Part shown: positions 1 through 64,000 of the stretch, piece by piece
Layout of the letters: each line of letters starts with the position of its first letter
Numbering within the stretch: the first letter of the stretch is position 1
Origin: Planctomyces sp. SH-PL62
GTDB taxonomy: Bacteria > Planctomycetota > Planctomycetia > Isosphaerales > Isosphaeraceae
NCBI RefSeq assembly: GCF_001610895.1
Contig: NZ_CP011273.1
Coordinates: 1 to 64,000 of the forward strand
Length of the DNA stretch: 64,000 nucleotides
Direction of reading: 5' to 3'
Translations under genes and position numbers: made by a program
The notes under the pieces: generated by a model
Told to the model about the DNA's origin: nothing
The model's database searches: none
Seen by the model: the letters and a program-made list of their open reading frames with translations, nothing else

Positions 1-1539
1 GTGATCATGGTCGGGGCGACCGGGAAGACGAAGGGACGCGAGCGGCAGGCGAAGGCGCCCGAGACGGATCGTTCGCTGGTCTCCCACGAGCTGGAGGGGG
101 CGCTTCGGGAGGCGGTCGCGGAGCGCGTCGGGGAGACGCGGTTCGGGCTGTGGTTCGGCGAGGGGGTCCGCCTGGGGGTCGTCGGCGAGGGCCAGGGGGA
201 TTCGGTCGAGGTCGTGGCGCCGAACGCCTACTTCCGCGACCGCATCAAGAGCGGGTTCGCGGCGAGCGTGGCCGACGCGGTGCGGCAGGTGGTCGGCCGG
301 TCCTTGCCCGTCTCTTACTCCGTGCAGGACGAGGCCGAGCCCCGTCACGACGTCGAGGCGGTCCCCGAGCGGCCGACGACGGGCGACGACCGTCGGACCA
401 AGGTGACGGTGCCGGTCCCGGGCGGGCCGAGGCCGTCGGCCTCGCCGGTCGAGCGGCCCTCGACCGACCTCCCCCACCGCTTCGCCGCCCCTCCGGGCTC
501 CTCGCGAGTCCTCCGCAGCCTCGACGACTTCGTGGTCGGCCCGGCGACCCAGCTCGGCTGCGCGGCGGCCCGCGAGATGGTCCGCTCGGGGGGGCGGTCG
601 TTCAACCCTCTGTTCATCCACGGGGGCGTCGGCCTGGGCAAGACCCACATGCTCGAAGGGATCGCCCAGGGCATGCGGCAGGCCCACCCCGGCCTCAACG
701 TCGTGCACGTCACGGCCGAGGCGTTCACGAACGGGTTTCTGGAGGCGATGCGGACCTCCTCGCTGTCGAGCTTCCGGAGCCGGTATCGGGGCGTCAACGT
801 CCTGGTGATCGACGACGTCCACTTCCTGGCCTCGAAGCGGGCGACGCAGGAGGAGTTCCTCCACACGTTCAACGCCCTCATCGAACGCGGCGTGCCGATC
901 GTTTTGTCTTCGGACCAGCATCCCAGGCGGATCGCCAAGCTGACCGACGAGCTGGCCACGCGGTTCCTGGGCGGGATGGTCGTCAAGCTCGACGCCCCCG
1001 ACCTGGAGACCCGCAAGGCGATCGTCCGGGCCAAGGCGAAGGCCAAGGGGGTCGAGGTCCCGTCGGCGGTGGTCGACTTCATCGCCGAGCACGTGAAGAC
1101 GAGCGTCCGGGAGCTGGAGGGGGCCTTGCAGAGCGTGCTGGCCCACGCCTCGCTGTCGAACCGGCCGGTCGGCATGGTGGTCGCGAAGACGGCCCTCCGC
1201 GAGACGATCCGCAACACGTCGCAGTCGGTGGCCCTCCGCGACGTCGAGAAGTCGATCTGCCTCTTCTTCCAGGTCGAGGCCGACGACCTCAAGTCCGGCA
1301 GCCGGGTCCGCACGCTGGCCTACCCCCGGATGCTGGCCATGTACCTGGCCCGCAAGCACGCCGGGGCCAGCTACAGCGAGATCGGCCGCTACTTCGGCGG
1401 GCGGAACCACTCGACCGTGATGTCGGCCGAGAAGAAGGTCGTCGGCTGGCTCAAGGACGACGCCCGCAGCCCGCTCCTCCCCGGCTTCGACAGCGTGGTC
1501 GAGATCCTCGCCGACCTGGAATCCAAGCTCGGCGCCTGA
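1..1539 (+). CDS. dnaA: Chromosomal replication initiator protein DnaA
   Basis: DnaA binds DnaA boxes at oriC and melts DNA in an ATP-dependent way. The 512-residue product has an N-terminal DnaA_N-type domain (about residues 28-95), a variable linker rich in P/R/D, and an AAA+ core. The core carries Walker A GGVGLGKT (residues 208-215) and Walker B VLVIDDVHF (DD at 271-272). The C-terminal DNA-binding domain carries the signature GGRNHSTVM (466-474). The start is the GTG at base 1; an ATG two codons later is the alternative. The gene stands alone: the next gene is convergent and is not dnaN. Nothing upstream is visible, and no TTATCCACA-type box was seen in the window, so oriC cannot be placed. 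Confidence 0.97.
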   Translation: MIMVGATGKTKGRERQAKAPETDRSLVSHELEGALREAVAERVGETRFGLWFGEGVRLGVVGEGQGDSVEVVAPNAYFRDRIKSGFAASVADAVRQVVGRSLPVSYSVQDEAEPRHDVEAVPERPTTGDDRRTKVTVPVPGGPRPSASPVERPSTDLPHRFAAPPGSSRVLRSLDDFVVGPATQLGCAAAREMVRSGGRSFNPLFIHGGVGLGKTHMLEGIAQGMRQAHPGLNVVHVTAEAFTNGFLEAMRTSSLSSFRSRYRGVNVLVIDDVHFLASKRATQEEFLHTFNALIERGVPIVLSSDQHPRRIAKLTDELATRFLGGMVVKLDAPDLETRKAIVRAKAKAKGVEVPSAVVDFIAEHVKTSVRELEGALQSVLAHASLSNRPVGMVVAKTALRETIRNTSQSVALRDVEKSICLFFQVEADDLKSGSRVRTLAYPRMLAMYLARKHAGASYSEIGRYFGGRNHSTVMSAEKKVVGWLKDDARSPLLPGFDSVVEILADLESKLGA

Positions 1540-1554
1540 GCCCCCCGCCCTCCC

Positions 1555-3372
1555 CTAGCGGCGGGTCAGCCCGTGGCGGACGCGCAGCAGGAGGCGTTCG
1601 AGCGGGTCGAGGGCGTTGATCTCGGCCAGGCGGGCGAGGACGCCCCGGACGTCGTCGGTGATGATCCCGGCGACGCCGTCGTCGACCAGCGAGGCGACGC
1701 GGTCGACGACGTTGACGGTCCAGGCCTGGACGGGCATGTCGCGCGACCGGGCGCGATCGACGAGATCCCGCGTGGCGAGCCGGGTCTCCACCATCAGGAA
1801 GTCCACGTCCAGCCGCGTCGGGTCGCCGATCACGGCGCCCGTGATGAAGCCGAGTTCCAGGCCGGGTTCCAGCCGACGCACGGCCTGGAGCGCCGGGTAC
1901 GACTGCCCGCAGATCCGGACCCGCCCCAGCGCGTCGGCCTTGCGGACGGCTTCGAGGACGGGGGCGACGAGCGCGACGGCCCCGGCGTCGTTCTTGGCCT
2001 TCAGCTCGATGTTGAGGCCGATCGAAGCCGAGGCGGCGGCCTGGAGGAATTCGTCGAGCGTCGCGATCCGCTCGCCGGCGAAGCCTGGGTCGAACGGCGT
2101 CCCCAGGTCGATTGCGCGGAGCTGTTCGAGGGTCGAGTCGACGATCCGCAGCGGCGAGCCCGCGATCCGCAGCAGGTCGTCGTCGTGGACGATCACGAGT
2201 TGATCGTCGGCCGTGGACTGGACGTCGATCTCGGCCCATTCGGCACCTTGCCGGGCGGCGATGCGGAGGGCGGCCACGGTGTTCTCGGGGCCGTCGAAGG
2301 CCCCCGCGCGGTGGGCCGTGACCTCGACGCGCTCGGAGACCCGGGCGTCGCCGATCAGCTCCTTCGCGGCCAGCGCGGAGAGCGCGAGCGAGCCGGCCGA
2401 GAGGGCCACGGCGGCCGTCGTCCACCATCGGGCGCGGGGCTCGTCGACCACCGTCTCGCGGATCACCCCCCCGGCCTGCTTGTAGCTGGCCATGATCAGC
2501 GCCGCGAAAATCGCCGCGGCCGCCGCCGAGAACCCCGCCAGCAGGGCGCCGTCGACCGCCAGGAGCGCGGCCGTCGCCGCCACCGCGAGCTTCGGCGAGG
2601 GGCCGACCTGGTCCAGCACCAGGCCGTTGATCGTGTGCAGCAGCCACGTCAGCGCGGCCGACGCCGCGAGGAAGCCGGCCCCGGCCCCCAGCACGACGAC
2701 CGCCAGTCGGCCGATCCGCCCCGAGGTCCGCCGGCCGCTGGAGCGGAGGGCCGTCCACGGGGCGCGGACGTCCTCGAACAGCACGGCCGGGACGGCGAAC
2801 ATCCAGCGCAGGTAGAGCCAGCCCGCCGCCGCCGCGTACAGAACCCCGATCGCGCCGACCGCCGCGACCCCCTCCCAGAACGCGGCCGGGCGCTCGACCA
2901 CCAGCCGGTTGAGGTCGTGGGGCCCCCAGAGCTTCGCATAAGCGAACGCCCCCGCCGCCCCGAACGGCGCGGCCAGCAGCAGGAGCAGCACGGCCTGGAG
3001 CAGGTCCACCTTGAGCAACGCCGGCAGCCGCTTGACGGAGTCGAACGCGTGCCAGACGCCGGGGCCGTCGCCCGAGAGGACCCCCATCACCCCCGCCAGC
3101 CGCAGGCTCAGCGTCGTGAGCTGCAGCGCCGTCAGGACAGCCAGCCCGGCCAGCCCGACCGGCGACAGGAAGAACGCGACGATCTCGAAGTTGCCGACCG
3201 AGCAACGCCCCCACGACTGCAAGGCCAGCCGCAGCACCCCCGCCGCCGTCGGCGCCAGCACCGCCGCCTCCAGCAGCGAGAACGCCGCCGAGAACGTCAG
3301 CAACGGCCCCCACCGCCGCCTCACGCGGGCCAGGACCATACGCATCGAATCGTCATGCGTCTCCACCTTCAT
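1555..3372 (-). CDS. Membrane-anchored glycerophosphodiester phosphodiesterase
   Basis: 605 residues. The N-terminal half (about 1-335) has several hydrophobic segments and resembles the membrane domain found in front of some GDPD enzymes. The C-terminal half is a GDPD TIM barrel that would hydrolyse glycerophosphodiesters. It has an HRxG-type motif with His354, followed by ENT, an E-x-D pair (AEIDV) and HDDDL, which are the usual catalytic and metal positions. Its stop lies 15 bases from the dnaA stop (convergent). It follows carB on the same strand, but a strong hairpin at 3407-3445 lies between them, so it may have its own promoter. An in-frame ATG at codon 10 (MRMVLAR) is an alternative start. 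Confidence 0.88.
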   Translation of the reverse strand: MKVETHDDSMRMVLARVRRRWGPLLTFSAAFSLLEAAVLAPTAAGVLRLALQSWGRCSVGNFEIVAFFLSPVGLAGLAVLTALQLTTLSLRLAGVMGVLSGDGPGVWHAFDSVKRLPALLKVDLLQAVLLLLLAAPFGAAGAFAYAKLWGPHDLNRLVVERPAAFWEGVAAVGAIGVLYAAAAGWLYLRWMFAVPAVLFEDVRAPWTALRSSGRRTSGRIGRLAVVVLGAGAGFLAASAALTWLLHTINGLVLDQVGPSPKLAVAATAALLAVDGALLAGFSAAAAAIFAALIMASYKQAGGVIRETVVDEPRARWWTTAAVALSAGSLALSALAAKELIGDARVSERVEVTAHRAGAFDGPENTVAALRIAARQGAEWAEIDVQSTADDQLVIVHDDDLLRIAGSPLRIVDSTLEQLRAIDLGTPFDPGFAGERIATLDEFLQAAASASIGLNIELKAKNDAGAVALVAPVLEAVRKADALGRVRICGQSYPALQAVRRLEPGLELGFITGAVIGDPTRLDVDFLMVETRLATRDLVDRARSRDMPVQAWTVNVVDRVASLVDDGVAGIITDDVRGVLARLAEINALDPLERLLLRVRHGLTRR

Positions 3373-3406
3373 GCGATGACCTCGGCGTCGACGGGGCGAG
3401 CTTGAA

Positions 3407-3445
3407 CATAACGTCCTTCCCCCCCGGCGGGGGAAGGATGTTATG
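3407..3445 (-). terminator. Long hairpin between carB and the GDPD gene
   Basis: The arms CATAACGTCCTTCCCCC (3407-3423) and GGGGGAAGGATGTTATG (3429-3445) pair over 17 bp with one mismatch and a 5-base loop. It lies 21 bases past the carB stop, so it could terminate carB transcription. There is no clear U-tract. The CCTTCCCCC/GGGGGAAGG core recurs at 34051-34073, so this may be one copy of a dispersed palindromic repeat serving as a terminator. Confidence 0.55.
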
Positions 3446-3466
3446 CCCCGGACCGCGGGAGGCCGC

Positions 3467-6703
<3,237 letters not shown>

Positions 6704-7024
6704 GGCAGGTCGTTCTCGCGTCTTATAGATGAGGAAGGATGGGGTGGGCCGGTGGGCGTCGAGCCGGGTCGCGTCGCGCGCAACCCCTTCGCGGGCCGCC
6801 CCTTGCCGCGCGAAACACGCCTCGGGCCGCGCTCGCCCTCGGACTTCCTCAACGAGGCGGCGCGGCCCGGAAAATTTCCCGATCTTAGCACTTTTCCCGG
6901 GGCCGCAGCAAGGGTGGCGACGGCGGGAACCGCCGGGCGGCGTGCGTTCGGAGGGCGCGAGATTCCCTCGAACGTCGAATGTCCCGCGACCCGGGATGGG
7001 TCAGAAGACCTCAGCCCCCCAGCC
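6704..7024. other. Intergenic region upstream of carB
   Basis: About 320 bases with no convincing gene. It contains a candidate minus-strand promoter (6882-6911), the carB leader of about 170 nt, and the perfect palindrome GGAAAATTTCC at 6869-6879 just downstream of the -10. Confidence 0.6.
6882..6911 (-). promoter_or_regulatory. Candidate sigma70 promoter for carB
   Basis: On the minus strand, TTGCTG (6906-6911), an 18-base spacer and TAAGAT (6882-6887). Directly downstream is the palindrome GGAAAATTTCC (6869-6879), which could be an operator. The match is moderate (4/6 at the -10) and is based on reading only. Confidence 0.35.
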
Positions 7025-7606
7025 TCAGTGGAACACGGTGACGCGAGGAGCGAAGGCCGGCTCGGGAGCCATGAATATCAGCCGAATCCCATCGTCCGAG
7101 ACGAGATAGGTCTCCTCGGTCGAGACGGACGCCGAGAACATTCCCGACTCGAACACGGGAGTGACGCGGATTCGGACGCAGAGCCCCAGCGGGGTCGTCG
7201 CCATCTCCTGGATGATCCCGCTCCAGGCCACGATCGCCGGTGCCTCGTCGAAGTCGATCCAGGAGCAACGGAGGGCCCGTTCCTGGGGGACGAATCGGGC
7301 GATCTCCGTCTGCAAGGTGATCCTTTGGGCCACCGCCTGCTGTCGTTCCAGGTCAGGACCTTGGGCGTTGGGGCCGGGCGAGATGGTGAGAAGCCAACGC
7401 GCCGGCACCTCTTCCAGAAAAGCATCCTCGGGGGCGTCCGGCGAGTCAGGGGCGTTCGCGAACGCGGCGAGGGTCGACACGATCGGTCCCTGGGCGTTCG
7501 ACCGACCGGCAAGTCCCACCCCTGCCAGACCGACGAACGATGTCGCCACGATCGACCTCACGAAGGCACCGCGGCGGAACTGGGGGCACGCTGCAGCTCG
7601 AGTCAT
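7025..7606 (-). CDS. Exported protein of unknown function
   Basis: 193 residues, family not recognised. The N-terminus has a twin-arginine-like stretch (RRGAFVRS), a hydrophobic run (IVATSFVGLAGVGLAG) and a possible cleavage after SNAQ, so export is likely. The rest mixes beta-type and acidic segments and ends VTVFH. The ATG at 7606 is preceded by GAGGAGG at 9 bases. It lies 27 bases downstream of the interrupted gene at 7634-8464 on the same strand, so the two probably form one transcription unit. Confidence 0.6.
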   Translation of the reverse strand: MTRAAACPQFRRGAFVRSIVATSFVGLAGVGLAGRSNAQGPIVSTLAAFANAPDSPDAPEDAFLEEVPARWLLTISPGPNAQGPDLERQQAVAQRITLQTEIARFVPQERALRCSWIDFDEAPAIVAWSGIIQEMATTPLGLCVRIRVTPVFESGMFSASVSTEETYLVSDDGIRLIFMAPEPAFAPRVTVFH

Positions 7607-7633
7607 CGAAAACGCCTCCTCGTTGGTGGCTGG

Positions 7634-8464
7634 TTAGTCAGCCTCGATAATGTAAGTACCGGGTCCATCCTTCTTGAAGCGGAAGCTCATAGGCAGGAAC
7701 TCCGCATAGTCGATAAATCCTCCAGGATATGTGAATTTGATTCTGATCTCCTGGTCAAGCGAGACGACGATGTTCTCGAGGGGCCGCGTCGCGTAGTATG
7801 TCGGATCGTCGTTCACTTGTTTCATATCAACAATAGTGCCGCCTTGGATGGTGAAGCGCGAAGCTAGTGGGTCGGACGAACTCCCGGGGACCCATCCAGA
7901 AGGCGGCTCGACGCTAAACACAGCTCCCGTGTTTGTGTAGACCGTGAGATTTGTTATGCTTTATTGAGCAAAACCTGATATGTACGCGGCTCCGGCGTCG
8001 CCTTGCTTGACCCGAAAGACAATGTTGCGGTCCGATCCAATAGGCGTCGATACGTTGGTTCCAGAAATGATTTCAAGTTCGTCTGGCTTTGGGATGATCA
8101 GGGACTTGGTGACGACAATTGGGACAACGTAGGGGTTTCCGGGGTAAGGAAACAGCGTCATGGTGCATCGAAATTCATAGGTTCCCGGAAGGGGCAAGTA
8201 AGAAAGAAGAGTCGCTGAGGTGGTGTTGGTGGCGCCCGTCGGTGTTCCCCAAGAAGTTACGACGGGCGAAATCAAGCGGCTTTCCCAAAGGTAGCCGGAC
8301 ACATTCCACGGGCGACCATCGATCGAAAATTCGCACCCTGAGCCGAAAGTCACGGGGGTCGGGTTTGTCTTGATGCTTTGGCTATGTCCGCACGGAACCC
8401 AGGCATGAAAGATTATCAAGCCCATGCCGACTGCGTACCTGAACATTGAGTAGGCGCGAGCCAT
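7634..8464 (-). pseudogene. Exported protein of unknown function, interrupted by an in-frame TAA
   Basis: Two open segments lie in the same reading frame. The first (8464-7961, 167 residues) starts MARAYSMF with a hydrophobic signal-like N-terminus and ends at TAA (7961-7963). Thirteen sense codons later the second segment continues to 7634 (95 residues from a possible GTG at 7921). Read through the stop, the sequence runs smoothly (AAYISGFAQ, stop, SITNLTVYTNTG), as expected for a single protein of about 276 residues in which a CAA-like codon became TAA. No homology is recognised. Base composition is clearly more A/T-rich than the neighbours, suggesting acquired DNA. Alternatives are a truncated but functional 167-residue protein or a sequencing error. 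Confidence 0.6.
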
Positions 8465-8945
8465 TGTTTATACTCCGAGGCTAGTGCAACAAAGAGGATC
8501 TGCTCGAATCGAAGTCTTGTCAAGCTGGCCTAGCGCTTCGAGACGGTTTCCGTCTCGCGTTCATTCGCGGTTCGATATTTGCGAGAGACCGAGCTGGGCG
8601 AGGTATCGCAAGGAGTGTTGTCGACGCATCTTTCGGCGGACCATCGACGTCCCCCTTAGGTTCTATGCCAGCAGAGACTGTTTTACGCCGCCTAGCAAAG
8701 CAATGGGGACATCGGTCATCGGCCAGGCATTCATCAGGGAGAGTTTGGGCGGCCTGTGATGCAGGAGTCGCTCGGATGGGACTGGATGGGGGGCAAACGA
8801 ACAGTTGGTTAACCAGCGAAGGAGGGGGGGGCAAGGCAGTATGGGTGGAGATTGAGGCACTGTATAGTCCTCAATCTTCCCTGATCTGGTGCCTGGCCAA
8901 TCCTGCCCGTTGCGGCTTCGGGATCTCGATTCAGGAGGGAGAGGG
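8465..8945. other. Gene-free, relatively A/T-rich region
   Basis: About 480 bases between the interrupted gene (-) and the DUF1559 gene (+). Open frames exist on both strands, but none has a sensible start, ribosome site or recognisable sequence. The region continues the lower GC content seen from about 7630. It presumably holds two divergent promoters, which I could not place. Confidence 0.5.
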
Positions 8946-9935
8946 ATGCGATCGATCGATCCGGTCGGACTGCGACGGGGCTTCACGTTGATCGAACTGC
9001 TGGTCGTGATCGCGATCATCGGCCTGCTCGTCGGGCTGATTCTGCCGGCGGTCCAGTCGGCTCGCGAGGCCGCCCGGCGGCTCCAGTGCACGAACAACCT
9101 CAAGCAAGTGGGGCTGGCGCTCCACGCCTACCACGACGCCGCCGGGGCGTTCCCGCCGGGCGTCGTCCTGCGGGGATGGCCCGCCGACCCGGCGGTCCCC
9201 CATCCTCCGGGGGGAGGCTGGGGCTGCGCGATCCTGGGCTGGCTCGAACAGAGGTCGCTCTTCGACGCGTTCAACTTCGCCCCGTCGTTCTTCGAGAGGG
9301 TCCACGACAACCGGACTGCGGGCTCCGCGCCGATCGCGACGTTCCACTGCCCCAGCTCGGCCGGCGGCGGTCCCGTAGACCACGGCTTCATGATGCCGAC
9401 GCCCATTCACGGCTTCGACTGGCTCGCGCCCGGTCAGTACGTCGGGTCGGCCGGGCGGCTCGACACCCCGGGATTCGGCCGGGGAGCGTGGTCGGTTCGC
9501 TCGGGGGACGGCGTCTTCTTCGGCGACAGCCGGGTCGGCCTGCGGGACCTGCGCGACGGCTCGTCGTCCACCCTCCTCGTCGGCGAGCGTTCCCGGCGCA
9601 TCGCCGATGCGACCTGGGTCGGCGTGGCCTTCCCCTCGGGCAACCTTTGCACGAAGGACGGCTGGAAGCTGCAGGGCTGCACCTCGTCGTTGTTCCTCGC
9701 CCTCGGTCGGACCGGCCCGTCCGAGGGCTTCTGGAGGCTCGACGACACGTCGGAGAGGATCTCCCGCGACCCGAACGCCGGCCCGGACGGGTTCAGCAGC
9801 GACCACGACGGGGTCGGAAATTTCGCGATGGCCGACGGCTCGGTCCGGTTCATCAAGGCGACGATCGCCCCGGCCGTCCTCCGAGCCCTCGCCACCCGCG
9901 CGGGGGGCGAGGTCGTGGACGCCTCGGCGTACTGA
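8946..9935 (+). CDS. DUF1559 protein with prepilin-type N-terminus
   Basis: 329 residues. This is a planctomycete-expanded family of secreted, pilin-like proteins. The N-terminus RRGFTLIELLVVIAIIG is the type IV prepilin cleavage/methylation motif. It is followed by the DUF1559 hallmark LPAVQSAREAARR and NNLKQVGLALHAYHD. The C-terminus has the characteristic H-x-G-GxxNFAMADGSVRF-like ending (GNFAMADGSVRFI). I chose the ATG at 8946 because AGGAGGGA sits 5 bases upstream (8933-8940); frames opening further upstream lack any signal. Role unknown; probably a surface or periplasmic pseudopilin. Confidence 0.93.
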   Translation: MRSIDPVGLRRGFTLIELLVVIAIIGLLVGLILPAVQSAREAARRLQCTNNLKQVGLALHAYHDAAGAFPPGVVLRGWPADPAVPHPPGGGWGCAILGWLEQRSLFDAFNFAPSFFERVHDNRTAGSAPIATFHCPSSAGGGPVDHGFMMPTPIHGFDWLAPGQYVGSAGRLDTPGFGRGAWSVRSGDGVFFGDSRVGLRDLRDGSSSTLLVGERSRRIADATWVGVAFPSGNLCTKDGWKLQGCTSSLFLALGRTGPSEGFWRLDDTSERISRDPNAGPDGFSSDHDGVGNFAMADGSVRFIKATIAPAVLRALATRAGGEVVDASAY

Positions 9936-9952
9936 CCGCCGGGCGCGGTCAG
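9932..9952. terminator. Bidirectional terminator-like hairpin over two stop codons
   Basis: CTGACCGC (9932-9939) and GCGGTCAG (9945-9952) form a perfect 8-bp stem with a 5-base loop. The stem contains the TGA of the DUF1559 gene (+) and the TGA of the GT2 gene (-), so the two convergent genes share it. No U-tract is visible. Confidence 0.45.
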
Positions 9953-10875
9953 GCGTCGCGCTCGGTCACCCGATTCTCATACACGTTCGCCCACGACAGG
10001 AAGTCGTAGAACGACAGCAGGGTGCAGAAGACCAGGCCCGGCTTGCCGTCGAGGAAGCCGAGGCGGAGGACGTAGGAGTAGAGGAAGCGGACGGCGGGAC
10101 GCATCGGCAGGCGGAGATAGATTTTCTTGAGCATCCGCTTGAACCGCTTGCCCCGGCCGATGGACTTCGGGATCGGCTCGCTGAGGAACCGTTCGTACTG
10201 GGCGGCTTCCCAGACGGCGTAGCGGTTGTGTTTCTCGACCCAGGCGGCGATGGTCGGATAGGCGTGGTGGTCCAGCTCGTGTCGCAGGCGGCCGACGCGG
10301 CCTTGCAGCTCGACGTGTTCGTGAGCCTCGTTGTCTCCCGAACGGCCGCCGGTGTGGTCGGGCATACGTTCGTAGCGGCCGAGCTTGTGCTTGAACAGGC
10401 GGAGGTTCCAGCACTCGGAATATCCGCAATGCTTGATGCGTCGACCCAGGAAGTAATACTTGGAGTTGAGGTAGAAGCCCTCGGCCTCGTCGGCGGCGAT
10501 CCGCGCCCGGATCTCCTCGGCCAGCTCGGGGACGACGACCTCGTCGGCGTCGACGATGAGGACCCACTCGTTGCGGAACGGCAGGTTCTCGAGCGCCCAG
10601 TTCTTCTTCTTGGGGAAGACGCCGTTGAACGCGAACTGGACGACGCTCGCGCCGTGCTCGACGGCCACGTCGCAGGTGTCGTCGTTGCTCTGGCTGTCGA
10701 CGACGAAGACCTCGTCGGCCCAGTCGAGGGCCGGCAGGCAGCGGCGCAGGTTGGCGGACTCGTTCTTGACCGGCACGATCACGCTGACCGGCGCCCGACC
10801 CGTGCGCGGGGCGTCGGCGGATCGCTCGGGAGCCTGGGCTTGAACTTGGGTTCGGGCTTCGTCCAGGACGGGCAT
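9949..10875 (-). CDS. Glycosyltransferase family 2 (WaaE/KdtX-like)
   Basis: 308 residues. GT-A fold glycosyltransferase: SVIVPVKNE near residue 30, a DSQSNDDT nucleotide-binding segment and the metal-binding DADEVV. The region after it (GFYLNSKYYFLGRRIKHCG) resembles lipopolysaccharide-core beta-glucosyltransferases of the WaaE type. The C-terminus contains hydrophobic stretches (VRFLYSYVLRLGFLDG) probably for membrane association. Last gene of the minus-strand exopolysaccharide locus, 55 bases after the preceding GT4. Donor and acceptor sugars cannot be told from sequence. Confidence 0.9.
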   Translation of the reverse strand: MPVLDEARTQVQAQAPERSADAPRTGRAPVSVIVPVKNESANLRRCLPALDWADEVFVVDSQSNDDTCDVAVEHGASVVQFAFNGVFPKKKNWALENLPFRNEWVLIVDADEVVVPELAEEIRARIAADEAEGFYLNSKYYFLGRRIKHCGYSECWNLRLFKHKLGRYERMPDHTGGRSGDNEAHEHVELQGRVGRLRHELDHHAYPTIAAWVEKHNRYAVWEAAQYERFLSEPIPKSIGRGKRFKRMLKKIYLRLPMRPAVRFLYSYVLRLGFLDGKPGLVFCTLLSFYDFLSWANVYENRVTERDA

Positions 10876-10930
10876 GGGGTCTCGACTCCGGGAGTGTGGG
10901 GCGGGCCTTGGGCCGGGGACGGTCGTCCGG

Positions 10931-12121
10931 TCAGGCGATGACGCATTCGGGCGGGGCGCCGCCGCCGGCGAGCCAGCGGTAAACGTCGGCGAGCTTGGCG
11001 GCCTGCTGCTCCCAGGTGTACTCCGATTCGACGAGTCGTCGGCCGTTGGCGCCGAGCGTCCGGCGCTCCTCGGGGGAGCGTTCCAGCAGCTCGCGGAGGG
11101 CCCGCGTCAGCGCCTCGGCCTCGGGCTCGACGACCACGGCGGCATCGGCTTTGGCGGCCTCGGGGAAGTAGCAGGCGGTGGTGAAGACGGCGGGGAGCGA
11201 GCAGGCGAGGGCTTCCAGGATCGCCATGCTGAACCCCTCGCTGTAGCTGGGGAGCGTGAAGGCGTCGGCCGCCGCCCAGACCCGCCGCGACTTCGCGCCG
11301 GAGACGTGGCCGACGTACGTCGCCCGGTCGTTCAGGCCCAGCTCGCTGATGCGGTGGGAGAACGGCGTGAGGGCCCCATCGTCCTTGCCGGCGATCAGCA
11401 GGTGGAGCTGGGGGAAGTCGCGGGCCAGCGCGCCCAGGGCGTCGGCCAGCAGGTCCAGGCCCTTCTTGGCGTGGACCCGGCCGTAGAACAGGAGCACGAA
11501 CTTGTCCTTCAGCTCCGGGTGCTCGGCCTCGAGCGCCTCGCGGGGCGGCAGGTCGTCGAGCGCCGCCAGGTCGACGCCGTTGGGGACGAAGCAGACCGGG
11601 GTCCACGGCGCGAGGTCGCGGAGGTGGCCGATCTCGGGCCGCGACAGCGCGTGCAGGCAGGACGCCCGCCGGAGATTCCGCGACTCGACCAGGGCCAGGT
11701 AGAGCTTCTTCTTCCAGCGCTTGTGCCGCAGCGCCCAGGGCTCGGCCATGCCGTGCGCGGCCATCACGTAAGGCACCTTCGCCGACCGCGCGACGGCCGC
11801 CCCGCGCCGGGAGTGGAACTGCCAGAGGCCGTGCATGTGGACGACGTCGGCCGAGCGCACGGCGGCGTCAAGGTCGACGTCGGGTCCGTCGATCGCCAGG
11901 CCCTCGGGCGCGGCCAGTTCGTCGAGCCGCGAGGGGGTCGGCGTCACGATCCGAACGTCCCCCCCCGCCCGCTTCAGCGCGCCGGTCATTCCCAGGATGC
12001 TCGGCACCATGCCGCCGTCGCGGACCGGGTCCAGGCCGTTGCACAGGTGGAGCCAGCGGGCGGGGGCGGCGCTCGTCTCGGTTCGCTTCGACCTGGTCGT
12101 CAGGGTCGTCATCGGTGTCAC
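10931..12121 (-). CDS. Glycosyltransferase family 4 (GT-B fold)
   Basis: 396 residues. GT-B retaining glycosyltransferase with an N-terminal acceptor domain (HLCNGLDPVRDGGM) and a C-terminal donor domain. The donor domain contains FYGRVHAKKGLDLLADAL and the E-x7-E motif in EGFSMAILEALACSLP. Belongs to the polysaccharide locus. Start ATG 12121; a second in-frame ATG three codons later is possible. Substrate unknown. Confidence 0.92.
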   Translation of the reverse strand: MTPMTTLTTRSKRTETSAAPARWLHLCNGLDPVRDGGMVPSILGMTGALKRAGGDVRIVTPTPSRLDELAAPEGLAIDGPDVDLDAAVRSADVVHMHGLWQFHSRRGAAVARSAKVPYVMAAHGMAEPWALRHKRWKKKLYLALVESRNLRRASCLHALSRPEIGHLRDLAPWTPVCFVPNGVDLAALDDLPPREALEAEHPELKDKFVLLFYGRVHAKKGLDLLADALGALARDFPQLHLLIAGKDDGALTPFSHRISELGLNDRATYVGHVSGAKSRRVWAAADAFTLPSYSEGFSMAILEALACSLPAVFTTACYFPEAAKADAAVVVEPEAEALTRALRELLERSPEERRTLGANGRRLVESEYTWEQQAAKLADVYRWLAGGGAPPECVIA

Positions 12122-12169
12122 CTCCGTGTGTCGTTCGAGTCGCGAGATCCTTCGTGGCGTTCCTGCGGG

Positions 12170-13417
12170 TCAGCCCTTCATCCGGATCGGACCGACCAGG
12201 GGGCGCGAGCGTCGGGGCTGGCGGGCCGTCTCCCAGGCCTCGATCGCCCCCGAGGCGAAGCGGTCGGGACCCCACTCGGCGGCGACCTCGCGGGCGCGAC
12301 GGCCGATGGCGCGGCGGTCGTCGTCGGAGAGGGCGGCGGTCCAGTTGAGCTTGGCGGCGATGTCGCGGACGTCGAGCGGGTCGAACCGAGCGCCGGTGGT
12401 CCCTTCGGGCTCGGGGACGAGCGTCCGGGCGCAGCCGGCCCGCGCGGAGAGCAGCAGCGGCAGGCCGGCGGCGGCGGCCTCGTTGGCGACCAGGCCCCAG
12501 GGCTCGGAGACGCTCGCCAGCACGAAGGCGGCGGCGTGGGCGTACCATCGCGACAGGCCGTCGGCCTGGAGGAAGCCCGGCCGGTGGATCGCCCCGGCGC
12601 AGCCCGACTTCTCGATCGCCCCGGCCACCTCGGCGGCCTGCGGGCCGTCGCCGCAGAGGACCAGGTCCCACGAGCCCCCCTGCCCTCGATAGCGCCCGAA
12701 CGCCTCGATCAGCCGGATCAGGTTCTTCTCCGGGGCGAAGCGGCAGACCGACAGGAAGAACGGGGCGTCCGGCGTCCCCTCGCGCGAGCCGGGGCGTTCC
12801 CGGCAGGCGTCGGCGCGTTCGGCGAAGAAGTCGTGGTCGACGGCGTTGTACCCCAGCGCGATCCGGTCGGCGGGCATGCCCAGGTCGACGAGGTACTCGC
12901 GGTGCGAGGGCCCGCCGCAGAGCGCCGCGTCGAACAGCCGCAGCCGACGAGCCTTGAGCAGCTCCTTGTACCAGACGCGGGGACGGTCGACGGCCTGGCT
13001 CTCCGACATCAGGATCGTCGCCGCGCGGTGGCGACGCCCCCACTTCGCCAGCGCCAGCGACTCGGGCCGGACGTAGCCCACGGCGGCGACGGCGTCGGGA
13101 CGGTCGCGGTCGAGGGCCTCGGTCATCGCCTCGGCGCACGCGCCGGCGGGGATCTCCTCGAGCGCCCGGTCGGGGAACAGGACGACGCGCTCGAACGGCT
13201 CACGATCCTCGCTCCGGGCCCAGGGGTAGAGGCGCTCGCCGCCGGCGGTCTCATAGGCGATCAGGCGGTCGCCCCGCGCCGCCAGCCGCGCCGCCAGGGC
13301 GCGGAGACGGGCCAGGTGATAGGGGCCGAAGTTGGTGAAGCAGACGGCGTAAATCATGGCGGGGGCTCCGGTCGGCCCGGCCCGGCCCGCGGCCGGGGGG
13401 CGGGGCGTCTCGATCAT
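12170..13417 (-). CDS. Glycosyltransferase family 4
   Basis: 415 residues from the ATG at 13417, which overlaps the stop of the acyltransferase gene as ATGA. An internal ATG at 13357 (MIYAVCFTNFG) has a better upstream GGAG and gives 395 residues; it is the serious alternative. The donor domain shows FLSVCRFAPEKNLIRLIEAF, DGPQ and the E-x7-E segment EPWGLVANEAAAAGLPLL. Role: one sugar-transfer step in the exopolysaccharide repeat unit. Confidence 0.9.
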   Translation of the reverse strand: MIETPRPPAAGRAGPTGAPAMIYAVCFTNFGPYHLARLRALAARLAARGDRLIAYETAGGERLYPWARSEDREPFERVVLFPDRALEEIPAGACAEAMTEALDRDRPDAVAAVGYVRPESLALAKWGRRHRAATILMSESQAVDRPRVWYKELLKARRLRLFDAALCGGPSHREYLVDLGMPADRIALGYNAVDHDFFAERADACRERPGSREGTPDAPFFLSVCRFAPEKNLIRLIEAFGRYRGQGGSWDLVLCGDGPQAAEVAGAIEKSGCAGAIHRPGFLQADGLSRWYAHAAAFVLASVSEPWGLVANEAAAAGLPLLLSARAGCARTLVPEPEGTTGARFDPLDVRDIAAKLNWTAALSDDDRRAIGRRAREVAAEWGPDRFASGAIEAWETARQPRRSRPLVGPIRMKG

Positions 13418-14643
13418 CGCTGAATCCCCAGTGCGGGTGCGGGTGCGGGTGCGGCGGCGGCGGGCGCGACGGGGCGGCTCCGGAGGCGACGCATGACGTC
13501 GACGCGCCAGGCCATGATCGGGGCCTCCAGCAGCCGTCCCAGCGGCAGGCAGCAGCCGATCGCGAAGAGCGCCGCGGCGGGCCAGATCGCCCACCACGGG
13601 GCCGTCACGCCCCCGGCCCGGATCGCCGTCCCGAAGGCCAGCAGCAGCGGCCCGTGGAACAGATAGGTCGGATAGCTGATGAGCCCCAGCTCCTCCGGGA
13701 GCCGCCGCGTCCCCGACGGCGGCGGCGACCCGGACGCGCGGGCTTCGCGGTCCTGGTTGATGAAGCGGACCAGCATCAGCGCGAACGCCACGCCGGCGGC
13801 GACGTACACGAACTCCTGATGCACCCGCCGACTCGTCCACATCGCCATGCTCAGGAGCACGGCCGCCGGCCACGCCCGCGCGAGCAGGCCGAGCCGGCGC
13901 GAATCGGCCAGCCGGGGCGTGTAGACCGAGACCAACGCCCCCAGGTGCCAGACGGCGCCCAGCCCGAACAGCAGGCCCGTCCAGAGCACCAATGGGTGCC
14001 GCGCACCCAGCCGATAGCCCACCTGCAACGCCAGGCCTAGCGCGACGCAGAGCCCCATCCCCGCCACCGCCGGCCGTCGACCCAGCGGGATCGTCACGGC
14101 CGCGATCAGCCCGAACAGGAGGTAATACGCCGCCTCGTTCGTGATGCTCCACGACGGCGCGAACGAGCCGAACGTCTCGGTGAAGTTCTGGACCAGCAGC
14201 CCCTGGAAGGCGAGCGTCGGCCGGTTGAGCCCGTTCATCCAGACCGAGGGCCGCCAGCCCGAAGCGCGGGCTCCGGCCTCGACCGCCACGGCGAACGCCA
14301 GGGCCGCGTAGTACAGCGGCAGGATGCGAGTCGCCCGCGCGACCAGATAGGTCCGCAGCGGGAAGGTCCCCTCGCGGGCCAGGCGCTGGACCGACGCCTG
14401 GATGCAGTAGCCGCTGAGGATGAAGAAGCCCATGACGTAGTAGATGCCCGTGCCGGTCGCGTAGCTCAGCACGTCGACCAGCGGCCGGGGGAGGCCCGAG
14501 GCCCAGTGCGGGTCGAGCGTGACCGCCAGCTCGAACGCGTGCGCGACGACGACCAGCAACGCGAAGACGCCTCGACAGACGTCGATCTTCTCATTCAACG
14601 AGTAGGGCGGCCGCGCGGCGGCGGTCCGGGGCGGCGGGCTCAT
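13414..14643 (-). CDS. Acyltransferase 3 family membrane protein (OafA-like)
   Basis: 409 residues with about ten hydrophobic segments. Family 3 acyltransferases O-acylate surface sugars. Supported by the N-terminal VCRGVFALLVVVAHAF, which contains the conserved catalytic-type His, the GFFILSGYCI segment and RATRILPLYYAALAF. Overlaps both neighbours by 4 bases (ATGA), indicating translational coupling inside the polysaccharide operon. Probably acetylates the exopolysaccharide. Confidence 0.9.
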   Translation of the reverse strand: MSPPPRTAAARPPYSLNEKIDVCRGVFALLVVVAHAFELAVTLDPHWASGLPRPLVDVLSYATGTGIYYVMGFFILSGYCIQASVQRLAREGTFPLRTYLVARATRILPLYYAALAFAVAVEAGARASGWRPSVWMNGLNRPTLAFQGLLVQNFTETFGSFAPSWSITNEAAYYLLFGLIAAVTIPLGRRPAVAGMGLCVALGLALQVGYRLGARHPLVLWTGLLFGLGAVWHLGALVSVYTPRLADSRRLGLLARAWPAAVLLSMAMWTSRRVHQEFVYVAAGVAFALMLVRFINQDREARASGSPPPSGTRRLPEELGLISYPTYLFHGPLLLAFGTAIRAGGVTAPWWAIWPAAALFAIGCCLPLGRLLEAPIMAWRVDVMRRLRSRPVAPAAAAPAPAPALGIQR

Positions 14644-16079
14644 GATGGGATCCTCTCCGTGGCGAATCGGGGGCCTCGGGCGGCCCGGACGTGGGCCTCG
14701 AATTCGGCGTGGGGCTCGTACGGCTCACTCGGGTCGTGCGGCTCGTTCGAGCCCGCCTCGGCCTCCGGCCGGGCGAAGAACTTCGAGACCGACCAGGTCA
14801 GGACGACGATCGGGAAGACCGAGAACGCCCAGTTGTAGTAGAACCAGATCAGGGGGTCGTCGGTGACCACCATGAACCAGGCGTTGAAGAAGAAGATGGA
14901 CCAGAAGAACTGCGCCCAGGGCGTGTCGGCGTAGAGGAGGAAGTAGTCGTAGAGCGTGCGGAGGAAGATCGCCGCCCCCGCCAGCACGATGATCGTCCCG
15001 ATCAGCCCGCCGTTGAGCTGCGCCGCGCCCAGGATGCCGATCGCGGGCCCGGTGAAGTCGTCCTCGCGGGGGAACTCGGAGCCGGCGACCCAGGCGTCGA
15101 TCCACTGCTGACGGCCGTAGAGCGGCTTGGACGGCCAGATGATGCGGGGGATGTACGTCGAGAAGATCCGCAGGTAGCTCGCGCCGTAGTCGTAGTCCGA
15201 CTTCTCCGGCACGGTGTCCAGCATCAGCAGGTAGCCGCCGTATTCCTTGGTCTCATACGAGGCGCCCTGGTCGGGCTCCTCCTCGGCGATGTCCATGCTG
15301 ACCAGGATCTGCGCCAGGTCGAACTCGCTGGCGTACTCCGCGAAGCCGGAGAACGAGCGTTCGTAGTTCTGGTTGTTCCGCCAGCCGATCGCCAGGGCGA
15401 CCACCAGCGCGCCCAGGAACGCCGTCGTCCCCAGCACGCCCCAGGACGGCCGCTTCAGCCGCGTGATGTAGATCGAGGCGATGGTCGACAGCACGCCGAT
15501 CAACGAATGCGAGCGCTTGCCGTTGAACATCCAGATGAGCACGTAGAGCCCGCCCAGGGCGAGCCCGGCGTGGAAGTAGGCGGGCCGGGGCGCGTCGAGC
15601 CGGCGTCCGGTCGTCATCAGGAGGACCGCCGCCACCATCATCACGAACGGGAACGACCGCAGGAGCGCCCCCTCGGGCGACATCTCCTCCTGCGCGGACC
15701 CCCCGCCGAAGATCCCGGCGCAGTACAGGCCCCAGACGACCAGGATCGGGCTGAGGGCCGTGACGGTCCCGACCGACCACCCGCGCGGCGAGGCTGGCAG
15801 CCGGCGGGCGAGGAGGCGGCCGAACCCCGCGTGGTACACCATCAGGAACCAGATCAGGGCCAGCAGGGCGCGGAGGTTCGCCCACTGCACCAGCTCCTCG
15901 CCGCGCGTGGCGACCGCCCACTCGCGATAGGAGATCGGCTGGATGACGTAGACCTGGACGTAGCCGACGAAGAACATCCAGACCGGGGCGAACGGGTCGA
16001 ACCGCTTCGTGGCCACCTGCCACGCGAAGTAGAGCGCCATCACGCCGGCGGTCGCGTAGACGTATTGCAGATCGTCCAT
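14640..16079 (-). CDS. O-antigen/exopolysaccharide polymerase-like membrane protein (Wzy type)
   Basis: 479 residues with about 10-12 predicted membrane segments and a large extracytoplasmic loop (about residues 240-345, including TYIPRIIWPSKPLYG, a motif typical of Wzy/oligosaccharide repeat polymerases). It would polymerise lipid-linked repeat units in the periplasm. Start chosen at ATG 16079 (MDDLQYVYA); the frame stays open further upstream but would run into the next gene. A 4-base overlap couples it to the acyltransferase gene. Confidence 0.82.
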   Translation of the reverse strand: MDDLQYVYATAGVMALYFAWQVATKRFDPFAPVWMFFVGYVQVYVIQPISYREWAVATRGEELVQWANLRALLALIWFLMVYHAGFGRLLARRLPASPRGWSVGTVTALSPILVVWGLYCAGIFGGGSAQEEMSPEGALLRSFPFVMMVAAVLLMTTGRRLDAPRPAYFHAGLALGGLYVLIWMFNGKRSHSLIGVLSTIASIYITRLKRPSWGVLGTTAFLGALVVALAIGWRNNQNYERSFSGFAEYASEFDLAQILVSMDIAEEEPDQGASYETKEYGGYLLMLDTVPEKSDYDYGASYLRIFSTYIPRIIWPSKPLYGRQQWIDAWVAGSEFPREDDFTGPAIGILGAAQLNGGLIGTIIVLAGAAIFLRTLYDYFLLYADTPWAQFFWSIFFFNAWFMVVTDDPLIWFYYNWAFSVFPIVVLTWSVSKFFARPEAEAGSNEPHDPSEPYEPHAEFEAHVRAARGPRFATERIPS

Positions 16080-16152
16080 GATTCTCCGGCGCCCCTGGCG
16101 CCGCCCCCTCCCTGGTGCGCGATCCGAAGCTCCGCGGCCGATCCCTCCGGGT

Positions 16153-17526
16153 TCAGCCGCCGGGCCGGGCCGCGAGGGGCCGGACCCGTTCTCGCTCACG
16201 CTCCCGTTCTCGGGCCGTGAGGCGGAGCCGTCGCCGCTCCTCGACGAGCCCGGCGACGGCCTCGACCACGGCGACGTGGTAGCGGGGCCAGTCGAAGTCC
16301 ATCGCCCGCCCCCGCGCCGCGGCCGACATCCGCGCCCGGAGCGCGGGGTCTTCCCCGAGCCGGGCCATCGCGGAAGCCAGGGCGTCGACGTCGCGCGGCG
16401 GGACGATCAGGCCCTCGACGCCGTCGCGGACGACCGACCCGGCCTCATGGGTGACGACGGCCGGCAGCCCGCACGCGAGCGCCTCGTAGGTCACGACGGC
16501 CGAGCCCTCGAACAGCGACGGGAAGACGAAGACGTCGGCCGCGGCCATGTGCGAGGGGACCTCGGGATGGCCCACCCTCCCCAGCGGCTCGACCCCTTCC
16601 AGCAGCCCTTCCAGCGGCCCCGGCCGGCGCGGCATGGGGCCCAGGAGCTGGAGCTTCCAGCCCGGCCGGCGGACCTTCGCCCAGGCTTCCAGCAGGTACT
16701 TGATCCCCTTCCGCTGGCTCACCCCGCCGGCGAACAGGAACGTGCAGGCGTCGTCGGCTTTCGCCCGCCTGGTCGAGAGCGGCCGGAAGCGGCGGCAGTC
16801 GGCCGCGTAGGGGATCACCCGGAGTCGCTCGCGGGCCACCCCCTCGCGCTGGAGGGCGCCGGCGATGTGCTCGGAGGGGACGAGGATCAGGTCGGCCAGC
16901 TCCAGGTCTCGCAGTCGGCGGGCGTGGAGCCAGGCCATCTCCTCGCGGTCGAGCGACGCGTCGCCCAGGTAGAGCGGGAAGAAGTCGGGCGAATGGGCCT
17001 GCTCGGCTTCCAGGACCCGGGCCTCCTCGCGAACGTCGCCGTGGACCATGCTCAGCACGGTGGCGATCCCCCGGCCGCGGCAGGACGGCATCGCCACGCC
17101 CGAGCCGACGTCGCTGAAGACCAGCAGCGCCTCGGGCCTCGCGGAGGCCAGCTCGCGGGCGAGGCGGCGGTCGAACCACTCGGTCCGCGCCCGGGCCGCC
17201 GCCCGTTTCAGGGCGGGCCGACGACCGGCGAATCGCGATTCGACCCGGAGCGCCACGTCCACCATCGGGACCGAGGCGACGCGGTCGGCCGGGATTTCCT
17301 CGTCGTGGCGACGCGCCAGGACCCGCCGGAAGCGGTCGTAGGCGGCGGGGGCCAGCTTGCGGGCGAGGTTCGCGCCCATGCCGTCGGGGTCGTGGTAGTA
17401 CGACGTGACGAACCGCTTGAGCATCCCCGCGCGGCCCAGGCCGACGACGGCCTGGTAGGCGGGCGGCCGGGCGTCCGGGCAGGCCACGACCACGGAATCC
17501 CGGTATGTGCGCGCTTGTACGTCCAT
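16153..17526 (-). CDS. Glycosyltransferase family 4
   Basis: 457 residues. GT-B enzyme with FLFAGGVSQRKGIKYLLEAW, then SLFEGSAVVTYEALACGLP (E-x7-E) in the donor domain. The C-terminus carries an unusual Arg/Glu alternating stretch (TARERERERERVRP) just before the stop; its role is unknown and may be simple-sequence drift. Separated by 73 bases from the polymerase gene and by about 200 bases from gmd. Confidence 0.9.
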   Translation of the reverse strand: MDVQARTYRDSVVVACPDARPPAYQAVVGLGRAGMLKRFVTSYYHDPDGMGANLARKLAPAAYDRFRRVLARRHDEEIPADRVASVPMVDVALRVESRFAGRRPALKRAAARARTEWFDRRLARELASARPEALLVFSDVGSGVAMPSCRGRGIATVLSMVHGDVREEARVLEAEQAHSPDFFPLYLGDASLDREEMAWLHARRLRDLELADLILVPSEHIAGALQREGVARERLRVIPYAADCRRFRPLSTRRAKADDACTFLFAGGVSQRKGIKYLLEAWAKVRRPGWKLQLLGPMPRRPGPLEGLLEGVEPLGRVGHPEVPSHMAAADVFVFPSLFEGSAVVTYEALACGLPAVVTHEAGSVVRDGVEGLIVPPRDVDALASAMARLGEDPALRARMSAAARGRAMDFDWPRYHVAVVEAVAGLVEERRRLRLTARERERERERVRPLAARPGG

Positions 17527-17730
17527 GATGGTGTCGACCTTCCTTGGTGCAGCGTCCTGGTCGTCACGTCGAAGTTAATCAGAAGTCGGGCCGGAGGGCA
17601 AGACCGACCCGGCCGGGGGCGGAACTCTCGATCGCCGGGTTCTTCCAGGACGAGTCAAGGCGGGTCGACGAGGCGGTCCGGGCGGGCCGACCGGACCGCG
17701 GGAACGAAGGCCGTTCGCTTCGGGTCCGCG

Positions 17731-18747
17731 TCACCGCCCCGGGAAGGCCTGGGCGTGCTTCTCGCGGCGGGCGAGTTCCAGGTCGTGTTCGACCATCATG
17801 GTGATGAGGCCGTGGAAGTCGACCTCGGGCTTCCAGCCGAGGACCTTGCGGGCCTTGCTGGCGTCTCCCTGGAGGACGTCGACCTCGGAAGGGCGGACGT
17901 AGCGCTCGTCGAAGTCGACGTAGTCGCGGTAGTCGAGGTCCACGAGGGTGAAGGCCTTCTCCAGCAGCTCGTGGATGGAGTAGGTCTCGCCGGTGGCGAC
18001 GATGTAGTCGTCGGGCTTCTCCTGCTGGAGCATCAGCCACATGGCGCGGACGTAGTCGCCGGCGAAGCCCCAGTCGCGCTTGGCTTCCAGGTTGCCCATC
18101 ACCAGCCGCTTCTGGAGCCCTTCCTTGATCCGGGCGGCGCCCAGGGTGACCTTGCGGGTCACGAACGACTCGCCTCGCCGGGGGCTCTCGTGGTTGAAGA
18201 GGATGCCGGAGCAGGCGAACAGGCCGTAGGCCTCGCGGTAGTTGATCGTCTGCCAGTGGGCGTAGACCTTGGCGCAGGCGTAGGGGCTGCGGGGGTGGAA
18301 CGGGGTGTCGGGCCCCTGGGGGGCGGGGGCCGAGCCGAACATCTCGGAGCTTGAGGCCTGGTAGAACTTCACCGGCCGCCTGCGGTTCAGGACGCGGACG
18401 GCTTCCAGCAGCCGGAGCGTCCCCAGGCCGACGACGTCGGCGGTGTAGAGGGGCTGGTCGAACGAGACCCGGACGTGGCTCTGGGCGCCGAGGTTGTAGA
18501 CCTCGTCGGGCTGCACCTCCTCCAAAATCGCCGACAGGCACGACGCGTCGGCCAGGTCGGCGTAGTGGAGGTGCAGGCGCTCGGCGGCGACGGGGTTGGA
18601 GCGCGACAGGTGGTCGATCCGCTGGCGGTTCAGGCTGCTGGACCGGCGGACCAGCCCGTGGACCTCGTATTCCGGCTTGCCGAGCAGGAACTCCGCGAGG
18701 TAGGAGCCGTCTTGTCCGGTGATGCCGGTGAGGAGGGCGCGTTTCAT
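17731..18747 (-). CDS. gmd: GDP-mannose 4,6-dehydratase
   Basis: 338 residues. Converts GDP-D-mannose to GDP-4-keto-6-deoxymannose, the precursor of rhamnose- or fucose-type sugars. Extended SDR: NADP-binding GITGQDG at residues 8-14, [17 protein letters not shown] and the catalytic YxxxK in [12 protein letters not shown]; the C-terminal [11 protein letters not shown] is typical of GMD. Start ATG 18747 (MKRALLTG); upstream in-frame sequence is not protein-like. It supplies the polysaccharide locus with a deoxy-sugar nucleotide. The downstream 4-reductase or epimerase is not in the window. Confidence 0.95.
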
Positions 18748-18815
18748 CGTGTCGGTCGCCTCGGGTCCGCGGCGGCGTGCGCCGGCGTCTGGTCTTGCGG
18801 GGTCGCCCCGATCCG

Positions 18816-19496
18816 TCAGGGCACGTGATATTCGGCCCGCTCGCGCGGGAGGATGGGCTCCAGGGCGGCGAGCAGCTCGTGGGCGAACTCCCCCAGGGCG
18901 ACCGCGTCGGGGTCGACGTCGCCGGGGTAGAAGACTTCGACCGTCATCGACGAGCCGCGAGTGGTCCGTCCGTGGCTGCTGCGACTGGTGACGGGGAGCC
19001 GCCGGACGAAGTTCTCCAGCTTCCCCTCCCCGAAAATGTAGTACCAGAATCCCACATGCTTCACAAGGTCGCCCTGCGCGTAGCCCAGGCGGGTGGCGAC
19101 GACGGGCCGACCGCCGTCGGCGGCCGCCGGCAGCGCCAGCTCGCGGGTCTGGGACTCGATCTTGGTCCAGCCGCCGGAGGGGAGGCAGATCTCCGGCGTG
19201 TGCCGGAGGTTGGTGCCGTACTCCGAATAGTTGATCCAGAGCGTGAACTTCACGCCGGGGCGGCGACGGCTCTCGTAGCTCCGGTTGAGGTACTCGGTCG
19301 TCTGCGCCCGCTCGATGATGTCGGCCGAGACCGGCACGTCGCGGCCGACCCAGCCGTCGAGCTCCATCGGGATCGTCTTCAACGACTGCCTCAGCGGCGG
19401 CCGCTCGTGCGCGTCCAGCCGCTCCAGGCCCGCCTGCGCCGCCAGGCCGAGGGTCAACAACGCGGCGCACAGGCCGCAGCGCTTCACGGTCGTCAT
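18816..19496 (-). CDS. epsI: EpsI family protein (exosortase-associated)
   Basis: 226 residues. EpsI-type proteins accompany exosortases; their exact role in polysaccharide export or protein sorting is not settled. Features: an N-terminal signal or anchor helix ([13 protein letters not shown]), [17 protein letters not shown], then [20 protein letters not shown] with the HTPEIC motif typical of the family, and [15 protein letters not shown] overlap with the exosortase gene just upstream in the operon. Confidence 0.9.
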
Positions 19497-20599
19497 GACA
19501 GCTCCTCGGTTGCGGTCCTCAGCGAAAGCGGCCCGGCGACGCGACGGCTCGACCAGCCCCCCGACCGCGGCCGCCCGCCGGCGGGAGGATCGGGCTCAGC
19601 CTCGGGTTCGGGTTCGGTCGAAGTCGCCGTCGGCGAAGCCCCGTCGGCTCCCACGCAGAACAGGTCCATCAGCACGCAGACGGAGTTGAGCAGCAAGAGC
19701 CCCAGGCTCATCAGGAGGATCCCCTCCAGCGTGTGATAGGCCCCCTCGGCGTACGCGGGGTTGACGTAGTGCATGATGTAGCCGGTGACCACGACGCGGG
19801 TCGTGTTCGCGAACAGGGCGATCGGCAAGGCCGAGAGGACCACGACCGCCTTGTACCACCTGGGACGCCGCGTGAGGTACGCCACCGCCGCCGCCAGGGC
19901 CAGGAACCCGGTGAGCTGCCGCATCCCGCTGCAAGCCTCGGCCACGAACATCTGGACGCCCCCCGGCAGCGTCATCCGGTTCCCCTCGCAGAGCACGGGC
20001 ACCCCGGTCGCGTTCATGAACGACGACGCCACCCGGCTCGCCATGAGCTGCAAGGGCGAGGCGATCCGCGAGTACAGGGCGATCGGCAGCGGGACCATGA
20101 AGATCAGGAACGAGAAGACGAACCAGAACCGCCGAAGCGCCGCCGCGCCGGCCAAGATCGTGAACCCCCCGGCCAGCCCGGCCAGCAGCGCCAGGTCGCC
20201 CAGGAACGGGATCGGCAGCGGGATCGTCAGCAGGTGGACGAGCAAGGCACCCCCCAGCAGGACCCCCCCGAGCCAGACCCCCGAGCGGCCCTCGGGGGCG
20301 GCCGGCCAGCCCTCGCGGCGGTAGACCTGCGAGGCGAAATAGAGGCTCAACAGCGGCACGAGGAACCCGTGGCTGTAGTTGTCGTCGGTCGTCCACGCAT
20401 AGTAGAAGTGCCCCAGGCTCTCCTGGAACAGCAGCGCGAAGATGGCGAGGCAGGCGACGACGCCGAGGACCGTCGGCCGGTTGTCCGGGTCGCCGGCCCA
20501 GCGCCTCGCGGCGTCGAAGAGGCTCGCGGGGGCCTCCGGGACGGTCGCGGGTGCGGGGTGGGGAGTGGGGAGGTCGGGGGTCGCCGCCATGATGGTCAT
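19493..20599 (-). CDS. xrt: Exosortase (Xrt family membrane transpeptidase-like protein)
   Basis: 368 residues with about eight membrane helices. Exosortases recognise C-terminal PEP-CTERM signals and are thought to cleave and attach the protein at the surface. The catalytic-type residues are visible: Cys223 in [10 protein letters not shown], Arg268 in [11 protein letters not shown] and His277 in [10 protein letters not shown]-terminal cytoplasmic tail is acidic and low-complexity ([10 protein letters not shown]). Sits in the polysaccharide locus next to epsI, the usual context. A PEP-CTERM candidate client is encoded at 56716-57375. Confidence 0.94.
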
Positions 20600-20641
20600 C
20601 CTTCGGAGCGAGGGGAGGGGTCGCGCCCGGGTGTCAATCCG

Positions 20642-22760
20642 TTAATTCGCCTTGGGCCCCGTGGGGCGGAGGCGATCCATCGTCCCTGAATTGCCGCGCT
20701 GCAGATCCATGGCGCGGCGGCTGACGTCGTCGGAGTCGACCACCGCCAGGGCCTCGTCGAGTGCGGCCCGGCGCTGGTCGTCGTCGTTGAGCCGCATCGC
20801 GACGTCGGCGAGGTTGAACCACCAGGAGCGTCGGATGCGGGGGTCGGCCATCCGGTCGATGGCCGCGCGGTAGCGTCGTTCGGAGTCCTTCCAGTCGGCC
20901 CGAAGCGCCATCGCCTCGGCCGCGACGGCGAGCGCGACGGCCTCGGCGGCCTCGTCCTCGGCCGGTTCGTCGGGGGCTCCCGCGCGGGCCTTGGCCTCGG
21001 CCTCGGCCCGGTCGAGGATCCGCTTGAGGATGGCGTCGGCCTCGGACCTCCCCTCCTTCTTCAGGACGCGGGCGGCGGCCAGGGCCGACACGCCCGACTC
21101 GGGGACGGCCTCGGCCCAGTCCGCGTACCGCCAGGAGGCGTCGGCGATCAGCTCGCGGATGATCGCGGCGGCGAGCTCCTCGCCCGGCAGGAGGTAGCGG
21201 GGGATGTTCGGGTCCTCGCTGAACGCGAGCGCGTCGCGGGGCGTCGGGACCGACCTGGCGGCGATCTCCAGCGCCCGGCGATAGGCCCCGACCGCCTCGG
21301 CGTCCTTGCCCGCCTTGTGCAGCGAGCGGCCGGTCCAGGCGAGGCTCACGGCGTCGCGGCTCAGGCCCAGGGACCCCCTGGGGTCGATCGCGCCGTCGGG
21401 CCGGTCGCCGGTCTTGCGGGCGAGGACGAACCGCGCCAGGGGGTCGAGCGGGCCGGCGAGCGCGGCGGCCTCCAGCATCTCGGGGGCGGTCGCGTCCCAG
21501 CCGTGCTCGACTCGCGTGCCGTCCAGGTAGACGCCCCACTCGGCCAGGTGCGCCGGCGCCGCGCCCCACCACGAAGGCCGGGGCGGGACGATCGACTTGG
21601 CCAGCGGCCGGTCCTTGGCGAGCCCTCGGCGGACGGCCGCCGAGTTCTGGATCGCGGTCGACGCGCCGTGCGAGACGACCGACTGCCGCCACGAGCCGAA
21701 CGCCAGGAGGCCGCCCACCGCCAGCGTCATCGCGAAGGCCGGGGGCGCCGTCAGCCAGGCCGGCGGGTTCCACTGGGAGGGCTCCCGCGCGACCGTCGGC
21801 GCACCGGCCGAAATCCTCGCCGGCCGCGACGGCGGCCTGGGGATCGCATCCCCCTCGTCGAGCCCGCGCCGGAGGCCGTTATTCAGGACGTCCTGCACCG
21901 AAGGGAGGACCCACTCGCCGCTGGGCCGCGATCGCCGCGACCGCGTCGGGTCGAACGGCTCGGCCCCGTCCTCGTCGTGCTCGACGCTCCTCGGCGCCGG
22001 GGCGACCGCCCGACGCGACCGGGCGCCCTCGCCGATCGGAGCCTGCGCCTGACCATAGCCGCTGGTGTCCGCGACGAACCGCGAATGCGTCGTCGTCGAT
22101 TCCACGACCGGCGCGTACGTCCAGGACGGCTCGGGCTCCGGCTCCGGCTCGACCGCTTGCACGGGTTCGAGTTCCGGCTCGGGCTCGATCGCCTGCTGCG
22201 GTTCAGGCGGGGCTTCCGGGGCGAACTCGGCGATCGGCGGTTCCAGGGCCTCGATCGTCGTCGGGGACGCGATCGGCTCCGGTTCCTCGGCCTGTGGGAC
22301 TTCGGCCTCGGAGGGAGCCGCATCCGGCTCGACCGTGAGGATCGGCTCGACGACTTCCGGCTCGGCTGGCCTGGGCTCGACCGTGAGGATCGGCTCGACC
22401 ACCTCCGGCTCGACCACCTCCGGCTCGACCGCGTCGGCCTGGGCCGTTTCAGCGGCGGCGAAGTCGCGATCCAGCTCGGCGACGTCCAGGTTTTCGAGAC
22501 GGGCGAGACGATCGAAATCCGGGTGCTCGACGATCGTCGGCGGCGGGGCGGGCTCGGGGATCGGGCTCGTCCAGGCTGCGGGCGAGGGCGTCTCGACGCA
22601 ACGGGCTTCGGGGATCGCGCCGCGGAACGGCTCGGGGATCGGGCTCGTCCAGGCTTCGGGCGTGGGGGGCTCGACGCGGCGGGGCTCGGGCGGGCGGACC
22701 GGCCGGGGCTTCGGCTGGGGCTGGGACTGGGGCGAGGCGGTCGCGCGGCGGGAGCGACGG
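20642..22760 (-). CDS. C-terminal part of FHA-domain membrane protein (reading frame displaced)
   Basis: About 705 residues in one frame, continuing the FHA protein that starts at 23480 after two apparent one-base hops. Contents in order: Pro/Glu-rich repeats (VEPEVV, VEPILTVEP; a 27-base exact repeat at 22551-22577 and 22629-22655), an acidic linker, and a short basic stretch. Then comes one hydrophobic helix (FAMTLAVGGLLAFGSW), followed by a helical domain of about 330 residues with tetratricopeptide-like segments (AVGAYRRALEIAARS; RRAALDEALAVVDS). Likely an inner-membrane protein with a long disordered cytoplasmic arm. It lies between exosortase and ligase genes, so a scaffolding or regulatory role in the polysaccharide machinery is inferred. 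The true start is not in this segment; the open frame runs on to 23140 but its first part is probably not the natural reading. Confidence 0.6.
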
Positions 22761-23480
22761 GCCGGGTGTAGGCGGCCGGCTCGAACCGGGGCGAGACCGG
22801 AGGCTTCGGGACGACCGTCGCTCTCGGCCGGGCGAGCGGCTCGACGCGGGACGCGGCGGCGCGAGGGGGTTCGGGCGTCGGGCGGCGGTCCGTGGGCTCG
22901 ACGGCGCGGGCCGGGGGGGCGTCGCGGGAGCGGCGGCGGCGGGGGCCGGCGAGGGCGTCGGCGCGGGGCGGGCTTCGACGGCGCGGGCCGCTTTGAGGCG
23001 GTCGCCGGCGGCCTGCCAGCGGGCCTCCCAGGGATTCCCCAGGTCGGGCGCCGGGGCGGCGGCCGTGGGCTCGGTCGTCGTCGGGGGCGCGGCATGCTCG
23101 GGGAAGGCTTCGGCGAGCGGCTCGCGGCCGGCGCGGCCACGAGGCTCGTCGCGCGGGGGACGCCAGTCGGGCTCGGCGAACTTGTTCCGCTTCAGGGCCA
23201 GCCGGAAGCCGCCGACCTGGAAGGCGACGTCGAACGGCAGGGGTCGCGGGCCGTCGATCGGACGGCCGTCGAGGGAGACGTCCGAGCCCCCCAACGGGGT
23301 CAGGTGCCAGGTCCTCCCGCGACGATGGAGTCGGCAGGCTTCCTCGGGGAGCGACGGGTCGGTGAGCCGAACCTCGCAGAAGGCCGCCCTGCCGATGCGC
23401 ACCGATATCCAGGGAACTTCCACGATGCGGATCGGCCCGGCGTCGTGGTCCTGAATATGGAGACAGGTGGATTCGGCCAT
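22761..23480 (-). CDS. N-terminal FHA domain and Pro-rich linker of the same protein (frameshifted)
   Basis: From ATG 23480 (MAESTCLHI) the frame encodes a forkhead-associated domain of about 95 residues (SVRIGRAAFCEVRLTD, then LTPLGGSDVSLDGRPI), a phosphothreonine-binding fold. It continues through GNPWEARWQAAGDRLKAARA into a Pro/Ala-rich linker. At the C7 run (22912-22918) the protein-like reading moves to the next frame (ARAVEPTDRRPTPEPP ... FEPAAYTRPVAPAA). Near 22740-22765 it moves again, into the frame of the downstream segment. Both hops need one missing base. Either two indels (mutation or assembly error) or a broken gene; the undamaged protein would be about 945 residues. Confidence 0.55.
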
Positions 23481-23541
23481 CGTGGAATCGACTCCTCCCT
23501 GAGCGATGTCCCGGTCGTTTCGTTGCGTCGCGTCCTCGCGA

Positions 23542-25113
23542 TCAACCGCGTTCGACGAACAGGTCCGTGCCGCCGGCGAGCCAGCGATTCCAGGTTCCAC
23601 CCAGGGCGCTGGCGGAGACGGCGACGGCGGTCAACTCGACCGTCCAGTGGACGGCGGCCAATAGACTAAGCCCCAAAGCCGCCCCGATCAACCCATGCGC
23701 CAGGAAACGATCCATCGACCCGAGCCGTTTCAGACCGCCGGGGATGCGGACCAGGCACCAGAGCGCCCCGAGCCCCAGGATCCCCAGGCCGACCACGCCC
23801 GTCTCGACCGCCCATTGCAACAGGCTGCTCATGGCGGTGTTGGAGGCCAGGTCGCGGTCCTTGAAGTACGGGTGCACCGCGCCGAAGCCTCCCAGGCCGA
23901 CCCCCGCCACGGGGAACTCGCGGAAGATCCGCGCGGCGTCGCGCCAGGTCTCGCGGTTCTCGCGCCAGTCGGGCGCCTGCCAGGGAGGCTGGACGCCGGT
24001 CAGGTCGTCCCAGCGGACCTGCAAGGCCACCCCCGAAGCCAGCGCGACGAGCAGCGAGGCGGCCAGGCCGAAGCCCAGGACGCGGGCGCCGGGCGTGAAC
24101 AGGGCCGGCAGCCCGACCATCGCCAGGCCGACCGCGAACGGCAGGCAGAACCAGGGGCCGGACGCCATCCCGACCAGCACGGCCCCCGGGATCGACAGCA
24201 GGATCAGGAGGATCGCCAGGCTCCCCTGCCCCGAGCGTCCCAGGCGGTCCGACCAGCCTTCGCGGCTCCCCCTCGGCGAGCAGAGGTGCAGGACCAGCGC
24301 CAGCGTCAGCGGCAGGGCCAGCGCGCCCAGCGCCAGGAACCCGCCGACCCCGCCGGGGAGGGTGCCGAACGTGAACGGTCGGACGACCTCCAGCTGCGCG
24401 GCCGGGGCCGAGCCCGGGGCCGTCGACGCGGGAAGCTCTCGGAGCGCCGCGACGGCCGGGGCGTCGAGCAGGTCGTTCAGGTCGGGAGCCCACCAGGGCG
24501 CTCCCGCGCCGGGGACGCAGAAGCCGTAGAGGCCGTCGGTCCGGGTGCTGATCTGCACCATCGCGAGGGTCGAATTCAGCAGGAACCCGGCGATCACCGC
24601 CCCCCAGACCAGGTACAGCCGCTGGAGCCGATCGACGGCGTGCGAGGCGCACCAGAAGATCGCCAGGCAGGCGGCCGCCAGGGCCAGCCGGCGGACGGTC
24701 GCCGCCCGGTCCAGGCTGACCGGCGTGCGGATCGTCGCCGGTTCGCCCAGCTTCGCGTTCGGGTCGTCGGCGCGGGCCAGGTCGGGGAGCACGCCCCGCG
24801 TGTAGGCCTCGCGGGCCGTGGGCGACAGCCGCGCCGCCAGGCTCGCCGGCAGGGGGACCGTCTGGGCGACGCCCAGCCCCAGGACCGCCAGGCCCAGGAG
24901 GCCGAGCGGGCTCTTGAGGATCGGCGAGCGGCCCGCGGCCAGATTCCGGACGAGCAGGAGCAGCGCCAGCCCGGTCGCGGCGACGGCCAGGGCCGGGCGC
25001 GACCACCAGGCCGTCCCCCCGAAGCCGAGGATCGCGGCCAGGACGAGGCCCGCCACCAGCCACCCGAAGGTGCGGTCGAACGTCGCCAGGAATCGCATGC
25101 GAAGGCTGTTCAC
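23542..25113 (-). CDS. O-antigen ligase / Wzy_C-like membrane protein
   Basis: 523 residues, about 11-12 hydrophobic segments with a large periplasmic loop. The segment TWRDAARIFREFPVAGVG followed by GLGGFGAVHPYF is the characteristic O-antigen-ligase-family motif ahead of the last helices. It would polymerise or ligate polysaccharide at the outer face of the inner membrane. Together with the Wzy-like gene at 14640-16079 the locus has two such proteins, perhaps polymerase and ligase. 42 bases from the kinase gene, 61 from the FHA gene. Confidence 0.85.
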   Translation of the reverse strand: MNSLRMRFLATFDRTFGWLVAGLVLAAILGFGGTAWWSRPALAVAATGLALLLLVRNLAAGRSPILKSPLGLLGLAVLGLGVAQTVPLPASLAARLSPTAREAYTRGVLPDLARADDPNAKLGEPATIRTPVSLDRAATVRRLALAAACLAIFWCASHAVDRLQRLYLVWGAVIAGFLLNSTLAMVQISTRTDGLYGFCVPGAGAPWWAPDLNDLLDAPAVAALRELPASTAPGSAPAAQLEVVRPFTFGTLPGGVGGFLALGALALPLTLALVLHLCSPRGSREGWSDRLGRSGQGSLAILLILLSIPGAVLVGMASGPWFCLPFAVGLAMVGLPALFTPGARVLGFGLAASLLVALASGVALQVRWDDLTGVQPPWQAPDWRENRETWRDAARIFREFPVAGVGLGGFGAVHPYFKDRDLASNTAMSSLLQWAVETGVVGLGILGLGALWCLVRIPGGLKRLGSMDRFLAHGLIGAALGLSLLAAVHWTVELTAVAVSASALGGTWNRWLAGGTDLFVERG

Positions 25114-25155
25114 GAAGTTGCTCCGATTCCGCCCGGGGCCCGGGTCGAGGGGTCG

Positions 25156-27327
25156 TCAGGCGTCGGCCGGGGCGCCCGCCAGGGCGTCCTCGCGGGCGGG
25201 GGCCGCCGTCGGCGAGGCCGGCAGCGCCCGGTCGCGGCGGTACGACGACGCCGCGATCGGGGCCGGGCCGTAGCCGTAGCTCGACCAGTTCTCCACCCCT
25301 TCGCTGAGCCCGTTGACGATCACCCCGGCGATCTCGACGTGCGACTGCTCCAGCACGGCCTTCGCCCGCTGCAGCGTCATCGTCGGGTGGACGCCCGCCC
25401 GGACGACCAGCACCGCCGCGTCGACCATCCGGCCCAGCACGCGGCAGTCGGCCATGCCCAGGATCGCCGGGCCGTCCAGGATCACCCGGTCGTAGTGGTG
25501 CGTCAGCGCCGCCAGGAGCTGGCGAAGCTCCAGCGTGCCCAGGATCTCGATCGGGACCCCGCTCGGGTCGCCGGTGGCGATGAAATCCAGGTTGTGCAGG
25601 TCGGTGTGCCGCAGGGTCGCCTGCCAGGGGACGGACCCCTTGAGGACGTCGACCAGGCCGAGCCCGGAGTCCTCGTCGTCGGGGTCGGCCGGGAAGGCGT
25701 CGGCGAGCGTCGGCCGGCGGAGGTCGACGTCCATCAGCAGCGTCCGCTCGCCGGCGCGGGCGCAGGCGGCGGCCAGGTTGAGCGCCGCGGTGCTCTTGCC
25801 ATCGCCCGCCTTGGCGCTGGTGACCAGCAGGCTGACGATCGGGCCGTTGCGGTCGGCCGCCCCCAGGAGGCTCGCCCGGATGTTGCGGAAGGCGTCGGCC
25901 GCCGCCGAGTCCGGGACGGCCGGGGTCCACAGGTGCCCCCCCCCTCGATGGGTCAGCGCCGTGCGCGGGATCCGCGGCACGATCCCCAGCAGCGGCAGCG
26001 ACAGGCCGTGGCTGACGTGCTCCGGCTCGCGCACCGAGTGGTCCAGGTGCTCCAGCAGGAAGACCAGGCCCAGGCCCAGGCCGATGCTGACGATCAGCCC
26101 CATCGCGATCGAGACCACGCGGTTCGGCTTGATCGGCACGGTCGGCTCCTCGATCCGCGTCAGGATCTTCACCGGCGCGGTCTGCGACTTCGCCAGGATC
26201 TCGAACGAGGCCAGGTCGTGCTCCATGTCGGCGATCCGCTTCCGCAGCGTGTCGCGATCGCTCATCAGGCCGAGGAACTTCTGGTGGTCGGGCATGGCCT
26301 TCCGCATCCGTTCCAGCAGGTCGGCCAGGCGGCTCTCGTCGGCCTCGATGTCGCGGTGCTGCGACTCGATGATCATCTCGGTCGGGTCGGCGGCCATCTT
26401 CGTCTTCTGGAACGAGGCGCCGAGCTGATCGATCTCGTCGAGCACGTCGTTCAGGTGGTTGGAGACGTTCTGGACGGCCGGGTCGGAGTTGAAGTGGCGG
26501 GCCTTGCGCTTCAGGTCCAGGAGCCGCTTGGTGAGCTGGTCCTTGGCGTCCTGGAGCTGGGCCATCTGCTGCTGCTTCATGGCGGCGACGGGGTCGCCCT
26601 GACCTTCCCTGGGGAAGAGCGGGGCGAACATCGTCTTCTGCTGGAACTCGACGACGCGCGCCTGCTTGTGGGCGATCGACTGGCCGAGGTGGGCGTACTG
26701 CTCCTCCAGGATGTTCCGGCCGCCGGGGCCGATCGTCCCCAGGCTGGCGATCTGGCCGAGCATCTGCTTCTCCAGCGCGGCCGATTCCTGCCGGAGCTTG
26801 TTCAGGGCCGACTCGGTGTGCTGGACCGTCTGGTCGACCTGATTGCGGCGGTCGCCGTCGGCGTGCTTGACCAGCTCTTCCAGCTCGGCCTCCAGCAGCC
26901 GCTTGGTCAGGGCCGGGTCGCGGCCCGTCAGCGCGACGTTGTAGGTGTTGGACTTCATGAGCTGCTTGACCGTGATGTTGCTGACGATCAGCTCCATCGC
27001 CGGGTCGTCGAGCTGGGCCAGCTCGGGGCCGAGCCGGGTGTTCGAGAGGACCTTGTCGGCCAGCCCCCGCCCCTGGAGGTCGGTGACCAGGTCGGTCGCG
27101 TAGCTCGTCTGGGTCGCCGAGTCGACCGGGCCGATGTCGCGCGAGACCAGCGTGGAGAGCGCCGCGTCGTAGTGCGGCTGCTCGATCCGGATCTGGGCCA
27201 CGGCCTGGTAGATCTTGGGCTGGCGGAGCGCCCAGATCGAGGTCAGCGTCCCCATCGGCACGGCGACGATCAGGGCCAGCCAGAACCGCCGCCGCAGCGC
27301 CCCCAGGTAATGCCCCGGCGTCTTCAC
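25156..27327 (-). CDS. Polysaccharide co-polymerase and tyrosine autokinase (Wzc-like BY-kinase)
   Basis: 723 residues. An N-terminal Wzz-type domain (first membrane helix LALIVAVPMGTLTSIW; long periplasmic coiled coil about residues 170-380; second helix IAMGLIVSIGLGLGLVFLLE) is fused to a C-terminal bacterial tyrosine kinase. The kinase has Walker A SAKAGDGKST (Lys511), Walker A' TLLMDVDLRRPT and Walker B-like VILDGPAI. A tail contains Tyr residues (SSYGYGP, SSYRRD) suited for autophosphorylation. It controls chain length and export of the polysaccharide. The start shown is GTG 27327. A better-looking start (MDDISPYRGPS at 27458, GGAG 6 bases upstream) is one frame away, so the real N-terminus may be about 45 residues longer with a frame hop near 27390-27410. 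Confidence 0.92.
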   Translation of the reverse strand: MKTPGHYLGALRRRFWLALIVAVPMGTLTSIWALRQPKIYQAVAQIRIEQPHYDAALSTLVSRDIGPVDSATQTSYATDLVTDLQGRGLADKVLSNTRLGPELAQLDDPAMELIVSNITVKQLMKSNTYNVALTGRDPALTKRLLEAELEELVKHADGDRRNQVDQTVQHTESALNKLRQESAALEKQMLGQIASLGTIGPGGRNILEEQYAHLGQSIAHKQARVVEFQQKTMFAPLFPREGQGDPVAAMKQQQMAQLQDAKDQLTKRLLDLKRKARHFNSDPAVQNVSNHLNDVLDEIDQLGASFQKTKMAADPTEMIIESQHRDIEADESRLADLLERMRKAMPDHQKFLGLMSDRDTLRKRIADMEHDLASFEILAKSQTAPVKILTRIEEPTVPIKPNRVVSIAMGLIVSIGLGLGLVFLLEHLDHSVREPEHVSHGLSLPLLGIVPRIPRTALTHRGGGHLWTPAVPDSAAADAFRNIRASLLGAADRNGPIVSLLVTSAKAGDGKSTAALNLAAACARAGERTLLMDVDLRRPTLADAFPADPDDEDSGLGLVDVLKGSVPWQATLRHTDLHNLDFIATGDPSGVPIEILGTLELRQLLAALTHHYDRVILDGPAILGMADCRVLGRMVDAAVLVVRAGVHPTMTLQRAKAVLEQSHVEIAGVIVNGLSEGVENWSSYGYGPAPIAASSYRRDRALPASPTAAPAREDALAGAPADA

Positions 27328-27561
27328 CGCGGCGAGGTCCGGGCCGTAGGGGGCGCCGGCGGCGGGAGCGTGGCGATAGGGGCTCGGCGGCGCGGCCCGC
27401 CGCGCGCGGCCGGGGCGATCGGGGCGGAGGGTCCGCGATAGGGCGAGATGTCGTCCATGATGGGCTCCGTGTCCAATCCCTGGGGTTCGTCGTCGGCGTC
27501 CGCGCCTCTTCCCGTCAGGCCCGGCTGGGCTCGATCGACCGGGGTCGGCGCGGCTCGGGCG
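27328..27561 (-). other. Spacer that probably contains the kinase's true N-terminus
   Basis: An ATG at 27458 opens MDDISPYRGPSAPIAPAARG. In the kinase's own frame, the sequence just before its GTG reads APPSPYRHAPAAGAPYGPDL, a similar S-P-Y-R, Pro/Ala-rich composition. One missing base in the CG-rich run around 27390-27410 would join them. The remaining 100 bases up to the WecA-like stop show nothing clear. Confidence 0.4.
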
Positions 27562-29268
27562 TCAGCGGCGGGCCAGCCCGGCGGCGGGCGGGACGCCCCG
27601 GATCGCCTCGGGCGGCTGGCCGGCGTCGACGGCCGGCTCCTGGAATCGCAGCCGACGGCCCAGGCCTCGGGCCATCGCGATCGGGAAGGCGGGCCGCGGC
27701 GCGGCGTCCGCGTCGACGTCGGTCGCGGCGGCTTCGATCGCCTCGGCACCCGCGGCCTCGTCGGCGGCGAAGGCCCGCAGGCGTTCGCCCAGGCTCTGCG
27801 TCAGGCGCTGGAGGTAGCGGAAGACGATGTCGGCCGCCAGGCCCCCTTCGGGCGACAGCCGCATGACGGCCGTGATCCGCAGGTCGTCGCTCACCGTTCG
27901 GAAGATCGCCCCCGGCGACGAGGAGGCCCCGTTGTCGATGGCGTCGAGCGTGTGGACGGCGTCCTCGGGCGGGAACGTCGCGTCGGCGCAGGCGACGTGG
28001 ATCCCGGCGCAGCCCAGGGCCTCGGCCGTCCGCTCCAGGATCTCGTACGCGGCCATCGGCGAGGTGCACAGCTCGACCCGCTGGATGGCCTCCCACGTCA
28101 GCTTCGCGGCCTGCCGCTCCTGGCGGCCCCGGAGCATCCGGGCCTGGAAGTCGTCCAGCAGGTTGTTCAGCTCGTCGCGACGGCTGGTCACCACCACCAG
28201 GAACGCCAGGCAGCCCGACATCCCCAGCACCAGCGCCAGGAACTCGCTCCGCAGCGAGACCCCCAGCAGCACCACCCCGCACAGGAAGCCGGAGAAGCAG
28301 TACAGCAAGAGCGCCGCCTGCCTCGGGTTGAGCCCCAGGCCGATCAGGATGTGGTGGACGTGCCGACGGTCGGCCGCGCTCATCGGCAGGTTCCGCACCC
28401 AGCGCCGGAAGATGGCCATCGCCGTGTCCGAGATCGGCAGCCCCATCGCCAGGATCGGGAACAGGATCGAGATCGCCGACGGGCCCTTCAGCGACCCTTG
28501 CACGCCGATCACCCCGATCAACAGCCCGATCAGGAGCGCCCCGCTGTCTCCCAGGAAGATGCAGGCGGGATGCCAGTTGTAGAGCAGGAACCCGGCCAGC
28601 GAGCCGGCCAGGGCCGTCGCCAGGATGGCGACCTCGACGTTCTGGTTGTGCAGGGCCACCAGGGTCAGGGTGCCGCTCACCAGCAGGCCCACACCCGACG
28701 CCAGGCCGTCCATGCCGTCGATCAGGTTCCAGACGTTCATGCAGCCCAGGAACCAGAACATGGTGATGACCAGGCTCGGCGCCGCGACGTCGAACGTCTG
28801 GCCCAGCACCGCGAGGTGCAACGCCGGGCTCCCCAGGTCCAGGTTCAGCCCCAGGGCCTCGATCCGGTCGATCCGGATGCCCCCCAGGTACAGGGCCATG
28901 ACCGCCGCGGCCTGCCCCAGCAGCTTGACCCGAGGGCCCAGCGACCGGGTGTCGTCGACGAAGCCGACGACCAGGATGATCAGGGCCGCGATGAAGATCG
29001 GCCACTCGCGGCCCAGGTCGGGCAAGTTGATGTTGATGTTCGCCGACCACGCCGAGGCGTGCGGCAGGAAGACCCCCACGGCCACGCCCAGGGCCAGGCC
29101 GAGGCCCCCCAGCCGGGGGACCGCCGTGGTGTGGATCCGCCGGAAGTTGTCCGGCTTGTCGATCGCGCCCACCCACCCCGCGATCTGCGTGACCAGGGGC
29201 GTGGCCAGCACGCACCCCATCATCGCGAACGCGAAGATCATCAGGTATCCGTTCGAGATCATCATCAT
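27562..29268 (-). CDS. Undecaprenyl-phosphate sugar-1-phosphate transferase (MraY/WecA family) with C-terminal extension
   Basis: 568 residues. The first 340 or so form the multi-helix polyprenyl-phosphate N-acetylhexosamine-1-phosphate transferase: VPRLGGLGLALG, the Asp pair in VVGFVDDTRSLG, NLIDGMDGLASG, FLGDSGALLIG and the HHILIGLGL loop. This enzyme would load the first sugar-phosphate on the lipid carrier. The remaining 220 residues form a soluble extension of GAF-like alternating pattern (AYEILERTAEALGCAGIHVA) plus an acidic tail; the domain is not firmly identified. I chose the first of three tandem ATGs (29268) with GGGGAGGG about 10 bases upstream. First gene of the locus. Confidence 0.9.
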   Translation of the reverse strand: MMMISNGYLMIFAFAMMGCVLATPLVTQIAGWVGAIDKPDNFRRIHTTAVPRLGGLGLALGVAVGVFLPHASAWSANININLPDLGREWPIFIAALIILVVGFVDDTRSLGPRVKLLGQAAAVMALYLGGIRIDRIEALGLNLDLGSPALHLAVLGQTFDVAAPSLVITMFWFLGCMNVWNLIDGMDGLASGVGLLVSGTLTLVALHNQNVEVAILATALAGSLAGFLLYNWHPACIFLGDSGALLIGLLIGVIGVQGSLKGPSAISILFPILAMGLPISDTAMAIFRRWVRNLPMSAADRRHVHHILIGLGLNPRQAALLLYCFSGFLCGVVLLGVSLRSEFLALVLGMSGCLAFLVVVTSRRDELNNLLDDFQARMLRGRQERQAAKLTWEAIQRVELCTSPMAAYEILERTAEALGCAGIHVACADATFPPEDAVHTLDAIDNGASSSPGAIFRTVSDDLRITAVMRLSPEGGLAADIVFRYLQRLTQSLGERLRAFAADEAAGAEAIEAAATDVDADAAPRPAFPIAMARGLGRRLRFQEPAVDAGQPPEAIRGVPPAAGLARR

Positions 29269-29672
29269 CAGCCCAGGCCCTCCCCGCGCCGCTTCCTTGA
29301 AGCGCCGGTCGTCGTCGTCCGGTTCGGTAGACCGATCGGAATCGGAGGCCGATCCGCGACGAGGCATCCGTCGAGGAGTCGGGAAATCGCGTCCGCCGCC
29401 AGCGAGGCGAGGGCGGCGAGCGTCGGGGGGACGGCTGAGGACCGCCCGCGAAGTCGAGGTCTTCGACCCGCGCGGCCCGTCGTGCGTCGATGGAAAGACA
29501 GGGTGTAGCCAAGCACGGTAGGTCTCGTCTTCCTTGACTCGTGCAGGTGCAATTTCCATCCCCAGGATTCCATCCCGAGTTTGGAGACTCTCGTGAGAGA
29601 GCGGAGTATCCCCGATCGATGCAACCCCGTCAAGCGTGATCGCCGGCGAAACCGGGCCCGCCGCAAGCCCCT
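29269..29672 (-). other. Leader and promoter region of the polysaccharide locus
   Basis: About 400 bases without a supported gene. It contains the candidate promoter at 29605-29633, so the transcript leader would be about 330 nt, long enough for regulatory structure. I did not recognise a known riboswitch. Confidence 0.5.
29605..29633 (-). promoter_or_regulatory. Candidate sigma70 promoter of the exopolysaccharide operon
   Basis: Minus strand TTGACG (29628-29633), exactly 17 bases, then GATACT (29605-29610): 5/6 and 4/6 matches to the consensus. An inverted repeat CTCTC-GT-GAGAG (29588-29599) lies at the expected transcription start and could be an operator. Confidence 0.5.
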
Positions 29673-29858
29673 TCAATCGACCTCTTTGGGGCGTCCTCGC
29701 GGCGTCTCGTCCTTGGGGATCGCCGTCGCGATCGTCGCCGATCCCAGCAGGATCGCCCCGGCGATCAGGAACGGCCGGTCCGACCCGCTCCCGACGGCAC
29801 CGATGAACAGCGCGGGGGCCGAAAGGAGGATGCAGAGAACGATCAAGAGGCTCTTCAT
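29673..29858 (-). CDS. Small membrane protein of unknown function
   Basis: 61 residues with two hydrophobic stretches (LLIVLCILLSAPALFIGAV and FLIAGAILLGSATIATAI) and a charged tail (DETPRGRPKEVD). The composition is protein-like and the ATG start is clear, but no family is recognised. It lies 43 bases after the methyltransferase-like gene's 5' neighbour region on the same strand and just upstream of the polysaccharide promoter. Confidence 0.5.
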   Translation of the reverse strand: MKSLLIVLCILLSAPALFIGAVGSGSDRPFLIAGAILLGSATIATAIPKDETPRGRPKEVD

Positions 29859-29901
29859 GACGGCGATCTCCTCATCTCGATGCGAGGCCGCTCGACCGCC
29901 G

Positions 29902-30672
29902 TCACAGGATCGGCGGCAGCAGCCACCAGGTGCGGCGACGATACTCCGCCCAGCCCGGATGGCGCGACAGCCGGGCCTCCTTCACGGTCATGTTGACCGC
30001 GAACACCCCGACCCAGACGCAGGCCAGCACCACGAACGGCAGCCAGTGCCAGACCATCATCGCGAAGCTGCCGTAGATCATCATCTCGCCGAGGTAGTTC
30101 GGGTGCCGGATATGGCGAAACATCCCGTCGGTGATGAGGCCGGGCTTCAGCCGGAGCGTGAAAAACTTCTGGGCGTCGGCCGCGATCATGATCGCCGTGC
30201 CGACCAGGCAGAGGCTGATGCAGAGGCTGAACCAGGCGTGGTCCGGCAGCGGGTAGGTCGGCCGCGACGCGCCCGAGATCAGCAGCCAGCCGAACGACCA
30301 GTACCAGGCCAGCACGCCGAAGAAGACGAACAGGCCGCCGCCGATCGTGATCCGACGCCGCCAGGCCGGGTCGGGGAAGGCCAGGTCCTTGATGAGCCAG
30401 GCCAGGCCGTAGCCGCCGTGCATCGCCAGGTAGATCCAGGCGGCGGGGCTGGTATTCTGATACCAGGCCATGAGGAGGCCGAGGAACGGGAACGTCCCCC
30501 CCTTCTGGAAGTTGATCACCCAGGCGAACCTCCAGGGCCGAGGCCCGCCCCCCAGGTCGCACGCCAGGTGGTCGGCGATCCGGTGCAGGGTCGCCGCCCA
30601 GGCGGGCGCGGGCGCGGAAGCGGCGGCGGGCTGGAACGTCGGCGTCGGCGTCGGGGCGGAACTCGTCGGCAT
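29902..30672 (-). CDS. Membrane methyltransferase of the ICMT/PEMT-like family
   Basis: 256 residues with five or six membrane segments. The C-terminal part shows the signature of isoprenylcysteine/phospholipid methyltransferase-type integral membrane enzymes: GMFRHIRHPNYLGEMMIYG, followed by a helix and an E-x-x-L segment (VKEARLSRHPGWAEYRRRT) that closes the SAM pocket. The N-terminal 25 residues are Pro/Ala/Thr-rich. The substrate is unknown; small lipophilic thiols, lipids or steroid-like compounds are all possible. Start ATG 30672 (MPTSSAP). Confidence 0.8.
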   Translation of the reverse strand: MPTSSAPTPTPTFQPAAASAPAPAWAATLHRIADHLACDLGGGPRPWRFAWVINFQKGGTFPFLGLLMAWYQNTSPAAWIYLAMHGGYGLAWLIKDLAFPDPAWRRRITIGGGLFVFFGVLAWYWSFGWLLISGASRPTYPLPDHAWFSLCISLCLVGTAIMIAADAQKFFTLRLKPGLITDGMFRHIRHPNYLGEMMIYGSFAMMVWHWLPFVVLACVWVGVFAVNMTVKEARLSRHPGWAEYRRRTWWLLPPIL

Positions 30673-30799
30673 GTCGTCCTCCGGCTCGGTCGTCGGATTG
30701 TAGGGCTCGACGGCCGAGGCCGTCCACCGCGGCGCGTCGTTTGCCCTTCGGTTTCGCACCCCGACCCGCCCCGATCCGAGAGACGATGGAGGAATCGAC

Positions 30800-31294
30800 G
30801 TGTCCACCGAGCCGAAGCGCCGCGAGCTGAAGTTCTCGAGCCTGGACGAGGCCGTCCGCGACGCCGAGTCGCTCCGCGAGCGGGGGTACACCCGCCTCGG
30901 CCGGTGGGGCCTGGCCCAGGCCTGCGGCCACCTGGCCGACTGGATCACGTTCCCGATGGACGGATTCCCCGCGCCTCCGACCCTCCTGCGGCCGTTCCTG
31001 TTCGTGGCGAGGCACACCGTCGGCCCGCTCGCGGCGCGTCGGGTGCTCGCGAAGGGCGAGATGCCGGCCGGCGCCCCGACCATGAAGGAGACCGTCCCCG
31101 ATCCGGGCGGCGACGAGGCCCAGGCGATCGATCGGCTGCGTCGGGCCGTCGAGCGTTTCGAAGCCTCCACCGGCCCGTACCAGCCCTCCCACCTGTTCGG
31201 CCGCCTGGACCGCGACGAATGGATGCGCCTCCAGCTCATCCACTGCGCCCACCACCTCGGCTTCCTCCGTCCCGACGAGAAGCCCCGCGATTGA
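30800..31294 (+). CDS. DUF1569 family protein (DinB-like fold)
   Basis: 164 residues. GTG start at 30800 with GGAGGA 6 bases upstream (30788-30793). The sequence LGRWGLAQACGHLADWITF and the C-terminal LIHCAHHLGFLRP carry conserved His residues of DUF1569/DinB-type four-helix proteins, which usually bind a metal. Molecular role not known. Divergent from the methyltransferase gene with 127 bases between. Confidence 0.8.
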   Translation: MSTEPKRRELKFSSLDEAVRDAESLRERGYTRLGRWGLAQACGHLADWITFPMDGFPAPPTLLRPFLFVARHTVGPLAARRVLAKGEMPAGAPTMKETVPDPGGDEAQAIDRLRRAVERFEASTGPYQPSHLFGRLDRDEWMRLQLIHCAHHLGFLRPDEKPRD

Positions 31295-31450
31295 TCGAGG
31301 CCCGGCCGAACCGGGCCATCTCGTGGAAGACGGCCGGATCGGCGAGGCGCGCGTTGCCTCGTCCCGTACGATAGGGAGTCGTACCCCGGCGCGTCGAGCG
31401 GCTCCCCGCCGTCGGAGCCGGGCCGATTCACGAAAGAGGACAAGCACGCG

Positions 31451-32491
<1,041 letters not shown>

Positions 32492-32933
32492 GCCGATCTG
32501 CGACCCGGTGTTCGGCGGCGCCCCGCCGGCGAGACCTGGATGCGACGAATCGGCGACGGCCATTGCGAGGCCGCCGCCGATTCCTGCATGTCGTTACAAT
32601 CGCAACAAGGGAGGGAGACGGTCCGTTAACGATCTTGTCGTACACTTCGAGCTGTTTCGACTCTGCGGCACGAAGTACAGTCAACGCAACCGTTCACGGG
32701 CCGGGTAGGCGTTCACGGGCGCGTCGAAGGATGCGAGGAACGCGACCACGTCCGTATTCGACGGCGGGAAAGCGCGGACGATGGCCTCCTGGTGCGGGAG
32801 CAACATGGGGGATATCGATCGGGTTCGCGACGCAGAGCCATTTACCGGCTCGAGACCGGGGGAGGCGTGGGCAGGCGAAACGGGTAGCCTGTGGCGCGTC
32901 GCCGGAAACCTCGGACTCGTCGAAGGAACCGCC
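32492..32933. other. Gene-free region between aldo/keto reductase and cupin genes
   Basis: About 440 bases. The frame of the cupin gene is open from 32781, but that stretch is not protein-like and has no ribosome site. The A/T content rises around 32590-32690. No repeat or RNA gene was recognised. Confidence 0.5.
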
Positions 32934-33470
32934 ATGGAATCGACCGAAGCGCACCGAATCCTGGATTTCGCCCCGATCGGGATGTTCTGGGAGGTGACGA
33001 AGCGCACCGTCGAAACGGACGGCGAGTCGTTCGAGGCCGTCAACGTGCTCGCTCCGGACTTCGGCGGCCCGCCGCTGCACATCCACCCCGAGGCGGAGGA
33101 GAGCTACGAGGTCCTGTCCGGGACGCTCGACGTCTGCGTCGGTCGCGAGTGGCGGCGTCTGGGCCCGGGCGAGGCGGTGACCGTCAAGGCGGGGACGCCC
33201 CACACCCTGCGGAACACGAGCGGGGCGGAGGTCCGCCTGCGCAACGTCCACAGCCCCGCGATGGACTTCGAGAGGTTCTTCCGGCGGCTCCACGCCCTGG
33301 TCTGCCACAGCGGAATGAAACTCCCGCCCAGGGACCTGAGGTCGGTCCTCCTCGTCGCCATGCTGTTCTCGGACCACCCCCGCGAGATCATCTCCGTCGA
33401 CCCTCCCCGCCGACTGCTCCGGATCCTCGCGGCTGTCGGCAAGTTCTTGCGATTCAAGCTGCCCGACTGA
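32934..33470 (+). CDS. Cupin-domain protein
   Basis: 178 residues from ATG 32934 (MESTEAHRIL; AAGGA 6 bases upstream). Single beta-barrel cupin: motif 1 HIHPEAEESYEVLSG with two His and a Glu for metal binding, motif 2 AGTPHTLRNTS. The C-terminal 60 residues form an amphipathic helical extension (FFRRLHALVCHSG). Likely a small-molecule-binding or enzymatic protein; substrate unknown. Monocistronic as far as can be seen. Confidence 0.85.
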   Translation: MESTEAHRILDFAPIGMFWEVTKRTVETDGESFEAVNVLAPDFGGPPLHIHPEAEESYEVLSGTLDVCVGREWRRLGPGEAVTVKAGTPHTLRNTSGAEVRLRNVHSPAMDFERFFRRLHALVCHSGMKLPPRDLRSVLLVAMLFSDHPREIISVDPPRRLLRILAAVGKFLRFKLPD

Positions 33471-34025
33471 GAAACCGCCCGGCTCGTTTGCAATCGCCGA
33501 TCCGGGCGCATCCTCTGGGTAAGCGATGCTGCGCCCGCAGCCGGCCGAAGGTCCGGCGCGGGAGACTCGCCGGACTCGGAGACGATGAGGCGAAGCGCGC
33601 CGAACAAACCCATTTCCTGGTTCGCAATTTTCGCCCCAAAAGCTTTTCATCATGCATCATGCGGCGATCGGGTTCGATTTCGAGGCGACGCGAGCGAACC
33701 CAATTTGGGGACCGTTCGTCGCGCGAACCCCGGACGGACGAGGCCCCGCCGAGAAGTCGTCGGACTCGCACGAAGGGCCGGCCGGGAACCGCCTTCGCCC
33801 CTGGCGGGAAGGCAGACTTCGGAGGGGTCGGATGAGGGAGACCGCCGTCGTGCCGGACTCGAAGAAGGGTGGCGACAAACATCCTTCCCCCCTGGTGGGG
33901 ACAGGGAGGACGCATGCCCGCTCGTTGTTGTTTTCGACGGAGCACCGCGAGGGGAGAAGGCATGACGTCGAAGGCCTCCGTTACTGTGGACGGACCGAAA
34001 CGCCGACGGTTTTCGTGCTGGTCTT

Positions 34026-34073
34026 CCCCCTCATCCGGCCCTGCGGGCCACCTTCCCCCGCGAGGGGGGAAGG
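34026..34073. repeat. REP-like double-hairpin element
   Basis: After CCCCCTCATCC come two palindromes: GGCCC-TGC-GGGCC (34037-34049), then CCTTCCCCC (34051-34059) with GGGGGAAGG (34065-34073). This CCCTCATCC-plus-two-hairpins design resembles extragenic palindromes seen in many GC-rich bacteria. Related arms occur at 3415-3437, 33788-33842 and 55635-55707 in this window. Confidence 0.6.
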
Positions 34074-34183
34074 ACGGTATGGTTCCGGACGCGTCTCCCG
34101 ACGGCGTGCGCGATCGCGGGTCCTGGCGTACCTTCGACGCCGCAGGAGGCGTCGGTGCGAGTCGGCGCGATCGACGAAAACGC

Positions 34184-34262
34184 CGAACGAACCCAATTTC
34201 ACGCACGGGGATTGTGGCTTAAAAGGACTACGTGATTGGTTTTGCGTCAAATGGGTTCGTTG
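34184..34262. repeat. Inverted pair of the CGAACGAACCC element
   Basis: CGAACGAACCCAATTTCACGC (34184-34204) is mirrored by GCGTCAAATGGGTTCGTTG (34244-34262): about 18 of 20 positions pair, with a 39-base, A/T-richer loop. Could fold as a long stem or mark a small non-autonomous element. Confidence 0.5.
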
Positions 34263-34299
34263 TCGGTCGGCGCGAACGAAGCCAATCGCGGCCGCCCGG

Positions 34300-35637
34300 T
34301 CAGTGCGGCAGGACCTGGCCGGGGAGGAGTCCGGGGAGGGCGGGGACGGGCTCGGGATTCTTCATCTGGCGGCGGACGTCGGCCAGGGCGGGCGAGACGC
34401 CGAAGTCGTCGAGGTTGAAGTTGTAGCGATGGGCGAGGCCGGCGCCGCTGTACCGCAGGAAGGTCACGTTGAGGATCACGTCGCGCTGGTTGTATTGCGG
34501 GCGGAGCCGGGTCTGGGTGAATTGCATGATGCTCAGGACGGCCAGGCATCCCATCACGACGACCGCCCGGCGCTCGCCGGAGAGGGCCTTCAGGCCGATC
34601 GCCGCGCCCAGGTAGAGGAGCGGCAGGAACGGGAAGATCAGGCCCGCGTTGCCCGCGAAGATCAGGAACGAGAAGGCCCACGACGGCCCCACCCAGAGCG
34701 CCGCCAGGGTCAGCGCCCGCCAGTTCTCGCGACGGAAAACGTGCGCCAGGCCGACCAGGAACGGCGGCACGATCAGGAGCGAGCCCCAGGCCAGGAACAG
34801 GGCGTACTTCACCACGTTGCGGACGAGGCCCTCGAACAGCCCGCGGACGAACAGCGAGAACCCGGCCTTGTCCCCCTCGTGCTTGGCCTGCACGCGGCCG
34901 AGGTAGACGTCGACGCCCCCCAGCACCCAGGCCGTGCCGAAGAACCAGGCGCAGCAGGCCGCCGCCAGGATCGCCGCGCCGATCAGCCAGTGCCGCAGCG
35001 GCGCCCGGCCCAGCAGCAGCGACCCGGCCCACAACGGCGTGCCGAAGAACAGCAGGTCGGGACGGAGGATCATCCCCAGCCCCAGCGCCGCGCTCGCGCC
35101 CAGGAGGTCGCCCAGGCCCCGGCTCTGCTGATACCGTGCCCCGAACCAGCCGACGGCCGGCAGGACCGCCAGCCAGACCGGGTAGCTCGCGATCGCCCCG
35201 CCGTGCCACCAGACCATCGGGTTGCAGGTCATCGCCCAGGCCGTCGCCGCCGCCAGGGGCCGCGAGACGAACCGCGCCGCGTACAGGTAACTGAACGCCG
35301 CGCCGAGGATCGTCAGCCCGACGTTCACCGCCAGGTACGCCGTCACCGGGTTGGCCCAGACCTGATTGGCGAGCTTCCCCAGGAGGACGTAGCCGAGGTT
35401 CCCCGGCATCGGCACGTCGAACGTCGCGTCCAGCTTCAGGGCGTTGACGTAGAGCGGGCCGTCCTTGCCCATCAGCTGGAACGTGTCGAGGTACGGGAAC
35501 CGGCTGGCGACGACCCACCACGCCAGCCCGAGGATGCAGCCGACGTCCACGCCGCCCAGCCCGGATCGCGCCGGGGCCGGGGCCGTCGCGTCGGCGGCGG
35601 GGGGACCGTCGAGGTCGGCCGGGGGGTTCGGGCGCAT
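34300..35637 (-). CDS. Multi-spanning membrane protein, possible GT-C-type glycosyltransferase
   Basis: 445 residues with about ten hydrophobic segments. A first extracytoplasmic loop contains acidic and aromatic residues (FPYLDTFQLMGKDGPLYV), the arrangement seen in GT-C lipid-linked-sugar mannosyltransferases, but no decisive motif was found, so function stays open. Start ATG 35637 (MRPNPPADLD), with GGAG about 10 bases upstream. The C-terminus (VSPALADVRRQMKNPEPVP) is soluble. Not adjacent to other sugar genes except divergent anmK. Confidence 0.65.
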   Translation of the reverse strand: MRPNPPADLDGPPAADATAPAPARSGLGGVDVGCILGLAWWVVASRFPYLDTFQLMGKDGPLYVNALKLDATFDVPMPGNLGYVLLGKLANQVWANPVTAYLAVNVGLTILGAAFSYLYAARFVSRPLAAATAWAMTCNPMVWWHGGAIASYPVWLAVLPAVGWFGARYQQSRGLGDLLGASAALGLGMILRPDLLFFGTPLWAGSLLLGRAPLRHWLIGAAILAAACCAWFFGTAWVLGGVDVYLGRVQAKHEGDKAGFSLFVRGLFEGLVRNVVKYALFLAWGSLLIVPPFLVGLAHVFRRENWRALTLAALWVGPSWAFSFLIFAGNAGLIFPFLPLLYLGAAIGLKALSGERRAVVVMGCLAVLSIMQFTQTRLRPQYNQRDVILNVTFLRYSGAGLAHRYNFNLDDFGVSPALADVRRQMKNPEPVPALPGLLPGQVLPH

Positions 35638-35803
35638 TCCGAGGGGCTCCTTCCGTGGTGTTCGTCGCGGTCCTTTCCGATGCGATCGGCCCGGGATCTT
35701 ATCCCAATCCGCCCCGATCCGCAACCGCCGCCCCGGCGCTCCGGGGGGCCGCCGGACCTGCTATGATGCCCCGGATCGAGCCCGGAGCCCCTTCGAGGAC
35801 CAC

Positions 35804-37012
35804 ATGCTCATGAACGCGGCGGCCGACCTGTTGACCGCCCGGACGGCCAAGCCGTCGCGGGTCGTGGTGGGGATGATCTCCGGCACCAGCGCCGACTCGA
35901 TCGACGCGGCCGTCTGCCGCATCGAAGGCTTCGGCCTCCCCTCGGCCCACGGCCCCGGCGCGCGCGTGGAACTGCTCCACTACGCGGAGACCCCCTACCC
36001 CGCCGCGATCAAGGCCCGCATCCTCGACCTGGCCGCCTGGCGGGTCCGCGACGTCGCCGAGCTGAACGTCCTGGTCGCCGAGGCCTTCGCCGACGCCTGC
36101 CTGGAGACCCTCGCCGGGGCCGGCCTGAAGCCCGAGGAGGTCGACCTCATCGGCTCGCACGGCCAGACGGTCTACCACCACAGCTCGGTCCCGGGCGCGA
36201 TCGGGGCGACGCTGCAAATCGGCGACGGCGACGTGATCGCCGAGCGCACCGGCGCGCTGGTGATCGCCGACTTCCGCGCCCGCGACGTCGCCGCCGGCGG
36301 CGAAGGGGCGCCGATCTCCCCATTCGCCGACGTCATCCTCTACGCCCCCCGCGACCCCCAGGCTCCTCCCGAGCGCCGCGCCGTGCTCAACCTGGGAGGC
36401 ATCGCCAACGTCACCGTGCTCGACCCCGACCCGGCCCGGGTCTTCGGCTTCGACACCGGCCCGGCCAACACCCTGCTCGACCGCCTGGCCCGGCGGATCT
36501 CCGGGGGGACGCTCGACTGCGACCGGGACGGCGCCCTCGCCCGCGCCGGGAGGGTCGACGAGGCCCTCGTCGAGACGCTGCTCGCCGAGGACGCCTACCT
36601 CGCGCGCCGGCCCCCCAAGTCGACCGGCTTCGAGATGTACGGCGACCCCTTCGTCGACCGCGCGGGGACGCTCCTGGGGAGGTTCGACGCCGACCTGATG
36701 GCCACCCTGACCGAGTACACCGCGAGGACCGTGGCCGACGCCTTCGCCCGCTTCGTCCCGCCGGTCGTCGAGGTGATCGGGGCGGGCGGCGGCGTGAAGA
36801 ACCCCGCCCTGTTCGGCCGCCTGGCCCAGCTTTTGGCCCCCGCCCGGCTCCTCCTGGGAGACGATCGCGGCGTCCCCGGCGACGCCCGCGAGGCCATGGC
36901 CTTCGCCGTCCTGGCCCATGAGGCCCTGTTCGGCCTGCCGACCTCGCTCCCCTCCGTCACCGGCGCCCGCCGCCCGGCCGTCCTGGGGAAGTTCTGCCTC
37001 CCCAGGTTTTGA
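35804..37012 (+). CDS. anmK: Anhydro-N-acetylmuramic acid kinase
   Basis: 402 residues. Opens the 1,6-anhydro ring and phosphorylates anhydro-MurNAc to MurNAc-6-phosphate in murein recycling. ASKHA fold: VVVGMISGTSADSIDAAV, GSHGQTVYH, VLNLGGIANVTV, FGFDTGPANTLLD and VIGAGGGVKNPALF are the expected phosphate and adenosine motifs. Start ATG 35804 (MLMNAAADLL); a TATGAT box lies at 35762-35767. Its product is the substrate of MurQ, encoded 5.6 kb away on the same strand. Confidence 0.95.
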   Translation: MLMNAAADLLTARTAKPSRVVVGMISGTSADSIDAAVCRIEGFGLPSAHGPGARVELLHYAETPYPAAIKARILDLAAWRVRDVAELNVLVAEAFADACLETLAGAGLKPEEVDLIGSHGQTVYHHSSVPGAIGATLQIGDGDVIAERTGALVIADFRARDVAAGGEGAPISPFADVILYAPRDPQAPPERRAVLNLGGIANVTVLDPDPARVFGFDTGPANTLLDRLARRISGGTLDCDRDGALARAGRVDEALVETLLAEDAYLARRPPKSTGFEMYGDPFVDRAGTLLGRFDADLMATLTEYTARTVADAFARFVPPVVEVIGAGGGVKNPALFGRLAQLLAPARLLLGDDRGVPGDAREAMAFAVLAHEALFGLPTSLPSVTGARRPAVLGKFCLPRF

Positions 37013-37405
37013 GGGCCGGCGAGCGAGCCCCGGTCGCCTCACCTCCCGCGTGTGGACGCCGGTTTCCTTGTAAGGCGTTCGACGGCCCGATTGGCCGGCG
37101 GTTTCGATTTCGTGCTTGAATTGGCGTTTAAGTGGAATAAGAATACGGTTATGGAGCGGCCCTGGGCTTGATGGAGAGACTGGAGTCGTTCCGGCGTCGC
37201 GTCCCCGGTCGCCGATCCTGGCGTCGATGCGGATGTCCGGCGGCGGCCGGGGACCTTCGCCCTAACCCGGCCGGCGGCCCGCCTGGAGACGCCTCGTAAG
37301 GCGCTGCGTCGAGGCCGGATGACGACGCGGTGTTGATTCGGCGAAGTGCCGCCTCGGCGCGATGTGGCGCCTGGGTGCATCATGGGATCCACGAGGAGGT
37401 GGACG
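37013..37405. other. Intergenic region with A/T-rich core
   Basis: About 390 bases with no gene supported. A/T-rich stretch around 37100-37155 contains TTGAAT (37116-37121), 16 bases, TAAGAA (37138-37143), a weak promoter candidate for the ADP-ribosylglycohydrolase gene, although it lies 260 bases upstream. Confidence 0.4.
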
Positions 37406-38371
37406 ATGGAGGAGATCCGAGGGGCGAAGGCTTCCAGGACGGATCGTCGCCGGGGGGCCCTGGTCGGCCTCGCGGTCGGCGACGCGCTGGGGGCGGCGGT
37501 GGAGTTCCGTCGGCCGGGGTCGTTCGCCCCGGTGGTCGGGTATCGGGACGGTGGTCCTCACCGCCTGGAGCCCGGCGAGTGGACCGACGACACCAGCATG
37601 GCGCTGGCGCTGGCGGACAGCCTGGCGACGGCCGGCTGGGACCTGAACGACCAGGCCGACCGCTACTTGAAGTGGCGTCGCACGGGGGCCTACTCGGTCA
37701 ACGGCCGCTGCTTCGACGTCGGGATCACGACGGCCCGGTCGCTGGCCTGTTATGAGGAGAAGAGGAACGCGAGGACCTCGGGCGACCCCTCGGAGTCGGC
37801 CAGCGGCAACGGCTCGATCATGCGGCTGGCGCCGGTGCCGATCCGGTACGCCGGACTCTACCCGGGCCGGGTGGAGGAGCTGGCCCGGCTGGCGGCCGAG
37901 TCGAGCGTGGTGACCCACGCCAGCCCGCACTGCGTCTCCGCCTGCCGCTACATGGCGGTCGTGACGGCGGCCCTGATCGAGGGGGAGGATCGCGAGGCGG
38001 TGCTCGCGCCGGATTGGCCGCCGCTGCGGCGGATCGACGCCGCCGAGCCGCTCCACCCGCTGATCCGCGAGGTCGCCCGGGGGAGCTTCCGGGGTAAGGA
38101 GCCGCCCCAGATCCGGGGGACCGGCTGGGTGGTGGAGAGCCTGGAGGCGGCCCTCTGGGCGTTCGCCGGTGCCTCGACGTTCGAGGAGGCCGTCCTCCGC
38201 GCCGTCAACCTCGGCGACGACGCCGACACCACCGGCGCCGTCTGCGGCCAGCTCGCCGGCGCCTTCTGGGGAGAGGCCCAGATCCCCCCTCCCCTCCGCC
38301 TCGGCCTCGCCCGCGCCGACATGCTCGAAGAAGCCCTCGCCGGCCTCCTCGGCCCGGCCCCGACGCCCTGA
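37406..38371 (+). CDS. ADP-ribosylglycohydrolase family protein (DraG-like)
   Basis: 321 residues. Removes ADP-ribose from proteins or small molecules using two Mg ions. Metal ligands are visible in WTDDTSMALALADS near residue 60 and in the C-terminal NLGDDADTTGAVCGQLAGA; RRRGALVGLAVGDALGAAVE opens the domain. Start ATG 37406, with AGGAGGT ending 5 bases upstream; an earlier ATG at 37382 has no ribosome site. Substrate not evident from context. Confidence 0.92.
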   Translation: MEEIRGAKASRTDRRRGALVGLAVGDALGAAVEFRRPGSFAPVVGYRDGGPHRLEPGEWTDDTSMALALADSLATAGWDLNDQADRYLKWRRTGAYSVNGRCFDVGITTARSLACYEEKRNARTSGDPSESASGNGSIMRLAPVPIRYAGLYPGRVEELARLAAESSVVTHASPHCVSACRYMAVVTAALIEGEDREAVLAPDWPPLRRIDAAEPLHPLIREVARGSFRGKEPPQIRGTGWVVESLEAALWAFAGASTFEEAVLRAVNLGDDADTTGAVCGQLAGAFWGEAQIPPPLRLGLARADMLEEALAGLLGPAPTP

Positions 38372-38499
38372 TCGCCCGTCCCGACGCCGGTCGGGGCGAA
38401 AGGGCCGCGGGATTTCCGGGCGGCCCCTTGCGTCACATGGGGAAAGCCTGCCAGACTAGGCGGGTTGCCGCCCCCAGATCCACACGGGAGTCCGCGTCG

Positions 38500-40404
38500 A
38501 TGAGCAGAGCCGTCGTGAAGAAGTCGCGTGGTCGGGCGTCGCGTTTCGGTGTCGAGGCGCTGGAGCCCCGCCAGTTGCTGGCCGTGGACTTCGATTATGC
38601 GATGGCCGAGCGGTTTGGGCTCGACCTGAATCACAACGGGCTCATCGACCTGCCCAACACCGCGACCTACGCCCAGCCGACCTCGCTTTCCCTGACGTTC
38701 TCGGTGCTCGACGACCCGAACCCGGACCCGTCGACGGTCTACGGCTGGTCGATGCAGCCCGGCTCGGGCGCGGGGACCGTGGTGCAGCGGACGGCCGCGC
38801 AGATCGCCTCGGGCGACTTGCCGACCGTGAGCGTGGCCGCCGGGACCTACGCGACCACCTTCCAGAAGATCGTGGGCGGCGTGGTCGTCGATTCGGTCGA
38901 GAAGCCGGTGAGCGTGCGCGACATCCTCGTCGTCGGCATGGGAGACAGCTACAGCTCCGGCGAGGCGAACCCGGAGCAGGTCCAGGGACTCTCGCTGCCG
39001 GGCTACTTCCCGTCGGGGACGATCCCCTACCTCCAGAGCAGCGACCTGAACCAGGACGCGCCGGCGACGGCGTTCACCCTCGCATCCCCCTTCCTCACCC
39101 AGACGGCCGCGGCGCTCTGGGCCGACGGGGCCGACGGCTACTACGGGCCGACCCCCTTCGGCCTGGACATGACCAACGACAACCGCCAGTCGCACCGCTC
39201 CACCGTCGCCGCGACGGCGCAGTACGCGCTGCAACTGGAGCGGTCCGACCCGCACACGTCGGTCACGTTCGTGCACGTCTCCCAGAGCGGGGCCACGACC
39301 CAGACGGCCATCGGCGCCGTGCCCGCCTACGGCCTGGAAGACCCGAACTACCTTCTGACCGCACAGACGAAGCTGCTCCAGGCGATCGTGGGGAGCCGGC
39401 CCGTGGATCAGCTCTTCATCTCGCTGGGGGCCAACGACGTCGGCTTCGCCACGCTGACGAAGGGGCTGGTGGCGAGCGACATCGACCTGACCGACGTGAT
39501 CGGCGACGCCTCGTCGTTCGCGCCCAACGCCGTCAATCGGATCTACCGGCAGGCGGACGCGGCGGTCGCGGCCTCGACGCCCCTGTCGCTCGTTCTCGAC
39601 CTGTTCGATTTCAACGCGGCGTCGCTCCCGAACGGCTACGCGAGCGTGCGCCAGGCGCTGGCCGACGTGGGCGTCTCCCCGGCGGCGACGTTCCTCTTCG
39701 AGTACCCGGACCCGACGCGAGTCTACCGCTCGTTCGTGAACCCGAACAACGGCCGGTCGTTCACCCTCCCCTGGTGGGGCCCGGCGGTCTTCGACGTGAT
39801 CCCGCCCGCCCAGATCTCGGCGACGGAGTCGTACTTCGTCTCGCAATCGATCCTGACCCCGCTGAACCAGGCCGTCGCGGCGGGGGCGAAGGCGAACGGC
39901 TGGACCTACGTGACGAACATCTCCTCCGCCTTCCTGGGCCACGGCTATGACGCCCCGAAGGTCGAGGACGGCCTGGGGAACCTGCGGTTTCTCAGGACCG
40001 CGAGGGAGTCGAGCCTGTTCCAGGGCCCGGTCGGGCTGACCGGCCCGCTCGACACCAAGGGGACCCTCCACCCCAACGCCCTGGGCCACCGGGCGATCGA
40101 GGCCGCGATCTGGAACGACCTGACCCCCGCGCCCTTCGTCGGGGTGGCCGTGCGAGGCGCCACGGCCTCCGCCCGCGCCCTGGGCCGCTCCCGACACGTC
40201 CGCAACGCCGGCCTCAACTTCGAGTGGGACTTCGACCGCCTCCCCGGCCAGGGCCGCTTCCGCGCCGACGCCGTCGGCCCGCGCGTCGCCGTCACCGGCG
40301 CCGACCCCGACGGCAAGCCCGGCCGCGTCGCCACCCTGCGCATCACCAACGCCCTGGGCCTCGCCACCGAACGCGCCGTGTTCCTGCGCACCCGGCGGGC
40401 CTGA
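38500..40404 (+). CDS. Secreted SGNH/GDSL-type hydrolase with LEPR-XLL N-terminal motif
   Basis: 634 residues. The N-terminus contains EALEPRQLLAVDF, the LEPR-x-LL motif found at the start of large secreted planctomycete proteins. The catalytic-type blocks of an SGNH esterase follow: GMGDSYSSGE (nucleophile Ser), ISLGANDVGF (block III Asn), and the C-terminal D-x-x-H region in LDTKGTLHPNALGH. Probably an extracellular esterase or lipase. The last 90 residues look like a small beta domain. Start ATG 38500 (MSRAVVKKSRG). Divided from the next gene by 20 bases, convergent. Confidence 0.88.
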   Translation: MSRAVVKKSRGRASRFGVEALEPRQLLAVDFDYAMAERFGLDLNHNGLIDLPNTATYAQPTSLSLTFSVLDDPNPDPSTVYGWSMQPGSGAGTVVQRTAAQIASGDLPTVSVAAGTYATTFQKIVGGVVVDSVEKPVSVRDILVVGMGDSYSSGEANPEQVQGLSLPGYFPSGTIPYLQSSDLNQDAPATAFTLASPFLTQTAAALWADGADGYYGPTPFGLDMTNDNRQSHRSTVAATAQYALQLERSDPHTSVTFVHVSQSGATTQTAIGAVPAYGLEDPNYLLTAQTKLLQAIVGSRPVDQLFISLGANDVGFATLTKGLVASDIDLTDVIGDASSFAPNAVNRIYRQADAAVAASTPLSLVLDLFDFNAASLPNGYASVRQALADVGVSPAATFLFEYPDPTRVYRSFVNPNNGRSFTLPWWGPAVFDVIPPAQISATESYFVSQSILTPLNQAVAAGAKANGWTYVTNISSAFLGHGYDAPKVEDGLGNLRFLRTARESSLFQGPVGLTGPLDTKGTLHPNALGHRAIEAAIWNDLTPAPFVGVAVRGATASARALGRSRHVRNAGLNFEWDFDRLPGQGRFRADAVGPRVAVTGADPDGKPGRVATLRITNALGLATERAVFLRTRRA

Positions 40405-40424
40405 CCCCGGGGCCGCCCGGCGCG

Positions 40425-40751
40425 TCACGGCGCCAGGCGGCCCGCCGTGAGGGTGATCGGGAAGGCGCCGGTGACGGGGACGCGCGGGCCGCGCGAAGGC
40501 GATCTCGACCTCGACCGTCGCGCCGGGGTGAGCGTCAGCTCGCCCAGGTCGACCACGCCGGCCGGTGCCTCCACGTCGTCCACCCGGCGGAAGCTCGCGT
40601 CCGGATCGTGGATGAACAGCGAGTACGTCCCCGGCGTCAGGTAGCGGACGCAGAAGTCGCCGTCGTCGTCGCAGCGCGTCCGCCTCGGCGGGGCGGCCGT
40701 CGCCGCGGAGAGGGCCAGGAGCGTCGCAGACCAGGCGAGTCGAGCGCGCAT
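40425..40751 (-). CDS. Small secreted protein, carboxypeptidase-regulatory-like, with a locally displaced frame
   Basis: 108 residues: signal peptide (RLAWSATLLALSAATAA), then FCVRYLTPGTYSLFIHD and VVDLGELTLTP, typical of carboxypeptidase regulatory-like beta sandwiches. After that the frame encodes an odd Arg/Ser run (ARRSRSRSPSRG). In the next frame the same bases give GATVEVEIAF, which is what the fold would predict; the original frame resumes sensibly as GPRVPVTGAFPITL. So a base may be missing near 40527-40532 with a compensating change near 40490-40496. Confidence 0.5.
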   Translation of the reverse strand: MRARLAWSATLLALSAATAAPPRRTRCDDDGDFCVRYLTPGTYSLFIHDPDASFRRVDDVEAPAGVVDLGELTLTPARRSRSRSPSRGPRVPVTGAFPITLTAGRLAP

Positions 40752-41109
40752 GACCGTTGGCCTTTCTCGACGAGGGACGTGAGGAGCGAAGCCGGCGCGG
40801 GACCTCGGGGCCGCTCTCTCCAGCGACGGTATCGCCGTGCGACCGGCCACGCCAGGATCCATCGCTCCAGGACGGCGACGGCTCGCAACCCCCCGCGTCG
40901 GCCGTCCCGACCGGACGAAGGGCCTTCCGACGGCGCCGCCCGATCGACCTCCTGGCGGCCTTCGATCCCTCTTGCGAACCCCGGCCGGGGACCGAGCGGG
41001 ACCAAGGATGCAACGCTCCCCCGGCTTGTGATAAGATCCTAACCTCACCCGACCGCGAGGCGGCGCCGGCCTCGGCGGGTACCTGACCCAACGACTTGTG
41101 GTAGGGCCG
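40752..41109. other. Divergent intergenic region
   Basis: About 360 bases between the small secreted protein (-) and the symporter (+). No supported gene. GATAAGAT at 41030-41037 may be part of a -10 for the symporter operon. Nothing else recognised. Confidence 0.4.
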
Positions 41110-42582
41110 ATGCATCCGATCGACGTGACGATTATCGTGATCTACATCCTCGGGTGCACGGCGCTCGGGGGATGGATCGGCGGCAAGGGGGATCAGGGGC
41201 TCAAGGGGTATTTCCTGGGCGAGCGGAACATGCCGGCCTGGGCGGTGATGATCTCGATCGTCGCCACCGAGACCAGCACGGTGACGTTCCTGAGCGTGCC
41301 CGGCGAGGCGTACAAGGGGAACTTCGAGTTCCTCCAGCTGCCGATGGGCTACCTCGTCGGCCGGGTGATCGTCTCGATGGTCCTGCTGCCGGCGTATTTC
41401 AAGGGGCAGATCGAGACCGCCTATCAGGTGCTGGGCGTCCGCTTCGGCCAGGCGACCCGGCGCACGGCCTCCACCCTGTTCCTCGTCACGCGGAACCTGG
41501 CCGACGGCCTCCGGCTGTTCCTGGCGGCGACCGTCCTGGCGTTCGTCACCGACTGGCCGATCCTCTACGCGATCATCGCCGTGGAGTCCGCCACGATCGT
41601 TTACACCTACCTCGGCGGCGTGAAGGCCGTCATCTGGGCCGACGTGCTCCAGTTCACGGTGTACATCGTCGGCGCCCTGATCGCCCTCTACATCCTCGTC
41701 GGCAAGCTCCCCGGCGGCTGGAACCAGCTCATCGACACGGCCAGGGCCGGCGACAAGTTCCGGACGTTCGACTTCTCGTTCGACTGGGCCAAGCCCTACA
41801 CCTTCTGGGCCGGCGTGTTCGGCGGCATGGTCCTGAACACGGCCACCCACGGCGTCGACCAGATGATGGTCCAGCGCTACCTGGCGGCGCGGTCGCAGAA
41901 GCAGGCGGCGGGGGCGTTGATCGCCAGCGGGTTCGTGGTGCTGGCCCAGTTCGCCCTCTTCCTGTTCATCGGCGTGGCGTTGTACGTCTTCTTCGGCCAG
42001 TTCCCGCCGGCCTCGCCGCTGGAGAAGTCGGACCAGGCGTTCTCGCTGTTCATCGTGAATTACCTGCCGATCGGCATCAAGGGGATGGTCGTTGCGGCGA
42101 TCTTCGCGTCGGCGATGGGGGTGCTTTCGGGCTCCCTGAACGCCTCGGCGTCGACGCTGATCAACGACCTGTACCGGCCGATCTCGGGGGACGAGGACGA
42201 GCGTCGGCTGATGCGGCTGTCGCGGCTGGCGACGATCGGCTTCGGCGTGGTGCAGGCGTCGGTGGCGTGGTGGGCGACGGGGCTGGAGTCGAGCGTGGTG
42301 AGCAACGCGCTGGCGATCGCCGGGTTCACGACGGGCATCCTGCTGGGCCTCTTCCTGCTGGGGAACCTGACCCGTCACGTCGGCCAGGGGGCCGCGCTGG
42401 CGGGGATGGCGGCGGGGGTGGCGGCGGTCTCCTACGCCAAGTTCGGCACGCCCCTGGCCTGGCCCTGGTTCGCGCTGGTGGGCTCGGCGACGACGTTCCT
42501 CGTCGGCCTGGCCGTCGGCCGTCTGTTCCCGACCGCCGCCGCGCCCGTCCCCGCGTCCGAGTCCCTCCAACCGACGAGCTGA
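41110..42582 (+). CDS. Sodium:solute symporter (SSS family)
   Basis: 490 residues with about 13 membrane helices. Family signatures: GYFLGERNMPAWAVMISIVA at the first unwound helix, SVPGEAYKGNFEFLQLPMGY, and GVDQMMVQRYLAARSQKQA. The Na+-coupled transport mechanism is known for the family. It lies 9 bases before murQ and forms an operon with murQ and a sugar kinase, so uptake of an amino sugar such as MurNAc or GlcNAc is inferred. Start ATG 41110; a GTG four codons earlier is possible. Confidence 0.93.
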   Translation: MHPIDVTIIVIYILGCTALGGWIGGKGDQGLKGYFLGERNMPAWAVMISIVATETSTVTFLSVPGEAYKGNFEFLQLPMGYLVGRVIVSMVLLPAYFKGQIETAYQVLGVRFGQATRRTASTLFLVTRNLADGLRLFLAATVLAFVTDWPILYAIIAVESATIVYTYLGGVKAVIWADVLQFTVYIVGALIALYILVGKLPGGWNQLIDTARAGDKFRTFDFSFDWAKPYTFWAGVFGGMVLNTATHGVDQMMVQRYLAARSQKQAAGALIASGFVVLAQFALFLFIGVALYVFFGQFPPASPLEKSDQAFSLFIVNYLPIGIKGMVVAAIFASAMGVLSGSLNASASTLINDLYRPISGDEDERRLMRLSRLATIGFGVVQASVAWWATGLESSVVSNALAIAGFTTGILLGLFLLGNLTRHVGQGAALAGMAAGVAAVSYAKFGTPLAWPWFALVGSATTFLVGLAVGRLFPTAAAPVPASESLQPTS

Positions 42583-42591
42583 AACCGAATC

Positions 42592-43506
42592 ATGGCACTG
42601 GAAGACCACCTGCTGACCGAGTCTCGCAACCCGCTGACGACGGGCATCGACGCCGCGGGGGCGCTGGGCATCGTCGAGATCATGAACGAGGAAGACCTGA
42701 AGGTCGTCGAGGCCGTCCGGGCCGAGGCGGCGAACATCGCCCAAGCCGTCGAGTGGACGGCCGAGCGGTTCCGCCGCGGCGGCCGGCTGATCTACGTCGG
42801 CGCCGGGACCTCGGGCCGCCTGGGGGTGCTGGACGCCTCCGAATGCCCGCCGACGTTCAGCACGCCCCCGGAGATGGTCGTGGGCCTGATCGCCGGCGGC
42901 CCGGCGGCGCTGACGCGCTCGATCGAGGGGGCCGAGGACGACGCCGGGGTCGGGGCCGCCGAGATCGCCGCGATGGACGTGAGCGACCGCGACATCGTGG
43001 TGGGCATCGCCTCCTCGGGGCGGACCCCGTACGTCCTGGGCGCCGTCCGCGAGGCCAGGAGCCGAGGGGCGGCCACCGTGGGGGTCGCCTGCAACCGCCC
43101 CAGCCTGCTGGGGGCGGAGGTCGACCTGGACGTCGCCCTGCTGGTCGGCCCCGAGGTGATCTCGGGCTCGACCCGGCTGAAGTCCGGCACGGCCACGAAG
43201 ATGGTCCTGAACATGATCACGACCGGGGCGATGGTCCTGATCGGCAAGACGCTGGGCAACCGGATGGTCGATTTCACTCCGGTCAACGAGAAGCTGCGGA
43301 TCCGGGCGCGTCGGATGCTCCGGGAGCTGGCCGAGGTCGACGACGACCGCGCGGTCGAGCTGCTGGCGGCGTGCGGCGGCCGGCTCAAGGTCGCCCTGGT
43401 GGCGCAGCTGGCGGGGGTGGGGCCGGAAGAGGCCGGGGCGCTCCTGGAGGCGCACGGCGGGCAGGTGCGACGGGCGATCGCGGCGAAGACGGGGGCGAGC
43501 CTTTGA
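42592..43506 (+). CDS. murQ: N-acetylmuramic acid 6-phosphate etherase
   Basis: 304 residues, standard length. Cleaves the lactyl ether of MurNAc-6-phosphate to give GlcNAc-6-phosphate and D-lactate. SIS domain: TESRNPLTTGID, YVGAGTSGRLGVLDASECPP, GIASSGRTPYVLGA and RLKSGTATKMVLNMITTGAM. The TGA shares its last base with the ATG of the following kinase gene (TGATG). Part of the symporter-murQ-kinase operon; anmK at 35804 makes its substrate from anhydro-MurNAc. Confidence 0.97.
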   Translation: MALEDHLLTESRNPLTTGIDAAGALGIVEIMNEEDLKVVEAVRAEAANIAQAVEWTAERFRRGGRLIYVGAGTSGRLGVLDASECPPTFSTPPEMVVGLIAGGPAALTRSIEGAEDDAGVGAAEIAAMDVSDRDIVVGIASSGRTPYVLGAVREARSRGAATVGVACNRPSLLGAEVDLDVALLVGPEVISGSTRLKSGTATKMVLNMITTGAMVLIGKTLGNRMVDFTPVNEKLRIRARRMLRELAEVDDDRAVELLAACGGRLKVALVAQLAGVGPEEAGALLEAHGGQVRRAIAAKTGASL

Positions 43507-44495
43507 TGAGCACGAACGACGATCAGGCCGCGGAATCCACGGACGCCGCCGAGACCCTGTTCCTGGGGGTCGACGGCGGGGGGACCTCGACGGTCGCCCT
43601 GCTCGGCCTGGGGGACGGCCGGGTCCTCGGCCAGGGGGCCGCCGGGCCGTCGAACGCCAAGGCGGTCGGCACGGCCGCGGCGCGGACGGCCCTGGAGGAA
43701 GCGATCGCCGGCGCGTTCGCCGAGGCCGGGCTCTGGCCCCGGGCCGTCGCCGTCGCCTGCCTGGGCGTGGCCGGCTTCGACCGCCCCGAGGACAAGGCGC
43801 TGCTGGGCGAGTGGGCGGTCGCGGGCAACTGGGCCGACCGCCTGGTGCTGGTCAACGACGGCGACCTCGTGGTCGCCGCCGGCACGCCCGAAGGCTGGGG
43901 CGTGGGCCTGATCGCCGGCACCGGCTCGATCGCCGTCGCCCGCGCCGCTGACGGCCGCAAGGCCCGCGCCGGGGGCTGGGGGGCCGTCTTCGGCGACGAG
44001 GGGAGCGCCTACGCCCTGGCCGTCGCCGCGCTCCGCCTGGTCGCCCGCCGGATCGACGGCCGCGACCCGGCGCCGACCGGCCCCGACGCCCTGACCGACG
44101 CCCTCTGCCGGGCCCTGAAGATCGACGGCCCCGGCCAGATCGTCTCGGCCGTGTACGCCCCCGGCATGGACCGGACGAAGGTCGCCGCCCTCACCCCGGC
44201 CGTGATCGACGCCGCCCTCCGGGACGCGAGCCTCGTCGACATCCTGATCAAGCCCGCCGCGCGGGAACTGGGCGAGACCGCCGCCGCCGCCGCCCGCTCC
44301 CTGGGATGGACCGCCGGCCCCCTCCCCCTCGGCCTGGCCGGCGGGTTCCTGGTCTCCGCCCCCCTGCTCGCCGACGCTCTCCTCGAAGACCTTCGCGGCC
44401 GGGGCTACGAACCGATCCCCACCCGCGTCGACGAGCCCGCCGTGGGGGGGCTGAACCTCGCCCGCCGGGCCTTCGCCGGCGAGGTGATCTCCTGA
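43506..44495 (+). CDS. BadF/BadG-type ATPase, probable N-acetylglucosamine or MurNAc kinase
   Basis: 329 residues, ASKHA fold: FLGVDGGGTSTVALL (phosphate 1), LVLVNDGDLVVAAGTP, IAGTGSIAVAR (phosphate 2) and AGGWGAVFGDEGSAY, matching GlcNAc-kinase-like members of the BadF family. Start ATG 43506 overlaps the murQ stop by one base. In the operon it could phosphorylate imported MurNAc/GlcNAc, giving MurQ its substrate; which sugar is not decided by sequence. Confidence 0.9.
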   Translation: MSTNDDQAAESTDAAETLFLGVDGGGTSTVALLGLGDGRVLGQGAAGPSNAKAVGTAAARTALEEAIAGAFAEAGLWPRAVAVACLGVAGFDRPEDKALLGEWAVAGNWADRLVLVNDGDLVVAAGTPEGWGVGLIAGTGSIAVARAADGRKARAGGWGAVFGDEGSAYALAVAALRLVARRIDGRDPAPTGPDALTDALCRALKIDGPGQIVSAVYAPGMDRTKVAALTPAVIDAALRDASLVDILIKPAARELGETAAAAARSLGWTAGPLPLGLAGGFLVSAPLLADALLEDLRGRGYEPIPTRVDEPAVGGLNLARRAFAGEVIS

Positions 44496-44668
44496 ATCGA
44501 AGCGGGTCCCCCCCGGCCCGATCCTCAAGCCCCCTCGCGGCGGGCGTGGATGCTGGACTCGGGCCGGGATCGAGATAGACTGGTGCCATCTCCCCCCCGT
44601 CGCGATCGAGGGCCGGGATCGGATCGAGCCGGGTCGAGATAGTACAAGGGGATCAAGGAGTCAGGAAT

Positions 44669-45661
44669 ATGCGTGTCTGTCGATTCCTCTGCGACGACCT
44701 GGTCCTGACCGGCTTCCTCGACGACGACGTGGTGATCCCGATCGACCAGGCGGCCGAGATGTACAGCCGCGAGACCGAGACCGAGATGCTGCTGTCCGCC
44801 ACCGAGGACCTCCTCGATCTGCTGCCGCCGGACGGCCAGTCCTATGAGCAGGCGAAGCGGCTTTACGACTGGATCGAGGAACTGGACGTCATCACGGTCT
44901 CCGAGCTGACGATCCCGCTTGAGGAAGTGCGGGTCCTGGTCCCCCTCCCCAGCCCTCGGAAGATGCTGTTCCTGGCCGGGAACTACGGCAAGCATCTGGC
45001 CGAGCGCGGCTATCGCGACACGGAGCGCGAGGAGACCTTCCCCTACGTCTTCATGAAGCCGCCGAGCACCACGCTGACCCACCCCGGCGACCCGATCGTC
45101 ATCCCGGCGGGCTCGCCCGACCAGATCGACTGGGAATGCGAGCTGGGGGTGGTCATCGGCAGGACGTGCCGGGACGTGTCGGAGTCGACGGCGCTGGAGC
45201 ACGTCGCCGGGTATACGGTGGTCAACGACGTGAGCGACCGGGCCTTCCGGCCCAACCCCGGGCGGAAGCCCCGCGAGCGCGACAAGTTCTTCGACTGGCT
45301 GCACGGCAAGTGGCACGACACGTTCTGCCCGATGGGCCCGTGCATCCTCTCGGCCGAGGCGGTGCCGGACCCCCAGGCCCTGCCGATCAAGCTGACGGTC
45401 AACGGCCAGATCAAGCAGGACGCGACGACCGCCGAGATGATCTTTCCGGTGGCCGCCGTCGTCTCGTTCGTCTCGCGGTTCGTCACCCTGGAGCCGGGCG
45501 ACGTGATCGCCACCGGGACGCCGTCGGGGGTGGGCTCGGCCACCGGCGTGTTCCTCAGGCCTGGAGACGTCGTCCGGGCGACGATCGCGCCGATCGGCAC
45601 GCTGGAGAATCCGGTCCGCGCGGAAACTGAGGATGAATTCCGGGCCCCGTTTCTGGGATAA
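44669..45661 (+). CDS. Fumarylacetoacetate hydrolase family protein
   Basis: 330 residues. FAH-fold enzymes hydrolyse or decarboxylate beta-diketo acids with a bound Mg. The metal and active-site motif is present: YVFMKPPSTTL, DWECELGVVIGRTCRDVS, YTVVNDVSDR, and the C-terminal LEPGDVIATGTPSGVG. An N-terminal domain of about 100 residues precedes it. Start ATG 44669 with AAGGAG upstream. Its TAA shares a base with an ATG in the pyruvate carboxylase frame. Possible oxaloacetate decarboxylase activity would fit beside pyruvate carboxylase, but that is an inference. Confidence 0.92.
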   Translation: MRVCRFLCDDLVLTGFLDDDVVIPIDQAAEMYSRETETEMLLSATEDLLDLLPPDGQSYEQAKRLYDWIEELDVITVSELTIPLEEVRVLVPLPSPRKMLFLAGNYGKHLAERGYRDTEREETFPYVFMKPPSTTLTHPGDPIVIPAGSPDQIDWECELGVVIGRTCRDVSESTALEHVAGYTVVNDVSDRAFRPNPGRKPRERDKFFDWLHGKWHDTFCPMGPCILSAEAVPDPQALPIKLTVNGQIKQDATTAEMIFPVAAVVSFVSRFVTLEPGDVIATGTPSGVGSATGVFLRPGDVVRATIAPIGTLENPVRAETEDEFRAPFLG

Positions 45662-45723
45662 TGGCGGGCCCGAAATCGACGAGCCAGCCGATCCCCTCCC
45701 CTCAGCCAGCCGGGAAGAGCCGA

Positions 45724-48700
45724 ATGAAGTCGTTCCGCAAATTGATGGTCGCCAACCGCGGCGAGATCGCCATCCGCATCTTCCGCTCGGCCCATGAGCT
45801 GGGTATCCGCACCGTCGCCCTCTACTCGCACGAGGACCGGTTCGCGCTGCACCGGCTGAAGGCCGACGAGGCGTACCAGATCGGCCAGGCCGGCGAGCCG
45901 ATCCGGAGCTACCTGAACATCCAGGCGATCGTCGATCTGGCGGTCGAGAAGGGGGTGGACGCGATCCATCCCGGCTACGGGTTCCTGTCCGAGAACGCCG
46001 AGTTCGCCCGCGCCTGCGCCGCGGCCGGCATCGTCTTCGTGGGGCCGACGCCCGAGATCCTGGAGAGGCTGGGGGACAAGGTGGCCGCGCGGGCCCTGGC
46101 CGAGCGGGCCGGGGTGCCGGTTTTGAAGGGGAGCGAGCCGGTCGTCCCCGGCGCCGAGGCCCGGAAGGTGGCCGAGGCGATGGGCTTCCCGGTCATCATC
46201 AAGGCCTCGATGGGGGGCGGCGGCCGGGGGATGCGGGTCGTCAACAAGGCCGAGGAGTTCGACGGGGCCCTCGAACAGGCCCGCAGCGAGGCCAAGGCCG
46301 CGTTCGGCTGCCCCGACGCCTTCGTCGAGAAGTTCATCGCCAAGGCCAAGCACATCGAGGTCCAGCTCCTGGGCGACAAGCACGGGAACCTCGTGCACCT
46401 GCACGAGCGCGACTGCTCGATCCAGCGCCGGCACCAGAAGGTCATCGAGATCGCCCCGGCCTACAACCTCGACGAGGGCCTGCGGCGGTCGATCTGCGAC
46501 GCCGCCCTGGAGATCGGCCGGGCCGTCGGCTACGAGAACGCCGGCACGGTCGAGTTCCTGGTCGACGACGCGGACGGGACCTTCTCGTTCATCGAGGTCA
46601 ACCCCCGCCTCCAGGTCGAGCACACCGTCACCGAGGTCGTCACCGGGATCGACCTGGTCAAGAGCCAGATCCTGATCGCCCAGGGAGAGCCGCTGGCCAA
46701 CCCCGCGATCGGCATCTCCGGCCAGGACGCGGTCCGCACCGAGGGCTTCGCGATCCAGTGCCGGATCACCACCGAGGACCCGGCCAACGGCTTCACCCCG
46801 GACTACGGCCGGATCACCCACTACCGCTCCTCCGGCGGCCCGGGGATCCGGCTCGACGGCGGCTCCACCACCTCCGGCGCGATCGTCACGCCGTTCTACG
46901 ACTCGCTGCTGGTCAAGGTCACCACCTACGGCCGCCGGTTCGTCGACGCCGCCTCCCGGATGGAGCGCGCGCTGCAGGAATACCGCATCCGGGGGGTGAA
47001 GACGAACATCCCGTTCCTCATCAACGTCGTCACCGACGAGACGTTCCTGGGAGGCCGATGCACCACCCGGTTCATCGACCAGACCCCGTCGCTCTTCGAG
47101 TTCGCCGAGCGCCGGGACCGGGCCACCAGGCTCCTCGCCTACATCGGCGACGTGACCGTCAACGGCTTCCCGGGCGTGAAGCGCGACCCCGGCCGCAGGA
47201 TCCCGGCGGAGCCGGCCCCCCCGGCCTACGACCACCTGGACCCGATCCCCGACGGCACCCGCCAGCGGTTCAAGCAGCTCGGCCCCGAAGGGTTCGCCAA
47301 GTGGGTCCGCGAGCAGAAGCCCCTGCTCGTGACCGACACCAGCTTCCGGGACGCCCACCAGAGCCTCCTGGCCACCCGGCTGCGGACCCGCGACATGCTC
47401 CGCGCGGCCGACGCCTACGCCCACCGCCTCCCCGGCCTGTTCTCGCTGGAGATGTGGGGGGGCGCCACGTTCGACACCGCCATGCGGTTCCTCAAGGAAG
47501 ATCCCTGGGAGCGGCTCGCCGCGCTCCGCGAGCGGATCCCCAACATCCTCTTCCAGATGCTGATCCGGGGCTCCAACGCGGTCGGCTACACGAGCTACCC
47601 GGACGACGTCGTCGCCGCCTTCGTCAAGACGGCGACCGACGCCGGGATCGACGTCTTCCGCGTCTTCGACTCGCTCAACTGGGTCCCGAACATGGGGGCC
47701 TGCATCGAGGCCGTCCGCGACGCCGGCGGGATCTGCGAGGCCGCCATCTGCTACACCGGCGACCTGCTCGACCCCGGCCGCCCCAAGTACGACCTCGCCT
47801 ACTACGTCGCGATCGCCAAGGACCTGGAGAAGCGCGGGGCCAACCTGATCGCCATCAAGGACATGGCCGGGCTCTGCAAGCCGTTCGCGGCCGTGAAGCT
47901 GATCAAGACGCTCCGCGAAGAGGTGGGTGTGCCGATCCACTTCCACACCCACGACGTCGGCGGGGCCCAGGCGGCCAGCGTGCTCCTGGGCGCCGAGGTC
48001 GGCCTGGACGTCGCCGACGGGGCCGTCGCGGCGATGTCGGGGCTCACCTCGCAGCCGAACCTGAACGCGATCGTCGAGGCCCTGCGGTTCACCGACCGCG
48101 ACACGGGCGTCGACCACCAGTCCTTGATCGACGTCAGCCGCTACTGGGACGAGGTCCGCGACCTCTACAAGCCGTTCGAGTCCGGCCCGCGGTCGCCGGC
48201 GGCCGACCTCTACGACCTGGAGATGCCCGGCGGCCAGTACACCAACCTGTACCAGCAGGCCGACGCCCTGGGCCTCGCCCCGCGCTGGCTGGAGGTCTGC
48301 CAGGCGTACAGCCGGGTGAACTTGATGTTCGGCGACATCGTGAAGGTCACGCCGTCGTCGAAGGTCGTCGGCGACATGGCCCTGTTCCTGGTCGCCAACA
48401 ACCTGACCGCGGACGACGTGATGGACCCCGAGCGCGAGCTGGCGTTCCCGGACAGCGTCGTCGAGTTCATGGAAGGCCGCCTGGGCCAGCCCCCGGGGGG
48501 CTTCCCGCCGGCCCTCCAGAAGCGGATCCTCCGCGACCGCAAGCCCCTGACCGACCGCGCCGCCGCCAACCTCCCCCCCGTCGACCTCGACGCCGTCCGC
48601 GCCAAGGTCGCCGAGATCCGGGGCGGCGACGACCCGGCCGCGATCTCGGACTTCGACGTCCTCAGCTACCTCATGTACCCCCGCGTCTTCCCGGACCTCG

Positions 48701-49182
48701 TGGCCCACGAGCGGGCGTTCTCCGACACCTCCGTCCTCCCCACCCCCGTCTTCTTCTACGGGGCCGAGGCGGGCGAGGAGTACCCCTTCGAGATCGAGCC
48801 GGGAAAGACCCTGATCGTCAAGCTCCTGGCCGTGGGCGAGCCCCACGCCGACGGCATGCGCACGGTCTTCTTCGAGCTGAACGGCCAGCCCCGCGAGGTC
48901 GAGGTGCCCGACCGCTCGCTGGCCTCCTCGGTCGTCGAGGCCCCCAAGGCCGACCCGGCCGACCCGATGCAGATCGGCTCGCCGCTGCCGGGCCTGATCG
49001 TCGGCGTGGCCGTGAGCGTGGGCGACCCGGTCCGCAAGGGCCAGAAGCTCTTCTCGATCGAGGCCATGAAGATGGAGACCACCATCAACGCCGAACGGCC
49101 CGGCCGCGTCGCCGAACTCCCCGCGAAGGTCGGGCTCCAGGTCAAGGCCGGCGACCTCCTCGTCAAGCTGGCCGACGCCTGA
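45724..49182 (+). CDS. pyc: Pyruvate carboxylase
   Basis: 1152 residues from ATG 45724 (MKSFRKLMVANRGEIAIRI). A frame extension to ATG 45661, overlapping the FAH stop, adds 21 low-complexity residues and is the alternative. Carboxylates pyruvate to oxaloacetate with biotin. Domains in order: biotin carboxylase (about 1-455; ATP-grasp SMGGGGRGMRVV, FIEVNPRLQVEHTVTE), carboxyltransferase TIM barrel (about 530-800; TDTSFRDAHQSLLATRLRT, HFHTHDVGGAQ), a PYC allosteric region, and biotinyl carrier with EAMKMET (biotin Lys1116). The biotin ligase gene follows by 22 bases. Confidence 0.96.
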   Translation: MKSFRKLMVANRGEIAIRIFRSAHELGIRTVALYSHEDRFALHRLKADEAYQIGQAGEPIRSYLNIQAIVDLAVEKGVDAIHPGYGFLSENAEFARACAAAGIVFVGPTPEILERLGDKVAARALAERAGVPVLKGSEPVVPGAEARKVAEAMGFPVIIKASMGGGGRGMRVVNKAEEFDGALEQARSEAKAAFGCPDAFVEKFIAKAKHIEVQLLGDKHGNLVHLHERDCSIQRRHQKVIEIAPAYNLDEGLRRSICDAALEIGRAVGYENAGTVEFLVDDADGTFSFIEVNPRLQVEHTVTEVVTGIDLVKSQILIAQGEPLANPAIGISGQDAVRTEGFAIQCRITTEDPANGFTPDYGRITHYRSSGGPGIRLDGGSTTSGAIVTPFYDSLLVKVTTYGRRFVDAASRMERALQEYRIRGVKTNIPFLINVVTDETFLGGRCTTRFIDQTPSLFEFAERRDRATRLLAYIGDVTVNGFPGVKRDPGRRIPAEPAPPAYDHLDPIPDGTRQRFKQLGPEGFAKWVREQKPLLVTDTSFRDAHQSLLATRLRTRDMLRAADAYAHRLPGLFSLEMWGGATFDTAMRFLKEDPWERLAALRERIPNILFQMLIRGSNAVGYTSYPDDVVAAFVKTATDAGIDVFRVFDSLNWVPNMGACIEAVRDAGGICEAAICYTGDLLDPGRPKYDLAYYVAIAKDLEKRGANLIAIKDMAGLCKPFAAVKLIKTLREEVGVPIHFHTHDVGGAQAASVLLGAEVGLDVADGAVAAMSGLTSQPNLNAIVEALRFTDRDTGVDHQSLIDVSRYWDEVRDLYKPFESGPRSPAADLYDLEMPGGQYTNLYQQADALGLAPRWLEVCQAYSRVNLMFGDIVKVTPSSKVVGDMALFLVANNLTADDVMDPERELAFPDSVVEFMEGRLGQPPGGFPPALQKRILRDRKPLTDRAAANLPPVDLDAVRAKVAEIRGGDDPAAISDFDVLSYLMYPRVFPDLVAHERAFSDTSVLPTPVFFYGAEAGEEYPFEIEPGKTLIVKLLAVGEPHADGMRTVFFELNGQPREVEVPDRSLASSVVEAPKADPADPMQIGSPLPGLIVGVAVSVGDPVRKGQKLFSIEAMKMETTINAERPGRVAELPAKVGLQVKAGDLLVKLADA

Positions 49183-49204
49183 CCCCCCGCGACGCGAGCC
49201 CGCC

Positions 49205-49975
49205 ATGCCCCCCTGGCCGTTCGTCCGCGAGCTGCTGATCCATGACGAGCTGGAGTCGACCAGCACCGTCGCCAGGGCGATGGTGGTCGACCCCGGCCGT
49301 CTCCCCCCGTTCGCGGTCTGGGCGCGGCGGCAGACCCGGGGGCGGGGCCAGCGCGCCAACGCCTGGTGGTCCGACGAGGGCTCGCTCACCTTCACCCTCG
49401 TCCTCGACCCGGACGCGCACGGCGTCCGGGTCGACCAGGAGCCCCGGATCGCCCTGATGACGGCCGTGGTCCTGGTCGAAGCCGTCGCCGCGCTCGGGCT
49501 GGTCGACCCCGGCCTGGGCGTCCGCTGGCCGAACGACGTGGAGGTCGGCGGGCGGAAGCTCGCCGGCATCCTCCCGGAGCGCGTCGAGACCCCGGCCGGC
49601 GACCGCATCCTGATCGGCGTCGGCGTCAACGTCGCGACCCGGCTCGACCTGGCCCCCCCCGAGGTCGCCGCCATGGCGACCTCCCTGGGCGCTCTCCAGC
49701 CCCGACCGTTGACCGTCGCCTACCTCCCCACCTTCCTCGCCGCCGTCCTGGAGGGCTTCCCCCCCGCGCTCCGGCGGCTGGCCGCAGACGACCCGACCCT
49801 CGCCGCGACCTGGGAACGGCTCGATCTCCTCCGGGGCCGCCCGATCCGCGCGGCGATCGGCCCCCGCAACCTCATCGGCGTCGGCCGGGGCGTCGACCCC
49901 CAGGGCGCCCTGCTGGTCGACGACGGCCGCGAGATCCACCGCCTCTTCGCGGGCCGCATCCTCCGCGACGCCTGA
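49205..49975 (+). CDS. birA: Biotin--[acetyl-CoA-carboxylase] ligase, catalytic form only
   Basis: 256 residues. Attaches biotin to carrier-domain lysines. The sequence begins directly with the catalytic domain (ELESTSTVARAM), has RQTRGRGQRANAW, GLGVRWPNDVEVGGRKLAGI and ILIGVGVNV, and ends in an SH3-like C-terminal domain. The N-terminal helix-turn-helix of repressor-type BirA is absent, so no biotin-operon regulation is expected. The position right after pyc suggests it services that enzyme. Confidence 0.95.
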   Translation: MPPWPFVRELLIHDELESTSTVARAMVVDPGRLPPFAVWARRQTRGRGQRANAWWSDEGSLTFTLVLDPDAHGVRVDQEPRIALMTAVVLVEAVAALGLVDPGLGVRWPNDVEVGGRKLAGILPERVETPAGDRILIGVGVNVATRLDLAPPEVAAMATSLGALQPRPLTVAYLPTFLAAVLEGFPPALRRLAADDPTLAATWERLDLLRGRPIRAAIGPRNLIGVGRGVDPQGALLVDDGREIHRLFAGRILRDA

Positions 49976-50095
49976 GCCCCGGCCGCCCATCGGTCGTCAT
50001 GGCCGCGCGACGATCACGCCCCTCCGACTCTGGGAGGGCCTCTCTCCCAGGGCGTCGGCCTGGCCTTTGCGGCTTCGTTTCAGGACTTCGAAGTA

Positions 50096-50101
50096 TATAA
50101 T
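50096..50101 (+). promoter_or_regulatory. Perfect TATAAT box upstream of the secreted W-Y repeat protein
   Basis: TATAAT stands in an A/T-rich patch otherwise rare here, 109 bases before the ATG at 50210. The -35 region at the right distance (50073-50078, CTTCGT) is poor, so this is only a likely -10. Confidence 0.4.
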
Positions 50102-50209
50102 TCCAGGACGCTCCGCGGACCAACCGCCGCGAGCCGACGAGGTCCGAGGGGCGGGCGTTCTTTCGAAACCGACCGGGTCCACCGCGACGAAGGAAAGGGA
50201 GGCGTCGCT

Positions 50210-50536
50210 ATGAAGGTCTTGCGCGGCATCGCAGGTCTGGCCGTGATCCTGACGATCCTCGGCGTCTGTGGGCCGGACGCGCCGGAGGCCGGGGCCCAGG
50301 CGGCCGAGACGGCCGGCGGTTGGAGCGGCTACGCTCCGGCGACGGCCTGGACGACCTACCAGCCGACGGCGTCCTGGCGAGGTTACGCCCCCCAGGCCGG
50401 CTGGATCGTGGCCCCCAGCGTCGCGAGGGTGGTTCGGCGGGCCCCTGTCGGGTCGCCGATCAGCTCGCGGAACCCGGAGTACGGCACCGGCCGGACCATC
50501 GCCATGATCAAACCCTGGCTTCCCAGCAGCCCCTGA
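50210..50536 (+). CDS. Small secreted protein with W-x-x-Y-x-P repeats
   Basis: 108 residues. Cleavable signal peptide (GIAGLAVILTILGVCG, then EAGAQA), followed by three imperfect 9-10-residue units WSGYAPATA, WTTYQPTAS and WRGYAPQAG with aligned Trp, Tyr and Pro. The C-terminal half is basic, then neutral (RVVRRAPVGSP). Family not recognised. GGGAGG lies upstream of the ATG. The aromatic repeat could bind carbohydrate or self-assemble; this is a guess. It is convergent with the next gene, 15 bases away. Confidence 0.7.
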   Translation: MKVLRGIAGLAVILTILGVCGPDAPEAGAQAAETAGGWSGYAPATAWTTYQPTASWRGYAPQAGWIVAPSVARVVRRAPVGSPISSRNPEYGTGRTIAMIKPWLPSSP

Positions 50537-50551
50537 TCGGGAGGCCCGAGG

Positions 50552-51184
50552 TCACTGCACCCCGCCCGGGCGGGGCGCCTCGGATTCGCCGGCGTCGACC
50601 GACCGGACGACGCGGCCCGCCTCGTCGAACAGGCCCAGTCCGGGCGTGCCGTCGGGGCGGATCGCCATCGCCGCGCGGAGCGCGCCCCCGGACCCGTAGA
50701 TGTTCACGCCGGTCGAGTCGTCGGCGGCCATGTCGAGCGAGAGCCTGGGATTGTGGTCCTTGTCGAAGAAGCCCAGGCCCGGCGTGCCGTCGGGGCGGAT
50801 CGTCAGGGCGGCCCGCAGCTCGCCCTCCTGCCCGTAGACGTTCACGCCCGGCGTGTCGTCGTCGTTCCCGTCCTCCGTCCCCAGGTCCAGGGAAAGCCGC
50901 ATCGTCTCCTTCTCGTCGTAGAACGCCAGCCCCGGCGTGCCGTCGGGGCGGATGGTCAGGGCTGCGCGGGTCTTGCCGTCCTGGCTCCGGAGGATGAACT
51001 CGCCCGCCTCGATCGACGTCGGCGTCTCGCGCATCGCCGCGCCGGCGGTCACGAGCAATCCGAAGCCCAGCGCCAGGGTCGTCCCGGCGACTCGCCAACG
51101 TCGGCGTTCGCGCTCCAGGCGGCGGGTGGCGGCTTCCAGTTCCAGGAGTCGTTCGACGACCACGTCGAGAGGGCGCTGAGTCAT
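50552..51184 (-). CDS. Membrane-anchored repeat protein of unknown function
   Basis: 210 residues. An N-terminal heptad-like coiled coil (VVVERLLELEAATRRLERER) and one membrane helix (VAGTTLALGFGLLVTAGAAM) are followed by three repeats of about 45 residues. Each repeat contains IRPDGTPGL followed by F/L-Y/F-D and R-x-S-L/V-D; repeats 2 and 3 are preceded by GVNxYG. This is a beta-solenoid-like pattern outside the membrane. The DNA of the DGTPG core is nearly identical in all three copies (near 50645, 50779 and 50936), implying recent duplication. Start ATG 51184. A near-consensus sigma54 promoter (51233-51249) reads into it, next to the divergent NtrC-type kinase gene. Confidence 0.75.
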   Translation of the reverse strand: MTQRPLDVVVERLLELEAATRRLERERRRWRVAGTTLALGFGLLVTAGAAMRETPTSIEAGEFILRSQDGKTRAALTIRPDGTPGLAFYDEKETMRLSLDLGTEDGNDDDTPGVNVYGQEGELRAALTIRPDGTPGLGFFDKDHNPRLSLDMAADDSTGVNIYGSGGALRAAMAIRPDGTPGLGLFDEAGRVVRSVDAGESEAPRPGGVQ

Positions 51185-51510
51185 GGGGCTCTCCGAAGCA
51201 GGGCCAGGGCGAGGAACCGGAGCACCCCCCATAGCCATTCCCGTGCCAGGCTTCGCGCGGTCTGGTGAGTCAGGTTCCAAGTGCCGCCCGTGAAACGGGT
51301 TGTCGCTTCTGGAAAGGCGCCGAGGCGGGACTTGCGGAGATCCCGGACGCCGAGGGTTTAAGCAGACGAGCCCAAGAGCCAGACACGCGGACGCGGCCTC
51401 GATCTCCTGGAGGGGGAGGCCCGGCGATCCCTCCGGCCGTGCTCGGCCCGCCCCGACGCTTCGAGCCTCGCCGGGGCGGCGGTCGGGTATACTGTGAGGC
51501 TGGGACCCGG
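51185..51510. other. Divergent regulatory region between repeat protein and kinase genes
   Basis: 326 bases with no gene. It holds the sigma54 promoter (-), the CCCGT-GAA-ACGGG palindrome, and a TATACT box (51488-51493) 17 bases before the kinase start codon on the plus strand. Confidence 0.5.
51233..51249 (-). promoter_or_regulatory. Near-consensus sigma54 promoter
   Basis: Read on the minus strand: CTGGCACGGGAATGGCT. Compared with YTGGCACGrNNNTTGCW it differs at one constrained position (G for T), and the essential GG (-24) and GC (-12) are exactly 10 bases apart. Transcription would start near 51222, 38 bases before the ATG of the repeat protein. A palindrome CCCGT-GAA-ACGGG (51287-51299), about 40 bases further upstream, is a possible activator site. 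Confidence 0.6.
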
Positions 51511-52872
51511 ATGTCGGGGGCGAACGAGCCAGGGGGGCGAGGCGTGCTGACGCGAAGACTCTTGTTCCGGATCGCGTGGCCTTCCTTGGTGGCGAGCCTC
51601 CTCTTCCTGACGTCGTGCGCGGCGGCGGCGGTCTACCTGGGCTGGCGGCAGGCGGCGACGGTCCGGGCGCTGGAGGCCGACCTGCACGGGCGACGGCTCG
51701 TCGACGGCCTGCTGAAGGACCTCAGCGAGCTGATCGAGATCGGGCTGCTCGGCGACGACTCGGGGCGGGGCCGGGCTCGGGTCGCGGCCCTGCACGAGGA
51801 CGTCCGCCAGCTCCTGGTCGAATCCGACGTCACGGTGAACCGCCCCGAGGCGGTGAGGATCGTGGACCGGCTGGAGAACGGCTTCCGGCGCTACCGGGAG
51901 ACCGTCGCCGCCGAGGCCGAGGCCGACGACCGAGTCGCCGGGGGGCTTCCGCCCGGCCGCGCCGCGCTGACGATCCTGGAGACCGACGTCCGCGAGGCGG
52001 CCCGCGATCTGGACGCCGAGATCGCCGAGGCGACGGCGCGGTCGCTGGCGGCGATGCACCGCACGGCCTCGTGGACGGCCTGGTGGCTCGCCGGCGTGGG
52101 GGGCCTGGCCACGATCGCGGGCCTGTTCTTCGGCTACTCCGCGGCCACCGGCCTGGAGCGGGCCATGATCCACGCCGAGGAGCTGGCCGCCGCGGGCCGG
52201 ATGGCCGCCGGCATGGCCCATGAGCTTCGCAACCCCCTCACCGCGATCTCCATGCTGGTGCAGCTCCAGCGGGAGAAGGCCGAGGAGGAGGGCCTCCCCG
52301 CCGAGGACTTGCAGGTCATCGAGCGCGAGATCGCCCGGATGGAGGAGCGTCTCAAGGCGTTCATCGACTTCGCCCGGCCCTCGCGGCCGGAAGGGCGGCG
52401 GATCGACCTGGGCGCCGTCGCCGCCGAGACCCTGGCCCTGCTCCAGGGCCGTGCGGCCAAGCATCGGGTCGAGATCAAGCTGGTCCGCCCGGAGGAGCCG
52501 ATCCAGGTCCAGGCCGACGCCGAGCAGATCGGCCGGGTCCTGATGAACCTGACGATGAACGCCCTGGACGCCATGCCTCGCGGCGGCCGGCTGACGACGA
52601 CCGTGTCGCGCGCGCCCGACGGCTTCGTCGAGCTCACCGTGGACGACACCGGGCCGGGGGTCCAGCCCGACGCCCTGCCGCGCCTCTTCGAGCCGTTCTT
52701 CACCAGCAAGGAGGCCGGCCTGGGCTTGGGCCTGGCGATCTCCGAGCGGATCGCCCGCGACCACGGCGGCAGCCTGGTGGCCTCCAACCAACCCGAAGGC
52801 GCGGGCGCCCGTTTCGTGCTCCGCCTCCCGGGTCCCTCGCGGATCCTCGGCGGCCCGTCCTCCCGAGCGTGA
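51511..52872 (+). CDS. Membrane sensor histidine kinase (NtrB/PrsK-like)
   Basis: 453 residues. Two membrane helices (about 20-45 and 192-215) bracket an extracytoplasmic helical sensor of about 145 residues. Then comes a HisKA dimerisation domain with phospho-acceptor His237 in GMAHELRNPLTAISM and a HATPase: N box NLTMNALDAMPRG, G1 VDDTGPGV, G2 GLGLGLAISERIA. Start ATG 51511 (MSGANEPGG); the frame stays open upstream without coding character. It lies 43 bases before an NtrC-type regulator gene, so the two form a two-component pair. The stimulus is unknown. Confidence 0.92.
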   Translation: MSGANEPGGRGVLTRRLLFRIAWPSLVASLLFLTSCAAAAVYLGWRQAATVRALEADLHGRRLVDGLLKDLSELIEIGLLGDDSGRGRARVAALHEDVRQLLVESDVTVNRPEAVRIVDRLENGFRRYRETVAAEAEADDRVAGGLPPGRAALTILETDVREAARDLDAEIAEATARSLAAMHRTASWTAWWLAGVGGLATIAGLFFGYSAATGLERAMIHAEELAAAGRMAAGMAHELRNPLTAISMLVQLQREKAEEEGLPAEDLQVIEREIARMEERLKAFIDFARPSRPEGRRIDLGAVAAETLALLQGRAAKHRVEIKLVRPEEPIQVQADAEQIGRVLMNLTMNALDAMPRGGRLTTTVSRAPDGFVELTVDDTGPGVQPDALPRLFEPFFTSKEAGLGLGLAISERIARDHGGSLVASNQPEGAGARFVLRLPGPSRILGGPSSRA

Positions 52873-52915
52873 CCGGGCCGGATCGGATCGGCGCACCGAC
52901 CAAAGGAACCTAGCC

Positions 52916-54394
<1,479 letters not shown>

Positions 54395-54446
54395 CCGACG
54401 CCCACCCCTCCCTTCGAGACGACCGCGCCGACCGAGGCCCGCACGG

Positions 54447-54462
54447 GCGCGAAATATCGCGC
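54447..54462. promoter_or_regulatory. Palindromes upstream of the WD40-gene promoter, possible activator sites
   Basis: GCGCGA-AATA-TCGCGC (54447-54462) is a perfect 6-bp inverted repeat. Immediately before it is GCCCG-CA-CGGGC (54437-54448). They are 55-80 bases upstream of the sigma54-like -24 element, a usual distance for enhancer-type sites. No binding evidence. Confidence 0.3.
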
Positions 54463-54514
54463 GCCGTCACTGCCTGGAGCGGTCTACGGACCCTCACGCC
54501 CCCTCTCGGCCGCC

Positions 54515-54531
54515 TTGGCACGGCAATTGAT
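54515..54531 (+). promoter_or_regulatory. Near-consensus sigma54 promoter before the WD40 gene
   Basis: TTGGCACGGCAATTGAT matches YTGGCACGrNNNTTGCW at all constrained positions except the -12 C, which is A. GG at -24 is intact. Start of transcription would be near 54542, leaving a leader of about 86 bases to the ATG at 54628. The preceding gene is the NtrC-type activator itself. The weak -12 lowers confidence. Confidence 0.5.
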
Positions 54532-54627
54532 ATAGATGTCTCTCGCGACGATGCAGATGGAGATAGTCCGGTCGAGTCCGACCGCGCATCGACGGCCGTG
54601 CGACATACCAAGGGGGGAGGGTTCGAG

Positions 54628-55620
54628 ATGACGTTATCGATGGATACGAAGCCGATGCGTGGTGGGTTGGCGAAGCATAGCGACGTGGTAACGTCGGTCG
54701 CCTTCTCGCCGGATGGTCGATCGCTGGTCAGCGGCGGATGGGACGGCCTGGTCAAGATCTGGGAGCTTCGCGAAGGCGAAGCCGCGCCGAAGTTGATGCG
54801 AGCCGTGCGCGGCAAGTGGGACGAGGTCGAGGCCGTCGCGTTCAGCCCCGACGGTCGCACGATCGCCGGCCTCGGCGCCGGCTGGGACGGCCTGCCGTTC
54901 GGCGCGGTGACCCTCTGGGAAGCCGACGCCAAGCGCAGCCGCCGCCTGCTGCGGGTCTCGGGCAAGCTCGACGCGATGGCGTTCAGCCCCGACGGCCTGA
55001 CCCTGGCGACCTCCGGCGGCGAGGACCGCACGGTCACGCTCTGGAACGTCTCCGACGGCGCCGAGCGCGTGAGCCTGCCCGAGCACGCCGCGCCGGTCTG
55101 GTCGGTCGCCTATTCGCCGGACGGCCGCCTCCTGGCCGCCGGGTCGGGCGTCGTCCCGGCCATGGCCGACCCGGCCGCCGAGGACCGCCGCGGCGAGGTC
55201 AAGCTGTGGGACGTCACCAGCCCCACGCCGACCTGCGCCCACCGGCTGGTCGGCCACGACTACGGCGTCGCCGCCACCACCTTCTCCCCGATCGCCCCCC
55301 TGCTGGCCACCGGCGGCTTCGACCGCATGATCCGGCTCTGGGACGTCGAGCGGGGCGTCTGCCTGAACGACTTCGCCGGCCACGCCGGATGGGTCGCCGC
55401 GCTGGCGTTCTCGCCCACCGAGCCCCTCCTCGCGAGCGGCAGCCACGACCGCACGATCCGGCTGTGGGACCTCGAAACCGGCCGCTGCCGCACCGTCCTC
55501 GAAGGCCACGCCGGCAACGTCTACTCCGTCGCCTTCTCCCCGGACGGCCGCACCCTCGCCTCCGGCTCCCTCGACGGCTCCGTCCGCCTCTGGGCCGTCC
55601 CCGACGCTCAGGAAGACTGA
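54628..55620 (+). CDS. WD40-repeat protein, single seven-bladed propeller
   Basis: 330 residues, no signal peptide. Seven WD40 units can be counted by their FSPDG and LWD-type ends, e.g. SVAFSPDGRSLVSGGWDG, TLATSGGEDRTVTLWNV, SGSHDRTIRLWDL and SVAFSPDGRTLASGSLDGSV. It probably acts as a cytoplasmic protein-interaction platform. Start ATG 54628 with AGGGGGGAGG about 8 bases upstream; the frame is open further upstream across the regulator gene but not as protein. Probably driven by the sigma54-like promoter at 54515. Confidence 0.9.
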   Translation: MTLSMDTKPMRGGLAKHSDVVTSVAFSPDGRSLVSGGWDGLVKIWELREGEAAPKLMRAVRGKWDEVEAVAFSPDGRTIAGLGAGWDGLPFGAVTLWEADAKRSRRLLRVSGKLDAMAFSPDGLTLATSGGEDRTVTLWNVSDGAERVSLPEHAAPVWSVAYSPDGRLLAAGSGVVPAMADPAAEDRRGEVKLWDVTSPTPTCAHRLVGHDYGVAATTFSPIAPLLATGGFDRMIRLWDVERGVCLNDFAGHAGWVAALAFSPTEPLLASGSHDRTIRLWDLETGRCRTVLEGHAGNVYSVAFSPDGRTLASGSLDGSVRLWAVPDAQED

Positions 55621-55634
55621 GCCGACGCGAATCC

Positions 55635-55707
55635 TCCCCTCATCCGGCCTTCCCTCTCCCCTTCCCCGCCCCCCCGCGAGGAAGCCCCTGAAGGCTGGAT
55701 GAGGGGA
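55635..55707. terminator. Inverted repeat after the WD40 gene
   Basis: TCCCCTCATCCGGCCTT (55635-55651) pairs with AAGGCTGGATGAGGGGA (55691-55707), one mismatch in 17, with a 39-base loop rich in C. It lies 15 bases after the WD40 stop. The CCCTCATCC arm is the same as in the repeat at 34026, so this is a REP-like element that may serve as terminator. Confidence 0.45.
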
Positions 55708-55820
55708 CCCTCAAGCCCGACCGATCGAGACGCCGACGGCCTCTCGTGCCCGCCCCCCTCTCCCATGCGAAGGGGCCGTCACGGAAGCCGTCGGCGTTTC
55801 TTTCGTTCGCGAGGGAGGAT

Positions 55821-56465
55821 CTAGGCGCGGGGGGATCGCACGACGCCGTTGAGGAACGTGAAGGTGGCGGCGGGATCGTCCTCGTCGGCGTCGTCAGGGT
55901 CGGGACGGAACCGTTCCCGGCCGGACCTGGCGCGGGCGGACTCGGCCTCGGAGCGGATCCGGCCGAGTTCTCGGGTCGCGGCGTCGCGCTCGCGTTCGAG
56001 CCTGGCGACTTCGTCCTGGAGACGCTGGTTGCGATCCCGGAGAGCGGCGACCTCGTCCAGGAGCCTCAACACCTCGGCGCGGCCTTGCCACGGGTCGTCG
56101 GGGTCGGGCGTGGTGGCGGCGGCGGCGAGATCCAGGGTCGCGGGCTCCACCAGGAACTTCGCGCGACAGCCCCCGCAGCGGACGTGTCGCCCGACGTACT
56201 TGTCGCGCACGCGGAGCCCCGCGCCGCATTCCGGGCAGGAAACCTCGACGTGTCCGGCCCCCTCCGGGCGGAACGGCCCCACCATCGCATAGACGCCCGA
56301 CCCGGAACCTGACGCGGTCGTCGGAGGCGGGGACGACGACGCCGGGCGGTTCGTCCAACCGCAGCGACCGCAGGCCGTGATTCCGGCCGCGGATTCGGGA
56401 TCCTTGCGGAGTGGGGTCGAGCAGAAGGGGCAGACCGCCTGGGAGTCTGGTGGGGGTTCGTTCAT
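55821..56465 (-). CDS. Zinc-ribbon and coiled-coil protein
   Basis: 214 residues. Two zinc-ribbon units: CPFC...CGRC (residues about 12-35) and CPEC...CGGC (about 77-100, in VSCPECGAGLRVRDKYV, an MJ0042-like finger). A coiled coil follows (LLDEVAALRDRNQRLQDEV), then an acidic stretch and FTFLNGVV. Such two-ribbon proteins are frequent in planctomycetes; function unknown. ATG 56465. Confidence 0.75.
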   Translation of the reverse strand: MNEPPPDSQAVCPFCSTPLRKDPESAAGITACGRCGWTNRPASSSPPPTTASGSGSGVYAMVGPFRPEGAGHVEVSCPECGAGLRVRDKYVGRHVRCGGCRAKFLVEPATLDLAAAATTPDPDDPWQGRAEVLRLLDEVAALRDRNQRLQDEVARLERERDAATRELGRIRSEAESARARSGRERFRPDPDDADEDDPAATFTFLNGVVRSPRA

Positions 56466-56715
56466 GGCTTGACTCGATCCCGGGTGTAGAGCAAGCGGTC
56501 ATGCAAGCCAGTCGGCTTCAACGCAAGCGCCAGGTCGAGCCATTATGAGGGATTTGTTCGGCTTCGACCAGAAGGCTTTTTCGATCGGGTGGTTCCGGAG
56601 GGGGTTCGCGGGCCCGGCCCCGTGCGAAAAAACAACATGCGTTCGCGGGAGGTTGGTTGATTCGAAGCGGGGCGAGGCCCGGCGCGGACGCCGGGCCCGG
56701 GCGCGTTCCGATCGA

Positions 56716-57375
56716 TCAGGCCGAGGCGTTCTGGAGACGACGGGCGCGGGCTCGCGACCGGGTGCGGAAGACGATGGCGCCGCCGGCGGCCGACCAGAGG
56801 AGGAGGCCCACCGGTTCCGGCACGTTCGGGGCCGGGTCGACGGGGTCGGGACCGGTCCCGGGGTCGGGCGTCGGGTCCGTCTGGGTGATCGCGGTGATGC
56901 TCACGCCGGGGGTCGACGAGGTCAGCTTGGGCGGGTTGTCGGCCAGGGCCTTGTCGATGCTCAGAGCGAAGTGCAGGACGCCGCCGGGCTGGAGGCCCTG
57001 GCCGAAGAAGACCAGGCCCAGGAGCTGTTCGGGCGTGCCGGCCTCGTTCGTGGAATCCTTGAGGGCCACGACGAGCTGGTCGGCGTCGAAGCCGTGGGAG
57101 TCGCCGAGGATGGTCAGCGGGCTCCCCTGTTCGCCGGCCGCGTTGATCGGGGGGACCACGCCGCCGGCGGGCGAGACCAGGGCCACGACCTGGGGGCCGG
57201 CGATGTCGGAGGCGGGCTCGGGGAGTCCGGCGTCGGCCGTGAGCCGATAATAGGCGGTCGCCGTCGTGCCGTTGGGGTTGATCGCGGCGGCGCTCGCCGT
57301 CGGGGCCCAGGCTCCGAGCCCGAGCAGCACGGTGGCCGCTAGTACTGCCGTCGGGGTGAATCCAGGACGCGTCAC
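56716..57375 (-). CDS. PEP-CTERM sorting-signal protein
   Basis: 219 residues. Signal peptide after the start (AVLAATVLLGLGAWAPTASA). The C-terminus has NVPEPVGLLLWSAAGGAIVF followed by a basic tail (RTRSRARARR), the tripartite PEP-CTERM exosortase signal. The central part is acidic, Gly/Pro-rich and of unknown fold. I chose GTG 57375 (VTRPGFTP) because AAGGAGG lies 9 bases upstream; the frame stays open for 57 more codons but those lack coding character and would bury the signal peptide. Likely substrate of the exosortase encoded at 19493-20599. Confidence 0.85.
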   Translation of the reverse strand: MTRPGFTPTAVLAATVLLGLGAWAPTASAAAINPNGTTATAYYRLTADAGLPEPASDIAGPQVVALVSPAGGVVPPINAAGEQGSPLTILGDSHGFDADQLVVALKDSTNEAGTPEQLLGLVFFGQGLQPGGVLHFALSIDKALADNPPKLTSSTPGVSITAITQTDPTPDPGTGPDPVDPAPNVPEPVGLLLWSAAGGAIVFRTRSRARARRLQNASA

Positions 57376-57844
57376 GGCGCGTATCCTCCTTGATAGCTGG
57401 ACGTTGTCGGCGATGTCTGGAGATCCGATCGACCTCGTTCTTCCTCGCCGCGAAGCCCGCCCCCCGGAATTCCGGAGATATCGGCGAGTTTTCCCGGGTC
57501 GAGAACCGATCGTTCTCATGAAGCTTGAGAGTCCCACCTCGACCACCTCCCCGTTTGGACCGAATCCGGGACGCGATCCTCAATGATCGCATCCCGCTCC
57601 GGACGGGAGCGCGGGGCCGACCGCCCACCGCCGTCCCGCGCGGGTCTCTCGACCCACGGCGAAACGCGTCGCAGTGATGCGGCCTCCCGCCTTCGACGGC
57701 GAGCCGGCCTCAAATCACACAGAACCTGACGACAAGACGTACATTCCTAGATGTTCCAGGCTCCAGCAACCTGAGGCCGCATTCTGTTGCGAACCCCCAG
57801 GATGGTCAACCCCGAATCGACCGCGCGATGAAGACGGGCACGCC
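57376..57844. other. Gene-free region
   Basis: About 470 bases between the PEP-CTERM gene and the lipoprotein gene, both minus-strand. No supported gene. No sigma54-like site was found upstream of the PEP-CTERM gene. A/T-richer stretch at 57710-57795 may contain the promoter. Confidence 0.45.
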
Positions 57845-58303
57845 TCAATCCATGCCGCTCCAGTAGAGGTACGCGGTGGACGTCGCCGGTTCATACGCGG
57901 CGAACGCCTCCCCCGTGGAAAAGGTGGGGTGGAAGCGCTTCGACTCCAGCAGGACCGTCGAGCCGGGGAGCGGCATCCACCAGCCCGGCCTGGGGCCGTA
58001 GATCGCGGCTCCGGTCGTCTCCTTCGCGAACGCTTCCGCGCTCAGGGGCGTGAAGCCGCCGCCGAGCATCGCCTGGAGCGTCCCCTGGGGAACCTCGAAT
58101 TTCAGGTAAACGTGGCCGCTGTCGCGGAACGCCCGCCCCTCTCCCTGGAGGTTCCGAACCGACGACGAGGGGAAGGCCCCGAACGTCGCCTGAAACGCGT
58201 ACTCGGGCCCCGGATACGCCTCGAGATCCCCGCAGCCGAGGGGGAGCAGGGCGGCCGCGAGCGTCGTCATCCGGCAGGCCGTCCGTATCAAGTCGAGTCT
58301 CAT
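57845..58303 (-). CDS. Probable lipoprotein of unknown function
   Basis: 152 residues. N-terminal hydrophobic stretch ending LLPLGCGD, a lipobox-like sequence with Cys24 (the -3 Pro is not canonical). The mature part is beta-rich with several aromatic residues (GWWMPLPGSTVLLESKRFHP). ATG 58303 with GAGGAGG 6 bases upstream. No family recognised. Confidence 0.6.
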   Translation of the reverse strand: MRLDLIRTACRMTTLAAALLPLGCGDLEAYPGPEYAFQATFGAFPSSSVRNLQGEGRAFRDSGHVYLKFEVPQGTLQAMLGGGFTPLSAEAFAKETTGAAIYGPRPGWWMPLPGSTVLLESKRFHPTFSTGEAFAAYEPATSTAYLYWSGMD

Positions 58304-58421
58304 CCGAATCCTCCTCGTCGCGCCCCGTTGTGCGATCGCGATGGTCGCGTTCTCGGTCCCCGTATAGGATAGGTCGAGGCGGCGACTGGATCGCCCCCCT
58401 GCCCTGCCCCGAGGTGAAGCG

Positions 58422-58709
58422 ATGCCGCCGATCATCTGGTTCATCCACCTGCTCGTACTGATCGTCGCGATGGTGTTCGTCGCGTTCCTGGCCGTCGTCC
58501 TGGCGACGTTCGCCGTGGTCGCGCTCCTCGTCGGGTTCGTCCTCCACAAGCTCGGCTGGGACCGTCGCCTCGTCGCCTATCTGCTGCGGAAGCAGGGCGT
58601 CCGCATCGCGCCCGTCGCGAAGGTGAGGTTCGACGACCTGGACGAGCCCATCGAGGCCCGCTGGACCTTCGACGAGCCCAGCCTGGAAGACGCGCGGCGC
58701 CCGGGCTGA
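58422..58709 (+). CDS. Small membrane protein
   Basis: 95 residues. One very long hydrophobic region (residues 4-45, two helices: WFIHLLVLIVAMVFVAFLA and VVLATFAVVALLVGFVLH) then a basic/acidic soluble tail (RLVAYLLRKQGVRIAP). The GGATAGG box at 58366-58372 lies 50 bases before the ATG. Family unknown. Confidence 0.55.
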   Translation: MPPIIWFIHLLVLIVAMVFVAFLAVVLATFAVVALLVGFVLHKLGWDRRLVAYLLRKQGVRIAPVAKVRFDDLDEPIEARWTFDEPSLEDARRPG

Positions 58710-58742
58710 GGCGACCCTCGCGGCTCTCCGACCGTCCGTCCG

Positions 58743-58748
58743 TATGAT
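58743..58748 (+). promoter_or_regulatory. TATGAT box before the methyltransferase gene
   Basis: TATGAT sits 31 bases upstream of ATG 58780. No good -35. Similar boxes stand before the genes at 31451 (TACGAT), 35804 (TATGAT) and 51511 (TATACT). Confidence 0.35.
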
Positions 58749-58779
58749 AGGCTTGTCGCGACGAAGGGACGGGCCCGGC

Positions 58780-60030
58780 ATGAGCGATGCGGCGGACAAG
58801 ACGTTCTGCGAATTCTTCGCCGGGATCGGCCTGGTGCGCGAGGCGCTCGGGGCGTCGGGGTGGTCGTGCGTTTATGCGAACGACGTCGACCCCAAGAAGC
58901 AGGGGCTCTACCTCGGCCGGTTCGGCGACGAGGGGCATTTCCACCTGGGGGACGTCTGGGAGACGCCCGAGGTGGTGTCGCGGATCGAGGGGAGTCCCCT
59001 GCTGGCGACCGCCTCCTTCCCCTGCGTCGACCTGTCGCTGGCCGGGAATGGTCGGGGGTTCGAGGGGACGCACTCGTCGACCTTCTTCGGCTTCGTCCGG
59101 GCGATGGAGACGCTGGCCGAGCGCTGCCCCCGCCTGGTCTTGCTGGAGAACGTGACCGGATTCCTGACCTCGTCCGGCGGCAAGGATTTCGAGGCCGCCG
59201 CCAGGGCGCTCGCGGGCCTGGGTTACCGGCTGGACGCCTTCACGCTCGATGCCGCGATGTTCGTCCCCCAGAGCCGGCCTCGCGTGTTCGTCGTCGGCGT
59301 GCGCGCGGATCTCGACCCGCCTGGGGCGGTGCGCAGGGCCGAGTCGGGCTGGATCGTCGACGCCTGGGAGGAGCGGCTCGAATCGGCCGACCGTCGCATC
59401 CGCCCTCGGAAGCTGATCGAGCTGATGCGCGCGATCGACCTGCCGACCGGCTGGATCGCCTTCGACGTCCCCGCGCCGGGGGTCAAGCCTCCGGACGTCG
59501 CCGAGGTGATCGACCGCGACGACGCCCAGGATTGGTGGGACGCCGCGGCGGTTTCCAAACATCGCGACATGATGCACGACCGTCACCGCGAACGGGTCGA
59601 CGCGATGGTCTCGTCCGGCGAGACGTTCATCGGCACGATCTACCGCCGCAAGCGCGACGGCCGCACCCGCGCCGAGGTCCGCTTCGACGGCGTCGCCGGC
59701 TGCCTGCGCACGCCCCGAGGCGGCAGCGCGAAGCAGATCGTGATCGTGGTGGAAGCGGGCCGACTTCGGATGCGCTGGATGTCGCCCCGGGAGTACGCCC
59801 GGCTCCAGGGGGCGCCGGATTTCCCGCTGGTCGCGAACACGATCCAGAACCTGTTCGGGTTCGGCGACGCGGTCTGCGTGCCGGCCGTACAATGGATCGA
59901 CCGCCACGTCCTGTCGCCGGTCGCGGCGGGGATCGCGGAGCTGCGGAGGACGCCCGGTGGCCGACAACCTGACGCCCGAGCAACGTCGGCGGACGATGCA
60001 GGCGGTCAAAGGCAAGAACACGTCGCTTGA
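58780..60030 (+). CDS. DNA (cytosine-5-)-methyltransferase
   Basis: 416 residues. C5 methylase motifs in order: I (FCEFFAGIGLVREAL, SAM), IV with catalytic Cys82 (ATASFPCVDLSLAGNGRG), VI (LLENVTGF, Glu123), VIII (QSRPRVFVVGV), a variable target-recognition region of about 150 residues, then IX-X-like segments (RLQGAPDFPLV). Start ATG 58780 (MSDAADKTF). Its last 74 bases overlap the vsr start, out of frame; the C-terminal tail there is low-complexity. No restriction endonuclease gene of conventional type is adjacent. Recognition sequence unknown. Confidence 0.93.
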   Translation: MSDAADKTFCEFFAGIGLVREALGASGWSCVYANDVDPKKQGLYLGRFGDEGHFHLGDVWETPEVVSRIEGSPLLATASFPCVDLSLAGNGRGFEGTHSSTFFGFVRAMETLAERCPRLVLLENVTGFLTSSGGKDFEAAARALAGLGYRLDAFTLDAAMFVPQSRPRVFVVGVRADLDPPGAVRRAESGWIVDAWEERLESADRRIRPRKLIELMRAIDLPTGWIAFDVPAPGVKPPDVAEVIDRDDAQDWWDAAAVSKHRDMMHDRHRERVDAMVSSGETFIGTIYRRKRDGRTRAEVRFDGVAGCLRTPRGGSAKQIVIVVEAGRLRMRWMSPREYARLQGAPDFPLVANTIQNLFGFGDAVCVPAVQWIDRHVLSPVAAGIAELRRTPGGRQPDARATSADDAGGQRQEHVA

Positions 60031-60391
60031 ACGGAAGGTTTCCTCGGCCTTCCACCGCCTGGGCTGGCGGTATCGACGTAATTACAAGCTCTTGCCCGGC
60101 AAGCCTGATTTCGTGTTCACCAGGGCGCGCGTCGTCGTGTTCGTCGACGGCGACTTCTGGCACGGCTGGCGCTACCCGCTCTGGAAGCACAAGCTCTCGC
60201 CGTTCTGGCAGGCCAAGATCGAGCGCAACCGCGCCCGCGACCGCCGCAACTTCGCGCTCCTCCGCCGCCAGGGCTGGGCCGTCCTCCGCCTCTGGGGCCA
60301 CGACGTCGAGAAGAACCTTGACGCCTCCGTCGACCGCGTCCGCGTCCTGCTGGAGCGGGCGAAGGCCCGGCAAGGTGGAGCGCCCTCGTGA
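59957..60391 (+). CDS. vsr: Very short patch repair endonuclease (Vsr)
   Basis: 144 residues. Nicks next to T:G mismatches formed by deamination of 5-methylcytosine. Family sequence is visible from the first residues (MADNLTPEQRRRTMQAVKGK), which supports the GTG start at 59957 inside the methyltransferase gene. The active-site region KPDFVFTRARVVVFVDGDFW then HGWRYP, and NFALLRRQGW, follow. Pairs functionally with the overlapping cytosine methylase. Confidence 0.95.
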   Translation: MADNLTPEQRRRTMQAVKGKNTSLERKVSSAFHRLGWRYRRNYKLLPGKPDFVFTRARVVVFVDGDFWHGWRYPLWKHKLSPFWQAKIERNRARDRRNFALLRRQGWAVLRLWGHDVEKNLDASVDRVRVLLERAKARQGGAPS

Positions 60392-60402
60392 TCCGAAGCC
60401 CC

Positions 60403-61902
60403 TCAGTCCCGGCGGGAGACGGCGCGTTCGATCAGGCCGAAGAGGGCCTCGATGGCCACGGCGAGGAGCGCGGCGGGGATGGCGCCTTCGAGCATCAGGG
60501 GGACGTCGAACTTGTCGATGCCGCGGAGGATCGGCCGGCCGTAGCCGCCGGCTCCGATGAAGCCGCCGAGCGTCGCGGTGCCGACGTTGATCACGGCGGC
60601 CGTGCGCACGCCCGCCAGGATCGTCGGGGCGGCCAGCGGCAGCTCCACCCGTCGGAGGATCGCCCAGGGAGGGAGCCCAAGCGCCTCGGCCGACTCGCGG
60701 AGCGGCCGGGGGACGCCCGTCAGCCCGGCGTGGGTGTTGCGGACGATGGGGAGCAGGCTGTAGAGCGTCAAGGCGGCGACGGCCGGCGGCGCGCCGGTGC
60801 CCCGGCCGATCAGCCACATCATCACCGGGATCATGAACAGCAAAAGCGCCAGCGACGGGATCGTCTGGAGCAGGCCCACGGCCCCCAGTACGAACCGGCC
60901 CAGCCTCGGCTTGCGTGCGGCGACGATCCCCAGCGGCACCGCGATCGCGATCGCCGCCAGGAGCGACGGCACGACCAGCAGCAGGTGCTCGCCCGTCGTC
61001 TCCAGCACCCGGCCGACCAGGGTCCCCTCGGTCGACTCGACCGCGTCCACGCCCAGTTTCGACCGCAGGAACTCGCCCGCGACCTGGGCCTCGTCGCGCT
61101 TGTCGCCTTGCACGGCGGCGTTCATTCGCTGCATCTCGGGCTCGGTGAGGTTCCCCTCCAGGCGGCGGAGGCGGTCGACGACCTTCGGGAAACGCTCGCC
61201 CAGGTCGGCGCGGTAGAGCCAGACCGCCTCGTATGAGGGGAAGAAGTCCAGGTCGTCGGGGAGCACCAGGAGATCGTACTGGGCGATCTCGCCGTCGGTG
61301 GTGTAGACCTCGGTGACGTCGAGCGCCTTCTCCACCACGCCGCGATAGGCGAGCGTATGGTTCATCCCCTGCACGTTCGTCTGGGGGAGGTTGTAGCGCG
61401 CCTTCACGCCGGGCCAGCCGTCGGGCCGGTCGAGGAACTCGTGGATGAAGCCGCAGCGCAGCTCGGGGTGGTTGCGGAGGTCGGACGTTTTGGTGACGCC
61501 CAGCGCGGCGGCGACGTCCTTGCGCATGCCGAGCGCGTAGTTGTTGCGGAAGCCCAGCGGCCGGCTCAGGCGGACGCCGCGCTCGGCCAGGGCCGCGTCG
61601 AGGTCGGGCGGCTCGGCTTTGAGGATCTGCCGCGTGATGGTCCCGGTGTACTCGGGGTAGGCGTCGATATCCCCCTGCGTCAGCGCCAGCCAGAGCGCCG
61701 GCGTGCCGCCCAGGTCGTCGCGACGGGCCTCGGCCCCGGCGTCACGCGCGAGGGCCACCCCCATCTCCGCGAGGATCACCGACTCCGTGAACTTCTTCGC
61801 GCCGATCACCACTCCCTTCTCGGAGCGGGAGCAGCCGGGGGCGATCGTCAGCCCCGTGATCAGCAGGCAGGCCGTCAAAAAGAAGCCATGCGGGCGCCTC
61901 AT
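60403..61902 (-). CDS. ABC transporter fused solute-binding protein and permease (OpuC/EgtU-like)
   Basis: 499 residues. N-terminal signal/lipobox-like end (TIAPGC, Cys24) leads into an OpuAC/OsmX-type solute-binding domain of about 260 residues (GVVIGAKKFTESVILAEMGV, ALTQGDIDAYPEYTGTI). A permease domain with about six helices follows, containing the EAA-type loop (AEALGLPPWAILRRVELPLA). Family members carry betaine, carnitine, choline or ergothioneine. Because egtB/egtD lie in the same operon, an ergothioneine-type substrate is inferred. The order (binding domain first) is the reverse of the common permease-first fusion. ATGA overlap with the ATPase gene. Confidence 0.9.
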   Translation of the reverse strand: MRRPHGFFLTACLLITGLTIAPGCSRSEKGVVIGAKKFTESVILAEMGVALARDAGAEARRDDLGGTPALWLALTQGDIDAYPEYTGTITRQILKAEPPDLDAALAERGVRLSRPLGFRNNYALGMRKDVAAALGVTKTSDLRNHPELRCGFIHEFLDRPDGWPGVKARYNLPQTNVQGMNHTLAYRGVVEKALDVTEVYTTDGEIAQYDLLVLPDDLDFFPSYEAVWLYRADLGERFPKVVDRLRRLEGNLTEPEMQRMNAAVQGDKRDEAQVAGEFLRSKLGVDAVESTEGTLVGRVLETTGEHLLLVVPSLLAAIAIAVPLGIVAARKPRLGRFVLGAVGLLQTIPSLALLLFMIPVMMWLIGRGTGAPPAVAALTLYSLLPIVRNTHAGLTGVPRPLRESAEALGLPPWAILRRVELPLAAPTILAGVRTAAVINVGTATLGGFIGAGGYGRPILRGIDKFDVPLMLEGAIPAALLAVAIEALFGLIERAVSRRD

Positions 61903-62636
61903 GCGGGCACCTCCGGCCCGCGCTGGGCCCGCACGAAGCGGGTGACGAAGGGGTCGGCGGGGCGGTGCCAGAGATCGGCGGGGCTCCCTTCCTGGACGAT
62001 CCGGCCGTCGCGCAAAAGCACGACGCGGTCGGCGAAGAACGTCGCTTCGCCCAGGTCGTGGGTCACAAGAACGACCGTCTTGCGGAGCGTGCGGAAGATC
62101 TCGCGAAGCTCCTCCTGGAGGTCGGCGCGGACGAGCGGGTCGAGTGCGCCGAGCGGCTCGTCGAGCAGGAGCGCGTCCGGTTCCAGCATCAGGGCGCGCA
62201 TCAGCCCCACGCGCTGGCGCTGGCCGCCGGAAAGCTCGCCGGGGTAGCGGTCCAGACCGTCGCCCGGGAACCGGGTCAGCGCGGCCAGTTCGTCCACGCG
62301 CGCGGCGATCGCGTCGCGGTCACGGCCGAGATGGCGGGCCATCAGGGTGACGTTCGCGCGTGCGGTCAGGTGCGGGAAGAGGCCGCCGTCCTGGATGACG
62401 TACCCCACCCGCAGCCGGACCGATCGGGCGGTGCTCGGCGCGACCGGCTCGCCGTCGAACGAGACCTCGCCCGAGTGCGGCCCGGCCAGGCCGATGAGGA
62501 GCCGCAGCAGGGTGGACTTGCCGCAACCGCTGGGGCCGATCAACACCGTCGTCCGATTGGGGGGGAGTTTCAGCGAGATCGGGCCGAGCGCCGGGCGCCC
62601 CGCGTACACCTTCTCGACGTCGCGGAGCGTGAACAT
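61899..62636 (-). CDS. ABC transporter ATP-binding protein (EgtV/OpuCA-like)
   Basis: 245 residues. All ABC motifs: Walker A GPSGCGKST, Q-loop YVIQDGGLFP, signature LSGGQRQRVGLMRAL, Walker B ALLLDEPLGALD, H-loop VLVTHDLGEA. No CBS domains follow, unlike many osmoprotectant OpuA/OpuCA ATPases. Start ATG 62636 shares a base with the stop of the DUF427 gene (TGATG); its stop overlaps the next gene by 4 bases. Energises the fused permease encoded downstream. Confidence 0.94.
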   Translation of the reverse strand: MFTLRDVEKVYAGRPALGPISLKLPPNRTTVLIGPSGCGKSTLLRLLIGLAGPHSGEVSFDGEPVAPSTARSVRLRVGYVIQDGGLFPHLTARANVTLMARHLGRDRDAIAARVDELAALTRFPGDGLDRYPGELSGGQRQRVGLMRALMLEPDALLLDEPLGALDPLVRADLQEELREIFRTLRKTVVLVTHDLGEATFFADRVVLLRDGRIVQEGSPADLWHRPADPFVTRFVRAQRGPEVPA

Positions 62637-62917
62637 CAGGTCGACACCGTCACGCCCTTCCAGAAGGCGACGTGGCCGGCGATCTCGGCGGCGGCCTCCT
62701 TCGGCTTCGGGTAGTACCACGCGGCGTCCGCGTTCCGATCGCCGTCCACTTCGACGCTGTAATAGCTGGCGACCCCCTTCCAGGGGCAGGTCGTGTGCGT
62801 GTCGCTCGGCTTGAAGTACTCCTGCTTGATCGAGTCGGGAGGGAAGTAGTGGTTTCCCTCGACCGTAACGGTCTTGTCGGATTCAGCCAGGACGGTGCCG
62901 TTCCACGTCGCCTTCAT
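62636..62917 (-). CDS. DUF427 family protein
   Basis: 93 residues. Conserved DUF427 pattern: MKATWNGTVLAES, YFPPDSI, CPWKGVASYYSV and WYYPKPKEAAAEIAGHVAFW. Small beta-rich protein of unknown biochemical role. It sits between egtD (27 bases) and the ABC ATPase gene (one-base overlap), so it is cotranscribed with them. Confidence 0.9.
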   Translation of the reverse strand: MKATWNGTVLAESDKTVTVEGNHYFPPDSIKQEYFKPSDTHTTCPWKGVASYYSVEVDGDRNADAAWYYPKPKEAAAEIAGHVAFWKGVTVST

Positions 62918-62944
62918 CCAGTGATCTCCAGAGAGGGGCGGGTT

Positions 62945-63898
62945 TCAGGCCGCGGTCAGGTACAGGACCGCGAAGTAGTCTCGCGCGTCGGTCCAGGATT
63001 CGTCCAGGCGGAGCCCGCACGCCTGGGCGCGGGCGGCCAGCTCGGAGATGTCGTACTTGTGGGAATTCTCGGTGTGGATCGACTCGCCGGCGAGGAAGTC
63101 GAAGGTCGAGGCCCTGACTCGCACCCGGCGCTCGCGGTCGGTCACCAGGTGCATCTCGACCCGGGACTTCTCATGGTCGTAGAACGCGACGTGGCGGAAC
63201 GACTCCGCGTCGAAGTCCCCCCCCAGCTCGCGGTCGATCCGCGCCAGCAGGTTGCGATTGAACGCCGCCGTGACCCCGGCCGCGTCGTCGTAGGCGCGCT
63301 CCAGGACGGCCGGATCCTTGCGCAGGTCGACCCCCAGAAGCAGGCCGCCGCCGGGTCCGACGATCCTGGCGATCCGCCGCAGCAGGTCGTCGGCCTCCTG
63401 GGGATCGAAGTTGCCGAGGGTCGATCCGGGGAAGTACACGACCTTCCGCTCGGCCGTCGCCGCCTCGGGGACCGCGAACGGGGCGGTGAAGTCGGCGACG
63501 ACCGGCTCCACGTCCAGCGCGGGGTAGTCGTCGGCCAGGGTCGCGGCGGCTTCGCGGAGGTGCTCGCCGGAGACGTCCACGGGGACGAAGCCGGCCGGGG
63601 CGTCAAGGCGGTCGAGCAGCAGACGCACCTTGGTGAGAGCACCGGCGCCCAGCTCGATCAGCAGGCAGCGCGGGCCGCAGCGCGCGGCCATCGCGTCGGC
63701 ATGCCGGTGCATGATGCTCAGCTCGGTCCGCGTGGGATAGTACTCGGGCAACTCGGTGATGCGTTCGAACAGCCGCGAGCCGACGGCGTCGTAGAAGTAC
63801 TTGGAAGGCAGGCGTTTCCGGGGAAGCGCCAGGCCGGCGAGCACGTCGGCCCGGAAGCGGCGGTCGGCGGCCGTCGCGAGTCGGGTGTCGATCATCAT
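62945..63898 (-). CDS. egtD: L-histidine N-alpha-methyltransferase
   Basis: 317 residues. Trimethylates histidine to hercynine, the first step of ergothioneine synthesis. EgtD signatures: [46 protein letters not shown] (SAM pocket), [12 protein letters not shown], and the C-terminal [15 protein letters not shown]. The two tandem ATGs (63898, 63895) overlap the egtB stop, giving an ATGA junction. Confidence 0.96.
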
Positions 63899-64000
63899 TC
63901 GGAGAGGTCCTTCGCGAGTCGGAGTCCCGAGAATTGCCAGCGGGCGTGGGGCGGGAAGAAATTGCGGTAAGTCGGCCGGACGTGCCCCGGCGGAGTGACG
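63895..64000 (-). CDS. egtB: Ergothioneine biosynthesis protein EgtB, C-terminal end only
   Basis: The last 34 codons are visible; the gene continues past the window edge. The reading [19 protein letters not shown], followed by [15 protein letters not shown] and TGA, is the conserved C-terminus of the FGE-sulfatase-like domain of EgtB (hercynine sulfoxide synthase). Stop TGA 63897-63895 overlaps the egtD start by four bases. Upstream domains cannot be judged here. Confidence 0.85.

Follow-up and report, generated by a model that had tools for sequence, protein, structure and literature searches.

Proteins of the YscD/PrgH/MxiG family of type III secretion systems are inner-membrane components that carry a membrane helix. 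In this family (PF16697), an FHA fold lacking the phosphothreonine residues is combined with a second domain beyond the membrane helix, and the account of PrgH in PMC3635987 considers it unlikely to bind phosphothreonine proteins. A second system, PEP-CTERM/EpsH, includes PrsT (TIGR02917), a TPR protein described as accompanying exosortase and polysaccharide genes (PMC1569441). The predicted product of the gene described here resembles the first system in its anatomy and the second as a TPR-like protein encoded beside exosortase and polysaccharide genes.

The window analyzed, the first 64,000 nucleotides of contig NZ_CP011273.1 of Planctomyces sp. SH-PL62, harbors a locus with the gene order WecA-type transferase, Wzz-tyrosine autokinase, Wzy/ligase, FHA-TPR gene, exosortase, and EpsI (Table 1). 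Among NCBIfam models, the exosortase reaches no specific exosortase cut-off, only the general EpsH and exosortase/archaeosortase models. The whole order is retained in Paludisphaera soli, in two other genomes designated G001 and G002, and in six of ten further contig loci of relatives (one of which is P. soli again); the other four loci are cut by contig ends, and no other order was seen. The C-terminal part of the FHA-TPR protein was found in 35 genomes, including SH-PL62, when 59 relatives were searched, and all 35 belong to one family. The exosortase gene lies directly downstream in 34 of the 35, and in the remaining genome (G020) the contig ends approximately 210 bases past the match. A class-wide profile search of 248 genomes gave matches in 42 genomes of the family and weak matches in 10 others (E 3.9e-5 to 6.1e-4); three unmatched family members are among the genomes listed, and 176 unmatched genomes are outside that list. 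G010, unmatched in this search, nonetheless carries the gene in the same slot.

Table 1. Features of the FHA-TPR gene and its neighbors in the SH-PL62 window.
Feature	Position	Strand	Basis
WecA-type glycosyl-phosphate transferase gene	27562..29676	(-)	PF00953
Wzz/tyrosine autokinase gene	25156..27327	(-)	
O-antigen ligase/polymerase-type (Wzy/ligase) gene	23542..25113	(-)	PF04932
FHA-linker-membrane helix-TPR gene, divided among three frames of the SH-PL62 assembly	20642..23480	(-)	
Degenerate FHA domain, residues 1-100, frame 0	23181..23480	(-)	PF00498, 22.2 bits vs cut-off 20.7
Linker motif NPWEARWQAAGDRLKA, frame 0	22989..23036	(-)	WxxRW-type motif in 22/28 orthologues
C7 run at hop 1	22913..22919	(-)	
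Middle piece of linker, frame 2	22757..22909	(-)	P. soli homology
Hop 2 zone, longest run <=4	22715..22756	(-)	Placed by homology
Remainder of the linker with the membrane helix and the TPR-like domain, frame 1	20645..22720	(-)	P. soli homology
Linker motif WVLPSVQDVL, frame 1	21884..21913	(-)	PSxx[DE][IV][LM] in 15/28 orthologues
Predicted membrane helix	21698..21754	(-)	Best hydrophobic window of homologous P. soli segment; model helix H5-48 covers it
TPR-like domain	20645..21690	(-)	Foldseek best match consensus TPR, E 4.4e-6
Exosortase gene	19493..20599	(-)	PF09721, 209.9 bits
EpsI/DUF3485 gene	18816..19496	(-)	PF11984, 110.3 bits

The FHA frame (frame 0) begins with an ATG at 23480 on the minus strand and continues for 343 open codons, while the stop codon of the C-terminal frame (frame 1) occupies 20642-20644. 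A coding signal is present in all three frames: that of the FHA part, that of the C-terminal two thirds, and frame 2, which holds a middle piece some 50 codons long. Each of these pieces aligns, in its own frame, to a single P. soli protein, with 79% identity over 185 codons for the N-terminal piece, 61% over 49 codons for the middle piece (approximately 22909-22757), and 74% over 662 codons for the C-terminal piece, in agreement with the three frames and two hops of the sequence-only reading. The corresponding identities to G001 are 85%, 69%, and 69%. Third codon positions hold 57 of 101 mismatches to P. soli in the N-terminal piece, 20 of 41 in the middle piece, and 186 of 407 in the C-terminal piece. 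The middle piece scores 156 against P. soli in frame 2, compared with 90 and 57 in the other two frames; a single hop in place of two is ruled out by this piece, which has its own frame and its own homology. Both hops are in the one-base-missing direction, in line with the earlier reading that one added base would repair each. The first was expected in a C7 run, which is indeed present, at 22913-22919 and not at 22912-22918. The second was expected near 22740-22765; homology puts it at approximately 22715-22756, which overlaps that range and reaches beyond it, in a zone without any run longer than four. The GC content of 22700-22950 is 84.1%, a value matched by 0.011% of 250-nt windows in the 464 kb of the SH-PL62 genome scanned, for which overall GC is 70.3%.

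Besides SH-PL62, 34 genomes encode the C-terminal part; contig ends truncate it in three (G008, G032, and G034), no FHA domain is detected in two (G007 and G026), and one has an N gap, which falls in the same linker (G004), leaving 28 that could be assessed. In 26 of these 28, including the closest relative, P. soli (935 aa), the FHA domain and the C-terminus share a single open frame. The FHA part and the C-terminal part are consequently one gene, not two, and the length of about 945 residues predicted for the repaired protein is in line with that of P. soli. The sequence-only reading had looked to orthologues split at the same places as a sign of two separate genes; that pattern is not seen, as 26 of the 28 relatives are unsplit and G001, the one split in the same linker, is so by one hop and not by two. 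An arrangement of two separate genes, one for an FHA protein and one for a membrane-TPR protein, would fit G007 and G026 (both of one genus; L122 and L123), in which no FHA domain is detected before the membrane-TPR protein, and also the similar FHA-less proteins of two genomes from another family (G044 and G048), but it is scarcely credible for SH-PL62, given that one frame carries both parts in 26 of 28 relatives and that no separate start for the C-terminal frame is evident in the linker. It was rejected on these 26 one-frame relatives.

The two broken orthologues among the 28 are those of G001 and of Singulisphaera sp. GP187 (G014). In the G001 gene a single hop, likewise missing-base, falls in this linker at a site with no run of five or more, and the G014 gene lacks a base at a G8 run inside the FHA domain (L130, 2452 of the reverse strand). 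Unlike G014, S. acidiphila (G031) has an intact orthologue. Programmed slippage at the C7 run, either ribosomal or transcriptional, would yield two products and is suggested by the run itself at hop 1 and by the nearby G001 hop in the same direction. Such a mechanism is very improbable, as no hop is needed in 26 of 28 relatives, the G001 hop has no run of at least five, and hop 2 has no slippery run. The locus was likewise rejected as a programmed-frameshift gene, the hop not being conserved.

To place the two hops in the context of the genome entry, predicted genes were compared among four Paludisphaera-group stretches (SH-PL62, G001, G002, and P. soli). In SH-PL62, 121.9 kb of coding DNA could be tested by homology, and seven hops in six genes were found there. 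All seven are missing-base hops, and six of the seven occur at G/C runs of 6-8 (C7 in the FHA gene, then G8, C6, C7, C7, and G7), against a background in which approximately 5.1% of bases are no more than 15 nt from a run of at least six, an approximate comparison as the break intervals differ in length. An eighth break row (6161-6192, of the extra-base kind) was dropped because its sole query is a fragment of a G002 gene broken at C9, and the SH-PL62 copy is open over 1078 aa. In the control, P. soli, 138.6 kb were tested and there are 51 runs of at least seven, versus 47 in SH-PL62; only two candidate hops were found, one missing and one extra, each from one query, with a C6 inside the interval of one, which spans 406 bases, and a G5 next to the second.

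Seven candidate hops were found in G001; five of them appear only with SH-PL62 queries, two of those queries being fragments of genes broken in SH-PL62. By query source, genes broken in G001 number 2 of 79 (P. soli), 0 of 80 (G002), and 5 of 73 (SH-PL62). In G002, one break is backed by three queries and lies at a C9 run in the gene for the carbamoyl-phosphate synthase large chain (L107 near 17016; C1 at about 4097016), a hardly dispensable gene whose copy in the SH-PL62 window (3470-6703) is open. A second G002 break row was seen only with a fragment query from SH-PL62.

The break in the FHA-TPR gene is best read as bases lost in assembly because all seven SH-PL62 hops are of the missing-base kind, six of them are at G/C runs, and the stretch concerned is 84% GC. 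Systematic nanopore errors are described in PMC8011154 as chiefly homopolymer indels, which shift the frame. The frame hops are thus most likely a sequence fault in which single bases were lost in a GC-rich stretch, a conclusion we infer from the pattern of the breaks; the gene would be intact in the organism, with one base lost at the C7 run and a second some 160-200 bases further on. It is also conceivable, if unlikely, that the damage is real and recent, the strain having lost bases in a GC-rich, slippage-prone linker to leave a fresh pseudogene or only a short FHA-linker protein. There are two hops, one of them without a long run, and the linker is broken in G001 as well; since the G001 hop has no run of at least five and G001 is otherwise fairly clean, a real indel hotspot is possible. 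Real damage is nevertheless at odds with the third-position bias and protein identity retained on both sides and in the middle piece, and with the five other SH-PL62 genes, each of which also has a missing-base break at a G/C run.

These five further conserved genes each contain a missing-base break at a G/C run of 6-8; the breaks lie at contig positions 68098, 77816, 132633, 138601, and 191910 (L079, L082, and L085). Among the intact copies of these genes in relatives are a sulfate-type ABC ATPase, a sigma-54 activator, and a LarA-like protein. The hops in the FHA-TPR gene, most likely a sequence fault, have in this way brought to light other conserved genes broken at G/C runs in the SH-PL62 genome entry. 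The intact protein matters more than the hops, given that its gene adjoins an exosortase gene in nearly every Isosphaeraceae genome examined.

The FHA domain at the N-terminus of this protein is degenerate. Its PF00498 score, slightly above the cut-off in SH-PL62, is 18.4, 15.4, and 18.3 in three intact members of the genus, all under the cut-off of 20.7, and 32.9 in the G010 copy. With PF16697, the YscD/PrgH cytoplasmic domain, the window piece scores higher, at 29.7, three orthologues 28.9-29.5, and the G010 copy 32.0, all under the cut-off of 33.2. The model of the domain is of low confidence (pLDDT 53.8); its best Foldseek match is an FHA domain at E 2.3e-3, with none at or below 0.001, and a sequence search with the FHA profile against solved structures gave no match at E 1.

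The canonical phosphothreonine-binding FHA motif consists of GR, SxxH, and NG. Across the 28 orthologues, the Gly of GR is present in 28 and the Arg in 25, the His of SxxH is present in one, and the Ser of SxxH and the Asn of NG are present in none. On these residues a phosphothreonine reader was rejected, and the FHA domain of the intact protein, as judged from its sequence, should be unable to use the textbook phosphothreonine mechanism. Other columns are retained, namely Cys35 and Trp58 in 28 of 28 and Arg53 and Gly55 in 27, which indicates that selection maintains the domain for a different role. The sequence-only reading had supposed that the protein links phospho-signaling with the polysaccharide machinery, a proposal that is not supported, given the loss of the Ser, His, and Asn residues and the lack of a detectable FHA domain in G007 and G026. 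The rival view, in which the FHA domain does bind partners that are phosphorylated and passes kinase signals on to the polysaccharide machinery, could draw on the Arg of GR in 25 of 28 orthologues, the tyrosine autokinase encoded two genes upstream, and the G010 copy well above the FHA cut-off; set against the same missing residues and the same two FHA-less genomes, we regard it as decidedly unlikely. With the phosphothreonine-binding residues lost, the FHA domain most likely docks a partner without phosphate.

The linker that follows is 325-578 residues long in the six orthologues measured and is rich in Pro, Ala, and Glu. In addition to the two conserved motifs (Table 1), a third, FVADTS, is found in only 5 of 28 orthologues. 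A single hydrophobic helix precedes the TPR-like domain; the positive-inside rule is uninformative as to orientation, the N-terminal flank being the more positive in 15 of 28. The model of the TPR-like domain has a pLDDT of 79.4, with low TM-scores to consensus TPR proteins (0.27-0.35). TPR matches in the window are under the Pfam cut-offs, and the G005 orthologue reaches 27.1 with TPR_2, for which the cut-off is 27. In a second structural comparison, every one of the 980 aligned chains reaches Z 2, with a best Z of 13.6, and they include many TPR proteins but also 14-3-3 proteins, so this comparison indicates a helical repeat and nothing more specific. The C-terminal end is KAN or RAN in 10 of 28 orthologues. 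The overall picture drawn earlier, of a single gene in an exosortase locus encoding an FHA domain, a Pro/Glu-rich linker, one membrane helix, and helical repeats and interrupted by two one-base breaks, is borne out.

From this anatomy and gene order, the FHA-TPR protein is most likely a transmembrane scaffold. The FHA domain, devoid of the phosphothreonine residues, could dock a cytoplasmic partner independently of phosphate, as concluded for PrgH in PMC3635987. The long, flexible Pro/Glu/Ala linker would give reach, and its short conserved motifs may be docking motifs. The single helix would then cross the membrane, and the TPR-like domain on the far side could bind the exosortase, EpsI, or cargo. 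In this manner the scaffold would most likely tether the polysaccharide assembly proteins to the exosortase/EpsI pair, or to the cargo of this pair, across the membrane. What the analysis shows directly is the three frames, the one-frame relatives, the conserved locus, the missing FHA residues, and the TPR-like fold of the model; that the breaks are errors, how the protein lies in the membrane, which partners it has, and its role as a scaffold are inferred. We are confident, if short of certain, that the gene is intact in the organism and broken only in its sequence entry, and that its product is a single-pass membrane scaffold with phosphate-independent FHA docking. The missing link between polysaccharide export and the sorting of proteins by exosortase in planctomycetes may be this intact protein, a candidate that can be put to the test. 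More tentatively, it may represent an undescribed, Isosphaeraceae-wide scaffold coupling Wzy-type polysaccharide assembly to exosortase sorting, in which the FHA domain, a phosphate-independent docking module, was added at the N-terminal end of a more ancient TPR protein that had one helix and held this operon slot. No paper combining exosortase and an FHA domain was found among the open-licence papers searched.

Among 11 exosortase loci examined outside the family, a single-helix protein occupies the slot only in G044 (L154:5150-6793) and G048 (L155:1773-3659), and is not seen in the other nine. In both of these genomes, which belong to another family, a single-helix TPR protein is encoded directly before the exosortase and behind an 11-helix protein, the upstream neighbors having been assessed by size and helices only. 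The TPR matches are above the Pfam cut-offs (TPR_16 35.1 vs 32.7; TPR_14 26.0 vs 23.5), and both proteins end in RAN, a feature shared with the KAN/RAN orthologues of the FHA-TPR protein. Unlike the latter, they have no FHA match, and any homology to its C-terminal family is weak (hhalign probability 11, E 0.0027).

With respect to the described systems, PrsT has a lipoprotein signal in the description of PMC1569441, whereas the FHA-TPR protein starts with the FHA domain and has one mid-protein helix; by inspection, an N-terminal lipoprotein signal is absent, the protein beginning MAESTCLHIQD and running straight into the FHA domain. No NCBIfam model, TIGR02917 included, matches the C-terminal piece at E 0.01. 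The five neighbors scanned include no type III secretion genes and are all polysaccharide or exosortase genes. The FHA-TPR protein differs from YscD, PrgH, and MxiG in remaining under the PF16697 cut-off, in having a TPR-like second domain, and in being encoded in a polysaccharide/exosortase locus.
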